The position numbers and the translations under genes were made by a program. Of a stretch of DNA of 64,000 nt, positions 1-64,000 are shown in pieces (the stretch's first letter is position 1; every line of letters begins with the position of its first letter). The stretch covers positions 78,993 to 142,992 of the forward strand of contig CAJOGI010000002.1 in the NCBI GenBank assembly GCA_905234075.1. Direction: 5' to 3'. The notes under the pieces are model-generated. The model saw only the letters and a list, made by a program, of their open reading frames with translations, was not told where the DNA came from and did not search any database. This DNA is from an uncultured Synergistales bacterium. GTDB taxonomy: Bacteria > Synergistota > Synergistia > Synergistales > Aminobacteriaceae.

Positions 1-2
1 TG

Positions 3-347
3 TGCAGAATTATGGATTACGGGAAGTACCGCTATCAGTTGCAGAAAAAAGAAAAGGACGCTCGCAAGAAGCAAAAGGTCCAAGCCCTGAAAGAAATCAA
101 AATGCGCCCGAAAATCGACGAGCACGATTTTGATTTTAAGACGAAGGCCGTGAGAACTTTTTTAGAGAGCGGACACAGAGTAAAAGTGTCGGTGTTCTTC
201 AGAGGCCGCGAGATGTCTTTTCTTGAGAGAGGCGAGGAAGTATTGAACCGCGTCATGGCAGAGTGCGAGGACGTTGGCAAATGCGAGTCTAAGCCCATGA
301 TGGAAGGGCGTTACATGAGGCTCTTATTAACACCGTTAAAGAGTTAG
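3..347 (+). CDS. infC: Translation initiation factor IF-3, C-terminal part (5' truncated by window edge)
   Basis: The reading frame is open from base 3 and begins C-R-I-MDYGKYRYQ, the conserved linker/start of the IF-3 C-terminal domain. The true start therefore lies outside the window. The rest (FKTKAVRTFLESGHRVKV, then FRGREMSFLERG) is the C-domain that binds the 30S platform, blocks premature 50S joining and monitors the start codon. Synteny with rpmI and rplT just downstream is the classical infC-rpmI-rplT operon. The stop codon TAG (345-347) lies inside a heptad repeat unit (342-373), so the last residues LKS are followed directly by repeat sequence. Identity is certain; only the N-terminal domain is missing. 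Confidence 0.96.
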   Translation, partial: CRIMDYGKYRYQLQKKEKDARKKQKVQALKEIKMRPKIDEHDFDFKTKAVRTFLESGHRVKVSVFFRGREMSFLERGEEVLNRVMAECEDVGKCESKPMMEGRYMRLLLTPLKS

Positions 348-373
348 GAGTTAGGAAGTAGGAGTTAGGAGGT
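342..373 (+). repeat. 32-bp G-rich heptad repeat unit at the infC 3' end
   Basis: This unit is made of degenerate heptads GTTAGGA/AGTAGGA and ends in AGGAGGT. By hand alignment it matches the unit in csaB (52666-52697, opposite orientation) at about 28 of 32 positions. It contains the infC stop codon and sits in the infC-rpmI gap. Its terminal AGGAGG is too far from rpmI to be that gene's ribosome-binding site; rpmI has its own GAAAGGAG at 417-424. Confidence 0.8.
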
Positions 374-437
374 TAAAAATCTCTGACATTTCTCATTAAT
401 AACTCATAAAAATCTTGAAAGGAGAAAAAATTTTCAA

Positions 438-641
438 ATGGCAAAGCAGAAATTAAAATCACACAGCGGCGCAAAGAAAAGATTTTTCAAAACCGCTTCA
501 GGCAAATTCGCGTATCGCAAGTGCAGCAGGTCGCATATTCTTGTTCACAAGAAGCCGTCAAGAATGCGCAGACTTAAAGAAACAGGCTACGTAACGGAAA
601 CTTTAACCGAGCAGATGAGACATTTGCTCCCCTATGATTAA
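438..641 (+). CDS. rpmI: 50S ribosomal protein L35
   Basis: This 67-residue basic protein begins MAKQKLKSHSGAKKRFF, contains the typical G(K)FAYRKCSRSHILVHK segment and ends MRHLLPYD, all standard L35 features and length. It is a structural component of the large ribosomal subunit. The ATG is preceded by GAAAGGAG with a somewhat long spacer. It lies between infC and rplT in the conserved order. In other bacteria the operon is autoregulated by L20 acting on the mRNA leader; that leader would lie upstream of this window, so regulation cannot be read here. Confidence 0.97.
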   Translation: MAKQKLKSHSGAKKRFFKTASGKFAYRKCSRSHILVHKKPSRMRRLKETGYVTETLTEQMRHLLPYD

Positions 642-665
642 TTATTTTGAAAGGAGTATTAAATC

Positions 666-1016
666 ATGAGAGTTAAAGGCGCATCAGCAAGCGACAAGAA
701 ACGCGAGAAACTATTTAAGATTACAAAAGGCTACTGGGGACAGCGCAAGAACGTTTACCGCAGGGCACGTGAGGCATTTTTAGCGGCACTGTCAAGAGCA
801 TACGTTGACCGCAAACGCAAGAAGCGCGACTTCCGCAGATTATGGATTACACGTATCAGCGCGGCAGTCAGAGCTGAGGGAATGAGCTACAGCGTATTCA
901 TGAACGGTTTGAAAAAAGCCGGTATCAACATGAACAGAAAGATGCTTTCAGAGCTTGCCATTCATGACGCAAACGCATTCAGAGAGCTTGTCGCAAAGGT
1001 GAAGGCTGTGAAATAA
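666..1016 (+). CDS. rplT: 50S ribosomal protein L20
   Basis: This 116-residue basic protein has the L20 hallmarks KGYWGQRKNVYRRAREA near residue 25 and DFRRLWITRISAAVRA near residue 60, ending in the usual helical globular domain. L20 is a primary 23S rRNA binder needed early in 50S assembly and represses its own operon in well-studied bacteria. A GAAAGGAG motif precedes the ATG. The TAA stop overlaps the pheS ATG by one base (1016), which implies translational coupling of the ribosomal and PheRS genes. Confidence 0.97.
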   Translation: MRVKGASASDKKREKLFKITKGYWGQRKNVYRRAREAFLAALSRAYVDRKRKKRDFRRLWITRISAAVRAEGMSYSVFMNGLKKAGINMNRKMLSELAIHDANAFRELVAKVKAVK

Positions 1017-2068
1017 TGCCCGAAGTTAATGATTTGAATATTCAAGCCGTAAAAGAAAATTTCGATGCGGCATTGAGGGCTGTATCAAATCTCGAAGAAC
1101 TTGATGAAATTCGCGTAAGGTTTACCGGGAAAAAAGGAGACCTTACGCTTTTATTAAGGGGACTTGGAAAATTACCGCCCGAACAGCGCAAAGAAGCCGG
1201 CCAAGAAGTTAATAAATTACGCGATGAAATAGAACACGAGCTGGAAATTACCGGCAAAAAAATCCGCGACTCTGAGAACGAAAAAAAAGAAATCAACGAG
1301 CGCATTGACGTAACTTTATCTGAAAAAGGACGCACCGCCGGAGCTTTTCACCCTGTAATGCAGACTATGCACGAGATAGCTAATATAATGCAGGGCTTGG
1401 GCTATTCAGTCGCAACAGGGCCGGAAAAAGAAGAAGAATTTTATAATTTCGAGTGTCTCAACGTTCCCTCATGGCACCCGGCACGCGATATGCAGGACAC
1501 TTTTTATTTTCCTGACGGAACTTTATTACGAACTCATACATCGCCCGTGCAGATTCGTTCCATGCTGAAATACGGTGCGCCGCTTAGAATAATTTGTCCC
1601 GGAAAAGTTTACAGGCGTGACAACGACACGACACACTCTCCGATGTTTAATCAAATGGAGGGGTTATTGATCGATAAAAATGTCCCCTTCAGCGTCATGA
1701 AAGGCACAATGTCGGAAATGTTAAACGCCTTCTTCGGACGCAGTCTGAAATACAGATTTCGCGCAAGCTATTTCCCGTTCACCGAGCCTTCAATGGAGCT
1801 TGATATTGAGTGCGTAGAATGTTCAGGGCATGACGAACACTGCCGCGTATGTCATGGAACAGGCTGGCTTGAAGTCGTCGGAATGGGCATGGTCCACCCG
1901 AACGTAATACGCGCCGGAAAGATCGATCCGGAAATTTATAACGGTTTTGCTTTTGGAATTGGCCTTGACCGAATGGCTATGCTTAAATATGGAATTTCGG
2001 ATTTAAGATTATTATTTGACGGCAACGTTTCTTATTTTATGTCGGGATTTAATTCAGGTAGGAGGTAG
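1016..2068 (+). CDS. pheS: Phenylalanine--tRNA ligase alpha subunit
   Basis: This 350-residue class II synthetase catalytic subunit of the (alpha beta)2 PheRS charges tRNA-Phe. It has an N-terminal coiled-coil arm (about 1-95), class II motif 1 (HPVMQTMHEIANIMQGLGYS, about 117), motif 2 around RTHTSPVQIR (about 172) with the RRDNDTTHSP loop, and motif 3 FGIGLDRMAMLKYGISDLR near the end. A CxxC...CxxC cluster at about 265-282, common in bacterial PheS, is intact. It overlaps rplT and is followed by pheT after 6 bases. The final residues SGRR and the TAG stop are encoded by a partial heptad repeat (2056-2073), replacing the usual short C-terminal tail. Confidence 0.97.
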   Translation: MPEVNDLNIQAVKENFDAALRAVSNLEELDEIRVRFTGKKGDLTLLLRGLGKLPPEQRKEAGQEVNKLRDEIEHELEITGKKIRDSENEKKEINERIDVTLSEKGRTAGAFHPVMQTMHEIANIMQGLGYSVATGPEKEEEFYNFECLNVPSWHPARDMQDTFYFPDGTLLRTHTSPVQIRSMLKYGAPLRIICPGKVYRRDNDTTHSPMFNQMEGLLIDKNVPFSVMKGTMSEMLNAFFGRSLKYRFRASYFPFTEPSMELDIECVECSGHDEHCRVCHGTGWLEVVGMGMVHPNVIRAGKIDPEIYNGFAFGIGLDRMAMLKYGISDLRLLFDGNVSYFMSGFNSGRR

Positions 2069-2073
2069 GAAGT
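2056..2073 (+). repeat. Partial heptad repeat forming the pheS terminus and the pheT ribosome-binding site
   Basis: The sequence AGGTAGGAGGTAGGAAGT is about two and a half heptads of the dispersed G-rich repeat. It encodes the last two Arg codons and the TAG stop of pheS. It also places GGAGG about 11 bases before the pheT ATG (2075), so one repeat fragment serves as both termination and initiation signal. Confidence 0.7.
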
Positions 2074-2074
2074 C

Positions 2075-4483
2075 ATGTTAGTTTCATGGGAATTGTTAAA
2101 AAATTTCATTGACATTGAGCCTTTAGATTTAACTCCCGAAGCGTTGGCCGAGCGTTTAACTTTTTCCGGAGCTGAAGTCGAGGGAATTACATACACCGCC
2201 GGCAAAATGAAGGGCGTTGTCGCTGCACGTGTTGACGCTTTAGAAAATCACACGGCAGAGAAAAAATATTTAGTTGCTCATCTTAATACGGGCAGCGGAG
2301 AACATGTCTGCGTTACAAGCGCAACGAACGTCAAAAAAGGCGATTTAGTTTTTTATGCAGGAGCCGGAGCAGTCCTTCCCAACGGAATGGAACTCGGCAC
2401 AAGAGATTTTCACGGCGTTGAGAGTTCTGGAATGATGTTATCAGCCGAAGAGCTTGGCCTTCATGATGTTGATGATCCGTCGGGGCTTTTAATTCTGCCT
2501 AACGACGCGAAGCCGGGCGACAAAGCTGAAAATTTATATCATATCGGCGATGTTATTTTAGATGTATCGATAACTCCCAATCGCGGCGATTTGTTAAGCA
2601 TTTTAGGAATGGCACGCGAGATTAAAGGCTTATATCCTAAGTCAATATTAAAAAATCCTGAATGGCTCACCCCCCTGAAACAAGATAAAGAATGGCCCGA
2701 AGAGTTCGGAAATATATCGCTTCCTGATAAAGGCTGCTTGTGTTACCGTCTTGGCCTCGCGACCGGCGCGAAAATGGCTCCGTCTCCGCTTACGATAAAA
2801 ATTGACTTGGCTCACTTGGGAATGAGGCCGATTATCAACGCCGTTGACGTTACTAATTACGTTATGATGATGTTGGGACAGCCCCTGCACGCCTTCGACT
2901 TAAATACGCTTCCTGCCCGTGAAATAACCGTGAGAGCAGCTCATGAGGGCGAAAAAATGATGACGCTTGACGGCAAGGAAAGATTATTGACCGAAAAAGA
3001 TATGTTAATAACAAGCGGCGGAGAAGCCATAGCCTTAGCAGGAGTAATGGGCGGTGAGCAGACTGGAATTAACGGCGACACAAGCACAATAGTTATCGAG
3101 AGCGCGTGTTTCTCGCCCGTCCGGGTCGGCCACACGTCAAGAAGATTAGGAATAAATTCAGAAGCAGCTTTCAGATTTTCAAGAACTGTTGACCCAAATT
3201 TAAGCAAGACGGCTTTGCTTGCCGCTACGAATCTAATTAAAGAATGGTGCGGAGCTGAAGTCAGTTATAAGCCGTTAAGCGCAGAGAACGAAATCAGTGC
3301 GCCCAAGCCCGTTAAATTAACGCGCAAAAAATTATCGACTTATTTATCATGGGGCAACATGAGCGAGGCCGAGAAAATTCTTGACGGTTTCGGAATTAAA
3401 TATATTAAGGGCAATAATGACGAAAAAATATTCATGCCTCCGACCTCGCGCCCTGATATTACGATTGAAGAGGATTTAATCGAAGAAGTCGGACGCTTCA
3501 TAGGCTATAACGATGTCGCTGAAAAATTGCCCGGTGAACTTCCAAGACGTGCCGATATCGGATCAGAAATGGAGCTTTCAGGCTTCGTCAGAAATTCTTT
3601 AATCGCACGCGGATATACTGAAGTTGTTACGTATAGCTTTTTGCCCGAAGATTTTCCGGAAAAATTGAGGCTCTCAAGCGATGACGTTCGAGCAAAGCCG
3701 CTGAAAATCGCTAACCCTATAAGCCGCGATCAGATGGCAATGAGAACAACTTTGCTGCCGGGACTTTTAATGGGATTGAAGACTGCTGTAACATCAGGAT
3801 GGCGCGACCCCGTGAGAATTTTTGAGCAGGGAAAAATATTTTTATTTGACAACACCGAAATTGAGCACGTCGCAGGAATTTTATTTAACGGTGCTGACAC
3901 GCGCTCGCCGTTCGATAACAGAGCCGAGAATTTTTATAATATTAAGGCCGACGTTGAAGCGTTGATAATGTCGCGAGGATTTACGCCGGTATTCAAGGCA
4001 GGCCAAGAGCCCTTCACCCACGCAGGACAGACCGCAGATATTTTCATTAACGAAAATAAAATCGGTTTCGTTGCGCGGTTAAAGCCAAGCATAGAGCAGG
4101 AGCTTGACGTTAGCGGCGTATATGCCTTTGAAATTGATTTAACGCTTCTCGTGAATAAAAACAAGCCCGTATTTACGCCATCGAGTCAGTTCCCTGCGTC
4201 CTTCCGCGATATTTCGCTTTTAGTTTCGATTGATAAAAGCAACGACGAAGTTATGAGGGACATCAGCTCATCAGTAAGAGAGGCCGCAGGAAATGAATTA
4301 ACGCTCGAAAAATTGAGGCTCTTTGATATTTACGAGGGCAAGGGTATTCCTGAAGGCTTCAGAAGTCTTGCATATTCTTTGGCTTATCTTTCGCATGAAA
4401 GGACGCTTAAAGACGAAGAGGTCGAGCATGTTCACAATAACGTCCGCGAGAGTCTGAAGAGAAAAGGCTACGTTATCCGTTAA
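2075..4483 (+). CDS. pheT: Phenylalanine--tRNA ligase beta subunit
   Basis: At 802 residues this is the normal length for bacterial PheT. The order of domains is complete: N-terminal segment with WELLKNFIDIE, tRNA-binding OB fold (about 40-150), B3/B4 editing domain containing NRGDLLSILGMAREIKGLY (about 170) and MRPIINAVDVTNYVM (about 250), B5 domain with RPDITIEEDLIEEVGRFIGY (about 465), pseudo-catalytic core, and C-terminal FDX-ACB anticodon-binding domain (about 710-802, ending KRKGYVIR). It pairs with PheS and hydrolyses misacylated Tyr-tRNA-Phe. The ATG at 2075 follows GGAGG supplied by the repeat fragment. It is the last gene of this operon. Confidence 0.97.
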   Translation: MLVSWELLKNFIDIEPLDLTPEALAERLTFSGAEVEGITYTAGKMKGVVAARVDALENHTAEKKYLVAHLNTGSGEHVCVTSATNVKKGDLVFYAGAGAVLPNGMELGTRDFHGVESSGMMLSAEELGLHDVDDPSGLLILPNDAKPGDKAENLYHIGDVILDVSITPNRGDLLSILGMAREIKGLYPKSILKNPEWLTPLKQDKEWPEEFGNISLPDKGCLCYRLGLATGAKMAPSPLTIKIDLAHLGMRPIINAVDVTNYVMMMLGQPLHAFDLNTLPAREITVRAAHEGEKMMTLDGKERLLTEKDMLITSGGEAIALAGVMGGEQTGINGDTSTIVIESACFSPVRVGHTSRRLGINSEAAFRFSRTVDPNLSKTALLAATNLIKEWCGAEVSYKPLSAENEISAPKPVKLTRKKLSTYLSWGNMSEAEKILDGFGIKYIKGNNDEKIFMPPTSRPDITIEEDLIEEVGRFIGYNDVAEKLPGELPRRADIGSEMELSGFVRNSLIARGYTEVVTYSFLPEDFPEKLRLSSDDVRAKPLKIANPISRDQMAMRTTLLPGLLMGLKTAVTSGWRDPVRIFEQGKIFLFDNTEIEHVAGILFNGADTRSPFDNRAENFYNIKADVEALIMSRGFTPVFKAGQEPFTHAGQTADIFINENKIGFVARLKPSIEQELDVSGVYAFEIDLTLLVNKNKPVFTPSSQFPASFRDISLLVSIDKSNDEVMRDISSSVREAAGNELTLEKLRLFDIYEGKGIPEGFRSLAYSLAYLSHERTLKDEEVEHVHNNVRESLKRKGYVIR

Positions 4484-4492
4484 ATTAAAAGC

Positions 4493-4519
4493 AGTCCCTC
4501 CGCAGTACGCAGAGGGGCT
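4493..4519. terminator. Possible bidirectional terminator between convergent pheT and the minus-strand cluster
   Basis: AGTCCCTC (4493-4500) can pair with GAGGGGCT (4512-4519), an 8-bp stem with one G-U pair and an 11-base loop. The downstream T tracts on either strand are short and interrupted, so this is a moderate call supported mainly by its position between convergent genes. Confidence 0.45.
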
Positions 4520-4760
4520 AAAATTTTGTCTGATTTTCATTTTTTTGAAAGTTTTTTATGAAAAGCCACGCCTGCCATATTCCGAAGCCCGTTATTAATG
4601 GAATTGCAGAGAGCGAAATAAAAATATTAAATCCGTTTTCAGAAAGCCAGCCTGAACACCATACGCTCAAAAAAGCATAGCCGGCGATGACGAGCCCGGC
4701 CGATAGAACTTTCCCGAACATAAAAACATCTTTAAGACCGTTAAAATTAAATTTTTTCAT
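4518..4760 (-). CDS. Small membrane protein with two predicted transmembrane helices
   Basis: I do not recognise this protein with certainty. From the preferred ATG (4760) it begins MKKFNFNGLKDVFMFGK and has two hydrophobic segments (around VLSAGLVIAGYAFLSVW and FISLSAIPLITGFGIW), ending in a charged tail. An upstream TTG at 4781 would overlap the rsmG 3' end; neither start has a clear Shine-Dalgarno motif. Size and two-helix topology recall AtpI-like accessory proteins, but no diagnostic motif was seen and no ATP synthase genes are nearby. It is the last gene of the minus-strand cluster, just downstream of rsmG. Confidence 0.6.
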   Translation of the reverse strand: MKKFNFNGLKDVFMFGKVLSAGLVIAGYAFLSVWCSGWLSENGFNIFISLSAIPLITGFGIWQAWLFIKNFQKNENQTKF

Positions 4761-4771
4761 TTTCTTATTTT

Positions 4772-5419
4772 TTATTCCCAAAATTTTTTATTGCCTGCGA
4801 GTCCCGGCCTTCGAGGAAAATTTTTAGGGCAGGGCGAAATTTTTTCCCACGTTACTAAGCATTTTGAAGAATTTTCATCGCCGTAGAAATTCAATGACGG
4901 CGTTTTAAGGCCAAGCCTGCGCCATTTATCATTTACTTCTGAAATTTCTTCGTGAACTTTTTCGCCCTTGAAAGTTAAAATTTTTCCGCCGGTTTTCACT
5001 AAAGGCGATAATAATTCTGCTGTAACTCCTGCTGAAGCTAACGCACGCGCTCCGGCCAAGTCAAATTCTTCACGATGTAACGCTGCAAAATCTTCGCTTC
5101 TCGAGCAAATTATACTTATGTTCTTAATTTCGAGGGCGTTAATAATTTCGCGAACTGCCTCGCATTTTTTATTAATGCTGTCGAGCAAAGTTATATTCAA
5201 GTCCGGCCTGTAGACCGCCCAGACAACTCCAGGAAGACCTCCGCCGCTTCCAACGTCAATAATTTTTCCTGATGCAGGCAAAAATTTTAACGAAGGCTCG
5301 CAGTCAAGAATTTGAAGATTAAAAATTTCTTCCGCTCCTCTTGTTCCCGTAAGCCTTGCGCGTTTGCAGTTCGCTAATAATTCGGCATATTTATATAACG
5401 TGGATTTTTGAGGGCTCAT
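4772..5419 (-). CDS. rsmG: 16S rRNA (guanine-527-N7) methyltransferase RsmG
   Basis: This 215-residue SAM-dependent methyltransferase has the GidB/RsmG pattern: TRGAEEIFNLQILDC (about 25), the SAM-binding loop KIIDVGSGGGLPGVVWAV (about 52-69), LLDSINKKCEAVREI (about 78) and the catalytic-region ARALAS segment. The C-terminal tail is basic and Pro-rich (PKNFPRRPGLAGNKKFWE). It modifies G527 in the 530 loop of 16S rRNA; loss gives low-level streptomycin resistance in other bacteria. Its start overlaps the 3' end of the nitroreductase gene by 29 bases, indicating coupled translation. Confidence 0.92.
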   Translation of the reverse strand: MSPQKSTLYKYAELLANCKRARLTGTRGAEEIFNLQILDCEPSLKFLPASGKIIDVGSGGGLPGVVWAVYRPDLNITLLDSINKKCEAVREIINALEIKNISIICSRSEDFAALHREEFDLAGARALASAGVTAELLSPLVKTGGKILTFKGEKVHEEISEVNDKWRRLGLKTPSLNFYGDENSSKCLVTWEKISPCPKNFPRRPGLAGNKKFWE

Positions 5420-5885
5420 AGCGGTCTTCCTGAGGGTGTTTATTTTTAGGATAGCCTACGGGAATTAACGTGAATGCTCTGAAATTTTCAGGCGTTTTTA
5501 AGATTTCTTCGACTGCTTTCATTATCTCCTCGTGCGGAGCAACTCCAAGCATGACTGCACCAAGCCCAAGCTCTTCAGCTTCGAGCAAAATATTTTCAGT
5601 CGCTATAGCCATGTCTATTTGAACCATAGCAGGCGCGGCAAGATTATCAGTTCTATAGCAAGGGACGATTACGACTGGAGCATTTTTTGCCGGCGTTGCG
5701 TAGGGCGTAACCTGTGAAAGTTTTTCGATTATATTTTTGTCAGTCGTAACGTAAAATTCCCAAGGCTGCTGATTTACTGCCGACGGAGCTGCCATTGCAG
5801 CGCGTAAAATTTTCACGATTAAACCGTTAGGAACTTCTTTGTCTTCAAACTGACGGACGCTTACTCGGCTAAATATTGCGTTCAT
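5391..5885 (-). CDS. Nitroreductase-family FMN oxidoreductase
   Basis: This 164-residue short nitroreductase shows the family's FMN-contact motifs: FSRVSVRQFEDKEV at the N terminus, APSAVNQQPWEFYV (about 35), and the dimer-interface helix QIDMAIATENILLEAEELGLG with AVMLGV (about 90-112). Such proteins use NAD(P)H to reduce nitroaromatics, quinones or flavins; the substrate cannot be read from sequence. In this short subfamily the insert domains are absent. Its start overlaps the HEPN gene 3' end (17 bases) and its end overlaps rsmG, so it sits mid-operon. Confidence 0.85.
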   Translation of the reverse strand: MNAIFSRVSVRQFEDKEVPNGLIVKILRAAMAAPSAVNQQPWEFYVTTDKNIIEKLSQVTPYATPAKNAPVVIVPCYRTDNLAAPAMVQIDMAIATENILLEAEELGLGAVMLGVAPHEEIMKAVEEILKTPENFRAFTLIPVGYPKNKHPQEDRYEPSKIHVI

Positions 5886-6303
5886 TAATTTTTTCCTCCA
5901 TTTCTGCCCAGCATTTTTCTAAATACGGGCGTATTGTATCCAAAAATATTTTTGCATTGTCTATTTGCTTTTGTGCTTCTTCATTAGAGACCGTGTAAAA
6001 TTCTCCATAATCGGCTTCTGTTCTTACTTCAAAGGCTGTGCATATTATGTCAGAAAGAGTATCATCAAAAATTTTTGTTTTAATGTAATTTTTTCTGAAA
6101 TAAGAAATTATGCTTGAATGTTTTGAAGCGTTGAAGCCATTTAGTAACGTAACTGCCACCATGCCATAAAAAATAGCGTAATAAGACCTCGTGGCGGATT
6201 CATTATTAAAGCCATTATCAAGATTATTTATAGCCGCGTTCAATGTTTCTTCAGCTCGTTCAAAACGATATTTAGATAAATCTACGCCGCGTCGTGTGTC
6301 CAT
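5869..6303 (-). CDS. HEPN-domain protein, partner of the upstream nucleotidyltransferase
   Basis: This 144-residue, mostly helical protein has the pattern FERAEETLNAAINNLDNG followed by SATRSYYAIFYGMVAVTLL (about 37-55) and a C-terminal helix AQKQIDNAKIFLDTIRPYL, typical of UPF0332-like HEPN proteins. HEPN domains often act as RNase toxins or as substrates of the paired MNT enzyme. The canonical RX4-6H RNase motif is not obvious, so catalysis is uncertain. It overlaps the MNT gene by 22 bases (MNT first), the arrangement of HEPN/MNT toxin-antitoxin pairs. It also overlaps the nitroreductase gene, so the pair is embedded in a metabolic operon. Confidence 0.75.
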   Translation of the reverse strand: MDTRRGVDLSKYRFERAEETLNAAINNLDNGFNNESATRSYYAIFYGMVAVTLLNGFNASKHSSIISYFRKNYIKTKIFDDTLSDIICTAFEVRTEADYGEFYTVSNEEAQKQIDNAKIFLDTIRPYLEKCWAEMEEKINERNI

Positions 6304-6647
6304 AGAACTATTCCCTCTTCATCAATATTAAAATAAAACGGAAGAGCGAAGAGCCATTCATTAAAATGATTGATTTCAATCGTTATTACAGAAAAAAGCA
6401 CATCACATTCCATTCCTAAATCCCACACAGTACGAGAAAGTTTTTTATGTATTTCACTGCCTAACCTGATTTCTCTTTTCGTCAACACTGCAATATCGAC
6501 ATCAGACTCCCAAGTGTTGTCGCCGCGAGCCACTGAGCCGTAAAGAATTATTTTTACAACATCATCGCCAAGCACTGACAAAATAGCTTTAACAACGTCA
6601 TCAAAAATTTCTTTATCGTCAAGAGTTATTCGCTTCGGCAATTCCAT
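6282..6647 (-). CDS. Minimal nucleotidyltransferase (MNT), putative antitoxin of a HEPN/MNT pair
   Basis: This 121-residue protein carries the polymerase-beta-like nucleotidyltransferase signature ILYGSVARGDNTWESDVDIAV (about 35-55), that is GSxxRG followed by the SDxD metal-binding pair, and a third acidic residue at EMCDV-like position (MECDVLF). In MNT/HEPN systems the MNT protein AMPylates or otherwise neutralises the HEPN toxin. It starts 3 bases after hisB ends and overlaps the HEPN gene. The assignment as antitoxin follows from the pairing and is inference; the nucleotidyltransferase fold is seen directly. Confidence 0.8.
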   Translation of the reverse strand: MELPKRITLDDKEIFDDVVKAILSVLGDDVVKIILYGSVARGDNTWESDVDIAVLTKREIRLGSEIHKKLSRTVWDLGMECDVLFSVITIEINHFNEWLFALPFYFNIDEEGIVLWTHDAA

Positions 6648-6649
6648 TC

Positions 6650-7237
6650 TTATATCACTCCCTTTGTTGAAGGAATTTCGTTTTTATATTCAGGATTAAT
6701 TTTAACGGCTTGGGCAATGCTCCTCGCGGCGGCCTTGAAAGCACATTCGATTATGTGATGAGCGTTAGTCCCTGCGAATTTTTTGAAGTGCAGAGTGCAA
6801 AGAGAATTTCTCACAAAGCCCAGCCAAAATTCCTGCGCAAGTTCCGTATCAAAATTCCCGACCTTTTGTGGCGTTATATTAATGTCCCAATTAAGATAAG
6901 CACGCCCGGAAAAATCAATCGCTGTCAAAATTAAAGCCTCGTCCATCGGCAAAATAATATTTCCGTAACGCGTTATGCCTTTTTTATCGCCAAGTGCCTG
7001 CGAAAATGCCTGCCCTAAACAAATTCCAACGTCCTCGACCGTGTGATGATAATCTACTTCAACATCGCCGGAGCAGTTTATTATTAAGTCAAAGCGTCCG
7101 TGCGCCGCAAACAACGTCAGCATATGATCAAGAAATCCGCAGCCCGTTTTAATTTTATTTTGTCCCGTGCCGTCAAGTTCGAGAAAAATTTTTATCTGTG
7201 TCTCTTTTGTGGCGCGTGAAATTTCTGCCTGCCTCAT
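6650..7237 (-). CDS. hisB: Imidazoleglycerol-phosphate dehydratase
   Basis: This 195-residue monofunctional HisB catalyses the sixth step of histidine synthesis, IGP to imidazole-acetol phosphate, with Mn-bound histidine clusters. Visible motifs are GCGFLDHMLTLFAAHGRFDL (about 32), DYHHTVEDVGICLGQ (about 62) and AHHIIECAFKAAARS (about 160). Length is normal. Its ATG overlaps the hisC stop (ATGA type, 7234-7237), so it is translationally coupled to hisC. Only hisC and hisB of the pathway are in this window. Confidence 0.96.
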   Translation of the reverse strand: MRQAEISRATKETQIKIFLELDGTGQNKIKTGCGFLDHMLTLFAAHGRFDLIINCSGDVEVDYHHTVEDVGICLGQAFSQALGDKKGITRYGNIILPMDEALILTAIDFSGRAYLNWDINITPQKVGNFDTELAQEFWLGFVRNSLCTLHFKKFAGTNAHHIIECAFKAAARSIAQAVKINPEYKNEIPSTKGVI

Positions 7238-8298
7238 TCGCTCACAACTCCTTTAATAGCTTCAAGAAAAATTTTCATCTGTTCGGGCGTGCCGATTGTA
7301 ATTCGATTGAAGTTTGAAATTCTTTCGGGCCGTGAAAAATGCCTTATCATTATTTTTTTTCGCTTGAGGGCCTCAAAAATTTCTTCGCCGCTGATTTTTT
7401 CATGACGGGCAAATAAAAAATTCGCTGACGAGTCCAAAACTTCAAAGCCAATTTCACGCAATTTATTTTTTGTGTCGTCCCTGATTTTTTTTATTGTGTC
7501 AATATTTTTTTGTGTGCTTTCTTCGTCCTCAAGTACTGCAAGAGCTACGGCCTGTGTCATTGCGTTAATGTTATAGGGCGTGATTGTGTTCTTGATGTTG
7601 TTCATGTCCCTTGCAATTTCTTCGCAGGTCATGCACCAGCCCAAACGAGCTCCGGCCATTGAGCGCGACTTTGAGAACGTCCGAACGACGATTAAGTTTT
7701 TATATTTGTGTATTAAATTTTTCGCGCTCCCGTCTCCAAAATCTATATATGCCTCGTCAATTATTATGAGGCTGTCGGGATTTTGATTGATGATTTTCTC
7801 GACGTCTTTTAATTCCAAAAAAATTCCCGTCGGAGCGTTCGGATTTGTAATAATAATCGTCCGTTCGTTAAAATTTTTATAATCATCGGGATTTGTTCTG
7901 AAATTTTCATCAAGCGGAACGGTTAGGAAATCAACGCCGTGAAATTTTGCCAAGATTTTATAAAACGAGTAGGCTATATCAGGAAAGGCCGCGCCGTGCT
8001 CACAGAAAGCCATGAAAATAAAATTTAATATCTCGTCGGAGCCGTTGCCGAAAACTATTTCGGAGGGGTTTACCTGCATTAAGCCCGAAAGTTTTTCGCG
8101 CAGCCTTGTGCAGTCGGGATCAGAATAAAAATTCAAAGCCCTTGCCGCTTCGCCTGCATTGCTCATAACTTTTTCAGAAAGCTCAAAAGGCGACTCGTTA
8201 GTATTCAAACGAATATAGCCGCCGTTCATGCTCTCAAGCTCTCCGCTTGTGTCGTAAGGGTCGAGCGCGTTAAATTTTGAATGTAAAAATCTTTTCAT
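7234..8298 (-). CDS. hisC: Histidinol-phosphate aminotransferase
   Basis: This 354-residue PLP-dependent fold-type I aminotransferase converts imidazole-acetol phosphate to histidinol phosphate. Supporting motifs are NTNESPFELSEKV (about 34), FGNGSDEILNFIFMA (about 82), the cofactor Asp in IIIDEAYIDFGD (about 175) and the PLP lysine in RTFSKSRSMAGARLGW (about 207). It lies directly downstream of the FGGY kinase gene and overlaps hisB, consistent with a functional pair. HisC homologues can also use Phe or Tyr precursors, but the hisB neighbour favours histidine synthesis. Confidence 0.95.
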   Translation of the reverse strand: MKRFLHSKFNALDPYDTSGELESMNGGYIRLNTNESPFELSEKVMSNAGEAARALNFYSDPDCTRLREKLSGLMQVNPSEIVFGNGSDEILNFIFMAFCEHGAAFPDIAYSFYKILAKFHGVDFLTVPLDENFRTNPDDYKNFNERTIIITNPNAPTGIFLELKDVEKIINQNPDSLIIIDEAYIDFGDGSAKNLIHKYKNLIVVRTFSKSRSMAGARLGWCMTCEEIARDMNNIKNTITPYNINAMTQAVALAVLEDEESTQKNIDTIKKIRDDTKNKLREIGFEVLDSSANFLFARHEKISGEEIFEALKRKKIMIRHFSRPERISNFNRITIGTPEQMKIFLEAIKGVVSE

Positions 8299-8307
8299 TA
8301 TTTTTCT

Positions 8308-9777
8308 CTAAATCTTAAAAGGAATTTCAGGAAGCGTCAATTTTTCTTGAGGTTTATAAATTCCTGTTTCAGTCAAATTCTCGTTAATCTTTCCTTCGAG
8401 ATCTTGCAAGTCTCCGACGGCGTGAGCAGCAACGACAGCATTAAGAGCCAACGCTCCGCCGGTCTTTAACGTAACTGTCTCGGCTTGAATCATGTCGGCT
8501 TTAATTTGATTCCATAACGGGTCTTTGCTTCCGCCTTCGGTGATTATAACGCGGTCAACAGGAGTCCCGGCCTTGCGCGAGCGTTCAGCGATCTCTGAAT
8601 ATTCTCCTGCGATTGCCTCAAGAACTGCACGCCACAAAATAAATTGGTTAGTGTTTAAGGTCATGTTTATGAAACAGCCGTGAACATCGCGGAAACCTTC
8701 AGGGCCTCCCGTCAGCCATGCCAAAAACCTAACGCCTTCAGAGCCGTTCGGAAGTTTTGAAGCTCCGTCGCTGAGATATTTATAATAGCTGTCGTCGCCC
8801 GGCCTGTTGCAGACATTATCTCTAAACCAACGAAGCGCAAGTCCGCCCGTCCTTACAAAGCCCCAATAAAAATAAGTGCCCGGCAAAGTTCCTGAATTAA
8901 AAATTAATCCGTTCCCTTTTTTGCTCAGGCCCGGAATAATTCCGCCCGTCGATATGCAGAACATTGAACAGGTCCCGGCAACGTCAACGGCATGGCCCGG
9001 CTCATAAACTCCGCAGGCTAGAAGAGACTGCATTGTATCTCCTGCCCCTGCGCAGATTTTTATCCCTTCCGGAAGCCCCGTAAGCTCCGCACATTCTTTT
9101 GAGAGAGTGCCTATGATGTCATAAGGCTTTTTAATTTCGGGCATTAAATTTTTATCAATTCCTAAAATTTTTAACTGCTCGTCCGACCATTCTTTTTTAA
9201 TGACGTTGTAGCCAAGCCCCCAGCCAGACATCGCGCCCCAGTCTATGAAAGCTGCATCGGCCTTTAATCCTGCAAGCCTCATCAAAATATACGGGGCATT
9301 ATGAACAAATTTTTTAACGTCTTTAATATTCGGCGAATTTTTTATCAGCCATCGGGCGTGCATTGCAGGGAACAAGCAAAGCGGTTCAGGGTTGCCCGTC
9401 TCCTCTGCCCATATGTCGAGATTTAATTTTGCGAGTTCGTCAGCGTCCTCCTGCGTTCTTGAGTCAAGATAATTTATATAGGGCGTTATCGCTATGCCTT
9501 CCTCATTAATTCCGGCAATGCCGCAGATAATTCCATCGCCCATTATTGCGCGTATTGAATTAACGTCTAAATTTTTTTCGCGCATTATTTCAACACAGCG
9601 TTTCGCGCCCTTTAGTACAAGCTCGAAATATTCATGGACGTTCATTTGCACCCAGCCGCTTTGAGGATAATATAAAGTCGTGGGATTTACTGCGACTGCC
9701 GCCTGATTTCCTTTTTCATCATAAACTGCAACCTTAACGCTCTGCGTCCCTGCGTCAAAGCAAAGATAATAACTCAT
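8308..9777 (-). CDS. FGGY-family carbohydrate kinase, xylulokinase-like
   Basis: This 489-residue sugar kinase begins with the phosphate-1 motif YYLCFDAGTQSVKVAVYDEKG and contains GWVQMNVHEYF, the catalytic-region WGAMSGWG and ICAGAGDTMQSLLACGV (about 250), and the adenosine-binding ITEGGSKDPLWNQIKAD near residue 420. The family phosphorylates sugars such as xylulose, gluconate, ribulose or glycerol; overall pattern is nearest xylulokinase but substrate is not settled. A GGAGGTG motif precedes the ATG. It heads the minus-strand run into hisC, starting just after a terminator hairpin. Confidence 0.85.
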   Translation of the reverse strand: MSYYLCFDAGTQSVKVAVYDEKGNQAAVAVNPTTLYYPQSGWVQMNVHEYFELVLKGAKRCVEIMREKNLDVNSIRAIMGDGIICGIAGINEEGIAITPYINYLDSRTQEDADELAKLNLDIWAEETGNPEPLCLFPAMHARWLIKNSPNIKDVKKFVHNAPYILMRLAGLKADAAFIDWGAMSGWGLGYNVIKKEWSDEQLKILGIDKNLMPEIKKPYDIIGTLSKECAELTGLPEGIKICAGAGDTMQSLLACGVYEPGHAVDVAGTCSMFCISTGGIIPGLSKKGNGLIFNSGTLPGTYFYWGFVRTGGLALRWFRDNVCNRPGDDSYYKYLSDGASKLPNGSEGVRFLAWLTGGPEGFRDVHGCFINMTLNTNQFILWRAVLEAIAGEYSEIAERSRKAGTPVDRVIITEGGSKDPLWNQIKADMIQAETVTLKTGGALALNAVVAAHAVGDLQDLEGKINENLTETGIYKPQEKLTLPEIPFKI

Positions 9778-9811
9778 TTAGAAAAAACACCTCCAAAATA
9801 AAATTATATAA

Positions 9812-9841
9812 TAAAAACTCCCTTTAATAAGGGAGCTTTTT
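9812..9841 (-). terminator. Rho-independent terminator downstream of the Synerg-CTERM gene
   Basis: On the minus strand CTCCCTT-ATTA-AAGGGAG forms a 7-bp perfect stem (9818-9835) followed by TTTTTATT. Read on the plus strand the hairpin also has a T run. It separates the surface-protein gene from the FGGY kinase operon. Confidence 0.85.
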
Positions 9842-9874
9842 TAGTACGTGTATGAATTTATGAAAGGAGTTTTG

Positions 9875-10954
9875 CTATCGTCTGCGTTTAATCAGAATTG
9901 CAAGGCCAAGCAGAATGCTCGAAGCAAAAAAACTACTACAGCCTCCGCCGCTTCCTCCTAAAGAAGCATTTGAATTTGCCGCCGCAGTTGTTATTAAAGG
10001 GGTATATTCAATGTCAGCCGACATATAAGCAGCCGCGTTAATATTGCCAGTTGCTGGTACTGTTTCAAGAATATTTCCGTCATCATCAACAAACACGCCT
10101 GCGCTGTTACCGTTATTATCAGCAGCCGCGAGAACTTCATCGACGCTTGAGCCGTTAATAAGACTTGTAACAATCATGCGGATAAAAAATTTCATGCCCG
10201 TGAATGATGAGAGAGCATTTCTATTAACTTTGAATAAATAAATTCCTGCTTTATCGACGCTCATCGGTTCAAGAGTTATCGGGTTATTTTCGTCAGTTCC
10301 GATAAATTTAGATAACTGGGAAGCTGTGTAACTCTTCGCCGTGCCTTTGTTGACGTTTGTTAAAATTGTGTCCGCAGCTCCACTGGGAAATGAAAAATTA
10401 GAAAAAAGTTCTTTCAGTGCATTTTCAAGAGCCGTAACAATTTTTGTCTTAGCTTCCGATTTGTTTACATTCTCCGTAACCGTTGCGCTCGGCGTTTCGG
10501 AAGTGCCGCTCTTGGGTTCTGTCAGAGCCTCCGTGCGTGTTCCGCTGCCGTTGTCCTCGTTATTGTTGTTATTGGCAGTTGTTGAGGCCGTCGCTAAATA
10601 CCACGTTGCTTTAATGTGTCCGTCGGCAGTCCCGTCATTTATCAGCATTTCGCCTTCAGGTGAAAGGTCATAAACTTTTTCAGTTTCCGTAGAGCTGTCC
10701 GCAAGCATAGCCCCGTAAGTCAGGCAAAGCGTTGCATCGTCAACAAAAAATGCTCCTGCGCTGGCTTTGTCCGTTAAATCGCGTTCGGGACTGTTGGATT
10801 TAACGCTAATTCCAAGTTCTTTGAAGCCGTCAGCGTCAATTTTGTAATAAGTTATTCCGCCCTCTTCGACGCTCTCAAAAGTTTTCACTGTCGAAGCGAT
10901 TTTATCATAAAGATCCTGACTGCCTAAAGTTACGGCTGTAATCGGTGCAGTCAT
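9875..10954 (-). CDS. C-terminal segment of a large surface protein with Synerg-CTERM-like anchor; separated from its N-terminal part by an in-frame TGA
   Basis: The first ATG gives 359 residues, but the same frame is open up to 11041, immediately after the TGA (11042-11044) that ends the upstream segment. The 29 codons between read naturally as protein (TNEIQNSGFTFDIPLSNV). There is no Shine-Dalgarno motif before the ATG at 10954, so independent translation is unlikely. The segment has a Thr/Ser/Glu-rich linker near the middle (around ALTEPKSGTSETPSATVT) and ends with SLGGSGGGCSSFF, a hydrophobic stretch and KRRR, matching the Synerg-CTERM sorting layout. It is probably the anchor half of one protein of about 1,175 residues (9875-13402), now interrupted. 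Confidence 0.75.
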   Translation of the reverse strand: MTAPITAVTLGSQDLYDKIASTVKTFESVEEGGITYYKIDADGFKELGISVKSNSPERDLTDKASAGAFFVDDATLCLTYGAMLADSSTETEKVYDLSPEGEMLINDGTADGHIKATWYLATASTTANNNNNEDNGSGTRTEALTEPKSGTSETPSATVTENVNKSEAKTKIVTALENALKELFSNFSFPSGAADTILTNVNKGTAKSYTASQLSKFIGTDENNPITLEPMSVDKAGIYLFKVNRNALSSFTGMKFFIRMIVTSLINGSSVDEVLAAADNNGNSAGVFVDDDGNILETVPATGNINAAAYMSADIEYTPLITTAAANSNASLGGSGGGCSSFFASSILLGLAILIKRRR

Positions 10955-11041
10955 GCTGAAGCCGAGAACGGCCGTTTTTCCTGAAGGTACATTGCTTAAC
11001 GGAATATCAAAAGTGAAGCCTGAGTTTTGAATTTCGTTTGT

Positions 11042-13402
11042 TCAGCTTGTGTAAAAAGCTGAAGTGCTTTCATTGACGTTTGCATAATCTGTCGCGTTTA
11101 CCCAGTTATTTTCTTCAAGTGCTTTATCAGTTCTTGATAGCGCGCCTTTCGGAGTAATCATAAATTGAAGTCCGCGATATGTTGAAAAATCAAAACCAGC
11201 CGCGTTTTTATCGCTCGAAATTACTTTATCAGCCGCGTCAGTAGTGTAAAGAGTAAAAGTTGTCTTAATGTCCACGTAACCGCTTTCCGTTGCGAAAACT
11301 ACGGTGTAATCTCCCGGCGTTGTCGGTGTCTTGAGAGTTAAAACATTTCCCGAATAATCACAGCTTGTTGTTATAACTGTTCTTGTGCGTCCGCTTCCGA
11401 TATAAACTGAAGAAAGTTTATTATAAGTAACGCCGCTGGGAAGATTATCAAAAGAAATATCAAACGATAAATCTTTTCCCGTCAATAAAAATCCGTCTTG
11501 AGGTTCTTTGACCGTTGCTGTTGCGTCCGTCCAATCTGCTAATTTAACGTCGCAGCTAATAACAACATCAGGAAGATTTTTCAGCATGTAAGTTATTTTT
11601 TTGATTGTCTTGCCTGAAATATCTTTCGTATATTCATAAGGCCTGTTATCAGCTCCATGACCTTCGACGTATTCGTCATTAACTGTCAAAGCTATGGCAA
11701 GTTCTGAAAAAGTATTGCTGTTGGGTCTCATGCCGTAAATCGTGCCGTCGCTCGTCTCGATAGTAGCTCCAAGAAGATTTCTAGCTGTCCCGTGTCCGCT
11801 GTCGGTCGCCAGAACTCCTAAATCAACGTCCGCGTTTCTAATATTAAGAGTGTAGCTTCCCCATGTGCTTGAAGCTCCGCCCGTAACAGTTACGGTTGCG
11901 TCATTGACTTCAGTAGTCTCTGTAACCATTTTTCCGAATGAGCCGTCCGCATTAACGGGTTTATATTCAGTGAAAGCTGTCTCGGAAGCATTAATGAAAG
12001 TATAGCGCGATTTATTGCTCAAATCCGCATAAACATCAGGGCTTATACGAACCTGAACATCTTTAACGCCGTAATACATAGTATAATTTTTATTATCTGC
12101 CGAAGTTATTACATCAGCAGAAGCTAACGGAAAACTGCGATAATTATACGTAGTGGCTGATGAGTAAGCATCAAGCCCTAAGTCTTCGAGAGTTGTCGCA
12201 GTTTTTCCAATTTCGCCCGCGTAAAATTCCGCCCACGTCATATCCGTTGTCGCGTAGTAAGCGTCTTTAACGTAAAAAGAAGCCCTGATATTAGGAGCTT
12301 TTGTCGTATCGCTTGACTTAAATGTTACTCTGTAAAATCCTGTTCCAGCATTTTTGAGCGTTACAATATTGTTGCTGTAGCTGTAATCAGTATCAGCAGA
12401 CAAAGTTACGGCTCCTCTTCCGCCTCCGCGCTGAACGGAAGCTATAGTGTAGGTAACTCCGCCCGGAACATTATCAAAAGAAATTGTTACTTTTAAGTCT
12501 CCGCCCGCTGCAACTAAACCGCCTTCAGGATTTACTGCTCGTGCTGTCGGGACAGCTTCAACTTTAAGATTAAGGCCGCTGATTACAACGTCAGGAGAAT
12601 TTTTCAGCATGTATTTTATTTCAGTGATTGTCTTTCCTACAATGCTTGCCGTGTAGTCATAATCGCGTGTAATGCCCGTTCCATGAATTTCCATGTAAGC
12701 GTCATCAACTGTAATAGCTATATCTTTGGAACTTGACCATAAATTGCTGTCATGTCTCAAGCCATATACCGTTCCGTCGCTTGTCTTAATAGTTCCGCCG
12801 AGAAAATATCTGGCTATTGAGTCAGGCGTTTGACTGCCGTTACGGCCTGTTACCATTGTTTGACCTGTTCCAATGTCAATCGGTACGCCGGAAATTTCTA
12901 GCATATAGCTGCCCCACGTGCTGTCCGCTCCGCTTTTAAGCGTTACCTTTGCTTCTGTCGTGTAAGTTTTTGTTGAAGGGTCAACCATTGCGCCGAATGT
13001 GTCAAGCGAAGTAACTTCTTTGTACTCTGTGAAAGTTTCATCAACGAAAGTAAAACGCGACAATCCTGTATCTGAACGCCCGACCCTGATTTTTTCAAGA
13101 GCGTTATAAACTTCATCGGTCATTTTAACCTGAACAGCTTTAACTCCCGTTATGGTACTGCCTGCGTCGTTTGAAGTACTCAAAAGCAATGGGAAGCGCG
13201 AAATCGCATGGCTTGTCGCTGACGTTATTGCGTCGAGGCCAAGTCTTTCAAGCTCGCTTGAAGTTTGCCCTGTCTCACCCGCATAAAATTCCGCCCACGT
13301 CATATCTGTTGTTGCGTAATGGTCTGCTGCGCAGCTGATACTCGATAATGAGAGAATAAAAATAAAAATTACTGTAAAGAAAAACTTTTTACTTTTACCC
13401 AT
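11042..13402 (-). CDS. Secreted Tp47-like surface protein, N-terminal segment ending at an in-frame TGA
   Basis: This 786-residue product has a signal sequence (MGKSKKFFFTVIFIFILSLS then SISCAAD) and two tandem copies of one module, each beginning YATTDMTWAEFYAGE (residues about 29 and 381) and containing TWGSYMLEI/TWGSYTLNI, DGT(V/I)YG and GKTI..I.YMLKN.PDVVIS. The module start resembles Treponema Tp47 (47-kDa penicillin-binding lipoprotein: YATLSYADYWAGELGQ...), so I infer a Tp47-like fold. A Cys at the signal end could be lipidated, though the lipobox is poor. A Shine-Dalgarno AAGGAG precedes the ATG. The gene lies immediately downstream of PBP2. A single TGA separates it from its apparent C-terminal anchor. 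Confidence 0.75.
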   Translation of the reverse strand: MGKSKKFFFTVIFIFILSLSSISCAADHYATTDMTWAEFYAGETGQTSSELERLGLDAITSATSHAISRFPLLLSTSNDAGSTITGVKAVQVKMTDEVYNALEKIRVGRSDTGLSRFTFVDETFTEYKEVTSLDTFGAMVDPSTKTYTTEAKVTLKSGADSTWGSYMLEISGVPIDIGTGQTMVTGRNGSQTPDSIARYFLGGTIKTSDGTVYGLRHDSNLWSSSKDIAITVDDAYMEIHGTGITRDYDYTASIVGKTITEIKYMLKNSPDVVISGLNLKVEAVPTARAVNPEGGLVAAGGDLKVTISFDNVPGGVTYTIASVQRGGGRGAVTLSADTDYSYSNNIVTLKNAGTGFYRVTFKSSDTTKAPNIRASFYVKDAYYATTDMTWAEFYAGEIGKTATTLEDLGLDAYSSATTYNYRSFPLASADVITSADNKNYTMYYGVKDVQVRISPDVYADLSNKSRYTFINASETAFTEYKPVNADGSFGKMVTETTEVNDATVTVTGGASSTWGSYTLNIRNADVDLGVLATDSGHGTARNLLGATIETSDGTIYGMRPNSNTFSELAIALTVNDEYVEGHGADNRPYEYTKDISGKTIKKITYMLKNLPDVVISCDVKLADWTDATATVKEPQDGFLLTGKDLSFDISFDNLPSGVTYNKLSSVYIGSGRTRTVITTSCDYSGNVLTLKTPTTPGDYTVVFATESGYVDIKTTFTLYTTDAADKVISSDKNAAGFDFSTYRGLQFMITPKGALSRTDKALEENNWVNATDYANVNESTSAFYTS

Positions 13403-13495
13403 ATAAAATTACATCTCCTTATAAAAATTTGTTAGAGAATTAAAACATAAAAAGTTTGTGGGGTCAAATAAAATTTTCTTGATAATTTTTATTTT

Positions 13496-15208
13496 TTAAT
13501 GTGAAAGTAAATGAGCGAGCATTTGTCCGACTAGGGGAGCCGCAACGCTGCTTCCGTGCTTACCTGCCTCGACGACCGCGACGGCCACATATTTAGGGTC
13601 GTCAACGGGAGCGTAGCCTGCAAATAAAGCGTGGTCATCGCCGTGAGAATTTTGAGCCGTCCCCGTCTTTCCTGCAACGCGGACACCGAAACGCCCTGCC
13701 CTTGAGCCAGTTCCGCGACTGACAACGTAATCAAGACCCTTTTGAACGATAGCTAATTTTTCTTTATCTATTCCTATGTCTTCGGGAAGTTTATAGCCTT
13801 TTTGATTTAAGTGGGGCGTTACCATTTTTCCGCCGTTAGCTATGCAGGCATATACACGCGCAATTTGTAACGGTGTCATCAGCACATAGCCCTGACCGAT
13901 TGAATAATTAACCGTGTCGCCGTTCAGCCAGGAAGTTTTGAATCGCCGCATTTTCCATTCAGGCCCGGCTATATTTCCTCCGCTTTCTCCGGGAATGTCA
14001 ATTCCTGTCGGCTCTCCTAAATGAAATTTTCTTCCCCATTTTATTAACCTGTCAATCCCTGCACGCAGGCCGACCTGATAAAAATAAACGTCGCAGGAAT
14101 GCTGCAAGGCTCCGAGTACATTCAAGCCGCCGTGCCCGGAATGTTTCCAGCATTTGAAAAGATGCGCGCCCATTCGCAAGCCTCCGCGACATGAAATTAC
14201 TGTTGAGGCTGTTATGATATTTTCTTCAAGAGCCGCAATCGACATAAAAGCCTTAAAAGTACTCGCAGGCGGATAAACTCCGGCTATTGCACGGTCAAGC
14301 ATGGGACGGTCAGGATTATTTATAATTGCGTTCCATTCGCGGCCGGACACTCCCCAAGTTAAAGGGTTATTATCGTAAACGGGACTTGATGCCATTGCAA
14401 GCACCGCGCCCGTCTTTACGTCAAGAGCAACAATCGCGCCATTCTGTCCTCTTAAAAGTTCGACAGCTAATTTCTGCGCACCCATGTCCAACGTTAAATA
14501 AATATCTTCGCCCTTAACCGCCGGAGATTCGTCAATCGTCCTGACTTTTCGTCCGCGTGCGTCAACTTCAAGAGACTCTTGGCCCGGCTGCCCCCTTAAA
14601 ATTTCTTCGTATGAACGTTCTATTCCCGACTTGCCGATTAAATCCCCAGCCATGTAGCCGTCTTCTGTCCGTGCTTCTAATTCTTTCTCTGAAATTTCGC
14701 TGACGTAGCCCAAAATATTTGCGGCCATACTTCCAGCCGGATACGTTCTGCGCCACACGCTTAACGGGAATAATTCGTGAGGAAATTCGTAATCGGCAAC
14801 TAACTCCGCCATCTGCGGCATGGTCAGGTTAGGAACGATCTTCATTACGCGGTAGGGGGCAATTCTCTGTTGTTTTATGGTCTTTTCTAAATCCGGGACT
14901 GTTATCGGTATTCCGTGCCGTCTTAATATTTTGCTGAGGCGTTCAAGTTTTTCAGGAGTGTTCAAGTCTAAAGGATAGCCCATAATATTGAATGTAGTGT
15001 CATTGATTGCCAGCGGCAGTCCGTTGCGGTCAAAAATTTCTCCGCGAGGCGCAGGCGTTCTTATCATTCTGAGCCTGTTGTTGTGAGCGAGACGGATATA
15101 TTTGTCGCCCTGTGCCACCTGACATAAATATAAGCCCCCTATGAGAATTAATATTGAGAGCGTCATTAAATATAAAAAAAATTTTAATCTTTCGTCTATG
15201 ACTTCCAT
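13496..15208 (-). CDS. mrdA: Penicillin-binding protein 2 (peptidoglycan D,D-transpeptidase)
   Basis: This 570-residue class B PBP of the elongation type has one N-terminal membrane helix (LMTLSILILIGGLYLCQVA), the dimerisation domain with PRGEIFDRNG (about 53), and a transpeptidase domain with the active-site SxxK in PPASTFKAF (about 310), SxN-type SCD motif (QHSCDVYFYQ, about 368) and KTGTAQNS (about 510). It cross-links peptidoglycan during cell elongation with RodA, which is not in the window. A TATAAT box lies 9 bases before the ATG and there is no clear ribosome-binding site, so a leaderless transcript is possible. Downstream is the Tp47-like gene. Confidence 0.94.
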   Translation of the reverse strand: MEVIDERLKFFLYLMTLSILILIGGLYLCQVAQGDKYIRLAHNNRLRMIRTPAPRGEIFDRNGLPLAINDTTFNIMGYPLDLNTPEKLERLSKILRRHGIPITVPDLEKTIKQQRIAPYRVMKIVPNLTMPQMAELVADYEFPHELFPLSVWRRTYPAGSMAANILGYVSEISEKELEARTEDGYMAGDLIGKSGIERSYEEILRGQPGQESLEVDARGRKVRTIDESPAVKGEDIYLTLDMGAQKLAVELLRGQNGAIVALDVKTGAVLAMASSPVYDNNPLTWGVSGREWNAIINNPDRPMLDRAIAGVYPPASTFKAFMSIAALEENIITASTVISCRGGLRMGAHLFKCWKHSGHGGLNVLGALQHSCDVYFYQVGLRAGIDRLIKWGRKFHLGEPTGIDIPGESGGNIAGPEWKMRRFKTSWLNGDTVNYSIGQGYVLMTPLQIARVYACIANGGKMVTPHLNQKGYKLPEDIGIDKEKLAIVQKGLDYVVSRGTGSRAGRFGVRVAGKTGTAQNSHGDDHALFAGYAPVDDPKYVAVAVVEAGKHGSSVAAPLVGQMLAHLLSH

Positions 15209-15233
15209 AAAAAGGCATTATAGCATTTTGAGC

Positions 15234-15265
15234 AGGTAGGAGTTAGGAGTTAGGAGGTAGGAAGT
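15234..15265 (+). repeat. 32-bp heptad repeat unit upstream of mrdA
   Basis: The unit is built from AGGTAGGA/GTTAGGA heptads. By hand alignment it matches the csaB unit (52666-52697, opposite strand) at 30 of 32 positions, the best match in the window. It lies between mrdA and the nucleoside kinase gene, about 25 bp upstream of the mrdA start. Confidence 0.85.
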
Positions 15266-15505
15266 TTTTCACGCGGTCCCGGAAAATTTTGAAGAGGCAG
15301 AAATTTTTTTGACACGCCCGAAAAATCTTGCGACTCTATTTTTTTAATTTGCTCTGTGAAATTTTGTGAAAGCTAAAAAATTTTGAAGTCTTTGTAGTCC
15401 CCATTGTAGTCCCCAAAAATAATTTTCTCATGAAAATTTTTTGACTTTAATTTTTTATGAATAGAATGAAAATATTCTAGCACAAAATTTTTTTATTTTC
15501 TCATT
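15266..15505. other. AT-rich non-coding segment with a 12-bp direct repeat and similarity to 37060-37175
   Basis: This part of the 357-bp gap between divergent genes has no convincing coding frame; all minus-strand frames contain stops. It holds TTGTAGTCCCCA directly repeated (around 15392-15415). The stretch GACTCTATTTTTTTAAT with GCTCT soon after (15332-15355) closely resembles GATTCTATTTTTTTTAT with GCTCT at 37090-37114, and both are followed by a run of A/T and TTTGTAG. This suggests two decayed copies of one element. Confidence 0.4.
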
Positions 15506-15519
15506 CTTAAATCATAAAA

Positions 15520-15528
15520 TGCTATAAT
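15520..15528 (+). promoter_or_regulatory. Extended -10 promoter element for the nucleoside kinase gene
   Basis: TGC-TATAAT is an extended -10 box with a perfect hexamer, 38 bases upstream of the ATG at 15566. No good -35 hexamer is seen at 17 bases, as is common for extended -10 promoters. Confidence 0.6.
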
Positions 15529-15565
15529 CTCAAATAAATTTTATTTTTTATAAGGAGCTAAATTA

Positions 15566-17245
15566 ATGGCATTTACAGTCTGCGTATTAACGCCGGCAGC
15601 TAAAAGAGATACTTACGTCGCAAGCTACATAGCAGGAGAAACTCCCGTAACGGGCCACGATGTTATGAGCGAAATGATAACGAAGCACGACATGCCTCAG
15701 CGGAGAGTTATAGCATGGTTCGTGAATAATTATACCCGTCCGCTTGACTGGATCGTTGACGAGGACGCAACAGTCGAATTTATACCGACAACTTCTCCGA
15801 CGGGACAAAGAATTTATAAAAGGTCTTTAGGTTTTATTTTAACGATAGCGTGTGCGCGTGTACTTGGCAAGAAAGCAATCTTGCGCCACTCGATCGCCGA
15901 GAGCAATTACTGGGAATTTGAGGACAGAGCAGTAACTCAAACCGACATAGATAAAATAAAACTCGAAATGAATGAAATAATCCGGCGCGATTCGCCCATA
16001 GTCCGGGAAATTTTAACGATAGACAAGGCTCGGAGAGTTTTTCAGCGTCAGGGCGAGCCCGAAATAGCAGAGCTTTTTGTCCGCGCTAATCTTGACCCCG
16101 TTGAAGTCTACCGCTGCGGAGAACGCTACGGATATTTTTGCGGCGGGCCTCTGGCTTCATCGACAGGAATTTTGAGAATGTTCGACATAATTTTATACGA
16201 GCAGGGAATGTTATTAAGATTTCCTAATCCTGACGCACCCGAAGAAATTCCTGAATTAAAACTTGAGCCTTCAATGGGAAAAATATTTTTTGACTATGCC
16301 CACTGGCTTCAAGTTCTTGACTTAAATTACTTAAATAAACTTCATCACAGAGTTACTGAAGGAAGAATACAGGAGCTTATATTAATTGCCGAAGCTTTTC
16401 ACTCGCAGAGACTTGGAAATATTGCCGAAGACATAGCCTCGCGGTCTGTTAATTTCGTAACGATTGCAGGGCCTTCGGGGTCGGGCAAGACAACTTTTTC
16501 AGAAAGATTAAAAGTTCAGTTAATGGTCTGCGGAAAAACGCCGGTAACTTTGCCGCTTGATAATTATTTCAAAGAACGCGAGGACTCTCCGAGAGACGAA
16601 ACCGGCGAATACGATTACGAACGCCTTGACGCGCTCGACTTGGATCTGCTCGAAGATAATTTAGTCAGAATGTTGGCCGGCGAAGAAGTTATCACTCCCG
16701 TTTATAATTTCATAAAGGGCATGAAAGAACCGGGCAAAGTCATAAAATTAAAGCCCTCCGACGTTCTCATAATGGAGGGTATTCACGGACTTAATGACAG
16801 GATTTTAGCAATGCTCCCGGAAGACAAACGCTACGGAATTTTTGTTTCGCCCTTGACGGGAATTTGCATTGACCCTCACAACAGGACAAGCACCGGCGAC
16901 AATAGATTACTGCGCAGAATAATCCGCGATTACAGAACGAGAGGCAAGAGTGCGCAGGTAACTTTAGAAGTTTATCCGAAAGTCATAAGGGGCGCGAAAA
17001 AATATATTTTCCCCTACAGAAGCAGAGCCAACGCGATTTTTAATTCAGCACTGCCGTACGAACTCGGAGTCTTGAAACCTTACGTCGAGCCTTTATTACA
17101 TACTGTCGATGAAAATTCTTCGGTCTTCAGCGAGGCTTTGAGGCTGTTAAATATTCTGCGCTTCGTCCCGGCTTTGAACAATGACGGCATACCTAATAAT
17201 TCAGTCATTCGCGAGTTCATCGGCGGAAGCTGTCTTGACGTTTAG
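15566..17245 (+). CDS. udk: Nucleoside (uridine) kinase with N-terminal ThrRS-like domains
   Basis: This 559-residue protein has a TGS-like and ThrRS second-additional-domain-like N-terminal half (about 1-280, with HSIAESNYWEFEDRAVTQ and ERYGYFCGGPLASSTG) and a C-terminal phosphoribulokinase/uridine kinase domain. The kinase half has Walker A AGPSGSGKTTFSERL (about 304), a DNYFKERED motif and VLIMEGIHGLND (about 398). This fusion is known in Thermotoga and Firmicutes as a nucleoside kinase. It likely phosphorylates uridine/cytidine in salvage. A Shine-Dalgarno AAGGAG precedes the ATG. The TAG stop sits in a short degenerate repeat-like stretch (GTTTAGGACTTAGGA). Confidence 0.9.
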   Translation: MAFTVCVLTPAAKRDTYVASYIAGETPVTGHDVMSEMITKHDMPQRRVIAWFVNNYTRPLDWIVDEDATVEFIPTTSPTGQRIYKRSLGFILTIACARVLGKKAILRHSIAESNYWEFEDRAVTQTDIDKIKLEMNEIIRRDSPIVREILTIDKARRVFQRQGEPEIAELFVRANLDPVEVYRCGERYGYFCGGPLASSTGILRMFDIILYEQGMLLRFPNPDAPEEIPELKLEPSMGKIFFDYAHWLQVLDLNYLNKLHHRVTEGRIQELILIAEAFHSQRLGNIAEDIASRSVNFVTIAGPSGSGKTTFSERLKVQLMVCGKTPVTLPLDNYFKEREDSPRDETGEYDYERLDALDLDLLEDNLVRMLAGEEVITPVYNFIKGMKEPGKVIKLKPSDVLIMEGIHGLNDRILAMLPEDKRYGIFVSPLTGICIDPHNRTSTGDNRLLRRIIRDYRTRGKSAQVTLEVYPKVIRGAKKYIFPYRSRANAIFNSALPYELGVLKPYVEPLLHTVDENSSVFSEALRLLNILRFVPALNNDGIPNNSVIREFIGGSCLDV

Positions 17246-17262
17246 GACTTAGGAATTTTACA

Positions 17263-17290
17263 TTGACTTTCCATAATTCTAAACTAAAAT
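17263..17290 (+). promoter_or_regulatory. Sigma-70-type promoter for the solute-binding-protein gene
   Basis: TTGACT (17263-17268), a 16-base spacer and TAAAAT (17285-17290) fit the housekeeping consensus well. The position is about 40 bases before the ATG at 17332. Confidence 0.65.
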
Positions 17291-17331
17291 AAACAGAACG
17301 AATTTTTTTCAGAAAGGTGAGATTCAATATT

Positions 17332-18261
17332 ATGGTAACTAAAAAAACTTTTCGCTTTGTTGTTGCGATGTTGATGCTCTGCGCGTTAATGTCTTCAGGG
17401 GCTTATGCGGCATTGGCACCAAGAGCAATTCACGGCGGCGTTTTAGGCTATCTTGGGACAACTGAAGACGAATTTCAGGCTGCCGTTGATAATTTCAGCA
17501 GAATGTTGCCTGCGTTCTCTTTCGGCTTAAATAATAGTCCCTTAGCTCAGGAGTTCGTAGAATTTTTAATAGCGTTCAGAGATCATCGCCACGTTATTCA
17601 TTTTTATGATAATTTAACTTCAATGTTAATGGCTCTTAACTCCGGGCGCGTTGATGAAATTTCATTGCCTGAAAGCACGGCAAGATACGTTATGAGGAGC
17701 GACCCTGCTTACAGGATAATTTTTACGATTCGTATGCCCTCAGCAATTTCTTTCGGTTTCCGCGCTGAAGACACGGGGCTTTGCGGAGATTTCAACAAAG
17801 TTATCGAAGCCATGAAAGAGGACGGAACTTTGAAAGCCCTTGAGGAAAAATACATCAAGGACGCTTCTGAAAATCCTGAGGCCGTCGCCTTTGAAAATTT
17901 CGGCGAGGACGCAGGAAAAATAACAATCGCTATTACCGGCGACATGCCTCCGATCGATTTCGTAGCTGAAGACGGAAAACCTGCAGGCTATAACACCGCC
18001 GTATTATCTGAAATAGGCAAGAGGCTGAAGAAAAACATTAACGTTATAAACATCGAGGCCGGTGCGCGTTCATCAGCTCTCGTTTCAGGAAAAGCCGACG
18101 TAATTTTCTGGTATCGTTCGACAAAGGGAATGGACATTCCTGAAGAAACCGGCTTCAAGGGAGAAAATCCTCTTAACGCCGCAATAAAAGACTCTACAGA
18201 GGGCGTTATTCTTTCAACTCCTTATTACGAGTGGGAAAGAACTTTAATGCTCACGAAATAA
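17332..18261 (+). CDS. Periplasmic solute-binding protein, family 3-like
   Basis: From ATG 17332 (preceded by AAAGGTGA) the product has 309 residues with a signal peptide (MVTKKTFRFVVAMLMLCALM, cleavage after SSGAYA). An in-frame GTG at 17317 is less likely because it overlaps the ribosome-binding site. The body shows amino-acid-binding-protein motifs: MLMALNSGRVDEISLPESTA, VIEAMKEDGTLKALEEKYI and ITGDMPPIDFVAEDGKPAGYNTAVLSEIGKRL. Their order suggests a degenerate first half followed by a typical start-like second half. No transporter genes are adjacent, so the ligand and partner are unknown. A terminator follows. Confidence 0.8.
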   Translation: MVTKKTFRFVVAMLMLCALMSSGAYAALAPRAIHGGVLGYLGTTEDEFQAAVDNFSRMLPAFSFGLNNSPLAQEFVEFLIAFRDHRHVIHFYDNLTSMLMALNSGRVDEISLPESTARYVMRSDPAYRIIFTIRMPSAISFGFRAEDTGLCGDFNKVIEAMKEDGTLKALEEKYIKDASENPEAVAFENFGEDAGKITIAITGDMPPIDFVAEDGKPAGYNTAVLSEIGKRLKKNINVINIEAGARSSALVSGKADVIFWYRSTKGMDIPEETGFKGENPLNAAIKDSTEGVILSTPYYEWERTLMLTK

Positions 18262-18285
18262 TTTAGCGCATTGAAAATTAATTTT

Positions 18286-18322
18286 AGCGGTGTCGTTTTT
18301 TAGCGGCACTGCTATTTTTTTT
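18286..18322 (+). terminator. Rho-independent terminator after the solute-binding-protein gene
   Basis: AGCGGTGTCG (18286-18295) pairs with CGGCACTGCT (18304-18313) over 10 bp including two G-U pairs, followed by ATTTTTTTT. Confidence 0.88.
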
Positions 18323-18361
18323 GTAATATAATAAATTTTATTCTTTAGGGAGTGAATTTTT

Positions 18362-19306
18362 ATGGATATTGAATATTTACTTTTTCTTCAAAATTTCAGA
18401 AACAGCATTAACGACGCTTTGACGCCGTTTATGGAGGCCATTTCGTTTTTCGCTATCAACTATATAATTCTTTTGCCTGCGTTTCTTTACTGGTGCATTG
18501 ATAAAAGAAAAGGTCTTTTTGTTTTTTTTGCGATGAAAATAAGCCATTTAATTAACGCAGTGGTAAAACTTACGGCCTGCGTGTACCGTCCTTGGATTAG
18601 GGACGCGAGAGTCCTTCCGGCCGGAAATGCAATAGAGACGGCGACGGGCTATTCATTCCCCAGCGGTCATACTATGATGTTAGTTCCCATTTACGGAAGT
18701 TTAGCGATCTTCACAAAAAAAAGAAAGCTGCTTTGCTCTTTATTTATTTTCGCGGCAGTGCTCACAATGTTCTCAAGAAATTATCTCGGAGTTCATACGC
18801 CGCAGGACGTTCTAGTCGGCTGTGTGCTGGGAATTTTGGCAATTTACATTACGAGCCGCGTATTCAAATATATTGAGGCTTACCCTGAAAAAGAAAATAA
18901 AGTCATGGCAGTAATATTTATTTTAGCCCTCGCAGGCTTGCTCTATGTTAATTTGAAGTCCTACCCGATGGATTACGTCAACGGAAAATTATTAGTTGAC
19001 CCGAATAAAATGACGGTAGACGCATGGGGCGACATAGGCGGCTTGATGGCTTTAATCGTTATGTGCTACATAGAAAAACGCTTCGTGAAATTTTCCGTAA
19101 CCGGTTTGAACCCAAAAGGCGTTATGCTCGGCTTAATAGGCTTAATTCCTTTGGCCTTCATGATTTACGGGCTGAAGCCGATAATCGTCAGCTTCACGGG
19201 AGCGCATTTAGGCCGCATGATTTATGAGACCATGCTGACATTTTATATCATTGTGCTGTGGCCGGCAGTGTTGAAAATGTTTGCAGGGGGAAAAGAAAAA
19301 GTATGA
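18362..19306 (+). CDS. PAP2-family membrane phosphatase, copy 1
   Basis: This 314-residue protein with several membrane helices carries the three PAP2 motifs: KLTACVYRPW (KxxxxxxRP, about 68), YSFPSGHTMM (PSGH, about 98) and SRNYLGVHTPQDVLVG (SRxxxxxHxxxD, about 139). These enzymes dephosphorylate lipid phosphates such as phosphatidate or undecaprenyl diphosphate. The C-terminal 140 residues form an extra membrane module containing LKSYPMDYVNGKLLVDP. A close paralogue lies at 45022-45963. Shine-Dalgarno AGGGAG precedes the ATG. Substrate is not determinable from sequence. Confidence 0.85.
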   Translation: MDIEYLLFLQNFRNSINDALTPFMEAISFFAINYIILLPAFLYWCIDKRKGLFVFFAMKISHLINAVVKLTACVYRPWIRDARVLPAGNAIETATGYSFPSGHTMMLVPIYGSLAIFTKKRKLLCSLFIFAAVLTMFSRNYLGVHTPQDVLVGCVLGILAIYITSRVFKYIEAYPEKENKVMAVIFILALAGLLYVNLKSYPMDYVNGKLLVDPNKMTVDAWGDIGGLMALIVMCYIEKRFVKFSVTGLNPKGVMLGLIGLIPLAFMIYGLKPIIVSFTGAHLGRMIYETMLTFYIIVLWPAVLKMFAGGKEKV

Positions 19307-19428
19307 TATTATACGGAAAAGCGCAGCTCGTTTCCTTCCCATAACGGCAGGAATATTCTTGCGGCTTATTGATAATAGATAATACATAGACTAAAAATAA
19401 ATCTTCGTGCGAAGGAGCAATAAAAATT

Positions 19429-21357
19429 TTGGAAAATAATTATATTATAGAGTCAGAAATAGCCGTACTTTTTTTAAGCGTAATTCTTTGCGTATATCTT
19501 CAGCTGATTTATTCCGGAACTTCATCAGAAAAGCGCGGTCTGCTGCGTTATTGTTACATGGCAGCTTTCAGCGGCGTTGTCGATGTAGTTTATTCAATAG
19601 TTATGGCAGCGAACGGCGGCTATTCGCTGGAAATAAAATATTTATGCTCGCTCGCGTGGCAGATTTCAAACTGCGGAGTTTACTTTATGTTCATGCGCTA
19701 CATTGCAGGCTTCGGCATGAACACTCCGTCAAAAAGAAAAATGCTTTACGCTCAGAATATCGCACTCGGAATTTATTTTTATCTTCAATTAATAGGACTT
19801 TTCACCGGCGCAAATCTTTCAATTTCTCCCGACCGCTCTGGGCTTTCAACAGGTGCCTTATATGATCTCCTCAGCAAGGGTTTTTTAGCAATATGGTCCG
19901 CGTGGACATGGAGCGAGCTTTACATATACCGCAGAGCCTTCACAAACGGTCAGATGTGGGCCTTAGTCATAAATCTGATCGTGTCGTGGGGCATTCAATT
20001 TGCGCAGTCTCAATTCTTCCCGGAAATTCCTGTTAATTTCATAATAATTTCGGTTAATTTATATTATTACTTCTTCCTTCTTGAGACACCGGCTTACAGA
20101 GAACTTGAAAAAACCCTATCGAGGCTCCGCAAGGCTAAAGAAATCGCCGACGAGGCCAACGAGACAGCTATAGCGGCTGACGCGGCGAAGAGCGAATTTT
20201 TAGCTAACATGTCCCACGAAATCCGAACGCCTCTGACAACGATTTTAGGAATGGACGAGGTAATTTTGCGTAAATACGAGGCCGGCCCGATTTATGAATA
20301 CGCAAGAGACATTCAAAGCGCGGGAAATACTTTGCTTCACATTATCAACGACATTTTAGACTTTTCAAAAATTGAATCCGGGCAGCTTGAATTAGCTTCA
20401 AGAAATTATGATTTAGGGCAAGTCCTCAGAGACGTGGACAACATGGTAAAAATCAGAGCTGAGCAAAAAGGTCTGAAGTATATAACACAGATTGACGACT
20501 CTTTGCCGGATGAACTCTTCGGCGACAGAATACGAGTTCATCAGATAATGGTAAATATTCTCAACAACGCCGTAAAATATACTAAAAAAGGCAGCGTAAA
20601 ATTTGTTTTAACCGGCGTAAGAGGCGATGACCCTTCATCAATCGTTCTGCATATCACCGTAACTGATACGGGGATCGGCATTCATGCGGAGGATATTCCG
20701 AAATTATTTAAGTCGTTCAGCAGAATTGATGCAAAAGAAACGCACAATATAGAGGGCACCGGACTCGGCCTCGCGATAACGGGGCGGCTTATCGAGCTCA
20801 TGGGCGGAAGCGTTGAGGTAACTTCTACTTACGGCAGCGGCTCGACTTTCCATGTTGTAATTCCGCAGAAGATAGTAGGCTCAAAAACTATTAGGGACTA
20901 CGAGCTTGAAGCCACTCACAAAAAGAAAGAGGCGCGGAAAATCTTAAAAGCACCCAACGCGCACGTTCTAATCGTTGATGACAACGACATGAACAGAATA
21001 GTCCTGCGGTCATTAATGAAAGAAACTGAAGTAAAAATCGATGATGCTGAGGGCGGTGAGCAGTGTCTTGAAAAGATAAAGAAAAATTCATACGACGTAA
21101 TTTTAATGGATTACATGATGCCGAGAATGGACGGCAAAGAGACATTAGCTCACATAAAGGAAATGCCCGACGCTCCCGGAGCAAAAGCGAAAATTATCGT
21201 CTGCACCGCAAACGCGCTTGTTGGTGTGAGGGCTGAATTATTGTCAGCAGGTTTTGATGATTTTCTCAGTAAGCCCGTGAACGGCGCGGAGCTTGAAGAA
21301 ATGCTAACAAAATATATTCCTCCCGAAAAAATTACTCAAGGGGGGGGGTACAGATAG
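19429..21357 (+). CDS. Hybrid sensor histidine kinase with C-terminal receiver, copy 1
   Basis: The TTG start is chosen because AAGGAG lies 11 bases upstream. The 642-residue product has an N-terminal multi-helix membrane sensor (about 1-215, roughly seven helices), a coiled linker, HisKA with the phospho-acceptor in MSHEIRTPL (His263), HATPase_c with N box NILNNAVKYT, DTGIGI and GTGLGL, and a receiver domain with VDDND, phospho-acceptor Asp561 in LMDYMMPRMDG, and the SKP lysine. It is a complete phosphorelay input protein. Its TAG stop directly abuts the ATG of the next kinase (same length, same architecture), so the two are a tandem duplication. Confidence 0.92.
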   Translation: MENNYIIESEIAVLFLSVILCVYLQLIYSGTSSEKRGLLRYCYMAAFSGVVDVVYSIVMAANGGYSLEIKYLCSLAWQISNCGVYFMFMRYIAGFGMNTPSKRKMLYAQNIALGIYFYLQLIGLFTGANLSISPDRSGLSTGALYDLLSKGFLAIWSAWTWSELYIYRRAFTNGQMWALVINLIVSWGIQFAQSQFFPEIPVNFIIISVNLYYYFFLLETPAYRELEKTLSRLRKAKEIADEANETAIAADAAKSEFLANMSHEIRTPLTTILGMDEVILRKYEAGPIYEYARDIQSAGNTLLHIINDILDFSKIESGQLELASRNYDLGQVLRDVDNMVKIRAEQKGLKYITQIDDSLPDELFGDRIRVHQIMVNILNNAVKYTKKGSVKFVLTGVRGDDPSSIVLHITVTDTGIGIHAEDIPKLFKSFSRIDAKETHNIEGTGLGLAITGRLIELMGGSVEVTSTYGSGSTFHVVIPQKIVGSKTIRDYELEATHKKKEARKILKAPNAHVLIVDDNDMNRIVLRSLMKETEVKIDDAEGGEQCLEKIKKNSYDVILMDYMMPRMDGKETLAHIKEMPDAPGAKAKIIVCTANALVGVRAELLSAGFDDFLSKPVNGAELEEMLTKYIPPEKITQGGGYR

Positions 21358-23286
21358 ATGCTGACATACGGATATAACGTGTGGATAGAAGCCACAGTAA
21401 TTCCGTTTCTAGGAATTTTAGCGGCTTTTCTATACATTCGTTACGGCACAAAAGCTGAAGTAAATAAACGTTTTAGGCTTTTGGCTTTTTCGACGTTCGC
21501 AGCAGCTTTTTTGGAGGTTGCCTCAACGCTTTTAGTCGATGGCTGGGGACATCGGCACGCTGTAAATTTAGCCGTCAGGACGATTTATTATGCGGCTGTA
21601 AATTTCAATGCTTATCATTTAATGCGCTATGTTGAAGCCTTTGTGAGAGTTGAAGATAAAAAATTTGACTCTTTCAATAAAGTTTTGATTATCTCAAGCC
21701 TTGTAATGTTAGCGTTAAATTTAGTGCCGGGTATATCAGGATTTTTCTTTGTAATATCGAGCGAAGGCGGCTTGTCTCGCGGAGCATATAATACTTTGTG
21801 GAGAAGTGTTTATGTTTTGTATTTTGTAGCGATGGCTTTATGGCTTCAAGTTACTCATAGGCAGTATTACACAGAAAAATCGCAGTATATAGTATTAAAT
21901 TCTCTCGTTGCTCTTTTAATATTAGCGAACGTTGTGCAGTATCTTTTTGTAAGGACAGTTTTATTCAGTTACGCTGTCGCTTGCGTGGTGTTATTCGTAA
22001 CGTTTTTTTACTACGAAGCTCCTGCCTACCGTCAAATGAATACAGTTGAAAAAGAACTTGAGGACGCAAGAATTTTAGTTGAGCGTTCAACAAGGATTAC
22101 TAACGCCGCGAACAGGGCAAAGAGCGATTTTCTTGCAAACACATCTCACGAAATAAGGACACCGATGAACGCCATTTTAGGCATGAACGAGATGATATTG
22201 AAGGAGAGCAAAGACCCTGAAATTCATCAGGCAGCCTTAGATATTCGCAGAGCAGGCAATCATTTGCTGTCAATCATCAATAATATTTTAGATATTTCAA
22301 AAATAGAGTCCGGCAAAATGGAGCTTTACAGGACAGATTATCATCTTTGGCATTTACTGCGCGACATTGAAGAGAGCCATTTTGAGGCCATTCACGATAA
22401 AAAAATTGAATTTATCCTTGACGTTGATAAAAATTTGCCGGAGCATTTATATGGCGATGAAGACAGGCTGCGTCAAGTTATAGATAATCTTATTGAAAAT
22501 GCCGTAAAATATACAAATAAAGGCAAAATTATTTTAAGTGTCAAAGGCAATGCCGAAAGCCATTCGCGTGTGAAATTAATAATAGCTGTAAAAGATACCG
22601 GGATAGGCATAAAGCAGGAAGACATAGGCAAATTATTTGTATCTTTTGAGCGCGTAAATTTGAGCGAGACGCAGAATATTCAAGGTGCCGGTCTTGGTCT
22701 TACGCTTATAAAATATTTAATGGAGCTGATGGGCGGAAAGATAACGGCTGAAAGCGAATACGGCAAGGGAAGCACTTTCACTGTAGAGCTGCCGCAGTTG
22801 CTAGCTCAGGAGGGTTTTCAGGGCAGCATAAAAGAATACGAAGCCATGTTGGCTCATGAACACGAAAAATCACGCAGCGACGACCGTCCTTTTACATGTC
22901 CTAACGCAAAAATATTGGTAGTTGATGACACGCCGGTTAATCTTGTTGTTGCAAGGGGAATGCTGAAAGATTTTAAGGCATATGTACAAACGGCTGAAAG
23001 CGGCAAAGAATGTTTAGAACTGCTAAAAAATAATGCTTACGACATTGTATTTTTAGATCACAAAATGCCCGAAATGGACGGAATAGAAACACTAAACGCC
23101 GCAAGAGAAATTGACGGCCCTTCGAGGCTTGCTAAATACATAGCTCTTACAGCAAATTCTGGAGCGGGCTTGAGAGAAGAATATATTTCGCTGGGTTTCA
23201 GCGACTATTTACCAAAACCTATAAAATCTGACGCAATGAGAAAAATCCTAGCCGAGTATTTACCTGAAAATCTGAAAATAAGATGA
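21358..23286 (+). CDS. Hybrid sensor histidine kinase with C-terminal receiver, copy 2
   Basis: This is a 642-residue paralogue of the preceding gene with the same plan: about seven N-terminal membrane helices, HisKA with NTSHEIRTPM (His264), N box NLIENAVKYT, DTGIGI, GAGLGL, and a receiver domain with phospho-acceptor Asp567 in VFLDHKMPEMDG and PKPI. Catalytic residues are intact. The ATG immediately follows the stop of copy 1 with no gap; the upstream GGGGGGGG run may act as ribosome-binding site or a slippage-prone tract. Sensory domains differ more than the kinase cores, implying different signals feeding related outputs. No DNA-binding response regulator is adjacent. Confidence 0.92.
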   Translation: MLTYGYNVWIEATVIPFLGILAAFLYIRYGTKAEVNKRFRLLAFSTFAAAFLEVASTLLVDGWGHRHAVNLAVRTIYYAAVNFNAYHLMRYVEAFVRVEDKKFDSFNKVLIISSLVMLALNLVPGISGFFFVISSEGGLSRGAYNTLWRSVYVLYFVAMALWLQVTHRQYYTEKSQYIVLNSLVALLILANVVQYLFVRTVLFSYAVACVVLFVTFFYYEAPAYRQMNTVEKELEDARILVERSTRITNAANRAKSDFLANTSHEIRTPMNAILGMNEMILKESKDPEIHQAALDIRRAGNHLLSIINNILDISKIESGKMELYRTDYHLWHLLRDIEESHFEAIHDKKIEFILDVDKNLPEHLYGDEDRLRQVIDNLIENAVKYTNKGKIILSVKGNAESHSRVKLIIAVKDTGIGIKQEDIGKLFVSFERVNLSETQNIQGAGLGLTLIKYLMELMGGKITAESEYGKGSTFTVELPQLLAQEGFQGSIKEYEAMLAHEHEKSRSDDRPFTCPNAKILVVDDTPVNLVVARGMLKDFKAYVQTAESGKECLELLKNNAYDIVFLDHKMPEMDGIETLNAAREIDGPSRLAKYIALTANSGAGLREEYISLGFSDYLPKPIKSDAMRKILAEYLPENLKIR

Positions 23287-23346
23287 GAAAAATTACTGAT
23301 ACTGATGGGAAATTTTTATTTTTTCACGAAAGGAAAAAAGTTTCAT

Positions 23347-25008
23347 ATGTTCAATGAAAATAATTGTATAACACTTGATAAAATCTCCGTGAACATGCCC
23401 GGCGCACTGCTTGTCTATAAAGCCAATGAAACTGAAGATATTATCTTTGCAAGCGAAGAAATTTCAGAAATTTTTGAATGCAGTTCCGTTCAGGATTTTA
23501 TAAAATTCACCGGCGGAAGTTTCATAACGATAGTTTATCCTGAAGATATTGACGAAGTTGAAAGCATAATCAAAAAACAAATTCAAAGCTCCAACGGTTA
23601 TGACTACGTAACTTACAGGATAATCACTAAAAACGGCAACATCAAAAAAATTGAAGACTGGGGACATCTTGTCCATGATGAAGACCTCGGAGATTTATTT
23701 TATGTTTATCTTCATGACATGGTTTTACGTGAAAACCTCACGGAAATTTCCGGCAGAACAAGCCTTCCTGAGCCTCATGCAAACATGATAGACGAGCTGA
23801 CCGGCCTTGTTAATATGAAAGCGTTTAGGCTGCAGGCTCCTGATAAAATACGGGATTTTTTCAAGCGCGGCGGCCAGCCCCACTGCGTTTACTTCAACAT
23901 CAGAAACTTTCATACTTACAACGAAACATACGGACTTACGGGCGGAGACAGAATGTTGAAATCAATCGCAAGAATTTTGCAGGAGACTTTTCCGTTTGGG
24001 TTAGTGTCCCGTTTTGGCGAGGATCATTTTGTAGTTATAGCCGTGCAGGACGATTTGCTCGAACGCATAAACCGCATGAGCATAAGGGTTAATAATATCA
24101 GGCGCGGCGTTGTTGTTGAGATAAAGGCCGGAATTTATACAATAAAAGATAAAAGCCTTGATATAAGCGTCATTTGCGATTGTGCAAAACTTGCATGTGA
24201 TAATATCAAACATGATTACGGGACTGTAGCGCGATTTTATGACGGGAAAATGGACGAACAGGCACATTTGCAGGAATATATCGTAAGCACGTTTCAGCAG
24301 GCTATCGATGAAGGAAGAATTAAAGTATATCTTCAGCCTGTTATCGATGTTAAGACGGGCAAAACGGCCTCAGCGGAGGCTCTGACACGGTGGGAAGACC
24401 CAAAATACGGTCAATTTTCTCCGTTAAATTATATTTTTGTGCTTGAGGAGCAGCACTTAATTCACAGGCTCGACAGTTACGTAATCAACAAAGTCTGTGA
24501 AGAATTAAAGCGGCAAAAAGATAACGGGAAAGAAGTTGTGCCGGTGTCGCTAAATCTTTCGCGCTTAGACTTTGAATTAACTGATGTTGTGAAAGTTATC
24601 GAAGATGCCGTAGAAAAAAACGGAATATCGCACAATATGTTGAGGTTTGAATTAACTGAAAGCCTAATCGCTGTTGACATGGACGCAATGAAGCACGAGG
24701 CCGACAGATTAAGGGCACACGGCTTTAACGTATGGATGGACGCTTTTGGGGCAGGATATTCTTCATTGAAAGTTCTCAAGGATTTTTCACTGGACGGCCT
24801 GAAAATCGACATGGACATGATAAAATCAGTCGATAACAAACGCGCAAATATAATTATTTCTGCAGTAATAGAGATGGCAAAAAAATTGGGCATACCAGCA
24901 CTTTCAAAAGGCGTTGAGACGCAAGAACAGCTAGATTTTCTAAAGAGTGTCGGCTGTGATTTAGCACAGGGATTTTTATTCGGACGGCCTGAACCTATAC
25001 AAAAATAA
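23347..25008 (+). CDS. PAS-GGDEF-EAL protein with degenerate catalytic motifs
   Basis: ATG 23347 is preferred because AAAGGA lies about 12 bases upstream; an in-frame ATG at 23305 has no ribosome-binding site. The 553-residue product has a PAS-like N-terminal domain (about 15-130), a GGDEF-like domain in which the signature reads GEDHF (SRFGEDHF), and an EAL domain with SAEALTRW, SLNLSRL, ELTES and LKIDMD retained. The DDFGTG loop is DAFGAG and the EGVE motif is KGVE, so two metal-binding residues are lost. I infer loss of cyclase activity and probably of c-di-GMP hydrolysis, leaving a sensor or regulatory role. It follows the two hybrid kinases in the same direction. Confidence 0.88.
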   Translation: MFNENNCITLDKISVNMPGALLVYKANETEDIIFASEEISEIFECSSVQDFIKFTGGSFITIVYPEDIDEVESIIKKQIQSSNGYDYVTYRIITKNGNIKKIEDWGHLVHDEDLGDLFYVYLHDMVLRENLTEISGRTSLPEPHANMIDELTGLVNMKAFRLQAPDKIRDFFKRGGQPHCVYFNIRNFHTYNETYGLTGGDRMLKSIARILQETFPFGLVSRFGEDHFVVIAVQDDLLERINRMSIRVNNIRRGVVVEIKAGIYTIKDKSLDISVICDCAKLACDNIKHDYGTVARFYDGKMDEQAHLQEYIVSTFQQAIDEGRIKVYLQPVIDVKTGKTASAEALTRWEDPKYGQFSPLNYIFVLEEQHLIHRLDSYVINKVCEELKRQKDNGKEVVPVSLNLSRLDFELTDVVKVIEDAVEKNGISHNMLRFELTESLIAVDMDAMKHEADRLRAHGFNVWMDAFGAGYSSLKVLKDFSLDGLKIDMDMIKSVDNKRANIIISAVIEMAKKLGIPALSKGVETQEQLDFLKSVGCDLAQGFLFGRPEPIQK

Positions 25009-25014
25009 ATAAAG

Positions 25015-27426
25015 ATGAACGAGCAAAAAACTTTTTTAATTATTGATGGTCATGGCTTGGCGTATCGCGGATATTACGCAATAAAAGCAAATCTTTCAGC
25101 CCCTGACGGCACGCCGACAAGAATGCTTGTAGGTGCCATGAATGCGCTGTTCAAAGTTCAAAAAGAGATACACCCGGATTGTACTGTTATAGTTTTTGAT
25201 GCCGCAGGAAAAACTTTTCGCCATGAGCTTTTACCTGATTATAAAGCCAAGAGAGAAAAAACTCCCGACGATTTTAGAATACAGTTACCAATACTTAAAG
25301 ATTTATTAAAATTTTCCGGCTATAAAATTATTTCGCGTGAGAGTGTTGAAGCTGATGATGTTATAGCATCGCTCGCTAAACACATACAAAACAAAGGTCA
25401 TCATGCTGTAATATTTACATCGGATAAAGATTTATTTCAGCTTTTAGGAACAGGAGTAACAATGCTGCGCCCGGTTTCTAAAGGAAATGTAGAAATCTAT
25501 GATGTATCGACCTTCGCGGAAGAATACAAATTTATGCCGTCATCGATGGCTGATTTTCTAGCAATCGCCGGAGACAGCGTAGATAATATCAAGGGTGTTG
25601 AGGGTATCGGCGATGATGGAGCTAAAAAACTTCTCGCTCAATTTCCGACCATTGAAGAAATTTACAAAAATATAGATAAAATCGATACAAGAAATAAGAA
25701 TAAATTAAAAGCCTTCGGAATTGAAAAAACTTTATGGATTCGCGAAAATTTGACAAAACTTCGGGATAATCTTTTTGATGATGATGTAAATATTCTTGAT
25801 GAGTGTCTGAATTGCAAATCGGATATAGAAAAAGCCATTGAGCTTGCTGAACGCCTCGCGCTTAAAAAAGTTCTCGAACATCTTAAAAAAAATCCTGATG
25901 ATGAAGACGACAAAACCCCTCCGTCTCACTTCATAAGTCACCTCCCCTTAGCAGGAGAGGCGAGTTCGGACACAACGTGGCAAGGGGAGGCTATAAAGCC
26001 TGAATGTGATCTAATGACGCTTGATTTCAAGAACGAACTGAAAGATAATCCACAAAAATTTGCGGACAATCCAAAAATTTGGGACTTAAAGACTGCTTAT
26101 TACATGCTTCACCCGGATACAACGGGCAAAAAATTTCCTGAGCTTCTCGAAGAATTAAAATCCCAAGATGAAATTGATAATTTAGCCGGAAAACTTGAGG
26201 GCGAAATTTTTTCTCATGACGGGCTTCACGAAGTCATGACGGAAATTGATTTACCGTTAATACCCGTGTTAAATTGCATGGAAGCTCACGGAGTGAGAAT
26301 TGAACACGAAAAATTTTCGCTTGTTCAAAAAGAGCTTGAGGAAAAAATTTTAGAAATTGAGGAAGAAGTCATAAATGATGCCGGCGTTGACATTAACGTT
26401 AATTCGCCCAAACAGGTTTCTTGGCTTTTATTTGAGCGTCTCGGCTTCAAACCTGAGACAAAAACTAAGGGCAAAACTTCTTATTCAACTGATGCGGCAG
26501 TGCTTGAAAAATTATCGAAACTTCCTAACGGAAAAATTCCAGCCTTAATCTTAGAACATAGAGAATTAGCAAAAATGTTATCAGGTTTCGTCGTCCCTCT
26601 TCAAAGAGCCGCTGACGCTGACGGAATTATTCACACTACATTTTTGCCGGCCTCAACAGGGACGGGACGCTTGAGCAGCAGAGATCCGAACTTGCAGAAT
26701 ATTCCTGCTTACGGAAATTGGGCAGAAAAAATTAAATCGGGATTAATTCCTGTTGAGCCTGGAAATATTTTTGTCTCGGCAGATTATTCGCAGATCGAAT
26801 TGCGCGTTCTTGCTTACATGTCGGGCGAGGAAAAATTAATAGAGGCTTTTAGAAATCAACGCGATATTCACACGGAGACGGCCTCATGGGTTTTTGACAC
26901 CGCGCCTGAATTTGTTACGCCCGAGCTTAGAAGAGCCGCAAAGATGATTAACTTCGGACTGCTTTACGGCATGAGTTCATTCGGACTTGCTGAAAGGCTT
27001 GGAATATCGCGCAGAGAAGCGGCTGAAATCATGAAAAAATATTTTGACGCGCTGCCTGAAATTCAAAACTTTCTCGAAATTATAGTAAACGACGCAAAAG
27101 AGCGCGGCTATTCCCGGACGTTAGCAGGAAGAATCAGACCCGTTAATGAAATTCCTGCATGGGGGGCGGCACTTGACAGGGCGTTAATAAATTCTCCCGT
27201 GCAGGGGACTGCGGCGGACATTGCGCGGCGTGCCATGATTAAATTTGCCGAAAAAGTTCCGGGAAAATTATTTTTACAGGTTCATGACTCGCTCGTCTGC
27301 GAATGTTCGGAGAAAGAAGCCGGAGAAATTGCGGATACATTGAGCGAAATTATGAAATCTTCCGGCGGTGAAATAAATCATCTCGAAGTGCAAATTAAGA
27401 GCGGTAAATCTTTATGTGATGTGTGA
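25015..27426 (+). CDS. polA: DNA polymerase I with an in-frame repeat insertion
   Basis: This 803-residue protein has an N-terminal 5'-nuclease domain (about 1-290, LIIDGHGLAYRGYYA, ESVEADDVIASLA, FTSDKDLFQLL, IAGDSVDNIKGVEGIG), a degenerate, short 3'-5' exonuclease region lacking the catalytic acidic motifs, and a complete family A polymerase (TGRLSSRDPNLQNIPA, ADYSQIELRVLAYMSG, RRAAKMINFGLLYGMSS, QVHDSLVCE). It replaces RNA primers and fills repair gaps. Residues about 301-327 (PPSHFISHLPLAGEASS and following) are encoded by a dispersed palindromic repeat (25915-25994) in the linker after the nuclease domain. Confidence 0.95.
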   Translation: MNEQKTFLIIDGHGLAYRGYYAIKANLSAPDGTPTRMLVGAMNALFKVQKEIHPDCTVIVFDAAGKTFRHELLPDYKAKREKTPDDFRIQLPILKDLLKFSGYKIISRESVEADDVIASLAKHIQNKGHHAVIFTSDKDLFQLLGTGVTMLRPVSKGNVEIYDVSTFAEEYKFMPSSMADFLAIAGDSVDNIKGVEGIGDDGAKKLLAQFPTIEEIYKNIDKIDTRNKNKLKAFGIEKTLWIRENLTKLRDNLFDDDVNILDECLNCKSDIEKAIELAERLALKKVLEHLKKNPDDEDDKTPPSHFISHLPLAGEASSDTTWQGEAIKPECDLMTLDFKNELKDNPQKFADNPKIWDLKTAYYMLHPDTTGKKFPELLEELKSQDEIDNLAGKLEGEIFSHDGLHEVMTEIDLPLIPVLNCMEAHGVRIEHEKFSLVQKELEEKILEIEEEVINDAGVDINVNSPKQVSWLLFERLGFKPETKTKGKTSYSTDAAVLEKLSKLPNGKIPALILEHRELAKMLSGFVVPLQRAADADGIIHTTFLPASTGTGRLSSRDPNLQNIPAYGNWAEKIKSGLIPVEPGNIFVSADYSQIELRVLAYMSGEEKLIEAFRNQRDIHTETASWVFDTAPEFVTPELRRAAKMINFGLLYGMSSFGLAERLGISRREAAEIMKKYFDALPEIQNFLEIIVNDAKERGYSRTLAGRIRPVNEIPAWGAALDRALINSPVQGTAADIARRAMIKFAEKVPGKLFLQVHDSLVCECSEKEAGEIADTLSEIMKSSGGEINHLEVQIKSGKSLCDV
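25915..25994 (+). repeat. CCCCTCCG...CACCTCCCC repeat inserted in frame in polA
   Basis: The left arm CCCCTCCGTCTCACTT and the following CACCTCCCCTTAGCAGG match, with a few substitutions, the intergenic copy at 43115-43156. CCTCCCCTT and AAGGGGAGG within the polA copy are inverted, giving a palindromic centre. The reading frame stays open across the insert. Confidence 0.8.
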
Positions 27427-27500
27427 TTTTTTTCAGTATATGCTAAAATTTATTTCGTAAAAAATACGGAGAAGAAATTAGTGATGATTTATGAATAAAA

Positions 27501-27532
27501 AATTCCTAATCCCTAATTCCTAATCCCTAATT
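27501..27532 (-). repeat. 32-bp heptad repeat variant upstream of the PpiD-like gene
   Basis: Read on the minus strand this is alternating TTAGGGA/TTAGGAA heptads. It is 32 bp long, the same length as the canonical unit, and aligns with it at about 23 of 32 positions. It lies between polA and the PpiD-like gene. Confidence 0.65.
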
Positions 27533-27561
27533 AAAAATTAAGAGAGAGGGTTTTTTATACC

Positions 27562-28902
27562 ATGTTAGATTTCCTGCGCAAACAAATGAAATGGGTTATG
27601 GCAATAGTCGTCGTTGCTTTCCTGCTTTCAACGTTTTTTATGTATGAGGGCGGAACAAGACGCAAGCCGACCCGCAACGCCGACGGCACTATGAGCGATT
27701 ATGAAGTCGCGCAGATTAACGGACGCTCTTTTATGCGTTCAGAGCTTGAGCAGAGACTTAGAAGCTATCTTGGCACATTCAGCTCGCGCAATACAGCCTC
27801 GCTTGACATGCCGGCACTTTATCAGACAGTTCTCAATCAGGCCGTGCTTGAGTCTCAGCTTCTTAAAGAAATTGATGAACAGGGAATTAGAGTTTCCGAT
27901 GCTGAAGCTGAAGAGGCCATGAAAAATTATGCAGACACATATTATCCTACACGCGAAACTTTTTATCAGGCCCTTGATCAGTCAGGAATTAAAGTTGAAG
28001 ATTATAAAAGAAATTTAGCGCGGCAGATAGCGGTTGACCGCTTAATGAATAATGCTGTAGGCGAGATTAACATCAGCGAAGACAAGGCCGTAGAATTTTA
28101 TGATTCGATGAAGGAATTATTTTTCACGAAGCCCGAAGGCTTTATGGTACATATGGCAGACTTCAAAACGAGTGCTGACGCTGAAGCCTTCAGAGAAAAA
28201 TTAGTCGGCGGCGCAAGCTGGGACGTTATAGCTTCTGACGATAACGTAAATTCGGGCGATGTAATTAACATTACAAAAGAGCCCGTATTCCTTCCGTCAA
28301 ACGCGCTGAGATTAGGAACGTTCTCCGCTTTAGCATCGCTTGATATTTCCGAGCCTAGCGAAGTGCTTAATGTTTCAAGTTTTGATTTTGCTGTCGTAAT
28401 GAAAACCAGCAGCGTTGACAAAGTTGTCAGACCTTATGATGAAGTCAGCGGCGATATAAGAAATCTTTTAACTCAAGAGGAACAGCGCGTGAGACTAGCA
28501 AAATATAACGAGACTTTGACGGCTAAAGCCAATCTCGTCATCAATGACAAGGAATTATTTGAACGCCCTGCGGTATCTGACGACACAAAAGCAGAGCCGG
28601 AAGTTACTCTTGAAGACATCAGCGGAGATGTAACGCCCGAAAAACCTGAAGCAGTTGACGAAGTTAAAGAAGAGGCCAAGTCCGAAGAAATTAAAACTGA
28701 AGAGCAAAAATCAGAGGACATTCCTGCACCCGTTGAAGCTCCTGCGGAAGTCAAAGCCGAAGAAGTGAAGGAAGAAGCAGCTCATGAAGAGCCTGCAAAA
28801 TCCGAAGAAGCTCCGAAAGTTTCTGAAGCAGTCGAAGAAGTTAAGGACGAGCCAAAATCTGAAGATGTCAAAGCAGAAATAATTTCAGAAGACAATGACT
28901 AA
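27562..28902 (+). CDS. PpiD/SurA-like periplasmic chaperone with an acidic Lys/Glu/Pro-rich tail
   Basis: This 446-residue protein has an N-terminal membrane anchor (WVMAIVVVAFLLSTFFMY) and a SurA_N-type chaperone domain (VAQINGRSFMRSELEQRL, VLNQAVLESQLLKEIDEQGIRVSDAEAEEAM, about 50-170). A rotamase-like region follows (about 190-300) without convincing PPIase active-site residues. The last roughly 120 residues are a low-complexity tail rich in E, K, A, P and V (EEVKEEAAHEEPAKSEE), which is unusual for PpiD. It would assist folding of exported proteins from the outer face of the inner membrane. Shine-Dalgarno is GAGAGAGGG. It is a single gene between polA and the asd operon. Confidence 0.75.
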   Translation: MLDFLRKQMKWVMAIVVVAFLLSTFFMYEGGTRRKPTRNADGTMSDYEVAQINGRSFMRSELEQRLRSYLGTFSSRNTASLDMPALYQTVLNQAVLESQLLKEIDEQGIRVSDAEAEEAMKNYADTYYPTRETFYQALDQSGIKVEDYKRNLARQIAVDRLMNNAVGEINISEDKAVEFYDSMKELFFTKPEGFMVHMADFKTSADAEAFREKLVGGASWDVIASDDNVNSGDVINITKEPVFLPSNALRLGTFSALASLDISEPSEVLNVSSFDFAVVMKTSSVDKVVRPYDEVSGDIRNLLTQEEQRVRLAKYNETLTAKANLVINDKELFERPAVSDDTKAEPEVTLEDISGDVTPEKPEAVDEVKEEAKSEEIKTEEQKSEDIPAPVEAPAEVKAEEVKEEAAHEEPAKSEEAPKVSEAVEEVKDEPKSEDVKAEIISEDND

Positions 28903-28908
28903 ATAATT

Positions 28909-28929
28909 AATTCCTAACTCCTAGCTCTT
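28909..28929 (-). repeat. Partial heptad repeat after the PpiD-like gene
   Basis: AATTCCTAACTCCTAG is two to three heptads of the dispersed repeat in minus orientation, 7 bases after the stop codon. Confidence 0.5.
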
Positions 28930-29012
28930 TTCTAATTTTTCACTCTAGGATAAAAAGTAAGTTACTGAGCATTCTTGAGTCTTTACATTATCAAGAGCAA
29001 GACCGTGAATTG

Positions 29013-29021
29013 TGTTATACT
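29013..29021 (+). promoter_or_regulatory. Extended -10 element upstream of asd
   Basis: TGT-TATACT lies about 31 bases before the asd TTG start. No clear -35 hexamer is present. Confidence 0.45.
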
Positions 29022-29051
29022 TTTCAGAAAATTTTTAGGAGTGAAGAAAAG

Positions 29052-30140
29052 TTGCAGAAAAAATTACGTGTCGGCGTTCTCGGAGCTACGGGAATGGTCG
29101 GGCAGCGTTTTATTCAAATTCTCCACAATCACGAATGGTTTGATATTAAAGTCATAGCCGCGTCACCTAACAGCAAGGGCAAAACTTACGATGAAGCAGT
29201 CGCGGGCCGCTGGCTTCTCGATGAAAAAATCCCGGAGAACGTCAAAAATATGAGACTTCACGATGTCAATGACGTTAAGGGAATTTCTGAAGAAGTTGAT
29301 TTTGTTTTCAGCGCGGTCAATATGTCAAAAGACGAGATCAAAGCGATCGAAGAGGCCTACGCAAAATCAGAGACCCCCGTAGTCTCTAATAACAGCGCAC
29401 ACCGCTGGACACCTGATGTCCCGATGATAATTCCCGAAATTAACCCTGAGCACGCGGAAATTATTAATGCTCAGAAAAAAAGATTAGGAACTTCGCGAGG
29501 ATTTATTGCAGTAAAACCGAACTGCTCAATACAGAGCTATTCTCCGGCTTTTGCGGCTTGGCGCGAGTTTGAGCCGTATGAAGCAATCGTTACGACTTAT
29601 CAGGCAATTTCGGGAGCAGGAAAAAATTTCAATACTTGGCCCGAAATGGTAGGCAACGTCATTCCGTTTATAAGCGGCGAGGAAGAGAAGAGCGAGAAAG
29701 AGCCGCTGCGCATATTCGGAAAAGTTGAAGGCAATGAAATAATCCCGGCTAAAGAGCCTGTAATTTCTGCGCAGTGCGTAAGAATACCCGTGCTTTACGG
29801 ACACACGGCGGCTGCCTTCGTGAAATTCAGAAAAGCTCCACCGAGCAAAGAAGTTTTAATCGAAAAGCTAAATAATTTCAGGGGCATTCCGCAGGAAGCT
29901 AATTTACCTACAGCTCCGAAACAGTTTATAAAATATTTTGAGGAAGATAACAGACCGCAAGTTGCTCTTGATGTAAATTACGAACACGGAATGGGCGTAT
30001 CGATCGGCAGGCTTCGTCAGGATAATATTTACGACTGGAAATTTATCGGGCTTTCTCACAATACTTTGAGGGGCGCGGCCGGCGGTGCTGTTGAATGTGC
30101 CGAACTTCTTGTCCATCAGAAATATATCGAGGCAAAATAA
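29052..30140 (+). CDS. asd: Aspartate-semialdehyde dehydrogenase (archaeal/fungal-type)
   Basis: The TTG at 29052 is preferred since AGGAG lies 10 bases upstream and the protein then begins directly with LRVGVLGATGMVGQRFIQ, the NADP-binding Rossmann motif. The 362-residue enzyme makes aspartate semialdehyde, the branch point to lysine, threonine and methionine. The catalytic Cys is in VKPNCSIQSYSPA (about 160) and the His in VLYGHTAAAFVKF. GATGMVGQRF and the spacing of motifs resemble the archaeal/fungal subclass. hom follows after 2 bases, so the two form an operon. Confidence 0.93.
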   Translation: MQKKLRVGVLGATGMVGQRFIQILHNHEWFDIKVIAASPNSKGKTYDEAVAGRWLLDEKIPENVKNMRLHDVNDVKGISEEVDFVFSAVNMSKDEIKAIEEAYAKSETPVVSNNSAHRWTPDVPMIIPEINPEHAEIINAQKKRLGTSRGFIAVKPNCSIQSYSPAFAAWREFEPYEAIVTTYQAISGAGKNFNTWPEMVGNVIPFISGEEEKSEKEPLRIFGKVEGNEIIPAKEPVISAQCVRIPVLYGHTAAAFVKFRKAPPSKEVLIEKLNNFRGIPQEANLPTAPKQFIKYFEEDNRPQVALDVNYEHGMGVSIGRLRQDNIYDWKFIGLSHNTLRGAAGGAVECAELLVHQKYIEAK

Positions 30141-30142
30141 AA

Positions 30143-31165
30143 ATGATAAACATTGCAATTTTAGGACTTGGGACAGTCGGCGGCGGTGTTGCTGAAGTCG
30201 TTGAAAAAAATCAGCGCGAAATTAAAAAAGTTTTGGGCGAAGATCTGCATGTCAAATATATTCTCGACATTCGAGACCTGCCCGGCGTTGTCAAGGACAT
30301 TAACACAATCGTCAACGACCCGGATATTAAAGTCATCTGCGAAACAATGGGAGGCAAAGAGCCGGCCTGCACTTACACTCATTTAGCATTAGAGCACGGC
30401 ATTTCCGTCTGCACTTCAAATAAAGAACTTGTTGACGCTCACGGCGTTGAATTAAGCACGATAGCCCGTGAACATCATTGCAGTTATTTATTTGAAGCAA
30501 GCGTCGGCGGAGGCATTCCTGTCTTGAGGACAATACGTGAGGCCTGCGGACATGAAAAAATTTCAAAAATCGCAGGAATTTTGAACGGCACCTGCAATTA
30601 TATTTTAACGAACATGAAAGCCGGAAGAGCTTTTAATGACGTTCTCAAGGAAGCTCAAGAAAAAGGCTTTGCCGAAAGAAATCCTGCAGCTGACGTTGAG
30701 GGCCACGACACTGCGAGAAAAATTGCTATCCTTGCGTCGTTAGTATCAGGCAAAAAATTTTCTTATGAACAGGTTTCCTGCGAGGGCATCACGAATATTA
30801 CTCCCGAAGATTTTGCCGAAGCTGAAGCAAAAGGAATGTCAATAAAACTGCTCGGAGTTTATGACGCTGAAAATAACAGCGTGCTCGTTGCTCCTCATCT
30901 AATTCCGAAAGAACACGCGCTTTATAACGTCAACGGAGTTTTCAACGGAATTTTAATTCACGGCAACATGGTTGACGATTTAATGTTCTACGGAAGAGGC
31001 GCAGGAAAACTTCCGACAGCGAGTGCGGTTGTTTCTGACGTTATCGAATGTGCAAAGAACATCGGAAAAAATATTAATAACAACTTCGCCGACTTAGAGC
31101 CTGCTAACGTCAACAAAGCACCTGAAAAACCGCAAGGACAAAAATTTAGAGTATTAGACAGTTAG
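30143..31165 (+). CDS. hom: Homoserine dehydrogenase
   Basis: Starting at ATG 30143 the product has 340 residues with INIAILGLGTVGGGVAEVV (nucleotide binding), TSNKELVDAHG, FEASVGGGIPVLRTIRE, GILNGTCNYILTNM, and DVEGHDTARKIAILA, all standard homoserine dehydrogenase motifs. It reduces aspartate semialdehyde to homoserine. The C-terminal ACT regulatory domain found in longer forms is absent, so feedback by threonine through ACT is not expected here. The TAG stop (31163-31165) lies in a heptad repeat unit, as with infC: both end AGT-TAG-GAG. Only 2 bases separate it from asd. Confidence 0.94.
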   Translation: MINIAILGLGTVGGGVAEVVEKNQREIKKVLGEDLHVKYILDIRDLPGVVKDINTIVNDPDIKVICETMGGKEPACTYTHLALEHGISVCTSNKELVDAHGVELSTIAREHHCSYLFEASVGGGIPVLRTIREACGHEKISKIAGILNGTCNYILTNMKAGRAFNDVLKEAQEKGFAERNPAADVEGHDTARKIAILASLVSGKKFSYEQVSCEGITNITPEDFAEAEAKGMSIKLLGVYDAENNSVLVAPHLIPKEHALYNVNGVFNGILIHGNMVDDLMFYGRGAGKLPTASAVVSDVIECAKNIGKNINNNFADLEPANVNKAPEKPQGQKFRVLDS

Positions 31166-31227
31166 GAGGCAGAAATTAGGAGTTAGGAATTAAAAAAACT
31201 CCTGCTCCTCCCTCCTAACTCCTGCCT
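31160..31227. repeat. Inverted pair of heptad repeat units between hom and the aspartate kinase gene
   Basis: Left unit 31160-31191 (plus orientation) and right unit 31196-31227 (minus orientation) face each other with almost no spacer. They could form a long imperfect hairpin immediately after the hom stop codon and 7 bp before the aspartate kinase ATG. The left unit supplies the hom stop. The arms are more diverged than the 34255-34407 pair. Confidence 0.65.
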
Positions 31228-31234
31228 GAATAAA

Positions 31235-32551
31235 ATGATTAAGGTTGTTAAATTTGGCGGAAGTTCATTAGCCGACGCGAAACAATTTCAAAAAGTCAGC
31301 AACATAATTCACAGCGACGAGTCAAGAGTTTTTGTCGTTCCCTCAGCACCCGGAAAAAGATATGATGCAGACATAAAAGTTACGGATCTTTTGTACGAAT
31401 GTTACGAGCTTGCAGCCGCCGGGAAAAATATTTATGAGCCGTTCTTGGCCGTCAAGGACAGATATAACGAGATAATTCAGGGGCTTGGCTTAAATTTTTC
31501 GTTGAAAGACACTTTTGACGAGATAGAAAATAATTTACTTCAATCGCCCGAAAAAGATTACACTGCTTCACGCGGAGAATATCTCAACGGCTTAATAATG
31601 GCGAATTTTTTGGGCTATGATTTTATTGACGCGGCGGACGTGATTTTTTTTGACGAGCACGGAAATTTTGACGCGGTTAAAACAAATTCTATTTTGTCGG
31701 CCGAACTTGCAAAGCATGAACGCGCAGTCGTCCCGGGATTTTACGGAACGGACTTTGACGGAAAAATAAAAACTTTTTCACGCGGAGGCTCCGACATAAC
31801 CGGCTCAATCGTAGCGGCAGCGTGCCGGGCTGTAGTTTACGAGAACTGGACGGACGTTTCAGGACTTTTGATGGCCGACCCTCACATAGTTTCAAATCCC
31901 GCCGTGATGAAAAGCATAACGTACAGAGAATTAAGAGAGCTTGCTTACATGGGCGCGAGCGTAATTCACGAGGACGCTATTTTTCCTGTCAAGAAGGCCG
32001 GGATACCTATTAATATCCGCAACACTAACAGACCCGAAGACAGCGGAACATGGATCGTCGAAAACACAGCACGCCGTTCAAAATATACAATAACGGGAAT
32101 AGCGGGACGGAAAAATTTTTGTTCAATCGTAATCGCAAAAGATTTAATGCACTCGCAGCCGGATTTTTACAGAAAAGTCGTGCAGTGCTTTGAAGAAAAA
32201 AATATTCCGCTTGAGCATATATTATCCGGCATTGACACAATGACGGTCATCGTTCACGAGAGCAAATTTATTGAGCATGAGCAGGAAGTTTTGCGCCGTA
32301 TCACAAAATTAGCTCAGCCGGAATCGCTTGAGGTCGAGTCGGGAATTTCTTTAATAGCGGTCGTTGGCCGGAGCATGAAGTCTCAAGCCGGGACAGCCGC
32401 AAAAATTTTCAGCTCGCTGGCCGACGCAAGAATTAACGTCCGAATGATAGATCAGGGAGCTTCGGAATTAAATATAATCGTGGGAGTCCTTAACGAAGAT
32501 TTTGAGCGAGCAATAAGATCAATTTATCACATTTTTGTTGACGTTATCTGA
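31235..32551 (+). CDS. Aspartate kinase
   Basis: This 438-residue enzyme has the amino-acid kinase core with IKVVKFGGSSLADAKQF at the N terminus, TFSRGGSDITGSIVAAAC (about 180), YENWTDVSGLLMADPHIV (about 200) and LAYMGASVIHEDAIFPV. It ends with a tandem ACT region (KNFCSIVIAKDLMHS and LIAVVGRSMKSQAGTAAKIFSSL...INVRMIDQGASELNI) that normally binds lysine or threonine as feedback inhibitor. It catalyses the first step of the aspartate pathway, in keeping with asd and hom upstream. No good Shine-Dalgarno precedes the ATG apart from repeat sequence in the wrong orientation. Confidence 0.93.
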   Translation: MIKVVKFGGSSLADAKQFQKVSNIIHSDESRVFVVPSAPGKRYDADIKVTDLLYECYELAAAGKNIYEPFLAVKDRYNEIIQGLGLNFSLKDTFDEIENNLLQSPEKDYTASRGEYLNGLIMANFLGYDFIDAADVIFFDEHGNFDAVKTNSILSAELAKHERAVVPGFYGTDFDGKIKTFSRGGSDITGSIVAAACRAVVYENWTDVSGLLMADPHIVSNPAVMKSITYRELRELAYMGASVIHEDAIFPVKKAGIPINIRNTNRPEDSGTWIVENTARRSKYTITGIAGRKNFCSIVIAKDLMHSQPDFYRKVVQCFEEKNIPLEHILSGIDTMTVIVHESKFIEHEQEVLRRITKLAQPESLEVESGISLIAVVGRSMKSQAGTAAKIFSSLADARINVRMIDQGASELNIIVGVLNEDFERAIRSIYHIFVDVI

Positions 32552-32591
32552 ATAACACACACATAATTTTTTTGAAAAGGAGAAAATTTTT

Positions 32592-33149
32592 ATGCCACAA
32601 GATATTTTAGTCATTGACTGTCAGTATGATTTCATTAACGGGACTCTTGCCTGCCTTCATTCTGACAAGGCTGTAAAAAATATAATCGCCCTCATTAATT
32701 CAAGACCCGGCGCAAGAATTTTTTACTCCGCCGACAATCACAGCATAAATCACTGCAGTTATATTCAAAACGGCGGAACGTGGCCGGTACACTGCGAGGC
32801 AGGCACTCACGGCGCAGAAATTCACGCGGATTTTTATTCTGACGTTAAAGACCCTTCACAGCGTCCTAACGAAAAAAATATTTATTACAAGGGCGAAAAC
32901 GACGCACTCGAAGAATATTCAGCCTTCAACGCAAAAAATAAAGCAGGCCGCGAAATTAATCAGGACATTGGCAGCGATGTTTTAGCCTGCGGAATTGCGA
33001 GCGAGTTCTGCGTCCGTGAAAGCGTCTTAGCTTTGTTAAAGTCCGGGCGTTCTGTTGAAGTTGATGAGAATCTGCTCGGCTGGGTCGATGAAAAGAATCA
33101 TCGTAAAAATCTCGAAGAGTTAAAAACTTTGGGAGTAAAAATTTTATGA
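32592..33149 (+). CDS. pncA: Nicotinamidase-like isochorismatase-family hydrolase
   Basis: This 185-residue cysteine hydrolase has the catalytic Asp in LVIDCQYDFINGTL, the metal-binding set D-x-H-x3-H in SADNHSINHCSY, TWPVHCEAGTHGAEIH, the catalytic Lys in IYYKGEN and the nucleophilic Cys in GIASEFCVRESVLALL (about 142). This matches nicotinamidase (PncA), which makes nicotinic acid for NAD salvage. AAAGGAG precedes the ATG. Its stop overlaps the next gene's ATG (ATGA), so they are coupled. Some family members hydrolyse other amides, hence moderate certainty on substrate. Confidence 0.85.
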   Translation: MPQDILVIDCQYDFINGTLACLHSDKAVKNIIALINSRPGARIFYSADNHSINHCSYIQNGGTWPVHCEAGTHGAEIHADFYSDVKDPSQRPNEKNIYYKGENDALEEYSAFNAKNKAGREINQDIGSDVLACGIASEFCVRESVLALLKSGRSVEVDENLLGWVDEKNHRKNLEELKTLGVKIL

Positions 33150-33757
33150 TAACAACGATAATTTTTGACATCGGCAACGTTTTAATCGACTTCGACTGGG
33201 AAGGCTTCATGGAAAGAGAATTTCCCGGCGCGGACAGAAATTTAATCGACAGGCTTGACGAGGCCGTATGGGGCAGCGGACGCTGGGACAGGCTCGACGC
33301 AGGCGACGAACCTGAAAAAGTTTTTAGGAGCATAATTGACTACGACCCCGAACACGAAAAAGAGTTGCGGAAAATTTTTGAGAACGTCGGCGATACTCTC
33401 AAGAAGCGCACTTCGACTCCGGCATGGCTCAAAGAAATGAAAGCAAGAGGCTACAGACTGCTCTATCTCTCAAATTATTCACGCTACGTAATGGAAAAGA
33501 ATCCCGAAGTTTTAGATTTTTTGCCGTTGCTTGAGGGCGGAGTTTTTTCCTGCGACGTAAAATTAATCAAGCCGGATCCCAAAATTTATGAGTGCATAAT
33601 AAAAAAATATAATCTTGTGCCTAGTGAGTGCGTTTTCATTGACGATTTAGAAAAAAATGTAAACGCCGCGAAAAAAATCGGCTTTCATGCTATTCAGTTT
33701 ATAATATTCAAACAAGTTCAAGAGGACTTGAATAAATTTTTAACGGAGGAAAAATAA
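33146..33757 (+). CDS. HAD-superfamily hydrolase, YihX-like
   Basis: This 203-residue protein has HAD motif I as IIFDIGNVLIDFDW, with G-N in place of the second Asp, as in YihX-type alpha-glucose-1-phosphatases. Motif II Ser lies in LLYLSNYSRYV, the conserved Lys in LIKPDPKIYECII and motif III in CVFIDDLEKNVNAAKKIG. A helical cap lies between. It is likely a small-molecule phosphatase; substrate is unknown. It overlaps pncA and precedes the DUF308 gene by 2 bases, giving a three-gene unit. Confidence 0.82.
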   Translation: MITTIIFDIGNVLIDFDWEGFMEREFPGADRNLIDRLDEAVWGSGRWDRLDAGDEPEKVFRSIIDYDPEHEKELRKIFENVGDTLKKRTSTPAWLKEMKARGYRLLYLSNYSRYVMEKNPEVLDFLPLLEGGVFSCDVKLIKPDPKIYECIIKKYNLVPSECVFIDDLEKNVNAAKKIGFHAIQFIIFKQVQEDLNKFLTEEK

Positions 33758-33759
33758 AA

Positions 33760-34260
33760 ATGCAGAAAATCCGCTGGAACTTTTATATCACAGGAGGAAT
33801 TTTAATTCTTCTCGGTGCTTTAACGTTTTTTTATCCGCTTGAAGCAATAATGACGGTCGGTTTATTTATCGGCTGCGGCCTTGTTGCGTCAGGCTTGAAT
33901 TATTTTTCGGGATTTTATTTTTTTGGGCTTAAAAGATTTATCGCGCTTGGCCTCTTGGATTTTATTGCGGGCGTGATAATGATTGCGCAGCCGGGAATTT
34001 CAGCTTTCTTTATGCCTTATGTAATAGGCTTGTGGTTTTTGCTGACGGGTCTTTCAAGAATGTGCGCGGCGTTCTGGCTCGGCGGTGCAGAAATTCGCGG
34101 CTGGTGGTACATGTTAATTGACGGCATAGCTTTAATAATTTTTGCGTTCGCGATGTTCGCTGCGCCGTTAATAAGTTCGATCTCGCTCATGATGCTTTTA
34201 GCAGGAATTTTAATAGCGTCAGGAGTGCTCTCGATTTTCGAGGGACGTTTGGTCAGGTAG
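33760..34260 (+). CDS. DUF308/HdeD-like membrane protein
   Basis: This 166-residue protein consists almost entirely of six predicted membrane helices in three pairs (GGILILLGALTFFYPLEAIM, VGLFIGCGLVASGLNYFSG and so on), with the repeated G-x-L...G pattern of DUF308/HdeD proteins. Function is unknown apart from links to acid resistance for E. coli HdeD. AGGA precedes the ATG. The last codon AGG (Arg) and the stop TAG are the first six bases of a 153-bp palindromic repeat element (34255-34407), so the native C terminus may have been altered by it. Confidence 0.85.
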   Translation: MQKIRWNFYITGGILILLGALTFFYPLEAIMTVGLFIGCGLVASGLNYFSGFYFFGLKRFIALGLLDFIAGVIMIAQPGISAFFMPYVIGLWFLLTGLSRMCAAFWLGGAEIRGWWYMLIDGIALIIFAFAMFAAPLISSISLMMLLAGILIASGVLSIFEGRLVR

Positions 34261-34407
34261 GAATTAGGAGGTAGGAATTAGGAGGTTTTTATTAGGCAAA
34301 AGCTATCTTCAAAAAATCATGCGTTACTTGTTATCAAAAAGCAACGTAATCACAATAGTTAGAAAATATCTTTTTACCTCCTACCTTCTGCCTCCTAACT
34401 CCTACCT
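34255..34407. repeat. 153-bp palindromic element made of two inverted 32-bp heptad units
   Basis: Left arm 34255-34286 and right arm 34376-34407 are each exactly 32 bp and match in inverted orientation at 27 of 32 positions. They enclose an 89-bp AT-rich core. Each arm begins, read outward-in from its gene, with AGG-TAG. The left arm supplies the last Arg codon and stop of the DUF308 gene; the right arm supplies the last Arg codon and stop of clpB on the opposite strand. The element thus exactly fills the gap between two convergent genes. Confidence 0.85.
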
Positions 34408-36987
34408 AAAAATAAGTTCTCCGGCTTTTACGTCAACATTAACGACAGCTTTCTCCCTAATTCCTCCTGCAATTAATGCGCGTGCAAGTTTCGTCTCAAC
34501 GTTGTGAGTTATATATCTCTTCAGCGGCCTCGCTCCGTAAACGGGATCATAGCCTGCCGAAGCTATAAAGCTCAAAGCCTCATCAGTAAATTTTAATTCT
34601 ATCTGACGGTCGGCAAGTCTTTCAGAAAGATGACCGAGCAAAATTTTCACGATCTCTTTCACTTCGTCTTGGCTTAACGGCTTGAAGAAAACTATATCGT
34701 CAACTCTGTTCAAAAATTCCGGCCTGAAGTGTTCGCGCAACGCCCGCATGACTTCTTCACGAGCAGAAAGAGAAATCATGCCTCCGACAATTCCCTCAAG
34801 CAAAGCCTGCGAGCCTATATTACTCGTCATAATTATTACGGTGTTCTTAAAATCAACGACGCGGCCATGACTGTCTGTAACTCTTCCGTCATCGAGAACC
34901 TGAAGCAAAATATTAAAGACATCGGGGTGAGCCTTTTCGATCTCGTCAAATAATATGACACTGTACGGCCTGCGCCTGACTGCTTCAGTTAATTGTCCGC
35001 CCTCATCATAGCCGACGTATCCGGGAGGAGCTCCGACCAAGCGCGACACTGAGTGCTTCTCCATATATTCGCTCATGTCGATTCTTATCATGTTGTCCTC
35101 GCTGTCGAATAAAGCTTCAGCTAATGTCCGGGCAAGTTCCGTTTTTCCGACACCTGTCGGGCCGAGAAATATAAACGAACCGATCGGGCGTTTAGGGTCT
35201 TTAATTCCGCTCCTTGCTCTCAAAACCGCATCGGCAACTAAAGTAACGGCCTCGTCCTGACCGACAACGCGCTTGTGTAAAATTTCGTCGAGCTTCAATA
35301 ATTTTTCGCGTTCGCCCTCAAGCAGCCTATTAACAGGAATACCCGTCCAGCGGCTTACGATGTCGGCTATCTCGTCTTCCGTAACTTCCTCGCGCAGTAA
35401 TTTTTTCTCGTCAGGTTTTGCGGAGTCGGCTTTAACTTTTTCTTTCGCCATTAAAACATTTTCGAGCTCTCGTAATTTTCCGTAGCGTAATTCAGCGGCT
35501 CTGCTTAAATCGTATGCGCGCTCGGCTTTTTCAATTTCGGCTTTAATATTTTCAATTTCGGCGCGTAAATTTCTAATCTCTGCGATTGATTTTTTCTCTG
35601 TCTCGTATTGAGCGCGTAAAGTGTCGGCTTCGGCGCGTGCCTCCTGTAACTCTTTCTGAAGAGCTTTTAATCTCTCTTTGCTCGCTTCGTCCTCTTCGTG
35701 TTTTAACGCGGCCTCTTCGATTTCAAGCTGTAAAACTTTTCTTGAGGCGTTGTCGAGTTCCATAGGCTGTGAGTCAATTTCTGTCCTAATCATGGCACAA
35801 GCCTCGTCAACTAAATCAATAGCTTTATCAGGCAAAAATCTGTTCGTGATGTATCTGTTCGACAACACCGCCGCCGCAACAAGCGCATTATCGCGGATAG
35901 AAACGCCGTGATGAGCCTGTAACTTTTCGCTTATGCCTCTTAAAATTGAAATAGTATCTTCAACTGTCGGCTGTTCAACATCAACCGGCTGAAAGCGTCT
36001 TGCTAACGCCGCGTCCTTTTCGATATATTTCCTGTATTCATCAACTGTTGTCGCACCTATGCAGTGAAGTTCACCGCGTGCAAGCATAGGCTTTAACATG
36101 TTGCCTGCATCAACGGCTCCTTCGGCGGCTCCGGCTCCGACTATAGTATGAAGCTCATCGATGAATAATAAAATTCTTCCGTCGCTGTTCTTAATTTCGT
36201 TGAGTACGGCTTTCAATCTTTCTTCAAATTCGCCTCTGTATTTTGCTCCGGCGACGAGAGAGCCCATATCGAGAGCAAAAACAGTCCTGTCCTTCAAACC
36301 TTCGGGGACATCTCCGCGCACAATCCTTTGAGCAAGCCCCTCAACGATTGCCGTTTTTCCGACACCGGGATCGCCGATTAAGACGGGATTATTTTTAGTC
36401 TTGCGCGACAAAATTCTAATCACTCTGCGAATTTCATCATCACGGCCTATGACTGGGTCGAGCTTGCCGTTTTTAGCCGCTTGAACTAAATCGCGCCCGT
36501 ATTTTTCAAGAGCTTCATAAGTTGCTTCAGGGTCCGCGCTCTGAACGCGCTGAGAGCCTCTGACTTCGGTCAGCACTTTCAAAAATTTTTCTTCTGTTAC
36601 GTTAAATTCTTTCAATGACTTTGAAATATTAATCATCGCCATGAATAAATGCTCAACCGAAATATATTCGTCTTTGAGATTTTTCGCGAGCTCTCCGGCC
36701 TTCGTGAAAACATTTTCAAGTCTGTTAGTTATGTAAATTTTTCCCTGCTCGACTCCGCCGCCGGTAACACGCGGAATTTTTGCAAGTTCTTCTTCAACGG
36801 ATTTTTCCAGCATATCCGCGTTAATATCCATTTTCTTTAATAATTGAGGTATAAGTCCGCCGTTGTCTTTAATCAAAGCTAAGAGCAAATGCTCCGCGTC
36901 AACCTGCTGATGATTATATTCTGACGCTGTAGCCTGAGCGGCCGCCAGAGCCTCCTGACTCTTGCGCGTTAATTTGTTCATGTCCAT
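34402..36987 (-). CDS. clpB: ATP-dependent disaggregase ClpB
   Basis: ATG 36987 is preferred over an in-frame GTG at 36996 because GGGAG lies 8 bases upstream of it. The 861-residue protein shows the full ClpB layout: double Clp-N repeat ([26 protein letters not shown]), AAA1 with GDPGVGKT and [13 protein letters not shown], the long coiled-coil M domain with many Glu/Lys/Arg (about 400-530), AAA2 with GPTGVGKT and [14 protein letters not shown], and the D2 small domain. It works with DnaK to resolve protein aggregates. The final Arg codon and TAG stop belong to the palindromic repeat. No CIRCE-like operator was recognised upstream. Confidence 0.96.
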
Positions 36988-37059
36988 AATTTTCACTCCC
37001 TTATAAAATTCTTAACTAACTTTGACTAATTTTAGAACTACTTAAAAAATTTTTCAATC

Positions 37060-37171
37060 CTTAAATTTTTTTGCGAGTAAAAAATTTTTGATTCTATTTT
37101 TTTTATCAGGCTCTTAAAAATTTATGGACGCTTAAAAAAATAAAAATTTTTGTAGGTGTAAATGTAGTGGT
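37060..37171. other. AT-rich non-coding segment similar to 15300-15420
   Basis: This stretch upstream of clpB has no coding frame. GATTCTATTTTTTTTAT with GCTCT (37090-37114) and a later TTTGTAG parallel the segment at 15332-15396. It may be a decayed copy of the same element. Confidence 0.35.
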
Positions 37172-37209
37172 AAAAAAAACAGTCCCGAAAAAAATTTTCG
37201 AGAACTGTT
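37172..37209 (-). terminator. Rho-independent terminator after the NgoBV-like gene
   Basis: On the minus strand AACAGTTCTCGAAAA pairs with TTTTCGGGACTGTT (37178-37209) with small mismatches, followed directly by a run of eight T residues. A similar AACAGTCC/GGACTGTT stem follows plsY. Confidence 0.85.
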
Positions 37210-37242
37210 CTTTCAGAAATTTTATCAGATGACTTGATTATA

Positions 37243-37971
37243 TCACGTATATTTATGTTTTATATTTTTCCACAGCGGCATGAAAATTTCTTTGCCGTAA
37301 TAATTTTTATAAGCCCTCTTAAATTTTTTTTCCCATTGAGGAGCGCGGCTATACGTTTTTGAATCCATGTATAAACTTTCCCGGAAGGCCGACAAAAAAT
37401 CTTCAAGGCAGTCGAAAACTTTTGAGCCTGTTCTTCGTGCGTACCAGTTACACGGGCGTATCTCGTTAGCTGTTCCGTTCCTGAACTGCACGGTCAGCGG
37501 CCACTCTGCCATAGTTTTCGTGATCTCCCAGATTTTTTTCAGCCATATGTCCGAAATTCTCAACATGCCGGTAGCATCGTTCAATGTGTAGCCAAAAATT
37601 AAATAGTCAGCATCAAGGTGCCAAGGACGCTCGATTAAATCCTTCGCGAAAAATTCAAACGCCGCGATGCTGAATCTTGGATTGTCGGCACGGTTGAAGG
37701 CTTTTATCTCCAGCCAGTCTTTTCTCAAATTTTTTTTATTCAGATAAATATCAGGTGGCATTTGAGGTATCGGATTAGCCATAAAATCAAAACGGCTTCT
37801 TCTAAGCCACTCGCCGACCCACGCTTGAATGACATCGCCTATAACATCACGTCTTTTTATGACAACGTCTATGTCGCCGAGCTGAAATTTTATGAAGCCG
37901 CCGATCGATTTAATTCTATAATCAAGAATAAGTGTTTTATAAATTTCTCGCGCTGTGATTACGTTTGCCAT
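37243..37971 (-). CDS. NgoBV-family type II restriction endonuclease, no adjacent methyltransferase
   Basis: This 242-residue protein begins MANVITAREIYKTLILDY and shows IKFQLGDIDVVIKRRDVIG, then a PD-(D/E)xK-like site: PPDIYL (about 71) followed by DWLEIKAFNR (about 86). Further on are DADYLIFGYTLND, ISDIWLKKIWEIT and a C-terminal basic region. This series matches my recollection of the NgoBV/NlaIV family, which cuts GGNNCC; the recognition site is inferred, not read. No DNA methyltransferase lies in the window; neighbours are clpB and divergent argG. A strong terminator follows. It could be an orphan, a decayed system or one with a distant methylase. Confidence 0.65.
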   Translation of the reverse strand: MANVITAREIYKTLILDYRIKSIGGFIKFQLGDIDVVIKRRDVIGDVIQAWVGEWLRRSRFDFMANPIPQMPPDIYLNKKNLRKDWLEIKAFNRADNPRFSIAAFEFFAKDLIERPWHLDADYLIFGYTLNDATGMLRISDIWLKKIWEITKTMAEWPLTVQFRNGTANEIRPCNWYARRTGSKVFDCLEDFLSAFRESLYMDSKTYSRAPQWEKKFKRAYKNYYGKEIFMPLWKNIKHKYT

Positions 37972-38011
37972 GTTAGTATTTCTGAATTGATTTCGCTATG
38001 AAAAATTCGTG

Positions 38012-38020
38012 TGATATTAT
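38012..38020 (+). promoter_or_regulatory. Extended -10 element upstream of argG
   Basis: TGA-TATTAT lies 42 bases before the argG ATG. A 17-base-spaced -35 hexamer is weak (TTCGCT). Confidence 0.45.
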
Positions 38021-38062
38021 CATACTTAGAAACAAATTTTTCCAGAAAGAAGGATTTTTTAT

Positions 38063-39295
38063 ATGTCCGAAAAAAAAGGAAAAGCAGTACTTGCCTACAG
38101 CGGAGGGCTTGACACTTCTGTAGCTGTCATGTGGCTCACCGAACAGGGCTATGACGTTATAACAATGACCGCCGACGTAGGACAAAAGGACGTAGACTTA
38201 CAGGCGGCGAAATCAAAAGCTCTTCACAGCGGAGCTGTTAAGGCGTATATATTTGACCTCAAAAAAACTTTTGTTGAAAATTATGTCTACCCGTCATTGA
38301 AAGCTAACGCGATGTATCAGGGGACTTATCCGCTTGTCTCGGCACTGTCGCGTCCGTTAATCGCAAAGACCCTCGTTGACATTGCAAATAAAGAAGGAGC
38401 TGTCGCAGTTGCTCACGGCTGCACAGGCAAGGGCCAAGACCAAGTTAGAATTGAAGTCTGCGCAACGGCGTTAAATCCTAAAATAAAAGTTCTTGCCCCC
38501 GTTCGTGATTGGCACTTCACACGCGAGGCCGAGATTGAGTACGCTGCCAAGCACGGAATACCCGTAAGGGCTACTGCGGCTTCACCGTACAGCACTGACG
38601 ATAATTTATGGGGACGTTCAATCGAGTGCGGACTTCTCGAAGACCCTTGGAACGAACCGCCCGAAGACGCTTACGAGATGACTTCAAACCCGATCGAAGG
38701 CCCGGACGCTCCGGAATTTGTTGAGATAAGTTTTGAGGGAGGACTGCCGGTCGAGCTCAACGGAGAAAGAATGAACGGCGTTGAATTAATCCAGACGCTA
38801 AATAAAATTGCAGGCCGTCATGGCATAGGGCGCGTCGATATGATTGAGGACAGGCTCGTCGGCTTTAAGTCCCGCGAAGTTTATGAGTGTCCCGGCTCGA
38901 CAGCTTTATTAGCGGCTCATAGAGCTATGGAAACTTTGACGCTTGATAAGCAGGTCTTGAAAACAAAGCGCGAACTTGAGACAAGATTTGCCGAGCTTAC
39001 ATATGAGGGCTACTGGTTCTCGCCGCTGCGCGATGCCATAAACGCTTTCATTGATGACACACAAAAATATGTCAACGGCACTGTAAAAATGCGTTTGTTC
39101 AAAGGTCAGGCTGTCGTACGCGGCTTGAAAACATCAAAGAGCATTTACAGGCACGATTTAGCAACTTACTCGGAAGGCGATGCGTTTGATCATTCGGCTG
39201 CTGTGGGCTTCATTAACATCTGGGGACTTCCAGTCAGAACATGGACATCGACATGGCCGCGTCAGGACGAAGCAGAAATTCCTATTGAAGCGTAA
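38063..39295 (+). CDS. argG: Argininosuccinate synthase
   Basis: This 410-residue enzyme ligates citrulline and aspartate with ATP in arginine synthesis. The ATP-pyrophosphatase P-loop AVLAYSGGLDTSVAVMWL is at the N terminus, followed by AHGCTGKGQDQVRIE (about 116), the substrate segment ATAASPYSTDDNLWGRSIECG and FEGGLPVELNGERM. Length is normal. AGAAAGAAGGA precedes the ATG. It stands alone: argH is not adjacent, and a repeat-derived terminator follows directly. Confidence 0.96.
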   Translation: MSEKKGKAVLAYSGGLDTSVAVMWLTEQGYDVITMTADVGQKDVDLQAAKSKALHSGAVKAYIFDLKKTFVENYVYPSLKANAMYQGTYPLVSALSRPLIAKTLVDIANKEGAVAVAHGCTGKGQDQVRIEVCATALNPKIKVLAPVRDWHFTREAEIEYAAKHGIPVRATAASPYSTDDNLWGRSIECGLLEDPWNEPPEDAYEMTSNPIEGPDAPEFVEISFEGGLPVELNGERMNGVELIQTLNKIAGRHGIGRVDMIEDRLVGFKSREVYECPGSTALLAAHRAMETLTLDKQVLKTKRELETRFAELTYEGYWFSPLRDAINAFIDDTQKYVNGTVKMRLFKGQAVVRGLKTSKSIYRHDLATYSEGDAFDHSAAVGFINIWGLPVRTWTSTWPRQDEAEIPIEA

Positions 39296-39322
39296 AATTA
39301 AAAGTATGATATAATTATCCGC

Positions 39323-39379
39323 GAGGAGTTAGGAAGGAATTAGGGAGTTGGGTTTTTGCTCAGCTCCTTAATTTTTTTT
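39323..39379 (+). terminator. Rho-independent terminator of argG built partly from heptad repeat sequence
   Basis: TTAGGGAGTTGGG (39340-39352) pairs with CTCAGCTCCTTAA (39359-39371) over 13 bp including G-U pairs, followed by eight T residues. The 5' arm continues a degenerate heptad tract (GAGGAGTTAGGAAGG from 39323), so the stem seems to have been made from a repeat copy. Confidence 0.8.
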
Positions 39380-40385
39380 ATAACTCATGAAGCGAAGGGT
39401 CAGGGATAACATCAGTTTCAAAAAATTTTTTTCGAGTCCATGAATTTCTCCCGGCCATTGCGACCATGACGGCGTTGTCCGTACAGCGTTTTAATTCCGG
39501 GAGCCAAGCGCGGAAATTTTTATTATTTTTCAGAGCATCGCGCAGCGCACTATTAGCCGATACTCCGCCCGAAGCAGAAACTTTTTTTATTCCAGTAAGT
39601 TTTACAGCTAAATTTATTTTTGCGGTCAAAGCCTCCGTTACGGATTTTTGAAACGACGCACATAAATCATCAATGGGAATTTCTTTGCCTTCGTTTTCAA
39701 ATTTTTTTACCTGCCATAATAAAGCCGTCTTCAAACCGCTGAAGCTAAATTCTATTTTATCAGTATTTTTTAGCGGCACGGGAAAATTAAATGCGTGAGG
39801 GTCTCCGATTTTTGCTCGCCTGTCAATTTCCGGGCCGCCCGGATATTTTAATCCGAGTATTCTCGCGGCTTTGTCGTAGGCTTCTCCGGCTGCATCGTCG
39901 CGTGTCTGTCCGAGCAGTTCATAATTTCCGAACGAATTTACTTTTATAATCTCCGTGTGTCCTCCCGACACTATGAGAGACAAAAACGGCGGCTCTAAAT
40001 CCTGAGCATCAACTAACGGAGCGAACAGGTGCCCCTCAAGATGATTAACGCCGATTAACGGAACGCCCCAGACTTGAGAGAGAGCCTTCGCGGTCTGCAC
40101 GCCGACTATTAAAGACCCCATGAGGCCGGGCCCTCGTGTTACGGCAATTAAATTTAATTCGCGGCCTGAAATATTAATTTCTTTTAACGCGGCATTAACT
40201 AAAGGCAATAAATTTTCTAAATGCTTTCTTGCGGCAAATTCCGGGATAACTCCGCCGAAGCGCGAATGATCTTTAATTTGACTCGAAAGAAATTCGCACA
40301 AGACCTCGTTATCATTTTTTAGAATTGCCACGCCGGTATCGTCGCAGCTTGTCTCAATTCCAAGCGTCAAAAAATTTTTATTCAT
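39378..40385 (-). CDS. tsaD: tRNA N6-adenosine threonylcarbamoyltransferase TsaD
   Basis: This 335-residue ASKHA-fold protein starts LTLGIETSCDDTGVAIL and has the metal-binding HLEGHLFAPL (about 112-121), LIVSGGHTEI, GEAYDKAARILGLKYPGGPEIDR and a final DNAVMVAMAGRNSW, all characteristic of TsaD/Gcp. It transfers threonylcarbamoyl to A37 of ANN-decoding tRNAs with TsaB/TsaE, which are not in this window. Its ATG overlaps the NlpC/P60 gene's 3' end by 8 bases, suggesting co-transcription. The 3' end abuts the argG terminator. Confidence 0.95.
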   Translation of the reverse strand: MNKNFLTLGIETSCDDTGVAILKNDNEVLCEFLSSQIKDHSRFGGVIPEFAARKHLENLLPLVNAALKEINISGRELNLIAVTRGPGLMGSLIVGVQTAKALSQVWGVPLIGVNHLEGHLFAPLVDAQDLEPPFLSLIVSGGHTEIIKVNSFGNYELLGQTRDDAAGEAYDKAARILGLKYPGGPEIDRRAKIGDPHAFNFPVPLKNTDKIEFSFSGLKTALLWQVKKFENEGKEIPIDDLCASFQKSVTEALTAKINLAVKLTGIKKVSASGGVSANSALRDALKNNKNFRAWLPELKRCTDNAVMVAMAGRNSWTRKKFFETDVIPDPSLHEL

Positions 40386-41664
40386 TTACGATAATATATT
40401 CTTTCATTTCAAAAATATCAGTGCTTATTGTTTTCCCTGACGGCCTGTAACCTTCATCATTAATTAATTGCACGGCAGGTTTATATTTTCCGGGATTTTC
40501 ATAAAAATAATTAGGAGCGTATTCGCTGTCTCTCGCGGAGTATACAAAACGCCATAGGTCTATATCCTCGCTTATAGTCATTGAGATTTCTTTATGCTCT
40601 ATGCCTTCGGGATAAATCACCGCTCTGTTGGGGGCATAACCGTCAACGCGAACATAAAAGCGGTATCCCGTTTTATCGCCTGAAGTAAAAGGAGCCGAGT
40701 AAAATTCTTTTATCTCTAATTTTTCCGGATTGTCGGGAAAAACTGTTCCGAACGTATTAATTGCGGACGGCCTTGCCAGATCTTCCCTGTAATCTTCGTC
40801 GCCTGAGATCATTGAATTTATGACGGTGCTAAAGTCCCTGCCGTTAGCGTGAATAAATTTTCCGTTGCCGAGATACATTCCCACGTGACCGCTCCAGTGT
40901 ATTGTATCGCCTGTTTTCAGTGCCTTTAATGTTTCGAGAGTATGATTATCATCTGAAGTTCCTTCGATGTGCTTTAATGCAATAGGAAAACCGTATTTCG
41001 GCCTCGAATTTCTGAAAACTTCAAGCCCGTTTAGGTTATAAGCCATGTGAACAAGACCTGAGCAGTCAATGCCTTCGGGAGTTCTTCCGCCCCAGCGGTA
41101 AGACGTGCCCAGATATAATTTTGCGTCATCGGCGAGATTTTTGCGTGTCTGTTCTTCTCCGTAAGCGTTCCATGTTCTTATAGGACGTACTAAGGGACTG
41201 CGGACCCAGCCTTTAACTTTACCGAATAATTGAGCTTCCACGTAGCGATCATCTTCGGAATTTACCTGGCCTATTTTAAGATATGCTCCTCTTGGAAGAG
41301 TAATCAGAGGCGGAAAAGACGAAGTTCTAGGCTCGGACTGAATGTCGGCGAACGGGGCGATAACCTGATGAGTTACTAGATTTTTCCATTCTTCAGCAAC
41401 GCTCTTATACACTAATTTAATATTTTTTTCGTCTATAGGGTCATAGCCGTAAGACATCTCAATAAAAACTCTGTCTTCAGATAAAATTACATTCCCCGTC
41501 ATTCCGTAAACAACGTCATTATTTCGGGTTCCGCCGGGCGCAAATAACGGAGCTGAAGGAGCAGTTACGACCGCCATTATGTCCTCGTGTCTGCTTTCAG
41601 CAAAAACGGGAAGCAAAGAGCAGAAAATAAACGTCAGCAGTAAAAAAATTTTCCCTTTCTTCAA
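40378..41664 (-). CDS. Secreted NlpC/P60 peptidase with SH3-like N-terminal region
   Basis: This 428-residue protein has a signal peptide (KGKIFLLLTFIFCSLLPVFA), an SH3b-like region (about 80-175, FPPLITLPRGAYLKIGQV, AQLFGKVKGWVRSPLVRPI) and an NlpC/P60 domain. The catalytic Cys is in GIDCSGLVHMAYNLNG (about 222) and the His in WSGHVGMYLGNGKFIHANG (about 280). A roughly 110-residue C-terminal extension follows. These enzymes cleave gamma-D-Glu-diamino-acid bonds in peptidoglycan stems, so this is probably a cell-wall hydrolase. It overlaps tsaD downstream. Shine-Dalgarno GGAGG lies close to the ATG. Confidence 0.88.
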   Translation of the reverse strand: MKKGKIFLLLTFIFCSLLPVFAESRHEDIMAVVTAPSAPLFAPGGTRNNDVVYGMTGNVILSEDRVFIEMSYGYDPIDEKNIKLVYKSVAEEWKNLVTHQVIAPFADIQSEPRTSSFPPLITLPRGAYLKIGQVNSEDDRYVEAQLFGKVKGWVRSPLVRPIRTWNAYGEEQTRKNLADDAKLYLGTSYRWGGRTPEGIDCSGLVHMAYNLNGLEVFRNSRPKYGFPIALKHIEGTSDDNHTLETLKALKTGDTIHWSGHVGMYLGNGKFIHANGRDFSTVINSMISGDEDYREDLARPSAINTFGTVFPDNPEKLEIKEFYSAPFTSGDKTGYRFYVRVDGYAPNRAVIYPEGIEHKEISMTISEDIDLWRFVYSARDSEYAPNYFYENPGKYKPAVQLINDEGYRPSGKTISTDIFEMKEYIIVNE

Positions 41665-41686
41665 TAAAACGACCTCCTAAAAATTT

Positions 41687-41869
41687 TTACATGAAAGAAT
41701 TATCTTCAACAAATTCAGGCCACGAATGATTTACAAAATCATCATAGCTGTCAAAAATCGGCGGCTGCATTGTCTCATCATTAAAAATAAATCTTTCAAA
41801 GCCGTTCAACGCAAGTTCGCCGAACCATAATTTATTATCACATTCGCGATTATGAGAGAACATTAACAT
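41687..41869 (-). CDS. Small hypothetical protein, 60 residues
   Basis: I do not recognise this protein. It begins MLMFSHNRECDNKLWFGE and is acidic and aromatic-rich, with no signal peptide or membrane helix. Support for it being real is an AAGGAG motif 10 bases before the ATG and its fit in the same-strand gap between the serpin and NlpC/P60 genes. A role linked to the serpin or the peptidase is only a guess. Confidence 0.5.
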   Translation of the reverse strand: MLMFSHNRECDNKLWFGELALNGFERFIFNDETMQPPIFDSYDDFVNHSWPEFVEDNSFM

Positions 41870-41899
41870 AAAAAATTTTCTCCTTCTTAAACTTAGAGC

Positions 41900-43084
41900 C
41901 TATAGCCCAAAGGTTTGACGGCCGGCAAATAAAATCGTCCCCGTGTAATTATCAAGTATAAAATATCTGAACGGGTGATCCGCGTGAAATTCTGCCTGCG
42001 GTTTTTTTACCGGAGCTATCGCCGTAGCCTTCATCATTTTTATGGCCGTCGCCGCAGCCGCTTCGGTCTTCTCTTCGTCAACGTCAATAAAAGTTTTGTG
42101 AATTACAGCGTCAATTTTTAATTTCTCGTCGCCGGTAATTCCTGAGAAGTCAGCAAAATCCGAGAACGCTAATTTAATTCCAAGCGCATCGAATAAATCT
42201 TTAAGCTCATAACTTTTTTCAATTTTGAATTTCGGCAGCCATAAATCAACTTCATATTCGCTCATAGAGTCTAGCAGATTTTTGAAAATATCCGCGTCGA
42301 GCGTAATTGGCTTTGCGCCGTCCTCAAGCGTCCCGGGGTAGCCTGCAGTCTTAGGAGGCAGAAAAACGATTAACGAAAATCTTCCGCCCTTATACGGAAT
42401 TTTTATAATTTTGCTGCCGTCTCTTTCAGCGTAAAGAAAATCGCCGTGCTTTTTCATCATCGTAACCTTATCAACTATGCAGCCGTCTGAAAAAAAATCT
42501 TCTTCAGACGTAAACTTTTTGTTAAATTTCGATTCCCATTCGGCATTAAAATAAACCGCGTTCGTCAAAATCATCTGAGTATCAGGCTCAAGTTGTTGAA
42601 GTAAGTTCAAAATTTTCCCGTTAGTTTTTTCGCTGACCCATGCATTAATTTTTTTGCGCGACGCTTCAGTCTTATTAAGAAAATCAAGTTTCTGCGCACT
42701 GCTTTTATAATTCAACAATAAAATATCTTTGTAAGCGTCTTTAAGTTTCAATCCGTTCCGAAGCCACACGCGGTTTGCAGCTGAGAAGGCTTTTTCAACT
42801 TCAAAGTCCTGCATTAATTCTCCGAGCTGTGAATGAATCTGCGCAGTAAAGCCTAAATTTTCTTCAATCTCGCGTGCGGTATTGCCCTCTGCTCCGGCGT
42901 AGGCCATTCCGAAAGCTGAAAGAATACTGTACGGAGAAAAGAAATATTCGCCGTTTTCATATTCCAATATTTTTGCGGCATTGAAGGCAAAATTATTAAT
43001 GCTCTCCGTCGCCGTTGAGGCAAACGACTGCGCCGAAAAAATTAAAATTAATGACAAAGATAAAATTATTTTTAACATCTTCAT
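41900..43084 (-). CDS. Secreted serpin (serine protease inhibitor)
   Basis: This 394-residue serpin has a signal peptide (MKMLKIILSLSLILIFSAQS, FAS) and a complete fold: FSPYSILSAFGMAYAGAEGNT (about 49), ILTNAVYFNAEW (about 180), and the distal hinge FHADHPFRYFILDN near the C terminus. The reactive-centre hinge EEKTEAAAATA is Ala-rich as in inhibitory serpins, although P15 is Lys instead of Gly. Counting from P17 Glu puts P1-P1' at about Ala-Thr within KMMKATAIAP, suggesting elastase-like targets. It probably protects the cell against host or community proteases. AAGGGAG precedes the ATG. Confidence 0.92.
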   Translation of the reverse strand: MKMLKIILSLSLILIFSAQSFASTATESINNFAFNAAKILEYENGEYFFSPYSILSAFGMAYAGAEGNTAREIEENLGFTAQIHSQLGELMQDFEVEKAFSAANRVWLRNGLKLKDAYKDILLLNYKSSAQKLDFLNKTEASRKKINAWVSEKTNGKILNLLQQLEPDTQMILTNAVYFNAEWESKFNKKFTSEEDFFSDGCIVDKVTMMKKHGDFLYAERDGSKIIKIPYKGGRFSLIVFLPPKTAGYPGTLEDGAKPITLDADIFKNLLDSMSEYEVDLWLPKFKIEKSYELKDLFDALGIKLAFSDFADFSGITGDEKLKIDAVIHKTFIDVDEEKTEAAAATAIKMMKATAIAPVKKPQAEFHADHPFRYFILDNYTGTILFAGRQTFGL

Positions 43085-43110
43085 AAAAAAATCTCCCTTC
43101 TAAACAATAA

Positions 43111-43229
43111 TAACCCCTCCGCCTCACTTTGTTCGACACCTCCCCTTAACAGGGGCGGCAAGTTATATAGCAATATTTCTCGCGCCCCCTGACAAGGGGG
43201 AGAGGGCCAAACTTGTTTGGCGAGGAGGT
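43111..43229. repeat. Intergenic palindromic repeat, same family as the polA insert
   Basis: The left part CCCCTCCGCCTCACTT then CACCTCCCCTTAACAGG is matched inversely by CCCCCTGACAAGGGGG and GGCGAGGAGG on the right (about 43193-43229), with an AT-rich centre. It lies between the uxaB-like gene and the serpin gene. It probably folds as a large hairpin and may act as a terminator for uxaB. The left half aligns with polA 25915-25960. Confidence 0.75.
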
Positions 43230-43267
43230 TATCATAATAAATTATTAATGTGAAGAAATTAGGAAAA

Positions 43268-44758
43268 TTAAATTACGCTCTTGAAGGCTGCTTTTGCTCC
43301 GTCGGTGCGGATTTTTTTCAAGTCTGCGACGACTTGAGCCTCAAGACCTGCGATTTTCGTCAAGTCCTGTCCCCACATTTCCTGATTAGTCAAGACCGCG
43401 TGAACAAGTGCTTCGGGGGTGTCGTCCTTATGAGCGAAATAAAATTCTAACGCCCATCTGTCGTCGCTGATCGTGTAGTCGTTCGTTCCGCGTGAGCAGA
43501 CGAGGCCCTTGTCATTTAATTCTTTGACGTTGCTTGAATAAAAAGCAATGTACGCGGCCAAGCTCATTGTTAAGCACGGAGGAAGAGCTTTCTTCTCCTC
43601 GACATATTCCAAGAAGCTGGGCATGTTGCGTGCACGCCACTTTGACGTTGAATTTAATGAGATGCTCATTAATTCATGATTGACGAAGGGATTATTAAAT
43701 CTGTCGGAAACTGCTGCGGCAAAGTCGTTCAAGTCCTTCTTGTCAAGAGGCAGCGTCGGTATAATTTCATCATAGAGCATTTTGTTCATGAAGCCTTTAA
43801 TAACTTCGTCGTGCATACAGTCACGCACGATGTCAAAGCCTGCGAGATAAGCTCCGGGAACAAAACCGGTGTGAGCTCCATTTAATATGCGGACCTTGCG
43901 TTTTTTGTAGGGCGTTACGTCCGGCACGACATGAACGGGAACTCCGGCCTTCTTGAACGGAAGTTTGTCTTCAAGTCCGGCAGGGCCTTCGATGATCCAC
44001 ACGCCAAAGACTTCTCCGACATCAAGCAGATTATCTTCGTAGCCGTTAGCTTTGTTGAGAGCTTCAAGTTCTTTCGGGTCGCGGATTCTGCCGGGAACGA
44101 TTCTGTCAACGAGCGTCGAGCAGAAAATATTTTTTGAATTAACCCATTCTTTGAAGGCAGGCTCAAGTTTCCAAGCGTCGATGTGTTTGTTGACGCAGGC
44201 TAATAATTCTTTGCCGTTGTTGTCGATTAACTCACAGCTCAAAATCACAAGCCCGTCAAGCCCGGCCTTAAATCTCTCATAAAGAACGCGAGTTAATTTC
44301 GCCGGAAAACTGTTGGGCGGTGTCTGATCGAACGTGCTGCCCTCGTCGTAAACTATTCCGGCTTCGGTAGTGTTGCTTACGACAAATTCGAGGTCTTTGC
44401 TGCGTGCAAGTTTCAAAACTTCGTCCCAGCCGCCAGCGTCGTAGGGGTTAAGCCCTCTGCTGCATGAAGAGATCACGCGCTTGAGGTCAATTTTCTCGCC
44501 CTTTTCGCTTCCGCGTAAATAGAGCGTGTAGAGCCCTTCCTGCTCGTTAATCATTTTCGTGAGACCTGAAGCAATCGGCTGAACTAATACAACTTTGCCG
44601 TTGAAAACGGCTTTTTCATTCGCTACATCAAAGAAATAATCAACGAATGCGCGAAGGAAATTTCCCTCGCCGAACTGCATAACTTTTTCCGGAGCGTCCT
44701 TGAGAACATAGCCTTTATAGCCAGACTCAGCGAGCACTTTGTAATTTAATAATGCCAT
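43268..44758 (-). CDS. uxaB: Tagaturonate reductase-like mannitol dehydrogenase-family oxidoreductase
   Basis: This 496-residue polyol dehydrogenase-type protein has the N-terminal nucleotide-binding stretch VMQFGEGNFLRAFVDYFFD (about 26-44), VVSNTTEAGIVYD, ILSCELIDNNG, and the C-terminal core VRILNGAHTGFVPGAYLAG (about 293) containing the K/N/H catalytic region. This pattern is typical of UxaB (altronate oxidoreductase), which interconverts tagaturonate and altronate in galacturonate breakdown. No other uronate genes are adjacent, so pathway placement is inference. GAAAGGAG precedes the ATG. Confidence 0.87.
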   Translation of the reverse strand: MALLNYKVLAESGYKGYVLKDAPEKVMQFGEGNFLRAFVDYFFDVANEKAVFNGKVVLVQPIASGLTKMINEQEGLYTLYLRGSEKGEKIDLKRVISSCSRGLNPYDAGGWDEVLKLARSKDLEFVVSNTTEAGIVYDEGSTFDQTPPNSFPAKLTRVLYERFKAGLDGLVILSCELIDNNGKELLACVNKHIDAWKLEPAFKEWVNSKNIFCSTLVDRIVPGRIRDPKELEALNKANGYEDNLLDVGEVFGVWIIEGPAGLEDKLPFKKAGVPVHVVPDVTPYKKRKVRILNGAHTGFVPGAYLAGFDIVRDCMHDEVIKGFMNKMLYDEIIPTLPLDKKDLNDFAAAVSDRFNNPFVNHELMSISLNSTSKWRARNMPSFLEYVEEKKALPPCLTMSLAAYIAFYSSNVKELNDKGLVCSRGTNDYTISDDRWALEFYFAHKDDTPEALVHAVLTNQEMWGQDLTKIAGLEAQVVADLKKIRTDGAKAAFKSVI

Positions 44759-44879
44759 AAAAATTTTTCTCCTTTCGTGATTTTGAAATGTTTATATTAT
44801 AAGTTAGGAGTAAAATTTCTGCTCTTTTTTGGGAAAATAAAAATGGAAAGCTGAATAAATATCGAAAGACAAAAAAAAA

Positions 44880-44955
44880 TGGCTCCACAACCAGGACTCG
44901 AACCTGGAACCTAGTGATTAACAGTCACCCGCTCTGCCGATTGAGCTATTGTGGA
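44880..44955 (-). tRNA. tRNA-Asn (anticodon GTT)
   Basis: On the minus strand the acceptor TCCACAA pairs with TTGTGGA, followed by discriminator G and an encoded CCA. D-arm AGCTCAATCGGCAGAGC, anticodon loop CTGTTAA within the GTGA/TCAC stem, and T-arm CCAGGTTCGAGTCCTGG are all canonical. The total is 76 bases including CCA. Confidence 0.97.
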
Positions 44956-45021
44956 ACACAACGAGGGGTATTATATCGCTAACATTTTTTTTGTCAAGAA
45001 ATAATAAAAAAATAGTACTCT

Positions 45022-45963
45022 TTATTTTTTACACGTGAGCTTTATAACGATAGGCCAGAGGAATATTACAAAAAAGTTCCTGACGAAATTTGCGAGAAAA
45101 CGGCTCATATTTGAGGGCATAAAGCCGCGAATCACTCCTCGAAATTCAAACATAATCCAGCAGTAAATGGCTATACCGACAGCGGAAATTAAAAGCCCCT
45201 TGAAATTATTGAGGCCCGTCGGCGAAAACTTTACGAATTTTTTTTCAAGGTAACGCCCTATTAAAACTCCGGAAAAAAGTCCGACATCGCCGAAACTGTC
45301 ATTCATCATTGATTTCGGATTAACGATTAATTTGCCGTTGACATAATCCATCGGATAAGATTTCAAAAGTGCATACGCAACCGTAGCGACGCAGCAGAGC
45401 AGGCCCAAAATAATCAACTGATTTTCTTTTTCGGGATTTTTATCAAGATAGGCAAAAACTTTAGCCGTCAGATAAACAGCAAAAATTCCCATTAATGCGC
45501 CTACTATTACATCTTGAGGAGTATGAACGCCTAAATAATTTCTTGAGAGTACCGTCAAAAAAAGTCCCAGACCGCACAGCCAAGTTATCAGCTTGAATTT
45601 TTTTCCGTACAGCGCGGCAACGCTTGCATAAACCGGCGTAGCTGTCATAACGTGTCCGCTAGGAAATGAGTAGCCCGTAGCAGTCTTTATTGAGTCGCCG
45701 GCTGGAATTATTCTGGCATCTCTTATCCACGGGCGGTAAGCACAGACCGTCAATTTTGAGACAGCATTAAGCACGCGGCTGACTCCGAGCGAAGTCATAG
45801 AAAAAAGCCCGTCTCTTTTATTTATGCACCAGTACAATACGACCGGGACAATCAAAAGCCACCTTATTGAAAAAACTGAAACCCACTCCATTAACGGTGT
45901 TAAAAAATTTCCTGTAGCTTCTCGAAAATTTTGAAGCCATAAAAGATATTCAATGTCCAGCAA
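45022..45963 (-). CDS. PAP2-family membrane phosphatase, copy 2
   Basis: This 313-residue paralogue of the 18362-19306 protein has motifs KLTVCAYRPW, YSFPSGHVMT and SRNYLGVHTPQDVIVG and the same C-terminal module with LKSYPMDYVNGKLIVNP. The start is TTG, supported by a perfect GGAGGT 10 bases upstream. Several membrane helices are predicted. As with copy 1 it is likely a lipid phosphatase of the envelope. It stands alone, between tRNA-Asn and divergent rnj. Confidence 0.85.
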   Translation of the reverse strand: MLDIEYLLWLQNFREATGNFLTPLMEWVSVFSIRWLLIVPVVLYWCINKRDGLFSMTSLGVSRVLNAVSKLTVCAYRPWIRDARIIPAGDSIKTATGYSFPSGHVMTATPVYASVAALYGKKFKLITWLCGLGLFLTVLSRNYLGVHTPQDVIVGALMGIFAVYLTAKVFAYLDKNPEKENQLIILGLLCCVATVAYALLKSYPMDYVNGKLIVNPKSMMNDSFGDVGLFSGVLIGRYLEKKFVKFSPTGLNNFKGLLISAVGIAIYCWIMFEFRGVIRGFMPSNMSRFLANFVRNFFVIFLWPIVIKLTCKK

Positions 45964-46169
45964 TTAAAATTAAACCTCCGTGATAAAAATCAATAATCAA
46001 TAAAATTTTAGCTTAATTAATATTTTTATCAAAATTTTTCATTCTTGCTGTGTAATATAATAGTTATTAACATCAAAGTATTTTTCAAATTTTTGAATTT
46101 TATTCCCTTTAATTTAAGGGCTTTATATATAAATATAAATAAAAATTTTTAATGAAGGAGGCTTTTTAT

Positions 46170-47918
46170 TTGAGTCAAAAACACTCAAGACCCCGCCCAA
46201 AAAACAGTAATGCTTCAGAGCGTCTTAGTTTCATTCCGCTTGGCGGTCTTGGAGAAATCGGAAAGAACATGTACGTTCTTGAATATGAAGATGAAATTTT
46301 AGTAATCGACAGCGGTTTGAAATTTCCCGACAGCGAACTTCCCGGCATTGACTATATAGTCCCGGACGTTTCGTATCTTGAAGCGAACAAGGAGAAAATA
46401 CTCGCGATTATCATAACTCACGGGCACGAAGATCACACTGGAGCTTTGCCGTATGTTTTGCCGCGCCTCGACGTGCCGTTATACGGGACGCAATTAACGC
46501 TTGGGCTTATAAAAAATAAACTTCAGGACGATTTGCCAGGCTACAGGCCGACGACTTTTGAAGTTAAAGAGGGCGACGTTATAAAAATAGGCTCGTTCAC
46601 TGTCAGATTTATTGCAGTAGCTCATTCAATTCCCGACGGAGTTGCGCTCTCGATTGATACGCCGCTTGGACGCATTGTCCACACTGGAGATTTTAAGCTC
46701 GACAGCACTCCTGTCGACGGCCGCGTTACGGATTACGGAGCGTTTGCTGAAGAAGGCGACAAGGGAGTTATGCTTCTGTGCTCCGACAGCACAAACGCAG
46801 AGAGAAAAGGTTTCACTCCGTCAGAAAAAATTATTGCAGGAACTCTTGATCAGCTTTTCAGAACTTATAAGAGCAAAAGAATAATAATATCTTCGTTTGC
46901 AAGCAACGTCCACAGAATACAGCAAGTCGCTGATGTAGCTACGCGCTTCAACCGAAAAATGGCTTTTCTTGGCCGAAGCATGATTAGGAACGTAGATTTA
47001 GCACGCGACACGGGCTATCTTAAAATTGACAGCAAGGCGATAATTTCTATCGACGACATCTGGAAATATTCTGATAATCAATTAGTCGTAATCACAACGG
47101 GGAGTCAGGGCGAACCTTTTTCCGGGCTCGTTACGATGAGCAGAGGCGAAAATAAAGCGATAACTCTCGGCGATCATGACGTTGTAATTTTATTAGCGTC
47201 AGTAATTCCCGGAAATGAAAAATTAATTAACAACACTATAAACAGATTATTCGCTCAGGGCTGTGAAGTCGTTTATGAAAAAGATAAACAGACCCATGTT
47301 TCCGGCCACGCTTCAGCAGAAGAATTAAAAATAATAATGAACATAGTGCGGCCTCAATATTTTGTGCCTATTCACGGCGAATATAAACATCTCGTAAGGC
47401 ACTCGCAATTAGCTCAAGAGGTCGGAATATCACAGCGGAATATTTTTTTGATGGTCAACGGCGACGTTTTAACTTTCACGAAGAACCAGCCGCCTAAAAA
47501 GCACGGGCATGTTCAATCGGGCGCGGTTATTGTTGACGGCAACGCAGCAGGAAGCATTAAGAGCGAAGTTTTGAAGGAGCGCAGAGAAATTGCAGAGGAC
47601 GGAGTTTTAATCGTAGCAGCAGCGATTGACGATCATGGAAATCTTTTAGCTCCTGTAGCGATTGAGACGCAGGGCGTTTTTATTTCTGACGACACTAAAG
47701 GCGTTTTCAATGAGCTATACGCCGCTTCAGAACGTGCCATTCAGGAACTTGCAGGCAAGCGTGCTAACGTTGAGGCCATAAAAAAAGCCGTAAAAACCAG
47801 AGTGCGCGATGTCCTGAGAAAAAGAAATTCATCTTTTGCGGTAGTACTGCCTGTAATTTCCATGAAGAACTCGGCATATTATGACGAGAATAATATTTTT
47901 GAAAAAGATTTCTTTTAA
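46170..47918 (+). CDS. rnj: Ribonuclease J
   Basis: TTG 46170 is preferred since AAGGAGG lies just upstream; an in-frame ATG at 46152 would place that motif inside the gene. The 582-residue metallo-beta-lactamase/beta-CASP nuclease has FIPLGGLGEIGKNMYVLEY, the zinc ligands THGHEDHTGALPYV (HxHxDH), VAHSIPDGVAL, HTGDFKLD, CSDSTNAERKGF and SGHASAEELK of the beta-CASP domain, plus a C-terminal multimerisation domain. RNase J degrades and matures RNA with 5'-exo and endo activity. It heads a plus-strand operon with uppP. Confidence 0.95.
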   Translation: MSQKHSRPRPKNSNASERLSFIPLGGLGEIGKNMYVLEYEDEILVIDSGLKFPDSELPGIDYIVPDVSYLEANKEKILAIIITHGHEDHTGALPYVLPRLDVPLYGTQLTLGLIKNKLQDDLPGYRPTTFEVKEGDVIKIGSFTVRFIAVAHSIPDGVALSIDTPLGRIVHTGDFKLDSTPVDGRVTDYGAFAEEGDKGVMLLCSDSTNAERKGFTPSEKIIAGTLDQLFRTYKSKRIIISSFASNVHRIQQVADVATRFNRKMAFLGRSMIRNVDLARDTGYLKIDSKAIISIDDIWKYSDNQLVVITTGSQGEPFSGLVTMSRGENKAITLGDHDVVILLASVIPGNEKLINNTINRLFAQGCEVVYEKDKQTHVSGHASAEELKIIMNIVRPQYFVPIHGEYKHLVRHSQLAQEVGISQRNIFLMVNGDVLTFTKNQPPKKHGHVQSGAVIVDGNAAGSIKSEVLKERREIAEDGVLIVAAAIDDHGNLLAPVAIETQGVFISDDTKGVFNELYAASERAIQELAGKRANVEAIKKAVKTRVRDVLRKRNSSFAVVLPVISMKNSAYYDENNIFEKDFF

Positions 47919-47932
47919 GGGAGTGTAATTTT

Positions 47933-48727
47933 TTGTTTCAGACTTTTATTTTAGGAGCAGTGCAGGGGCTTTGTGAGTTTTTGCCGGTGAGCAGTTCCGG
48001 CCATCTCGCGCTGCTTCAACATTTTTTTGGACTTAACACGGACGGCGAAGAAATGGTCGCGTTCAATCTGCTGCTTCATTTTGCTACGGTGATCTCTTTA
48101 ATGATTTATTTCCGGCGCGAAATCTTTCAAGTTCTTTGTGAATGGTCCGCAGGCTTATTCGGCAAAAGGGACTTCGGCTGGTATTACGGCTGGGCAATTT
48201 TAACCACGTCATTTTTAACGGCATTAATCGGCCTTCCGATGAGAAAGCTCGTAAATATTATTTCAGCGTCTCCGCTTTATGTCGGCTGCGGATTAATTTT
48301 TACGGCCATTATTTTAGCGGCTGTTCCCGTGATGTCGAATAGCGGCAAGCGCAATTCATTAATAAAAGTAGCAATAGTTGTCGGAATTGCTCAGGGCATT
48401 GCAGTTCTTCCCGGCGTGTCCCGTTCAGGAATGACGATAGCGGCGAGTATCTTAATGGGAATGGAACTCAGCGAGGCTTTCAAATTTTCTTTCATGATTT
48501 CAATTCCTGCGATACTGGGCGCGAATTTGCTCGAATTTATAAAATTTTATAAGTCAGGCGAAGCGGCTTTCATGCCCGAAGGATATTTAATTGCCTGCGC
48601 TGCCGCGTTCGTTCTTGGCCTTTTAGCGTTGGGAATAATGCGACGCCTAGTAGCGTCTGAAAAATGGCCGTATTTCGGAATTTATTGCTTTATTTTAGGA
48701 ACTGTAGCGATCGTAATTTCGTTATGA
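47933..48727 (+). CDS. uppP: Undecaprenyl-diphosphatase UppP/BacA
   Basis: This 264-residue integral membrane protein has the BacA signatures GAVQGLCEFLPVSSSGHLAL at the N terminus and the inverted-repeat partner GIAQGIAVLPGVSRSGMTIAAS (about 158). It recycles undecaprenyl diphosphate to the monophosphate carrier used for peptidoglycan and polysaccharide export. The TTG start is supported by AAGGGAG upstream. It follows rnj by 14 bases and overlaps maf by ATGA. Confidence 0.95.
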   Translation: MFQTFILGAVQGLCEFLPVSSSGHLALLQHFFGLNTDGEEMVAFNLLLHFATVISLMIYFRREIFQVLCEWSAGLFGKRDFGWYYGWAILTTSFLTALIGLPMRKLVNIISASPLYVGCGLIFTAIILAAVPVMSNSGKRNSLIKVAIVVGIAQGIAVLPGVSRSGMTIAASILMGMELSEAFKFSFMISIPAILGANLLEFIKFYKSGEAAFMPEGYLIACAAAFVLGLLALGIMRRLVASEKWPYFGIYCFILGTVAIVISL

Positions 48728-49287
48728 TGAAAAAAATAATCTTAGCATCAGGAAGTCCGCGCCGCCGTGCATTGTTGAAAGACATCGGAATTAATTTTGA
48801 AATTTATAAGCCCGACGTTGACGAAAAAAAATTAAATCACGAAAAGCCCGAAGATTTATGCTTGAGATTATCGCGATTGAAAGCCGAAGCAGGAGCAAAA
48901 AAATTTCCTGACTGCATAATCATTGCCGCTGATACGATTGTAGTGATCGATAATAAAATTTTAGGAAAACCTCACGACCGAGAAGAGGCTTTTAACATGT
49001 TAAAAACTTTGCAGGGCCGCGAGCATGAAGTCATAACAGGCGTGTCAGTTGCTTTGAACGGTAAAGTAATTTCTCACGCCGAACATACTCTCGTGAAATT
49101 TATAGCTCTCAATGATGACGAGATACGGGAATATATTTCTACGGGCGAATGTGATGACAAGGCCGGAGCCTACGCTATACAGGGCAAGGGTGCAACTTTA
49201 ATCGAAGGCATAACGGGCGATTATTTCAACGTCGTGGGACTTCCGCTGTGTACGTTGTCAAAAATTTTGAAAAAATTTAGGAGTTAA
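48724..49287 (+). CDS. maf: Maf-family nucleotide pyrophosphatase
   Basis: ATG 48724 overlaps the uppP stop (ATGA); a second ATG follows directly. The 187-residue product begins KKIILASGSPRRRALLKDIG, then CIIIADTIVV-type segment (AADTIVVIDNKILGKPHD), LQGREHEVITGV and DDKAGAYAIQGKGATLIEGITGDYFNVVGLP, all classical Maf motifs. These enzymes hydrolyse dTTP/UTP or modified NTPs. The gene ends TTTAGGAGTTAA; its AGGAG also serves as ribosome-binding site of the next gene. Confidence 0.94.
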   Translation: MMKKIILASGSPRRRALLKDIGINFEIYKPDVDEKKLNHEKPEDLCLRLSRLKAEAGAKKFPDCIIIAADTIVVIDNKILGKPHDREEAFNMLKTLQGREHEVITGVSVALNGKVISHAEHTLVKFIALNDDEIREYISTGECDDKAGAYAIQGKGATLIEGITGDYFNVVGLPLCTLSKILKKFRS

Positions 49288-49294
49288 AAAAATT

Positions 49295-49603
49295 ATGCTT
49301 GAAGAGCAAGTTTATGACATTGTAAAAAAAATTCCCCGCGGTAAAGTCGCGACATACGGACAGATTGCGAATTTAGTAGCTGGTAAACGATTTGCACGAG
49401 CTGTAGGAAATATATTGCATAACAATGTAAATAAATCCGAGATACCATGCTATAGAGTTGTCAACTCAAAGGGAGAGCTTTCAAAGTCATATGCTTTTGG
49501 CGGAGAAGATGAGCAGGCAAGATTATTGATAGCTGACGGCATTAAAGTTGTTGACGGTAAAGTTGACTTAAAAAAATATCTTTGGAACGTTAAACATCGT
49601 TAA
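49295..49603 (+). CDS. MGMT-like alkyltransferase C-terminal-domain protein
   Basis: This 102-residue protein is a stand-alone DNA-binding domain of O6-methylguanine methyltransferase: YDIVKKIPRGKVATYGQIANLVAG (helix-turn-helix and Arg finger region), RAVGNILHNN and IPCYRVVNSKGELS. The reactive Cys is kept, but the usual PCHRV His is Tyr, so methyl transfer may be altered or lost; ATL proteins instead have Trp in place of Cys. It lacks the N-terminal domain. It probably helps recognise alkylated guanine for repair. AGGAG from the maf end precedes the ATG. Confidence 0.82.
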   Translation: MLEEQVYDIVKKIPRGKVATYGQIANLVAGKRFARAVGNILHNNVNKSEIPCYRVVNSKGELSKSYAFGGEDEQARLLIADGIKVVDGKVDLKKYLWNVKHR

Positions 49604-49609
49604 TTAAAC

Positions 49610-50755
49610 GTGAAAAATTTTTTACACGTCACGGGAATTATTGCTGAGCTAAATCCGTTACATAAAGGTCATGAAATTTTAATAAAATCTCAAAAAAAAT
49701 TCGGGGCTTGCGTCGTTGTATTGTCATCAAATTTCACACAGCGTGGCAGCCCTTCTTTTATTGATAAATTTTTGCGAGCTGAAACGGCAATAAAGGCCGG
49801 AGCTGATTTAGTTGTCGAACTGCCTTTTATATTCGCGTGTTCGGCGGCTCAAGATTTTTCACGCGGTGCTATAGGGATTTTAGCGCGAATGAAATTTATC
49901 AGCCGCATAGCCTTCGGAATGGAGGACCCGGAATTTAATTTTTGGCCGTTGATTAATATTAACGGGAACGAAAATTATAAAAAATTTCTTCACAAAGAAT
50001 TAAAGCGCGGTTCGTCATTTTCTAAAGCTCACTCAATAGCCGCTGAAAAAATTTTGCCGGGCAGCCGCGAATTTCTTTCAAAGCCTAATAATCTTTTGGG
50101 AGTGTCTTATATTTCTGAAATCAAAAGAAATAATTTTGACATCGCTCCTTTTTTCATAAAGCGCGAAGGAATTTTCAAGAGCCGTGATATACGCGAAAAT
50201 CTTGAAGAAAATTTTTACATGCTTCCTGATTTTTCACATGAAATTTTATTAGACGCGAAAAAAAACGGACGGATCTGCGAAGAAAAAAATTTATGGCCGC
50301 TGCTGCAAAATATTTTTATAAGAACTTCAAGCGAAGACTTACGGAAAATTTACGGTATTGACGAAGGAATAGAAAATTTATTTTTGAAAAACTGGAAGAG
50401 CTCGAAAAATCTTGATGATTTTATCGGGCACTGCGTCTGCGCAAGATACACTCGCTCTCATATAAGACGGCGTTTAATTTATATTTTGCTTGGCCTGAAT
50501 AAATTTGAAGCAATCGGATCTTTGAGAAACACCGCGCCTTATGCAAAAGTGTTAGCTTTTAATCAGACGGGCCGGGAATTATTAAAAACCTTCTCAAAAA
50601 ATTCAGACATAAAATTTATAACGCGCTTGAAGGACGCAAAAAGCAGAACAGAAAAATTTTTTGCCGGGCTTGAATTAAAAGCCTCGCAGCTTTATGAAAT
50701 TTTATTAAAAAATCCCGACATGAACAGAGAATTGCATAAAGTGCTACAATTCTAG
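49610..50755 (+). CDS. tmcAL: tRNA(Met) cytidine acetate ligase TmcAL-like nucleotidyltransferase
   Basis: This 381-residue protein begins with the nucleotidyltransferase motif VTGIIAELNPLHKGHEILI (HxGH), then SSNFTQRGSPSFIDKFLRAETAIKAGADLVVELPF, and later LSKPNNLLGVSYI and RRLIYILLGL, matching the YlbM/TmcAL family. In Bacillus this enzyme acetylates C34 of elongator tRNA-Met using acetate and ATP. GTG is the start. It is 6 bases after the MGMT-like gene in the same operon. Annotation transfers from family knowledge; C-terminal residues are less conserved. Confidence 0.88.
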   Translation: MKNFLHVTGIIAELNPLHKGHEILIKSQKKFGACVVVLSSNFTQRGSPSFIDKFLRAETAIKAGADLVVELPFIFACSAAQDFSRGAIGILARMKFISRIAFGMEDPEFNFWPLININGNENYKKFLHKELKRGSSFSKAHSIAAEKILPGSREFLSKPNNLLGVSYISEIKRNNFDIAPFFIKREGIFKSRDIRENLEENFYMLPDFSHEILLDAKKNGRICEEKNLWPLLQNIFIRTSSEDLRKIYGIDEGIENLFLKNWKSSKNLDDFIGHCVCARYTRSHIRRRLIYILLGLNKFEAIGSLRNTAPYAKVLAFNQTGRELLKTFSKNSDIKFITRLKDAKSRTEKFFAGLELKASQLYEILLKNPDMNRELHKVLQF

Positions 50756-50785
50756 ACAATTTTTAATTTCGGGAGATATTTTTTA

Positions 50786-52654
50786 TTGATGTTAATGAAG
50801 AAAAAAATTTTCTGCGCTTTATTTTTTCTGCTAATTCTTGCGTGTTCCGTCTATGCTCTGATGCCGCGATTGAGGCTCGAAAAAGCTAATAATAACGTCT
50901 CAATTTTAGTTGATTACCGGGAAGTTTTAGCACTTGCAAAAAATTCCGGGATAAACGTTGACGATGCATTAAAAATTTTAATTGACAACGGCGTAACCGG
51001 CTTAATGGCCAGCGAATTGACAGGCGATAACATAGATCACGGTGCAGGCCAAGCGGAATTAAAGACCGTGAGAGACGCTGAACGCGGTACGGAAGGCACG
51101 GTGGTTTCAATTTTGCCGGACAGCCCGTATAAAGATTTATTAAATAAATGGCTTCGTATGCGTTTCGCAATTTCTGATGACAATGCCGGGCCCGTAATGC
51201 TCTCAATGCCGTATAACATGCTGAAAAATTCAGGAATTATTCCAGATATTGACAGCCTCGAAGCAGCGAAAAGGCACGGCCTGAAAATTTTTTACCGTCC
51301 TGCTCCGTCGCCTGGTCATTTATCTGAAAGAGCCTCGATAATGCTCGAAGAAGTCAATAAATTTTACGATATAAGCGTTTTCACTCCGTCGGGTGAATAT
51401 GTTTCAGGCTATCCTGATGTCAGCAGGCTCGCGAAAACTGCGCATAAATTAAAAATTCCCGTAGCTGTCGTAGAATTTTCGAGACAGGTCGGAGAACCGC
51501 AATTAAACGCCCTTGCTTCACCGTTGTTAATGCCTCTTCACAGCGTTACTAATGAAGAGATGACAGCACGGAAAATTTCACGCTCTGCACTTAGGGACAG
51601 ATTGATACGCGCCGCCGTTGAACGTTCAGTAAGATTATTATTATTGAGGACAGCACCGCCTAATACGTCAAATTTTCTTTTCAACGATTTTACAAGTGAA
51701 GTTAAATTATTGGCTGAAGGCTTAAAATCTCACGGCTTTAATCTTGCTTGGCCTGAGCCTGTGTTTGCGTCCGAAAATCCCGGCAAAAATATTTTCGCGG
51801 CGTTTGCTTTGTCGGCTGTGTTTGTGTTCGCGCTCATGAAATATTTAGTAAGAATGGGAATTAATGCGGACAAAAAAATTTTTATATTCTCCGTGATTTT
51901 TGTTGTTATTCTTGCGTTTGCAGTGTTCAAAATAAATTCAGCTGCGCGTATTGTCGGAGCTTTTACCGCGCCGTTGATAGCCGTTGAAGCGTCGCTAATG
52001 GCAATGGACGAAAATAAAAATAAAAAAATTATTCCTGCGTTTATTTTTATTATTGTCAGCGGTCTCGCGCTCGCGTCATTCTTTAGCGTTACTGCGTATA
52101 TGCTGAGGCTCAACACATTTTCGGGCGTTAAATTAACTCTTGTAATTCCGCCGGTTTTAGTTTTGCTTCATGACTTAAAAAAGAGAATACACCCTGAAAG
52201 TTTAATTGAATTTTTATCGCGTCCTCCGTTATGGGGAGAAGTAGCCCTCGTCGGAGTGCTTCTTGCAGGAATTGGCTTAATAATTTTCAGGAGCGGCAAC
52301 GTCGCATTTATTCCGGGCTTTGAGGCAAAAATCCGCGTTGCTCTCGAAAAACTTTTAATCGCAAGGCCAAGAACGCGCGAAGTTTTTATAGGCTATCCGT
52401 CATTATTGCTATTAAATTTTTTAGTCAGCAAAAATTATTTTGCGCAATACCGCGAACTTTTTAGAATAGGCGTTGCGCTCGGCTTCTCGTCCGTAATTAA
52501 TAGTTTTTGCCATTTCCACACGCCTTTATTTTTAATTTTACTGCGCGAATTTAACGGGCTTTGGACGGGCTTAATCATCGGGCTTTTTGCCGTCGCTCTC
52601 GTGAAGTTTATTTTAATTCCGTCATTGAAAGCCATAAAACCTTTAATATCATGA
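50786..52654 (+). CDS. DUF5693-family multi-spanning membrane protein
   Basis: This 622-residue protein has an N-terminal membrane helix (IFCALFFLLILACSVYALM), a periplasmic domain of about 300 residues (VDYREVLALAKNSGINVDDAL... GLMASELTG, resembling a TIM-barrel-type extracytoplasmic domain) and eight or so C-terminal helices. It matches what I know of DUF5693 proteins, commonly encoded next to csaB, as here (ATGA overlap at 52651). The function is unknown; the link suggests cell-wall polymer pyruvylation or export. The start is TTG or the adjacent ATG with GGGAGA upstream. Confidence 0.78.
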   Translation: MMLMKKKIFCALFFLLILACSVYALMPRLRLEKANNNVSILVDYREVLALAKNSGINVDDALKILIDNGVTGLMASELTGDNIDHGAGQAELKTVRDAERGTEGTVVSILPDSPYKDLLNKWLRMRFAISDDNAGPVMLSMPYNMLKNSGIIPDIDSLEAAKRHGLKIFYRPAPSPGHLSERASIMLEEVNKFYDISVFTPSGEYVSGYPDVSRLAKTAHKLKIPVAVVEFSRQVGEPQLNALASPLLMPLHSVTNEEMTARKISRSALRDRLIRAAVERSVRLLLLRTAPPNTSNFLFNDFTSEVKLLAEGLKSHGFNLAWPEPVFASENPGKNIFAAFALSAVFVFALMKYLVRMGINADKKIFIFSVIFVVILAFAVFKINSAARIVGAFTAPLIAVEASLMAMDENKNKKIIPAFIFIIVSGLALASFFSVTAYMLRLNTFSGVKLTLVIPPVLVLLHDLKKRIHPESLIEFLSRPPLWGEVALVGVLLAGIGLIIFRSGNVAFIPGFEAKIRVALEKLLIARPRTREVFIGYPSLLLLNFLVSKNYFAQYRELFRIGVALGFSSVINSFCHFHTPLFLILLREFNGLWTGLIIGLFAVALVKFILIPSLKAIKPLIS

Positions 52655-53622
52655 AAAAATTTTTTACCTCCTACCTCCTATCTCCTAACTCCTACCTGCT
52701 TCTCGGCTATTACGGCTTCGGAAATCTGGGCGATGAGCTTTTATTGCGGGCCTGCATAAAAATTTTGAATGAACGAGGAATTGAGAACGAAAAAATTATC
52801 GTGCTTTCAAATAATCCTGAAGAGACGCGGAAAAATTTTAATGTTAAAGCCGTCAACCGCTGGAAAATTTTTGAAGTCATAAAGGCTTTGCGCAAGAGTG
52901 AATTTTTAATGCTCGGAGGCGGAGGGCTCTTTCAAGACTCTACTAGCATAAAATCCTGCGTATATTACTGGGCTGTTGTGAGGCTCGCAAAATTGCTGGG
53001 CGTGAAAATTTCCGCAATCGGTCAGTCAATAGGGCCTCTTAATTCTAAAATCGCTAAAATTTTGACATCTAATGCTTTCAAAGCCTGCGAAAAAGTTCAC
53101 GTACGCGACAAAAATTCTTTTAATATCGCTAAAAATTTCGGCTGTAAAAATTTAATTTTAGGTTCTGACTTAGTTATGACGTTAAAAAATACCTCCTGCC
53201 TCCTGCCTCCTGCCTCCTGCCTCTTAATAAATTTACGGCCTTGTGAAAATCTTGAAAGTTTCATAAAAATAATCGCCCCTCACGTAAAAAATTTTGACGG
53301 CAAAAAAATCGGCGCGGCTCTTTCTGAAGATGATGAAAAAATTTTATTTGCTAATAAAAAAATTTTAGGCATAAACGAAATTAAATTAATCAAAAGTTTT
53401 AACGAGGCTGAAAATGTCTGGGCTTTTGCGTCGTGCTGCGTGGGTATGCGTCTTCATTTCGGGGTGCTGTCAAGAATTTTTCAGCGTCCTGTCGCCCTTA
53501 TTCCGTATGATGTAAAAGTTAAAGAGTTCGCCGAACAGTCAAATATTCCTGTCATAATTAATGAATGGCGTGAACCATCAATGCCTTTGAAAATTTCCGA
53601 TTGTGATACAATTTGCCCATGA
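52651..53622 (+). CDS. csaB: Polysaccharide pyruvyl transferase CsaB, with two in-frame repeat insertions
   Basis: ATG 52651 overlaps the DUF5693 gene stop. The 323-residue product has the CsaB core LGYYGFGNLGDELLLRACI, LGGGGLFQDSTS, ISAIGQSIGPL, CVGMRLHFGVLS and a C-terminal RPVALIPYDVKV. CsaB adds pyruvate ketals to secondary cell-wall polymer, the ligand for SLH-domain surface proteins. Residues about 6-16 (TSYLLSPNSYL) come from a 32-bp heptad unit and about 181-192 (TSCLLPPASCLL) from a CCTCCTG tandem array. The first insertion forms the strand leading into the nucleotide-binding loop. Frame and core motifs are intact. Confidence 0.88.
   Translation: MKKFFTSYLLSPNSYLLLGYYGFGNLGDELLLRACIKILNERGIENEKIIVLSNNPEETRKNFNVKAVNRWKIFEVIKALRKSEFLMLGGGGLFQDSTSIKSCVYYWAVVRLAKLLGVKISAIGQSIGPLNSKIAKILTSNAFKACEKVHVRDKNSFNIAKNFGCKNLILGSDLVMTLKNTSCLLPPASCLLINLRPCENLESFIKIIAPHVKNFDGKKIGAALSEDDEKILFANKKILGINEIKLIKSFNEAENVWAFASCCVGMRLHFGVLSRIFQRPVALIPYDVKVKEFAEQSNIPVIINEWREPSMPLKISDCDTICP
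52666..52697 (-). repeat. 32-bp heptad repeat unit inside csaB, N terminus
   Basis: This unit is in minus orientation. It matches the right arm of the 34255-34407 palindrome at 29 of 32 positions and the unit at 15234-15265 at 30 of 32. TAC and TAT replace TAA-type triplets at frame-critical places, so the csaB frame stays open. Confidence 0.88.
53191..53225 (-). repeat. Tandem CCTCCTG array inside csaB
   Basis: About four and a half copies of the heptad CCTCCTG run in frame from codon about 181. The unit is the heptad repeat with G for A at the stop-forming position, which keeps all frames open. Being a perfect 7-bp tandem, it could change length by slippage and shift the frame. Confidence 0.82.
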
Positions 53623-54701
53623 ACAAGCGCAGAATTGATGAAATAGGAATTAAATACGTTGAAAGCCTCAAACTCTACGAAGAATACGCGACAAGAATAA
53701 GAAATTTAATTCAAGATCTAGTCGAACTTGAAGGAGTTGAGTTTTACGCGATAGACGGCTGGGCGGAATCGCCGGCTGAGTTATTGCGCGTTCTGTCAGG
53801 TCTTGAAGAAAAAGATTTAAGCGGCGTTGACTTAGTAACTATACGGGTGCTTATAAGATTTCCTGAGGACGTTTTGAGGATTGAGGAAGTCATTAAATCA
53901 GAATTTGAAATTGATGAGACACGCTCAGTGCCTTCAAGCGGCCTTGAAGACCCGTACAGGTTCGGCTATCCTGCTGTCGTTTATATTCTCTCGCTGTCGA
54001 AATCAAGAGCGACGTTAAGGGAATGGGCAAAGTATAAAGATTTAACCTTCAGGCTTGAACTTCGGACGATGCTGCAGGAAGTTTGGGCAACGATTTTTCC
54101 GCGTGTCAATCAGACTGTCGGGAGTTCATCAGAGAAAAAAGTTACACGCGAGCTTGTTCTTTTAGCGGCGTTGCTTGAGAAAGCGGATCAGGGATTTTTG
54201 AGCCTCCGCCATGAAGTCAAGGACGAGGCACTTCTAATTCCGCCCTCAAAACAGCCGGGACTGACTCAGCAAAAAGAGACCTTAGAGGCCGAAAAACTTT
54301 TTACAGATGAGGAACTTTATAATTTATTCCGCGAGGATAAGTCATTGCTTGGACGCTGGAACGCTGTTACAATCGAGGCAGGCTTCCCTGAATTTACGCC
54401 GCAGGCTGATTACTTGAGAGAAAGTTTTTCGTATCTCTGCAAAATTTTACGCACCGCTAATATCGACACGATCTCGGACGTTAAAAAATTTCTTTCAGAT
54501 ATGGAAGCCGGAGACAAGGGGCTTCAGCAGTTGCGTACAATCCACGATACTTTTGACGAAAATACAAAATGGCGAATGGATCCTTTCTCTGCTCTGTTCC
54601 TCTTAGTGCTTAATTTCAAGTGGGACGACCTCAAAGATAAATCGGAAACTTCATCGAACGGCGTGCTTAAAAAAGGCTCGGACAGAATTAGAGGACTTTA
54701 A
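53619..54701 (+). CDS. RelA/SpoT-like synthetase-domain protein with degenerate active site
   Basis: ATG 53619 overlaps the csaB stop. The 360-residue protein contains a (p)ppGpp synthetase-like fold: GVDLVTIRVLIRFPEDVLRIEEVI (about 74), FGYPAVVYILSLS (about 116) and KYKDLTFRLELRTMLQEVWATI (about 146), which parallels YKDL.FEIQIRT..QH.WAEI of alarmone synthetases. The GYRSIH-type active-site sequence is GYPAVVY and the HxW His is Glu (QEVW), so catalysis is doubtful. The C-terminal 150 residues are helical and unassigned. It is coupled to csaB and precedes plsY. It may be an inactive regulator or a divergent small alarmone synthetase. Confidence 0.75.
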   Translation: MNKRRIDEIGIKYVESLKLYEEYATRIRNLIQDLVELEGVEFYAIDGWAESPAELLRVLSGLEEKDLSGVDLVTIRVLIRFPEDVLRIEEVIKSEFEIDETRSVPSSGLEDPYRFGYPAVVYILSLSKSRATLREWAKYKDLTFRLELRTMLQEVWATIFPRVNQTVGSSSEKKVTRELVLLAALLEKADQGFLSLRHEVKDEALLIPPSKQPGLTQQKETLEAEKLFTDEELYNLFREDKSLLGRWNAVTIEAGFPEFTPQADYLRESFSYLCKILRTANIDTISDVKKFLSDMEAGDKGLQQLRTIHDTFDENTKWRMDPFSALFLLVLNFKWDDLKDKSETSSNGVLKKGSDRIRGL

Positions 54702-54769
54702 CAGTTAGGAATTAAAAAAATTCTTAATATCTCAAAACTAGTTAAAAAATTCAGGAGGAATGAAAAAAA

Positions 54770-55411
54770 GTGCGTAATATTATTTTGTGGGCTATAGTCT
54801 CATATTTCATCGGCTCGCTGCCAACGGGCTATGTAGTTACGAAATTATTTCATAAGGACGCTGACGGCAAACGCGACGGTCTTGACATTCGCACGATAGG
54901 CTCAGGGGCAATGGGAGCAACTAACGTTGGGCGCGCAATGGGACCTGTATGGTCATGGTTTACAGCAATAGTTGACATGTTAAAAGGTGCGTTTGCTTTA
55001 CTGCTGGCAGCTCACATAGCACCGCCTGAAGAACAGCAGACTATAATGGCTATCTCGGCCTTTGCTGTCGTTCTTGGCCATATTTTCCCCGTGTGGCTGA
55101 AATTCAAAGGCGGCAAAGGTGTTGCTACAACATACGGAACTTTATTCTTTATTTGGCCTTATAATTCTTTTGCCGTTATCCTTTTGAGCGGTGCCGTGTG
55201 GTTTATCGTCAGGCGGGTTACCCGTTACGTGGGATTAGCTTCAATGCTCTCTCTTGTGGCTTCTTCAATATTTTTTGCAATGCTTGACGCTCCGAAAATT
55301 TTTACTGGACTTGCGGCGGGGCTGGCGTTACTCGTCATTATCAGTCATCGCGAAAATATTGCAAGAATGATTAAAGGAACAGAAAATAAATACAAACGGA
55401 AAGGCGAATAG
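54770..55411 (+). CDS. plsY: Glycerol-3-phosphate acyltransferase PlsY
   Basis: This 213-residue polytopic membrane protein carries the three PlsY motifs: YFIGSLPTGYVVTK (about 12), IRTIGSGAMGATNVGRAMG (about 42) and GHIFPVWLKFKGGKGVATTYG (about 103). It acylates glycerol 3-phosphate from acyl phosphate in phospholipid synthesis. The GTG start has AGGAGG 11 bases upstream. A strong terminator follows, closing the operon. A small heptad fragment (CAGTTAGGAATT, 54703-54714) lies in the gap before it. Confidence 0.94.
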   Translation: MRNIILWAIVSYFIGSLPTGYVVTKLFHKDADGKRDGLDIRTIGSGAMGATNVGRAMGPVWSWFTAIVDMLKGAFALLLAAHIAPPEEQQTIMAISAFAVVLGHIFPVWLKFKGGKGVATTYGTLFFIWPYNSFAVILLSGAVWFIVRRVTRYVGLASMLSLVASSIFFAMLDAPKIFTGLAAGLALLVIISHRENIARMIKGTENKYKRKGE

Positions 55412-55428
55412 AAAAATTTTTTTAGAGT

Positions 55429-55467
55429 AAACAGTCCTTCGTATTCTGGGGGACTGTTTATTTTTTC
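55429..55467 (+). terminator. Rho-independent terminator after plsY
   Basis: AAACAGTCC (55429-55437) pairs perfectly with GGACTGTTT (55451-55459), followed by ATTTTTTC. Confidence 0.9.
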
Positions 55468-55541
55468 TTGTGATAGAATTATCGAAATAAATTCCACAAA
55501 ATATATTTTCACGAATGATAATTTAGGAGGTGTTCTCTCAA

Positions 55542-55850
55542 ATGGAGTTAAAAGCGGTGGGAACTGCCGGGACTCTTGAGTCGAGCGACGTAATGATTAC
55601 GCTTGAACCCACAACGAGCGGCGGCATAGATTTAACGCTTGAAAGCTCTGTAATTAACCAGTACGGACGGCAGATAAAAGCGGAGGTGCTGGCTTCACTT
55701 GAAAGGCTTGGCGTGAAGAACGCTAAAGTCATTGTCAACGATCACGGCGCACTTGACTGCACAATAAAGGCGCGTGTTGAGTGTGCATATTACCGCGCCT
55801 GTCAGTGCGATATGGACGGCAAATTTGACTGGGGAGGTGTAATCAGATAA
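55542..55850 (+). CDS. citD: Citrate lyase gamma subunit (acyl carrier protein)
   Basis: ATG 55542 has AGGAGGTG about 11 bases upstream; an in-frame GTG at 55530 is too close to that motif. The 102-residue product begins ELKAVGTAGTLESSDVMITL, containing the Ser that carries the phosphoribosyl-dephospho-CoA prosthetic group, and a C-terminal part with VIVNDHGALDCTIKARVE. It is the carrier subunit of the citrate lyase complex. Its TAA overlaps the citE ATG by one base. Confidence 0.94.
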   Translation: MELKAVGTAGTLESSDVMITLEPTTSGGIDLTLESSVINQYGRQIKAEVLASLERLGVKNAKVIVNDHGALDCTIKARVECAYYRACQCDMDGKFDWGGVIR

Positions 55851-56767
55851 TGAGTATTCCAAGACCGAAGCCTGAAAAATTCCGCCTTCGCCGCACTATG
55901 ATGTTCATGAACGCACAGAAGCCCGGATTAATTAAGGACGCTTATATTTACGGAGCAGATTCAATCATGCTCGACCTTGAGGACGCTGTAGCGGAAAATC
56001 AGAAGGACAGCGCAAGATTTTCACTTTATCACGCATTAAAAGAAATTGACTACGGCGACACAGAAGTTATCGTAAGAATCAACGGACTTGATACGCCTCA
56101 TTGGAAAGAAGATATAAGGGTCTGCGTTGCCGGAGGCTGCGACGGTATCAGAATTGCAAAAACTGAAAGTGCGCAAGACGTTAAAACAGTTGACGAGGCT
56201 GTAACGGAAGCTGAAAAAGAGTTCGGCGTTGAAGTCGGCAGAACTTTATTAATGGCGGCTCTTGAGAGTCCTAAGGGAGTTTTGAACGCTTACGAAATCT
56301 GCCAAGCCTCTCCAAGATTATTCGGCGTTGCTCTGAGCGGCGGCGATTACCGCAAGTGTATGCAGGTCAAAGTAATTCCCGGCGGAATTGAAATGCTTGC
56401 TGCTCGCGGTCATATGTTAATGGCGGCTCGTGCGGCTGGTATTCAGTGCTTCGATACGGTTTTCACGAACTTAAACGACGACGAGGGCTTCAGGGCTGAA
56501 GTAAAACAAAATGTAGAAATGGGATTTGACGGAAAATCTTTAATCAACCCGAAACAAATTCCTATCGTTCATGAAATGCTTGCGCCTTCACAGAAAGAAA
56601 TAGCCGAAGCAGAAAAAATAGTCCGCGCTTATCGTGAACATGCAAGCGAGGGCGTAGGAGTTTTCACGCTCGACAACGGAAAAATGATAGACATCGCTTT
56701 TGTACCAGGCGCAGAGCGCGTCATAAAATTAGCAAAAGCCAGCGGAATTTATGAGGGGGATCTTTAA
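55850..56767 (+). CDS. citE: Citrate lyase beta subunit (citryl-ACP lyase)
   Basis: This 305-residue HpcH/HpaI-type TIM barrel has RRTMMFMNAQKPGLIKDA, SIMLDLEDAVAENQKDSAR (metal-binding Glu/Asp), VIVRINGLDTPHW, ALESPKGVLNAYEI and GFDGKSLINPKQI. It cleaves citryl-ACP to acetyl-ACP and oxaloacetate in citrate fermentation. It overlaps citD by one base and citF follows after 2 bases, so the subunits are made together. Confidence 0.95.
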   Translation: MSIPRPKPEKFRLRRTMMFMNAQKPGLIKDAYIYGADSIMLDLEDAVAENQKDSARFSLYHALKEIDYGDTEVIVRINGLDTPHWKEDIRVCVAGGCDGIRIAKTESAQDVKTVDEAVTEAEKEFGVEVGRTLLMAALESPKGVLNAYEICQASPRLFGVALSGGDYRKCMQVKVIPGGIEMLAARGHMLMAARAAGIQCFDTVFTNLNDDEGFRAEVKQNVEMGFDGKSLINPKQIPIVHEMLAPSQKEIAEAEKIVRAYREHASEGVGVFTLDNGKMIDIAFVPGAERVIKLAKASGIYEGDL

Positions 56768-56769
56768 TT

Positions 56770-58341
56770 ATGAAAAATTCAGTCGGAAGAGAGATACCCG
56801 CAGAGGCGTTAGCCGTTGAGTTAAAGAACGGCAGGAAATATGAACCTTATCAGGGCAAGGGCTACAGAGACGGCAAATATATCAAAAAGGCCGGCCCTAC
56901 GAGCAGAATTTATCAAAAGCCTATCGAGAGCAAAATACTTCCTTCGATCCGCGACGCTGTGATAGCCTGCGGAATTAAGGACGGAATGACGGTCTCTTTC
57001 CATCATCATTTCAGAAACGGCGATTATATTGTCAATATGGTCATGAAAGAAATCGTAAACTTGGGAATTAAAGATATTACGATCGCCGCTTCAAGTCTCG
57101 GAGATGCTCACGACCCTATAGCTGAATATATTGAGCAGGGAATTGTTACGGGTATTCAGACATCAGGCATACGCGGCAAAATGGGCGACGTTGTTTCGCA
57201 CGGAAAATTGAAGACCCCTGCGATTTTACGTTCGCACGGCGGACGAGTTAGAGCCATTGAAGAGGGCGACGTTCATATTGACGTAGCTTTCATAGGCGCA
57301 CCGACTGCGGACGAGTACGGCAACGCTAGAGCATTAGGAGGCAAGGGCGACTGCGGAGTTCTTTCTTATGCAGTTGTTGACTCTGAATACGCCGACAAAG
57401 TTGTAGTAATTACAGACACACTCGTAGAATATCCGAACTTCCCGCCGAGTATTCACGGAGTTAATGTAGATTACGTTGTAAAAGTTGACGAGATCGGCAA
57501 CCCGAAGAAAATCGCTTCGGCGGCCGCAAGAATGACGCAAAACCCTCGCGATTTAATGATGGCTGAGAACACAGCGAAAATTATCGCCGCGACTCCGTGG
57601 TTCAAGGACGGATTTTCATTCCAGACGGGAGCAGGCGGACCTTCACTCGCCGTCAACAGATTTCTTGAGCCGTTAATGGACGCAAAAGGAATTAAAATGG
57701 CTTGGGCTATCGGAGGAATTACGGCGGCAATCTGCGACCTTCAGAGAAAGGGCAAAGTCGGAAAAATTATCGACGTTCAGGACTTTGACACGGGAGCTAT
57801 TGAGGACATTCGCACAAATCCCAATCACTTCGAGATGACAGCAAGCGAATACGCCAACCCGGCGAATAAGGGCGCGTTTGTCAATAAACTTGACTTTGTT
57901 GTACTCGCGGCTCTTGAGGTTGATATTGATTTTAACGTCAATGTCATTACGGGCTCGGACGGAGTTTTACGCGGAGCACCGGGCGGACACCCTGACACGG
58001 CAGAAGGCGCGAAATGCTGTGTTATCGTTACGCCGTTGACACGCGGAAGAATGGCGACAATCTGCGAGCATGTTGTTACGGTAACGACACCGGGCGACTG
58101 CGTTGACGTTGTCGTTACGGACTACGGGACAGCCGTAAACCCGAACAGAAAAGATATTATCGAGGCTCTTGACGCGGCTGGCATTAAGCACGTGCCGATT
58201 AAAGAACTTCAGGAAAAAGCCTATTCGCTCGTCGGAAGACCCGATGACCTTCAATGGAAAGACAAGGTTGTCGCAATTCTCGAAGCACGCGACGGAACTA
58301 TTCTTGACGTTGTAAAAGAAATTAAACCCTACGAAATTTAG
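56770..58341 (+). CDS. citF: Citrate lyase alpha subunit (citrate:acetyl-ACP transferase)
   Basis: This 523-residue CoA-transferase-type protein begins NSVGREIPAEALAVELKNG and contains FHHHFRNGDYIVNMVM, GLGIKDITIAASSL-type segment, GAGGPSLAVNRFLEPLM and the C-terminal PGDCVDVVVTDYGTAVNP, as in CitF. It exchanges acetyl for citrate on the carrier subunit. No citC ligase or citG/citX prosthetic-group genes lie beside it, so maturation genes must be elsewhere. A heptad repeat begins 5 bases after the stop. Confidence 0.95.
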   Translation: MKNSVGREIPAEALAVELKNGRKYEPYQGKGYRDGKYIKKAGPTSRIYQKPIESKILPSIRDAVIACGIKDGMTVSFHHHFRNGDYIVNMVMKEIVNLGIKDITIAASSLGDAHDPIAEYIEQGIVTGIQTSGIRGKMGDVVSHGKLKTPAILRSHGGRVRAIEEGDVHIDVAFIGAPTADEYGNARALGGKGDCGVLSYAVVDSEYADKVVVITDTLVEYPNFPPSIHGVNVDYVVKVDEIGNPKKIASAAARMTQNPRDLMMAENTAKIIAATPWFKDGFSFQTGAGGPSLAVNRFLEPLMDAKGIKMAWAIGGITAAICDLQRKGKVGKIIDVQDFDTGAIEDIRTNPNHFEMTASEYANPANKGAFVNKLDFVVLAALEVDIDFNVNVITGSDGVLRGAPGGHPDTAEGAKCCVIVTPLTRGRMATICEHVVTVTTPGDCVDVVVTDYGTAVNPNRKDIIEALDAAGIKHVPIKELQEKAYSLVGRPDDLQWKDKVVAILEARDGTILDVVKEIKPYEI

Positions 58342-58346
58342 CAATG

Positions 58347-58408
58347 AGGTAGGAGTTAGGAGTTAGGAGGCAGGAGTTAGAAACTTCGCTCTCCTTACTC
58401 CTAATTAA
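58347..58408. repeat. Heptad unit plus inverted partial copy between convergent citF and the lipoprotein gene
   Basis: Unit 58347-58378 (plus orientation, about 29 of 32 matches to the csaB unit) is followed by CTCTCCTTACTCCTAATT (58390-58407) in the opposite orientation. The two could form a hairpin serving both convergent genes as a terminator-like structure. Confidence 0.75.
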
Positions 58409-58410
58409 TT

Positions 58411-61257
58411 TTACTCAAGCCCCGCGAAGGGATAAAGGTCGGGAGAAAGTTTTATTGTTTTAATTTCAAGGAATACCTCGCACCTTCTGCTTGAGGCTCC
58501 CGTGTATACCCAGTTAAAATAATTTCTTCCGATTGTTTTGCCGTTAGCGTCTTTGCCGGTACAATGATTTGTATCTGTGTGGCCTGTCTTGTACCAGATT
58601 ATGTATTCATCCGCAAATTTCCCGGAAAACGTCGCTCCTCTAGGGCCGCTGGTGCATGGCTCTTTGTGATGATAACGAACAAATCTTCCCGCTTCTATAT
58701 CCTTTTGAATAAGTGTACTCTTGTTATATGAACGAAATCCGTCTTCCCAAGTTCGATCGTGATCATCGTCGCTGTCATCCCAGCTTGCAGAAGTCGTATT
58801 TTTCTGAACGTGAACAAAATAGCGGTAGAAGTTATAACGCTCCGCAAGAGCTTTGTATTTTTCGTAAAGCGCGTTGAATTTTGTCTGATAGTCTGCAACT
58901 AATTTTTCATCATCGCAAATACGAGTAAGTCCGCCTCTCATCTCCATAACAAGCTGCGTCTCAAATTCATTTCTCCATTGACTTTGAATACTCGTACCGC
59001 TTCTAAGATGACTTGCAGGAATAGCCATTAAAGCATTGTAATAGCAGCGAGTGCGGAAAATCGTTTCGGTCAGTGTTCTGATATTGTTATAGAGAGATCT
59101 TTGAATTTCAAGATCTTCAGGAATATAAGATTTTAAGCCTTCAATCTCTCTGAAACGTCTGAGCGTTACATAAAGCCTATTGTATTGAGATCTGGGAGTT
59201 GTCTTGGCCGATTTTATAAAACCTGCAAGGCTGTTCCTAAAGCCGTCTATTGAAAAAGCCCTCTCTCCTGAACGTCCGGTTTGGGTACAGTGTGATACGT
59301 TTATTGTAACTTCAAAAAAATTTTCCCGAAGCTCTTTGGAAAGTTCTTCTATGCGAGCCTTTGCCGCACTTTTGGACCTTCCTGTGTCGCGCTCCGCAAC
59401 GGCATTTTCTTTCACGCTCTTCAAAAGATCCTGCACAGTTTGAGCAGCTTTGTCGCAAATTACTGCGGCATCGTCAACATATTTTTGTTCTTGGCGGTCG
59501 AAGTAACGAGATTTGCCGGGTTCAATCACAATTTCTATAATCGCATCGTAACGGTTGCCCCATGTGTAGCCGGCAACAAAATAATCTCCGTAGTCGTTTC
59601 GGAACTCCTTATAATAGTCCGTCTTTTTCTTAAAATCGTTCATTTCTTCGTCATCAATCTTAAAAACGTTTGAGGCAGGCGTTCGCGGCTGTTGTTCGAT
59701 GAGTTCATAACGCACGGAAATTATTTTTGTGTGGTTGCTGCCGAGCCTCGCGTAATCCTGCCTTTGAGTGTAGCCCAGTGCATTTCTAAGCAGCGAGAAA
59801 TTCGACATTGCTCCGAGTTCCTGCGATCTGTCGTGTTCTTCCTGAGTCGCTATTACATTAGCACTAAAATTTTCCTTAAGTTTAATAGAATTGCCCGTAG
59901 GCGTTGAAAAATTTTTTATGACCTTTGTTGTCGCACGGAGTCCGGAATGAGCGTAGAAACCCGCGCCCAGCGCAAATTCCTCGTCATAAGGCACATTATT
60001 AATTACAGAGGCAATTTTTACATGTGTTGCCTCGTATTGTTGCCTTTGCGCTTCTTGGTATTTTCGCATTTTCTCATCCAGTATTCGTTTATTCTGTTCT
60101 GCCAACCGCTGTTTCTTCGCTTCCGCGATTTTTCGCCAGTTCTCTCCATATATGCGGCGCAATCTCTCCTCTTTGTCTGCCTTCGCCTGCTCAAGTTGTT
60201 TCATGGCCATTTGCCGCTGTAGTTCTCTAGCCTTTCTGTCTCTGTCTTCTCTGGTTTCTGCTGGCTTTGCTTCGTCTTCTCCGCTTTCTTCACTTTCTTC
60301 GTCATCTGCTGCGGAGAAATCCGAAGTCTCAATATCAGATTCCTCATTTTCTTCAAATTTTACAGGCAGGCCGTTCTCGTTAAATTCCGTTGCTATAGAC
60401 AACAACATTCTCTGAAGGTCAAGAATATCTCTTGGGTAAAGTTCAATCTCTTCTCCGTCAGAAATCGAATATGCTTCGGCAGTGTTGTAAATTCTGAACT
60501 CAAACGGAACATCGGGAGATCTATCTACGCTTATGTCCATTGAGTCAACAACTAACTCGCTGACTGCAAATTTATAATCACCCGTCATCGGAGCCTTAAA
60601 TGTGTACAAGATTATGCAGGGATTTTCTTCAGGGATTATTTCAAGCATGATGACAGGAACATGATGAGCTTCAAGAATTTTCGTGTCTTCTTTTTCCATT
60701 TCCTCGTCAAATTCTTCACGGGTCATTCCGTTTGCTATGAGCCATGCCGCAATTTCAGCCTCAGTTAATTTTTCGGCAGGCCATATATCCTCTGAAATCT
60801 TAATATCTTCTGAAGCTAAATCAAACACCATTTCTTTTCCGTCAGGCGCAGTAACTTTTACGCTCAATAATGAATTAGTCAGAGTTCTTCCGCCGTGTGA
60901 ATATTTGATTATGTATTCGCTGTCCTTGTTCAAATGTATGGTCGTTAAATATTCGCCGTCGGAATTTAAGTCTTTACTTGAAATATATTTAACGAAATGT
61001 AAGCCTTGAGGGTCAGCCGGAGCAGTATCATCTGAAAATAAAGAGTCAGGAGCATAATCGAAAATCATCGGCGAACCGTCAGCACTAGGCGAAAGGATTT
61101 TTTCAGCAAGCCGTAAAACTGCTTCGTCTGTCTGTTCATCTTCAAATGCCGTGTCTCCTTCATTGCTAATTGGGCCGCTGCCTCCTCCTCCGCAGCCGAA
61201 ATTACAAGTTAAAAGCACGCCGACTAAAATTAACAAAATAAATTTAGCGTTTTTCAT
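58411..61257 (-). CDS. Large lipoprotein with a putative MACPF-like domain
   Basis: This 948-residue product has a signal sequence and Cys followed by GGGGSG (FGCGGGGSGPIS), a Synergistota-style lipoprotein start. The N-terminal part is a beta-rich, PPC-like region (about 70-250, YTFKAPMTGDYKFAV). A charged helical stretch follows (about 325-415), then LGAGFYAHSGLRATT (about 432) and FRNDYGDYFVAGYTWGNRYDA (about 551), which recall the MACPF signature (xGTHYxxxxxxGxxxxA) and its preceding L-G-x-G-x start. The paralogue upstream shares these motifs. The MACPF assignment is my inference; identity as a surface lipoprotein is firmer. Confidence 0.7.
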   Translation of the reverse strand: MKNAKFILLILVGVLLTCNFGCGGGGSGPISNEGDTAFEDEQTDEAVLRLAEKILSPSADGSPMIFDYAPDSLFSDDTAPADPQGLHFVKYISSKDLNSDGEYLTTIHLNKDSEYIIKYSHGGRTLTNSLLSVKVTAPDGKEMVFDLASEDIKISEDIWPAEKLTEAEIAAWLIANGMTREEFDEEMEKEDTKILEAHHVPVIMLEIIPEENPCIILYTFKAPMTGDYKFAVSELVVDSMDISVDRSPDVPFEFRIYNTAEAYSISDGEEIELYPRDILDLQRMLLSIATEFNENGLPVKFEENEESDIETSDFSAADDEESEESGEDEAKPAETREDRDRKARELQRQMAMKQLEQAKADKEERLRRIYGENWRKIAEAKKQRLAEQNKRILDEKMRKYQEAQRQQYEATHVKIASVINNVPYDEEFALGAGFYAHSGLRATTKVIKNFSTPTGNSIKLKENFSANVIATQEEHDRSQELGAMSNFSLLRNALGYTQRQDYARLGSNHTKIISVRYELIEQQPRTPASNVFKIDDEEMNDFKKKTDYYKEFRNDYGDYFVAGYTWGNRYDAIIEIVIEPGKSRYFDRQEQKYVDDAAVICDKAAQTVQDLLKSVKENAVAERDTGRSKSAAKARIEELSKELRENFFEVTINVSHCTQTGRSGERAFSIDGFRNSLAGFIKSAKTTPRSQYNRLYVTLRRFREIEGLKSYIPEDLEIQRSLYNNIRTLTETIFRTRCYYNALMAIPASHLRSGTSIQSQWRNEFETQLVMEMRGGLTRICDDEKLVADYQTKFNALYEKYKALAERYNFYRYFVHVQKNTTSASWDDSDDDHDRTWEDGFRSYNKSTLIQKDIEAGRFVRYHHKEPCTSGPRGATFSGKFADEYIIWYKTGHTDTNHCTGKDANGKTIGRNYFNWVYTGASSRRCEVFLEIKTIKLSPDLYPFAGLE

Positions 61258-61280
61258 GTTTATAAATAACTCTCTTTCAT

Positions 61281-61333
61281 AAAAAATTTCCTTTTTCCCC
61301 GTTTATCCGGCGATAAGAGCAGAGAAAAAGGAA
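61281..61333 (-). terminator. Rho-independent terminator between the two paralogous surface-protein genes
   Basis: On the minus strand TTCCTTTTTCTCT (61333-61321) pairs with GGGGAAAAAGGAA (61300-61288) over about 10-12 bp, followed by a run of T residues. It follows the upstream paralogue. Confidence 0.7.
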
Positions 61334-61359
61334 TTTCGGTCAAATTAAATAAATAATGC

Positions 61360-64000
61360 TTAGTGTTCAGTAGTAAGTCCGTCGAAGGGGTAATCTTTTT
61401 TTGTCATTCTTATGGCCTGCCCTTCAATTTCCCAGTCTATGCTGGAGCTGTAGCCGCTCTTGAAGTAGAAGTCCACAACTTTAGTCCCGACAGCAGGAGA
61501 GCCGCGAACTAACCAACGCGCACGGTCATCTTTAGCGTCCGCATTGCTTGAGTTAGCCCTGACGTAGCAGAATACAGCCTCGCCGCCGTCCGCCGCAGCC
61601 GTAAGTTTTGCAGGCTTAACGTCAGGTACGTACGAGAGTAACTCAGAATCCGACTGAACGTCTTGATGTTTCCATTCAATACGCCAGGCGGCAGTCTTAG
61701 GACGCTCTATATGAACCTCCTTATAATCTCTTTTCCCTGCCTCAATATCTGCTTGAACGTATTCGCTGACTTTAAATTCAACATATCCGCTTGAGCCTCC
61801 GTGCTCTCCCCCGAAAGGCATCTGTTTGACATTCTCGTAAGCAGTATCAGACCCCTCGCCGGCTCCGTCAGCCGCCGTTTTCAGTCTGTTGTAGGTCTCT
61901 TTCTCCTGCTGCTGTGCGATTTTCAATTTCGTGTAGAAAGTATATCTGTCAGCAAGAGCCTTGAATTTTGCTGTGAGATCGTTAACCTCCGTTACTGTTT
62001 GGTCAAAGCTCGCGTTCGCTTCCGCACTTGCGTCGTAGAACCTTTCACCTGCGGAATTAACCAGCGTTATGACCTGGTTAAATCTTTCTTCAAGCGGTGC
62101 TGTAACCGTGCCGTTGATAGCTGGATTATCCGCTACAACATTGCGGTACGCTCTTAAATTCCTCAGCTTGGTATTGAAGCCGGAGATCTTTTTAGTTTGT
62201 CCGACAGTCAGCGGAATTTCCCCCGTTTTGTCGCCTTTTTTCTTCATTCTTCTGAAAACTTTGGGCTGAGAACGCCATCTCGACATTTTGACTCTGATAG
62301 GAGCGTATCCTGCACGGGTCGTACTCGCTCCAAGCTGGTTGCGGAACTTCAACAATTCGTCAAATACGTTGTCCATTGCTTTAATGTCATTGCTGACGGG
62401 AATATTTATCGGTTTAGGAACTAATTTCCCCATTCCGCTCGTGACAATATTTACGGTTATCGTTGCCTGATTTTTCTTCAGGGTGTCTTTAGTTTTATTT
62501 GAGATGTCGGCACTTGAGCTGAAACTGTTGACACTCAAGTTGGCAGTGAGTTTGTTCTCGACTTCTTTGAGCTGCTCGGAGGTTTGGGTGGTGATTCCGA
62601 TATACGCATCAAAACATGCTCCGTACTGATAACCGCTCACGTAATAATCGCCGAAATCGTTTCTAAAATCCCTCACGAAATTCGGGCCTGTGTCATAGTC
62701 TTCGTTAATTATGTCAAAGAAATCTGCCCTCTCCCAAGCAGCATGGAGTTCTTTATCATCAAGGAGGCGGTAGCCGATTTCTCTTTCTTCGTAATGAATA
62801 ACAAGAGTTGAAGAAGTCAGTCCGAATTTGAAATTATTTGTCGAACCCGTACCGTATGATAAACCCAACGCGGACATGGCCAAAGAAACATTTCCTGTTG
62901 TCTTTGAGAGGGACTCCGACTGAGAAGCCGTATTGACAAATTTTGCATAGTACTCAGTCGTAATAGGGTGCGTCGCCTGCGTGTCGGTTGCCTTCGGCTT
63001 ATCAGCATTAATATCAACCGATGTTACATTCATATATTTATACAGACCTTTATTGCCCTGACTTTCTTCGTATGCTTTCGTAAGGTTAATGGTAACTCCG
63101 CCGGGAGGGCTGAGAAGCGTATAAGCCATAACTCCCCTGCCCATATGATAACGATCGTCGTACGGTACTCCCGTAATCTCAGTCTCGATATCTGCGGGCT
63201 CGCTATCCAAAGCACTCGTTGAAACTGCACTGCTTGAAGTAAGAACGTTTAAGACTTTTGTTTTCAGTTTGTCTTTAAGTTCTTCGGCAAATTTTTCAAT
63301 AAGCGCATCTGCTGAAGCGTCGTTTGAGGCGTTCTCAAAAGCCTCTATCTGCGATATCTGCTCGGCGGTAAGAAGTTCATAAAGGTCGGGGTAATCATAT
63401 ATAGTGCCTAATTTGCCCAGTATCTGCTCAATATAACTCTCGTAATATTCTTTATCATCGCTGGTCAACTTAGTTTCAAATGAAGCAGCACCCTCGCCGT
63501 AGTCGTCGTTGGGCAGACCCTGACCGTAAACTTTTTTGAAATAAGTCGGGTTTGAGGCACAGAATAATTTTCTCAGCTGAAGTAAATCTTCAACGCTGAT
63601 AGTCTCACTTACATCTCCGTCGGCATCTTTAATAGTGAATCTGGTGTAATATCCCGTCTCGTTGTCTTCGTTGCGTCTTTCCTTGTAAATGAAAAGCACA
63701 ACTCCTTTGTCGGCTTCCGGCGTAAAAGTCTGAATATTGCCGGAGTCGTCTAAATAAAGTCCCGAATAAGGTTCGCCGTCAACGATTCTGACAAAATAAT
63801 CTCCCGTAACTTCAGGCGTGAAGGTGTAGCAGATCATTGAAGGATTTTCTTTAGGATAAGCAACACTGGTAACTTCTACTTCTTCAGCGGTATTAAGATC
63901 AAGAAGAGAATTATCAGGATCGTAGAATGAAAGATGCGGAAGAATGCCGCCTAAACTGTCGGTTAAGTTTCTTGAAAATTCAAACGTGTATTCTGTTCCT
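61360..64000 (-). CDS. Large surface protein paralogue with putative MACPF-like domain (5' end beyond window)
   Basis: The frame is open to the window edge, so the N terminus is missing; at least 879 residues are encoded. The first visible residues are GTEYTFEFSRNLTDSLGG, then YTFTPEVTGDYFVRIVDGE, the same beta-rich region as in the downstream lipoprotein. MGRGVMAYTLLSPPGG and RDFRNDFGDYYVSGYQYGAC (near 62665-62605) align with its LGAGFYAHSG and FRNDYGDYFVAGYTWG. After this, a helix-like NSFSSSADISNKTKDTLKKN and TITVNIVTSGMG resemble the later MACPF core. It ends TKKDYPFDGLTTEH, paralleling LSPDLYPFAGLE of the paralogue. It is probably exported; function is unknown. Confidence 0.7.
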   Translation of the reverse strand, partial: GTEYTFEFSRNLTDSLGGILPHLSFYDPDNSLLDLNTAEEVEVTSVAYPKENPSMICYTFTPEVTGDYFVRIVDGEPYSGLYLDDSGNIQTFTPEADKGVVLFIYKERRNEDNETGYYTRFTIKDADGDVSETISVEDLLQLRKLFCASNPTYFKKVYGQGLPNDDYGEGAASFETKLTSDDKEYYESYIEQILGKLGTIYDYPDLYELLTAEQISQIEAFENASNDASADALIEKFAEELKDKLKTKVLNVLTSSSAVSTSALDSEPADIETEITGVPYDDRYHMGRGVMAYTLLSPPGGVTINLTKAYEESQGNKGLYKYMNVTSVDINADKPKATDTQATHPITTEYYAKFVNTASQSESLSKTTGNVSLAMSALGLSYGTGSTNNFKFGLTSSTLVIHYEEREIGYRLLDDKELHAAWERADFFDIINEDYDTGPNFVRDFRNDFGDYYVSGYQYGACFDAYIGITTQTSEQLKEVENKLTANLSVNSFSSSADISNKTKDTLKKNQATITVNIVTSGMGKLVPKPINIPVSNDIKAMDNVFDELLKFRNQLGASTTRAGYAPIRVKMSRWRSQPKVFRRMKKKGDKTGEIPLTVGQTKKISGFNTKLRNLRAYRNVVADNPAINGTVTAPLEERFNQVITLVNSAGERFYDASAEANASFDQTVTEVNDLTAKFKALADRYTFYTKLKIAQQQEKETYNRLKTAADGAGEGSDTAYENVKQMPFGGEHGGSSGYVEFKVSEYVQADIEAGKRDYKEVHIERPKTAAWRIEWKHQDVQSDSELLSYVPDVKPAKLTAAADGGEAVFCYVRANSSNADAKDDRARWLVRGSPAVGTKVVDFYFKSGYSSSIDWEIEGQAIRMTKKDYPFDGLTTEH

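Follow-up and report, generated by a model that had tools for sequence, protein, structure and literature searches.

Facing heptamer arrays at the stop codons of convergent DUF308 and clpB genes belong to a dispersed gene-end family in an uncultured Synergistales bacterium

The window analysed here, a stretch of 64,000 nucleotides from the genome of an uncultured Synergistales bacterium of the rumen (G000), carries a gene for a DUF308 protein and, converging on it from the opposite strand, clpB. A 153-bp inverted repeat lies across their junction (Table 1). As it was originally described, and exactly so on recount, the repeat consists of two 32-bp arms that are identical at 27 of 32 positions after reverse complementation and that enclose 89 bp. 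AGG-TAG closes both genes, and each arm supplies the stop codon of its own gene. The site is the sole instance of 27/32 arms within a 200-bp span in the 64-kb window, and one letter-shuffled version of the window held no arm pair of 27/32 or better within that span. Rfam at gathering score returned nothing from the whole window other than a tRNA. Both arms are tandem arrays of 7-nt units (the array scan used below stretches the boundary of the clpB array to 34370), and at the same site in the sister species G007 each arm is one unit shorter and the spacer is shorter.

Table 1. Coordinates of the focal site, of other heptamer arrays in the window and of sites of a second palindrome family (window positions unless a contig is named)
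Feature	Position	Strand	Remarks
DUF308 protein gene	33760..34260	+	PF03729; HdeD similarity below cutoff; ends AGG-TAG
DUF308 stop TAG	34258..34260	+	within first heptamer of DUF308 array
DUF308 array	34255..34286	+	AGG-(TAGGAAT)(TAGGAGG)(TAGGAAT)(TAGGAGG)-T; sense to DUF308
Spacer, 89 bp	34287..34375		~34323-34370 absent from sister species G007
clpB array	34376..34407	-	AGG-(TAGGAGT)(TAGGAGG)(CAGAAGG)(TAGGAGG)-T; sense to clpB
clpB stop TAG	34402..34404	-	within first heptamer of clpB array
clpB, ATP-dependent chaperone	34402..36996	-	TIGR03346 above cut-off; ends AGG-TAG
Family array	337..373	+	at stop codon
Short family array	2056..2073	+	from array scan
Family array	15229..15265	+	common to G007
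Family array	27501..27532	-	TAGGGAT/TAGGAAT units
Family array	31160..31192	+	stop TAG of ORF 30095-31165 (homoserine dehydrogenase-like by eye); faces 31204-31227
Family array	31204..31227	-	facing partner of 31160-31192
Family array	52665..52703	-	from array scan
CAGGAGG-unit array	53192..53226	-	missed by main scan
Family array	58343..58385	+	end of a convergent gene
Second palindrome family, G000	C1:89714-89760		
Second palindrome family, G000	C1:176639-176680		
Second palindrome family, G000	C2:179050		L200
Second palindrome family, G007	L115:8536		
Second palindrome family, G007	L115:13033		
Second palindrome family, G007	L176:7126		
Second palindrome family, G007	L176:14275		
Second palindrome family, G007	L178:4308		

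The 153 bp were compared with the same genome by BLAST, which gave at least 78 matches (the best 40 of 263 candidates were scored). Apart from the focal site itself, the matches were confined to positions 1-39 or 101-153 of the query, that is, to the ends of the arms. The suspicion that this was a repetitive gene-end feature was borne out, both arms being heptamer arrays of a dispersed family with the consensus CAGG-TAGGAGT-(TAGGARK)3-T. Genome-wide, the pattern TAGGARKTAGGARK with at most one mismatch occurs 864 times (421+443), compared to 5 matches for the reversed control. A 783-kb sample of the 1.84-Mb genome, composed of stretches of contigs C1, C2 and C4 and including the window, contained 158 arrays and 667 gene ends, from which about 370 arrays are extrapolated for the genome. 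The scan seeds on TAGG, and in the final two letters of the unit it accepts A/G and T/G; arrays of the CAGG type are missed, as at 53192-53226, and the array counts are therefore lower bounds.

Unit number was determined for 154 phased arrays. Exactly four units were present in 71, fewer in 77 and more in 6, and the longest clean run of the family in this genome has six. Within the four-unit class, CAGG precedes the first unit in 43 of 71 arrays and the first unit reads TAGGAGT or TAGGAAT in 58 of 71, the constancy of its TAGG being partly built in because the scan seeds on those letters. The last unit is followed mostly by T and then by A or T. The last two positions of the unit are variable, and their combinations look independent both between loci and between neighbouring units: identical pairs of four-unit arrays numbered 15 (12.6 expected) and adjacent identical units 37 (34.7 expected). 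These counts give no sign of clonal copying of one array or of recent slippage, so the arrays are not new duplicates of a single master and not newly slipped products. The in-unit stop codon is not strictly kept, since TAG has been lost from some units (CAG in 36 and GAG in 16 of 471).

The position of arrays relative to genes was assessed with a simple longest-ORF caller (at least 80 aa), with which starts are rough and stops exact. Arrays in sense behind a gene number 113, and 103 of them start between -25 and +15 nt of the stop codon; when strand and place were drawn at random within the same gaps (2000 runs), the mean was 40.2 and the maximum 58. The array begins before the stop codon ends in 56 of the 113. 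Stop codons lying inside an array are TAG in 40 of 54 cases, compared to 84 of 563 for array-less genes. Among the 157 classed arrays, 87 of those in co-directional gaps are sense and 22 are antisense to both neighbours (p 2.5e-10); 26 others read in sense ahead of a convergent gene, 13 occupy gaps between divergent genes and 9 fall within ORFs. Orientation is not absolute, as the clpB gene of the related genome G014 is followed by an antisense array. An in-frame AGG-TAG, with the array starting exactly 6 nt before the end of the stop codon, was seen in 12 of 117 sense arrays, a total that takes in those inside ORFs, and both DUF308 and clpB are among the 12, so the boundary that the two genes have in common is a habit of the family. 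Three arrays lying elsewhere were also observed. Those at C1:259596-259633 and C1:311656-311694 are inside ORFs in G000 and are also present in G007 with several substitutions, and one at position 27821 of the G007 contig C41, which has no counterpart in G000, is placed, as judged by eye, between the ribosome-binding site of a gene and its start codon.

Array neighbours within 200 bp were facing in 11 cases, tandem in 3 and back-to-back in none. Facing arms arise because convergent genes each carry a sense array. We compared each arm with its own partner and with random arms, a test that takes in shorter arms and so lowers the partner scores. Partners scored 10.0 in G000 (10 pairs), compared to 13.0 (sd 1.7) for random arms, and 8.1 in G007 (9 pairs), compared to 13.3. 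The score of the focal pair, 17, is unexceptional for random pairs (14.3, sd 6.5). Partner arms are thus no more alike than random ones, and the palindrome appears as a by-product of tail-to-tail genes. The original prediction of a single 153-bp cassette did not survive: arrays are found one by one, the two arms of a pair show no match beyond that of the family, the DUF308 genes of G014 and G008 have an array and no clpB was found in the loci examined, and the clpB of G041 carries a short array and is followed by a co-directional gene, with no DUF308 gene in the locus. The 153 bp are almost certainly two separate members of a dispersed heptamer-array family, one for each gene. Convergent gene pairs in such genomes would give rise to palindromes that resemble mobile cassettes but are not.

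It had also been proposed that the element replaced the native 3' ends of both genes. We compared protein ends with G011, a genome with no arrays in the 420 kb examined, using 116 orthologues after those below 45% identity, those ending more than 25 residues before the end of the query and those at contig edges were dropped. Proteins ended within three codons of the G011 orthologue for 22 of 25 array genes and 73 of 91 array-less genes, and within one codon for 18 of 25 and 61 of 91, respectively. ClpB ends in GELIFR* here and in GELIFN* in G007, while both the ClpB of G013, which has no array and gives a protein of the same length, and that of G041, with its short array, end in GELIFK*. For clpB, this is the outcome that the original prediction had itself named as counting against it. 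Replacement was rejected on these ClpB and G011 comparisons; native protein ends were kept.

A facing pair could serve as a bidirectional intrinsic terminator, bidirectional termination having been raised as a possibility in the original prediction. A stem is indeed predicted: RNA of positions 34240-34420 has a predicted fold of -58.7 kcal/mol (z -6.35), and none of 200 shuffles was as good. However, there is no run of T after the 3' arm on either strand, facing arms are no better matched than arms drawn at random, and the sole structure scored at the site is a weak terminator-like hairpin for clpB of -7.2 kcal/mol, located in the spacer about 45-85 nt behind the clpB stop codon and within the part that is missing from G007. 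Gaps of at least 20 nt were then compared by gene orientation. Co-directional ends with an array have fewer terminator-like structures than those without (3 of 28 vs 43 of 107, p 0.003). The G011 orthologues of such co-directional array ends show no excess (5 of 15 vs 8 of 30), and arrays are therefore not replacing terminators; the depletion did not hold up as replacement, and this candidate role was rejected. At convergent ends, terminator-like structures were found at 9 of 14 with an array and 22 of 43 without. Among the convergent ends compared with G011, the array genes have such structures in 5 of 6 cases in G000 but in 1 of 6 in G011, whereas the array-less genes show the opposite trend (6 of 13 and 10 of 13). 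These small numbers are compatible with a terminator role at convergent ends. Some arrays do lend the 5' arm of a hairpin before a T run (e.g. C1:279295 and C1:84260), and complementarity to the array at score 10 was found downstream in 18 of 77 cases but upstream in 0 of 77. On balance we consider it unlikely that the facing pair is a bidirectional terminator. A convergent end at 39323-39400 of the window has a terminator-like hairpin of -22.8 kcal/mol, TTAGGGAG...CTCCTTAA followed by T8, the 5' arm of which overlaps a heptamer-like stretch, as if arrays can lend a terminator arm.

A different role would be translational hand-over, with AGGAGGT acting as Shine-Dalgarno copies that hold the terminating ribosome for the next gene. 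AGGAGGT pairs fully with the tail of the 16S rRNA, since that tail reads GGATCACCTCCTTTC, and 35 of 100 arrays end between -25 and +15 of the next sense start as called from the longest ORF. Two observations weigh against it. The predominance of TAGGAGT or TAGGAAT as the first unit weakens the match, and arrays occur at 14 of 57 convergent ends and 28 of 135 co-directional ends with gaps of at least 20 nt. This similar occurrence at co-directional and convergent ends argues that arrays are not tied to a following gene, and we regard hand-over as improbable.

The two arrays between DUF308 and clpB are, in our reading, probably each active on their own mRNA just behind the stop codon. What they would do there we propose tentatively, with rather less confidence: a post-stop mRNA element that closes further reading frames and may shield the 3' end. 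The purine-rich RNA behind the stop codon would close further frames to a ribosome that missed the stop, the same RNA might shield the 3' end of the transcript, and where arrays face each other the RNA could also fold into a long stem. All three frames are closed on the G strand in 93 of 158 arrays, compared to 39 of 158 letter-shuffled ones, an excess that is partly built in because the unit was used to find the arrays.

The closest known system is the set of GGGAATC and GGGGA(C/T)T heptamers of Xanthomonas and Nostoc. These repeats are described as having a four-unit preference, placement on the coding strand near stops, facing pairs and no known function, and their unit number was associated with the four G-tracts that a quadruplex requires (Rehm et al. 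2015, PMC4692102). The Synergistaceae family has in common with them a tandem 7-nt unit at many loci (158 arrays in the 783-kb sample), the preference for four units, sense placement close to stops (the 103 of 113 given above) and the facing pairs. It differs in lineage, in its TAGGARK unit with GG instead of GGG, an in-unit stop codon and a CAGG start, in a maximum of 6 units compared to runs of up to 26 there, and in having a unit that differs by species at common positions. We therefore treat it as a variant of the Rehm repeats, as the grammar is present in it and the quadruplex feature is not. A G-quadruplex element, as proposed for GGGNATC repeats, is favoured by those likenesses in unit number, strand and pairing. 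With quadruplex energies in Vienna, a quadruplex was predicted in 39 of 158 arrays, compared to 11 of 158 letter-shuffled ones, and a typed G-rich consensus gave a two-tier quadruplex of -9.9 kcal/mol. However, the tracts here are GG only, unlike the quadruplex-forming GGG tracts of the Rehm repeats, and 119 of 158 arrays, as well as both focal arms, are without a predicted quadruplex. A quadruplex function thus seems doubtful for this family. Because the family combines the four-unit grammar with tracts of GG alone and carries a stop codon within its unit, it allows the quadruplex link to be tested against the post-stop mRNA role.

Dispersed heptamers are also known as cyanobacterial STRR, tandem repeats scattered through a genome, for which we know of no stop-codon rule. 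The TAACTGA direct repeats of marine Beggiatoaceae form dispersed intergenic arrays of 2-6 units (MacGregor 2015, PMC4679880). They are likewise dispersed heptamer arrays with stop codons in the unit, but most are located just upstream of start codons, whereas the present family is at stops, and only one inverted repeat is reported there. Intrastrand triplexes are the subject of a further paper (PMC4666352). A search of mostly open-access literature found no account of TAGGAGG arrays in Synergistaceae, and within that search the sole paper containing TAGGAGGTAGGAGG is on sunflower.

Among 61 genomes, the family pattern is dense in five (864, 768, 631, 587 and 202 matches), all of one genus, and the named assemblies related to it are of rumen Synergistaceae or Synergistales. 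Of the remainder, G020 has 16 matches, G013 has 11 and the other 54 have 0-14. An unbiased scan for period 7, aimed at other heptamer families and covering 10-20 kb from each of ten low-family species, a small sample, picked up a single array, in G010; the remaining nine species had none. Between G000 and G007 most arrays are held in common: from G000, 44 of 144 groups could be mapped, with an array in both genomes for 37, a weak one for 3 and none in G007 for 4; from G007, 43 of 114 were mapped, with 36 in both, 5 weak and 2 absent in G000. By eye, a sense array follows DUF308 in G000, G007, G014 and G008, that is, in 4 of 21 copies with a readable stop.

The unit itself differs by species. 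TGAGGRGTKAGGRG occurs 314 times in G014 and 155 times in G041, compared to 19 occurrences in G000 and 27 in G007; the reversed control is raised too (62 in G014 and 23 in G041). Arrays were also compared by gene, at an identity cut of 55% and on contigs of the relatives that are not a random draw: an array was present in G014 at 6 of 10 gene ends that have one in G000 and at 2 of 25 that do not, and pooling G014, G041 and G008 gave 9 of 13 vs 4 of 38, with some genes counted in two species. Within these sequence comparisons, array places are shown to recur at the same gene ends while the unit differs by species. The evolutionary question posed by the family is what holds several hundred dispersed arrays in position under those circumstances.

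The same comparisons bear on whether the family is a selfish or mutationally driven repeat that arises or inserts at TAA/TAG stops by homology and is merely tolerated. The restriction of dense genomes to one clade looks like a burst, and sister species do differ in the presence and absence of arrays, which bears on the mobility suggested earlier. One clean empty site, at C1:34699, has TTTATTTT on both sides, which may represent a target duplication or a slippage deletion; other absences are ambiguous. A single Y1_Tnp (PF01797) match is present in each of two genomes with arrays, G041 and G008, and similar arrays occur in viral-collection contigs. Against this, a search for PF01797 came back empty for G000 (100% complete), G007 (75%) and G014 (96%), the copies are not clonal, arrays recur at the same gene ends though units differ, and the array at 337-373, absent at the same site of G007, is more simply explained as lost there because it is present in G014. 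A selfish origin is a lesser possibility, but one to be taken seriously.

REP and BIME elements are small palindromic intergenic repeats found at gene ends and associated with RAYT transposases. The present arms differ from them in being heptamer arrays that also occur singly, and a RAYT/REP system was excluded for G000, G007 and G014 by the lack of a PF01797 match.

An exact pattern scan of IMG/VR yielded 12 contigs of 40-65% GC, and a phage portal or terminase gene was found in three of the six scanned (L238, L240 and L244). The portal protein of L240, one high-GC contig, has relatives only below 60% identity. The 12 contigs hold 51 arrays, which were selected by the search for their sequence and not for orientation, flank or place. 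All 14 pairs that they form within 200 bp are facing, a stop codon adjoins 17 of the 30 sense arrays, four is the modal unit number (17 of 50), and CAGG is the commonest 5' flank (12 of 50). L238, L240, L241, L242, L244 and L245 were each observed to have several arrays, many at stops; GCGGCC palindromes break up some of the arrays of L240 and L241, and the arrays of L244 reach about 100 nt.

Returning to the post-stop reading, we raise as a speculative extension, less likely than the role at the focal genes, that a stop-anchored heptamer element with one grammar (opening with CAGG, four units long, in sense where the gene stops, and with pairs that face and are never back-to-back) constitutes a general class of mRNA 3'-end element, represented by this Synergistaceae clade and the viral-collection contigs, which differ greatly in base composition and some of which have phage genes. 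If so, some copying or selection process would rewrite the unit genome-wide (TAGGAGG in G000, TGAGGRG in G014) while places are held, and the Xanthomonas quadruplex repeats would be one branch of an unrecognised general class.

Two further repeats were observed in these genomes. At 28600-28910 of the window, the 3' part of a coding region contains long in-frame repeats, EAVEEVK-like by eye, with a difference of several hundred bases between the G000 and G007 versions. Small palindromes of a second family (CCTGCC...GGCAGG, GCCTGC...GCAGGC) lie inside or beside heptamer arrays, with heptamer units no more than 25 nt away in 4 of 7 sites of a G000 sample and 5 of 6 of a G007 sample, and at several sites the palindrome is present in G007 and not in G000.
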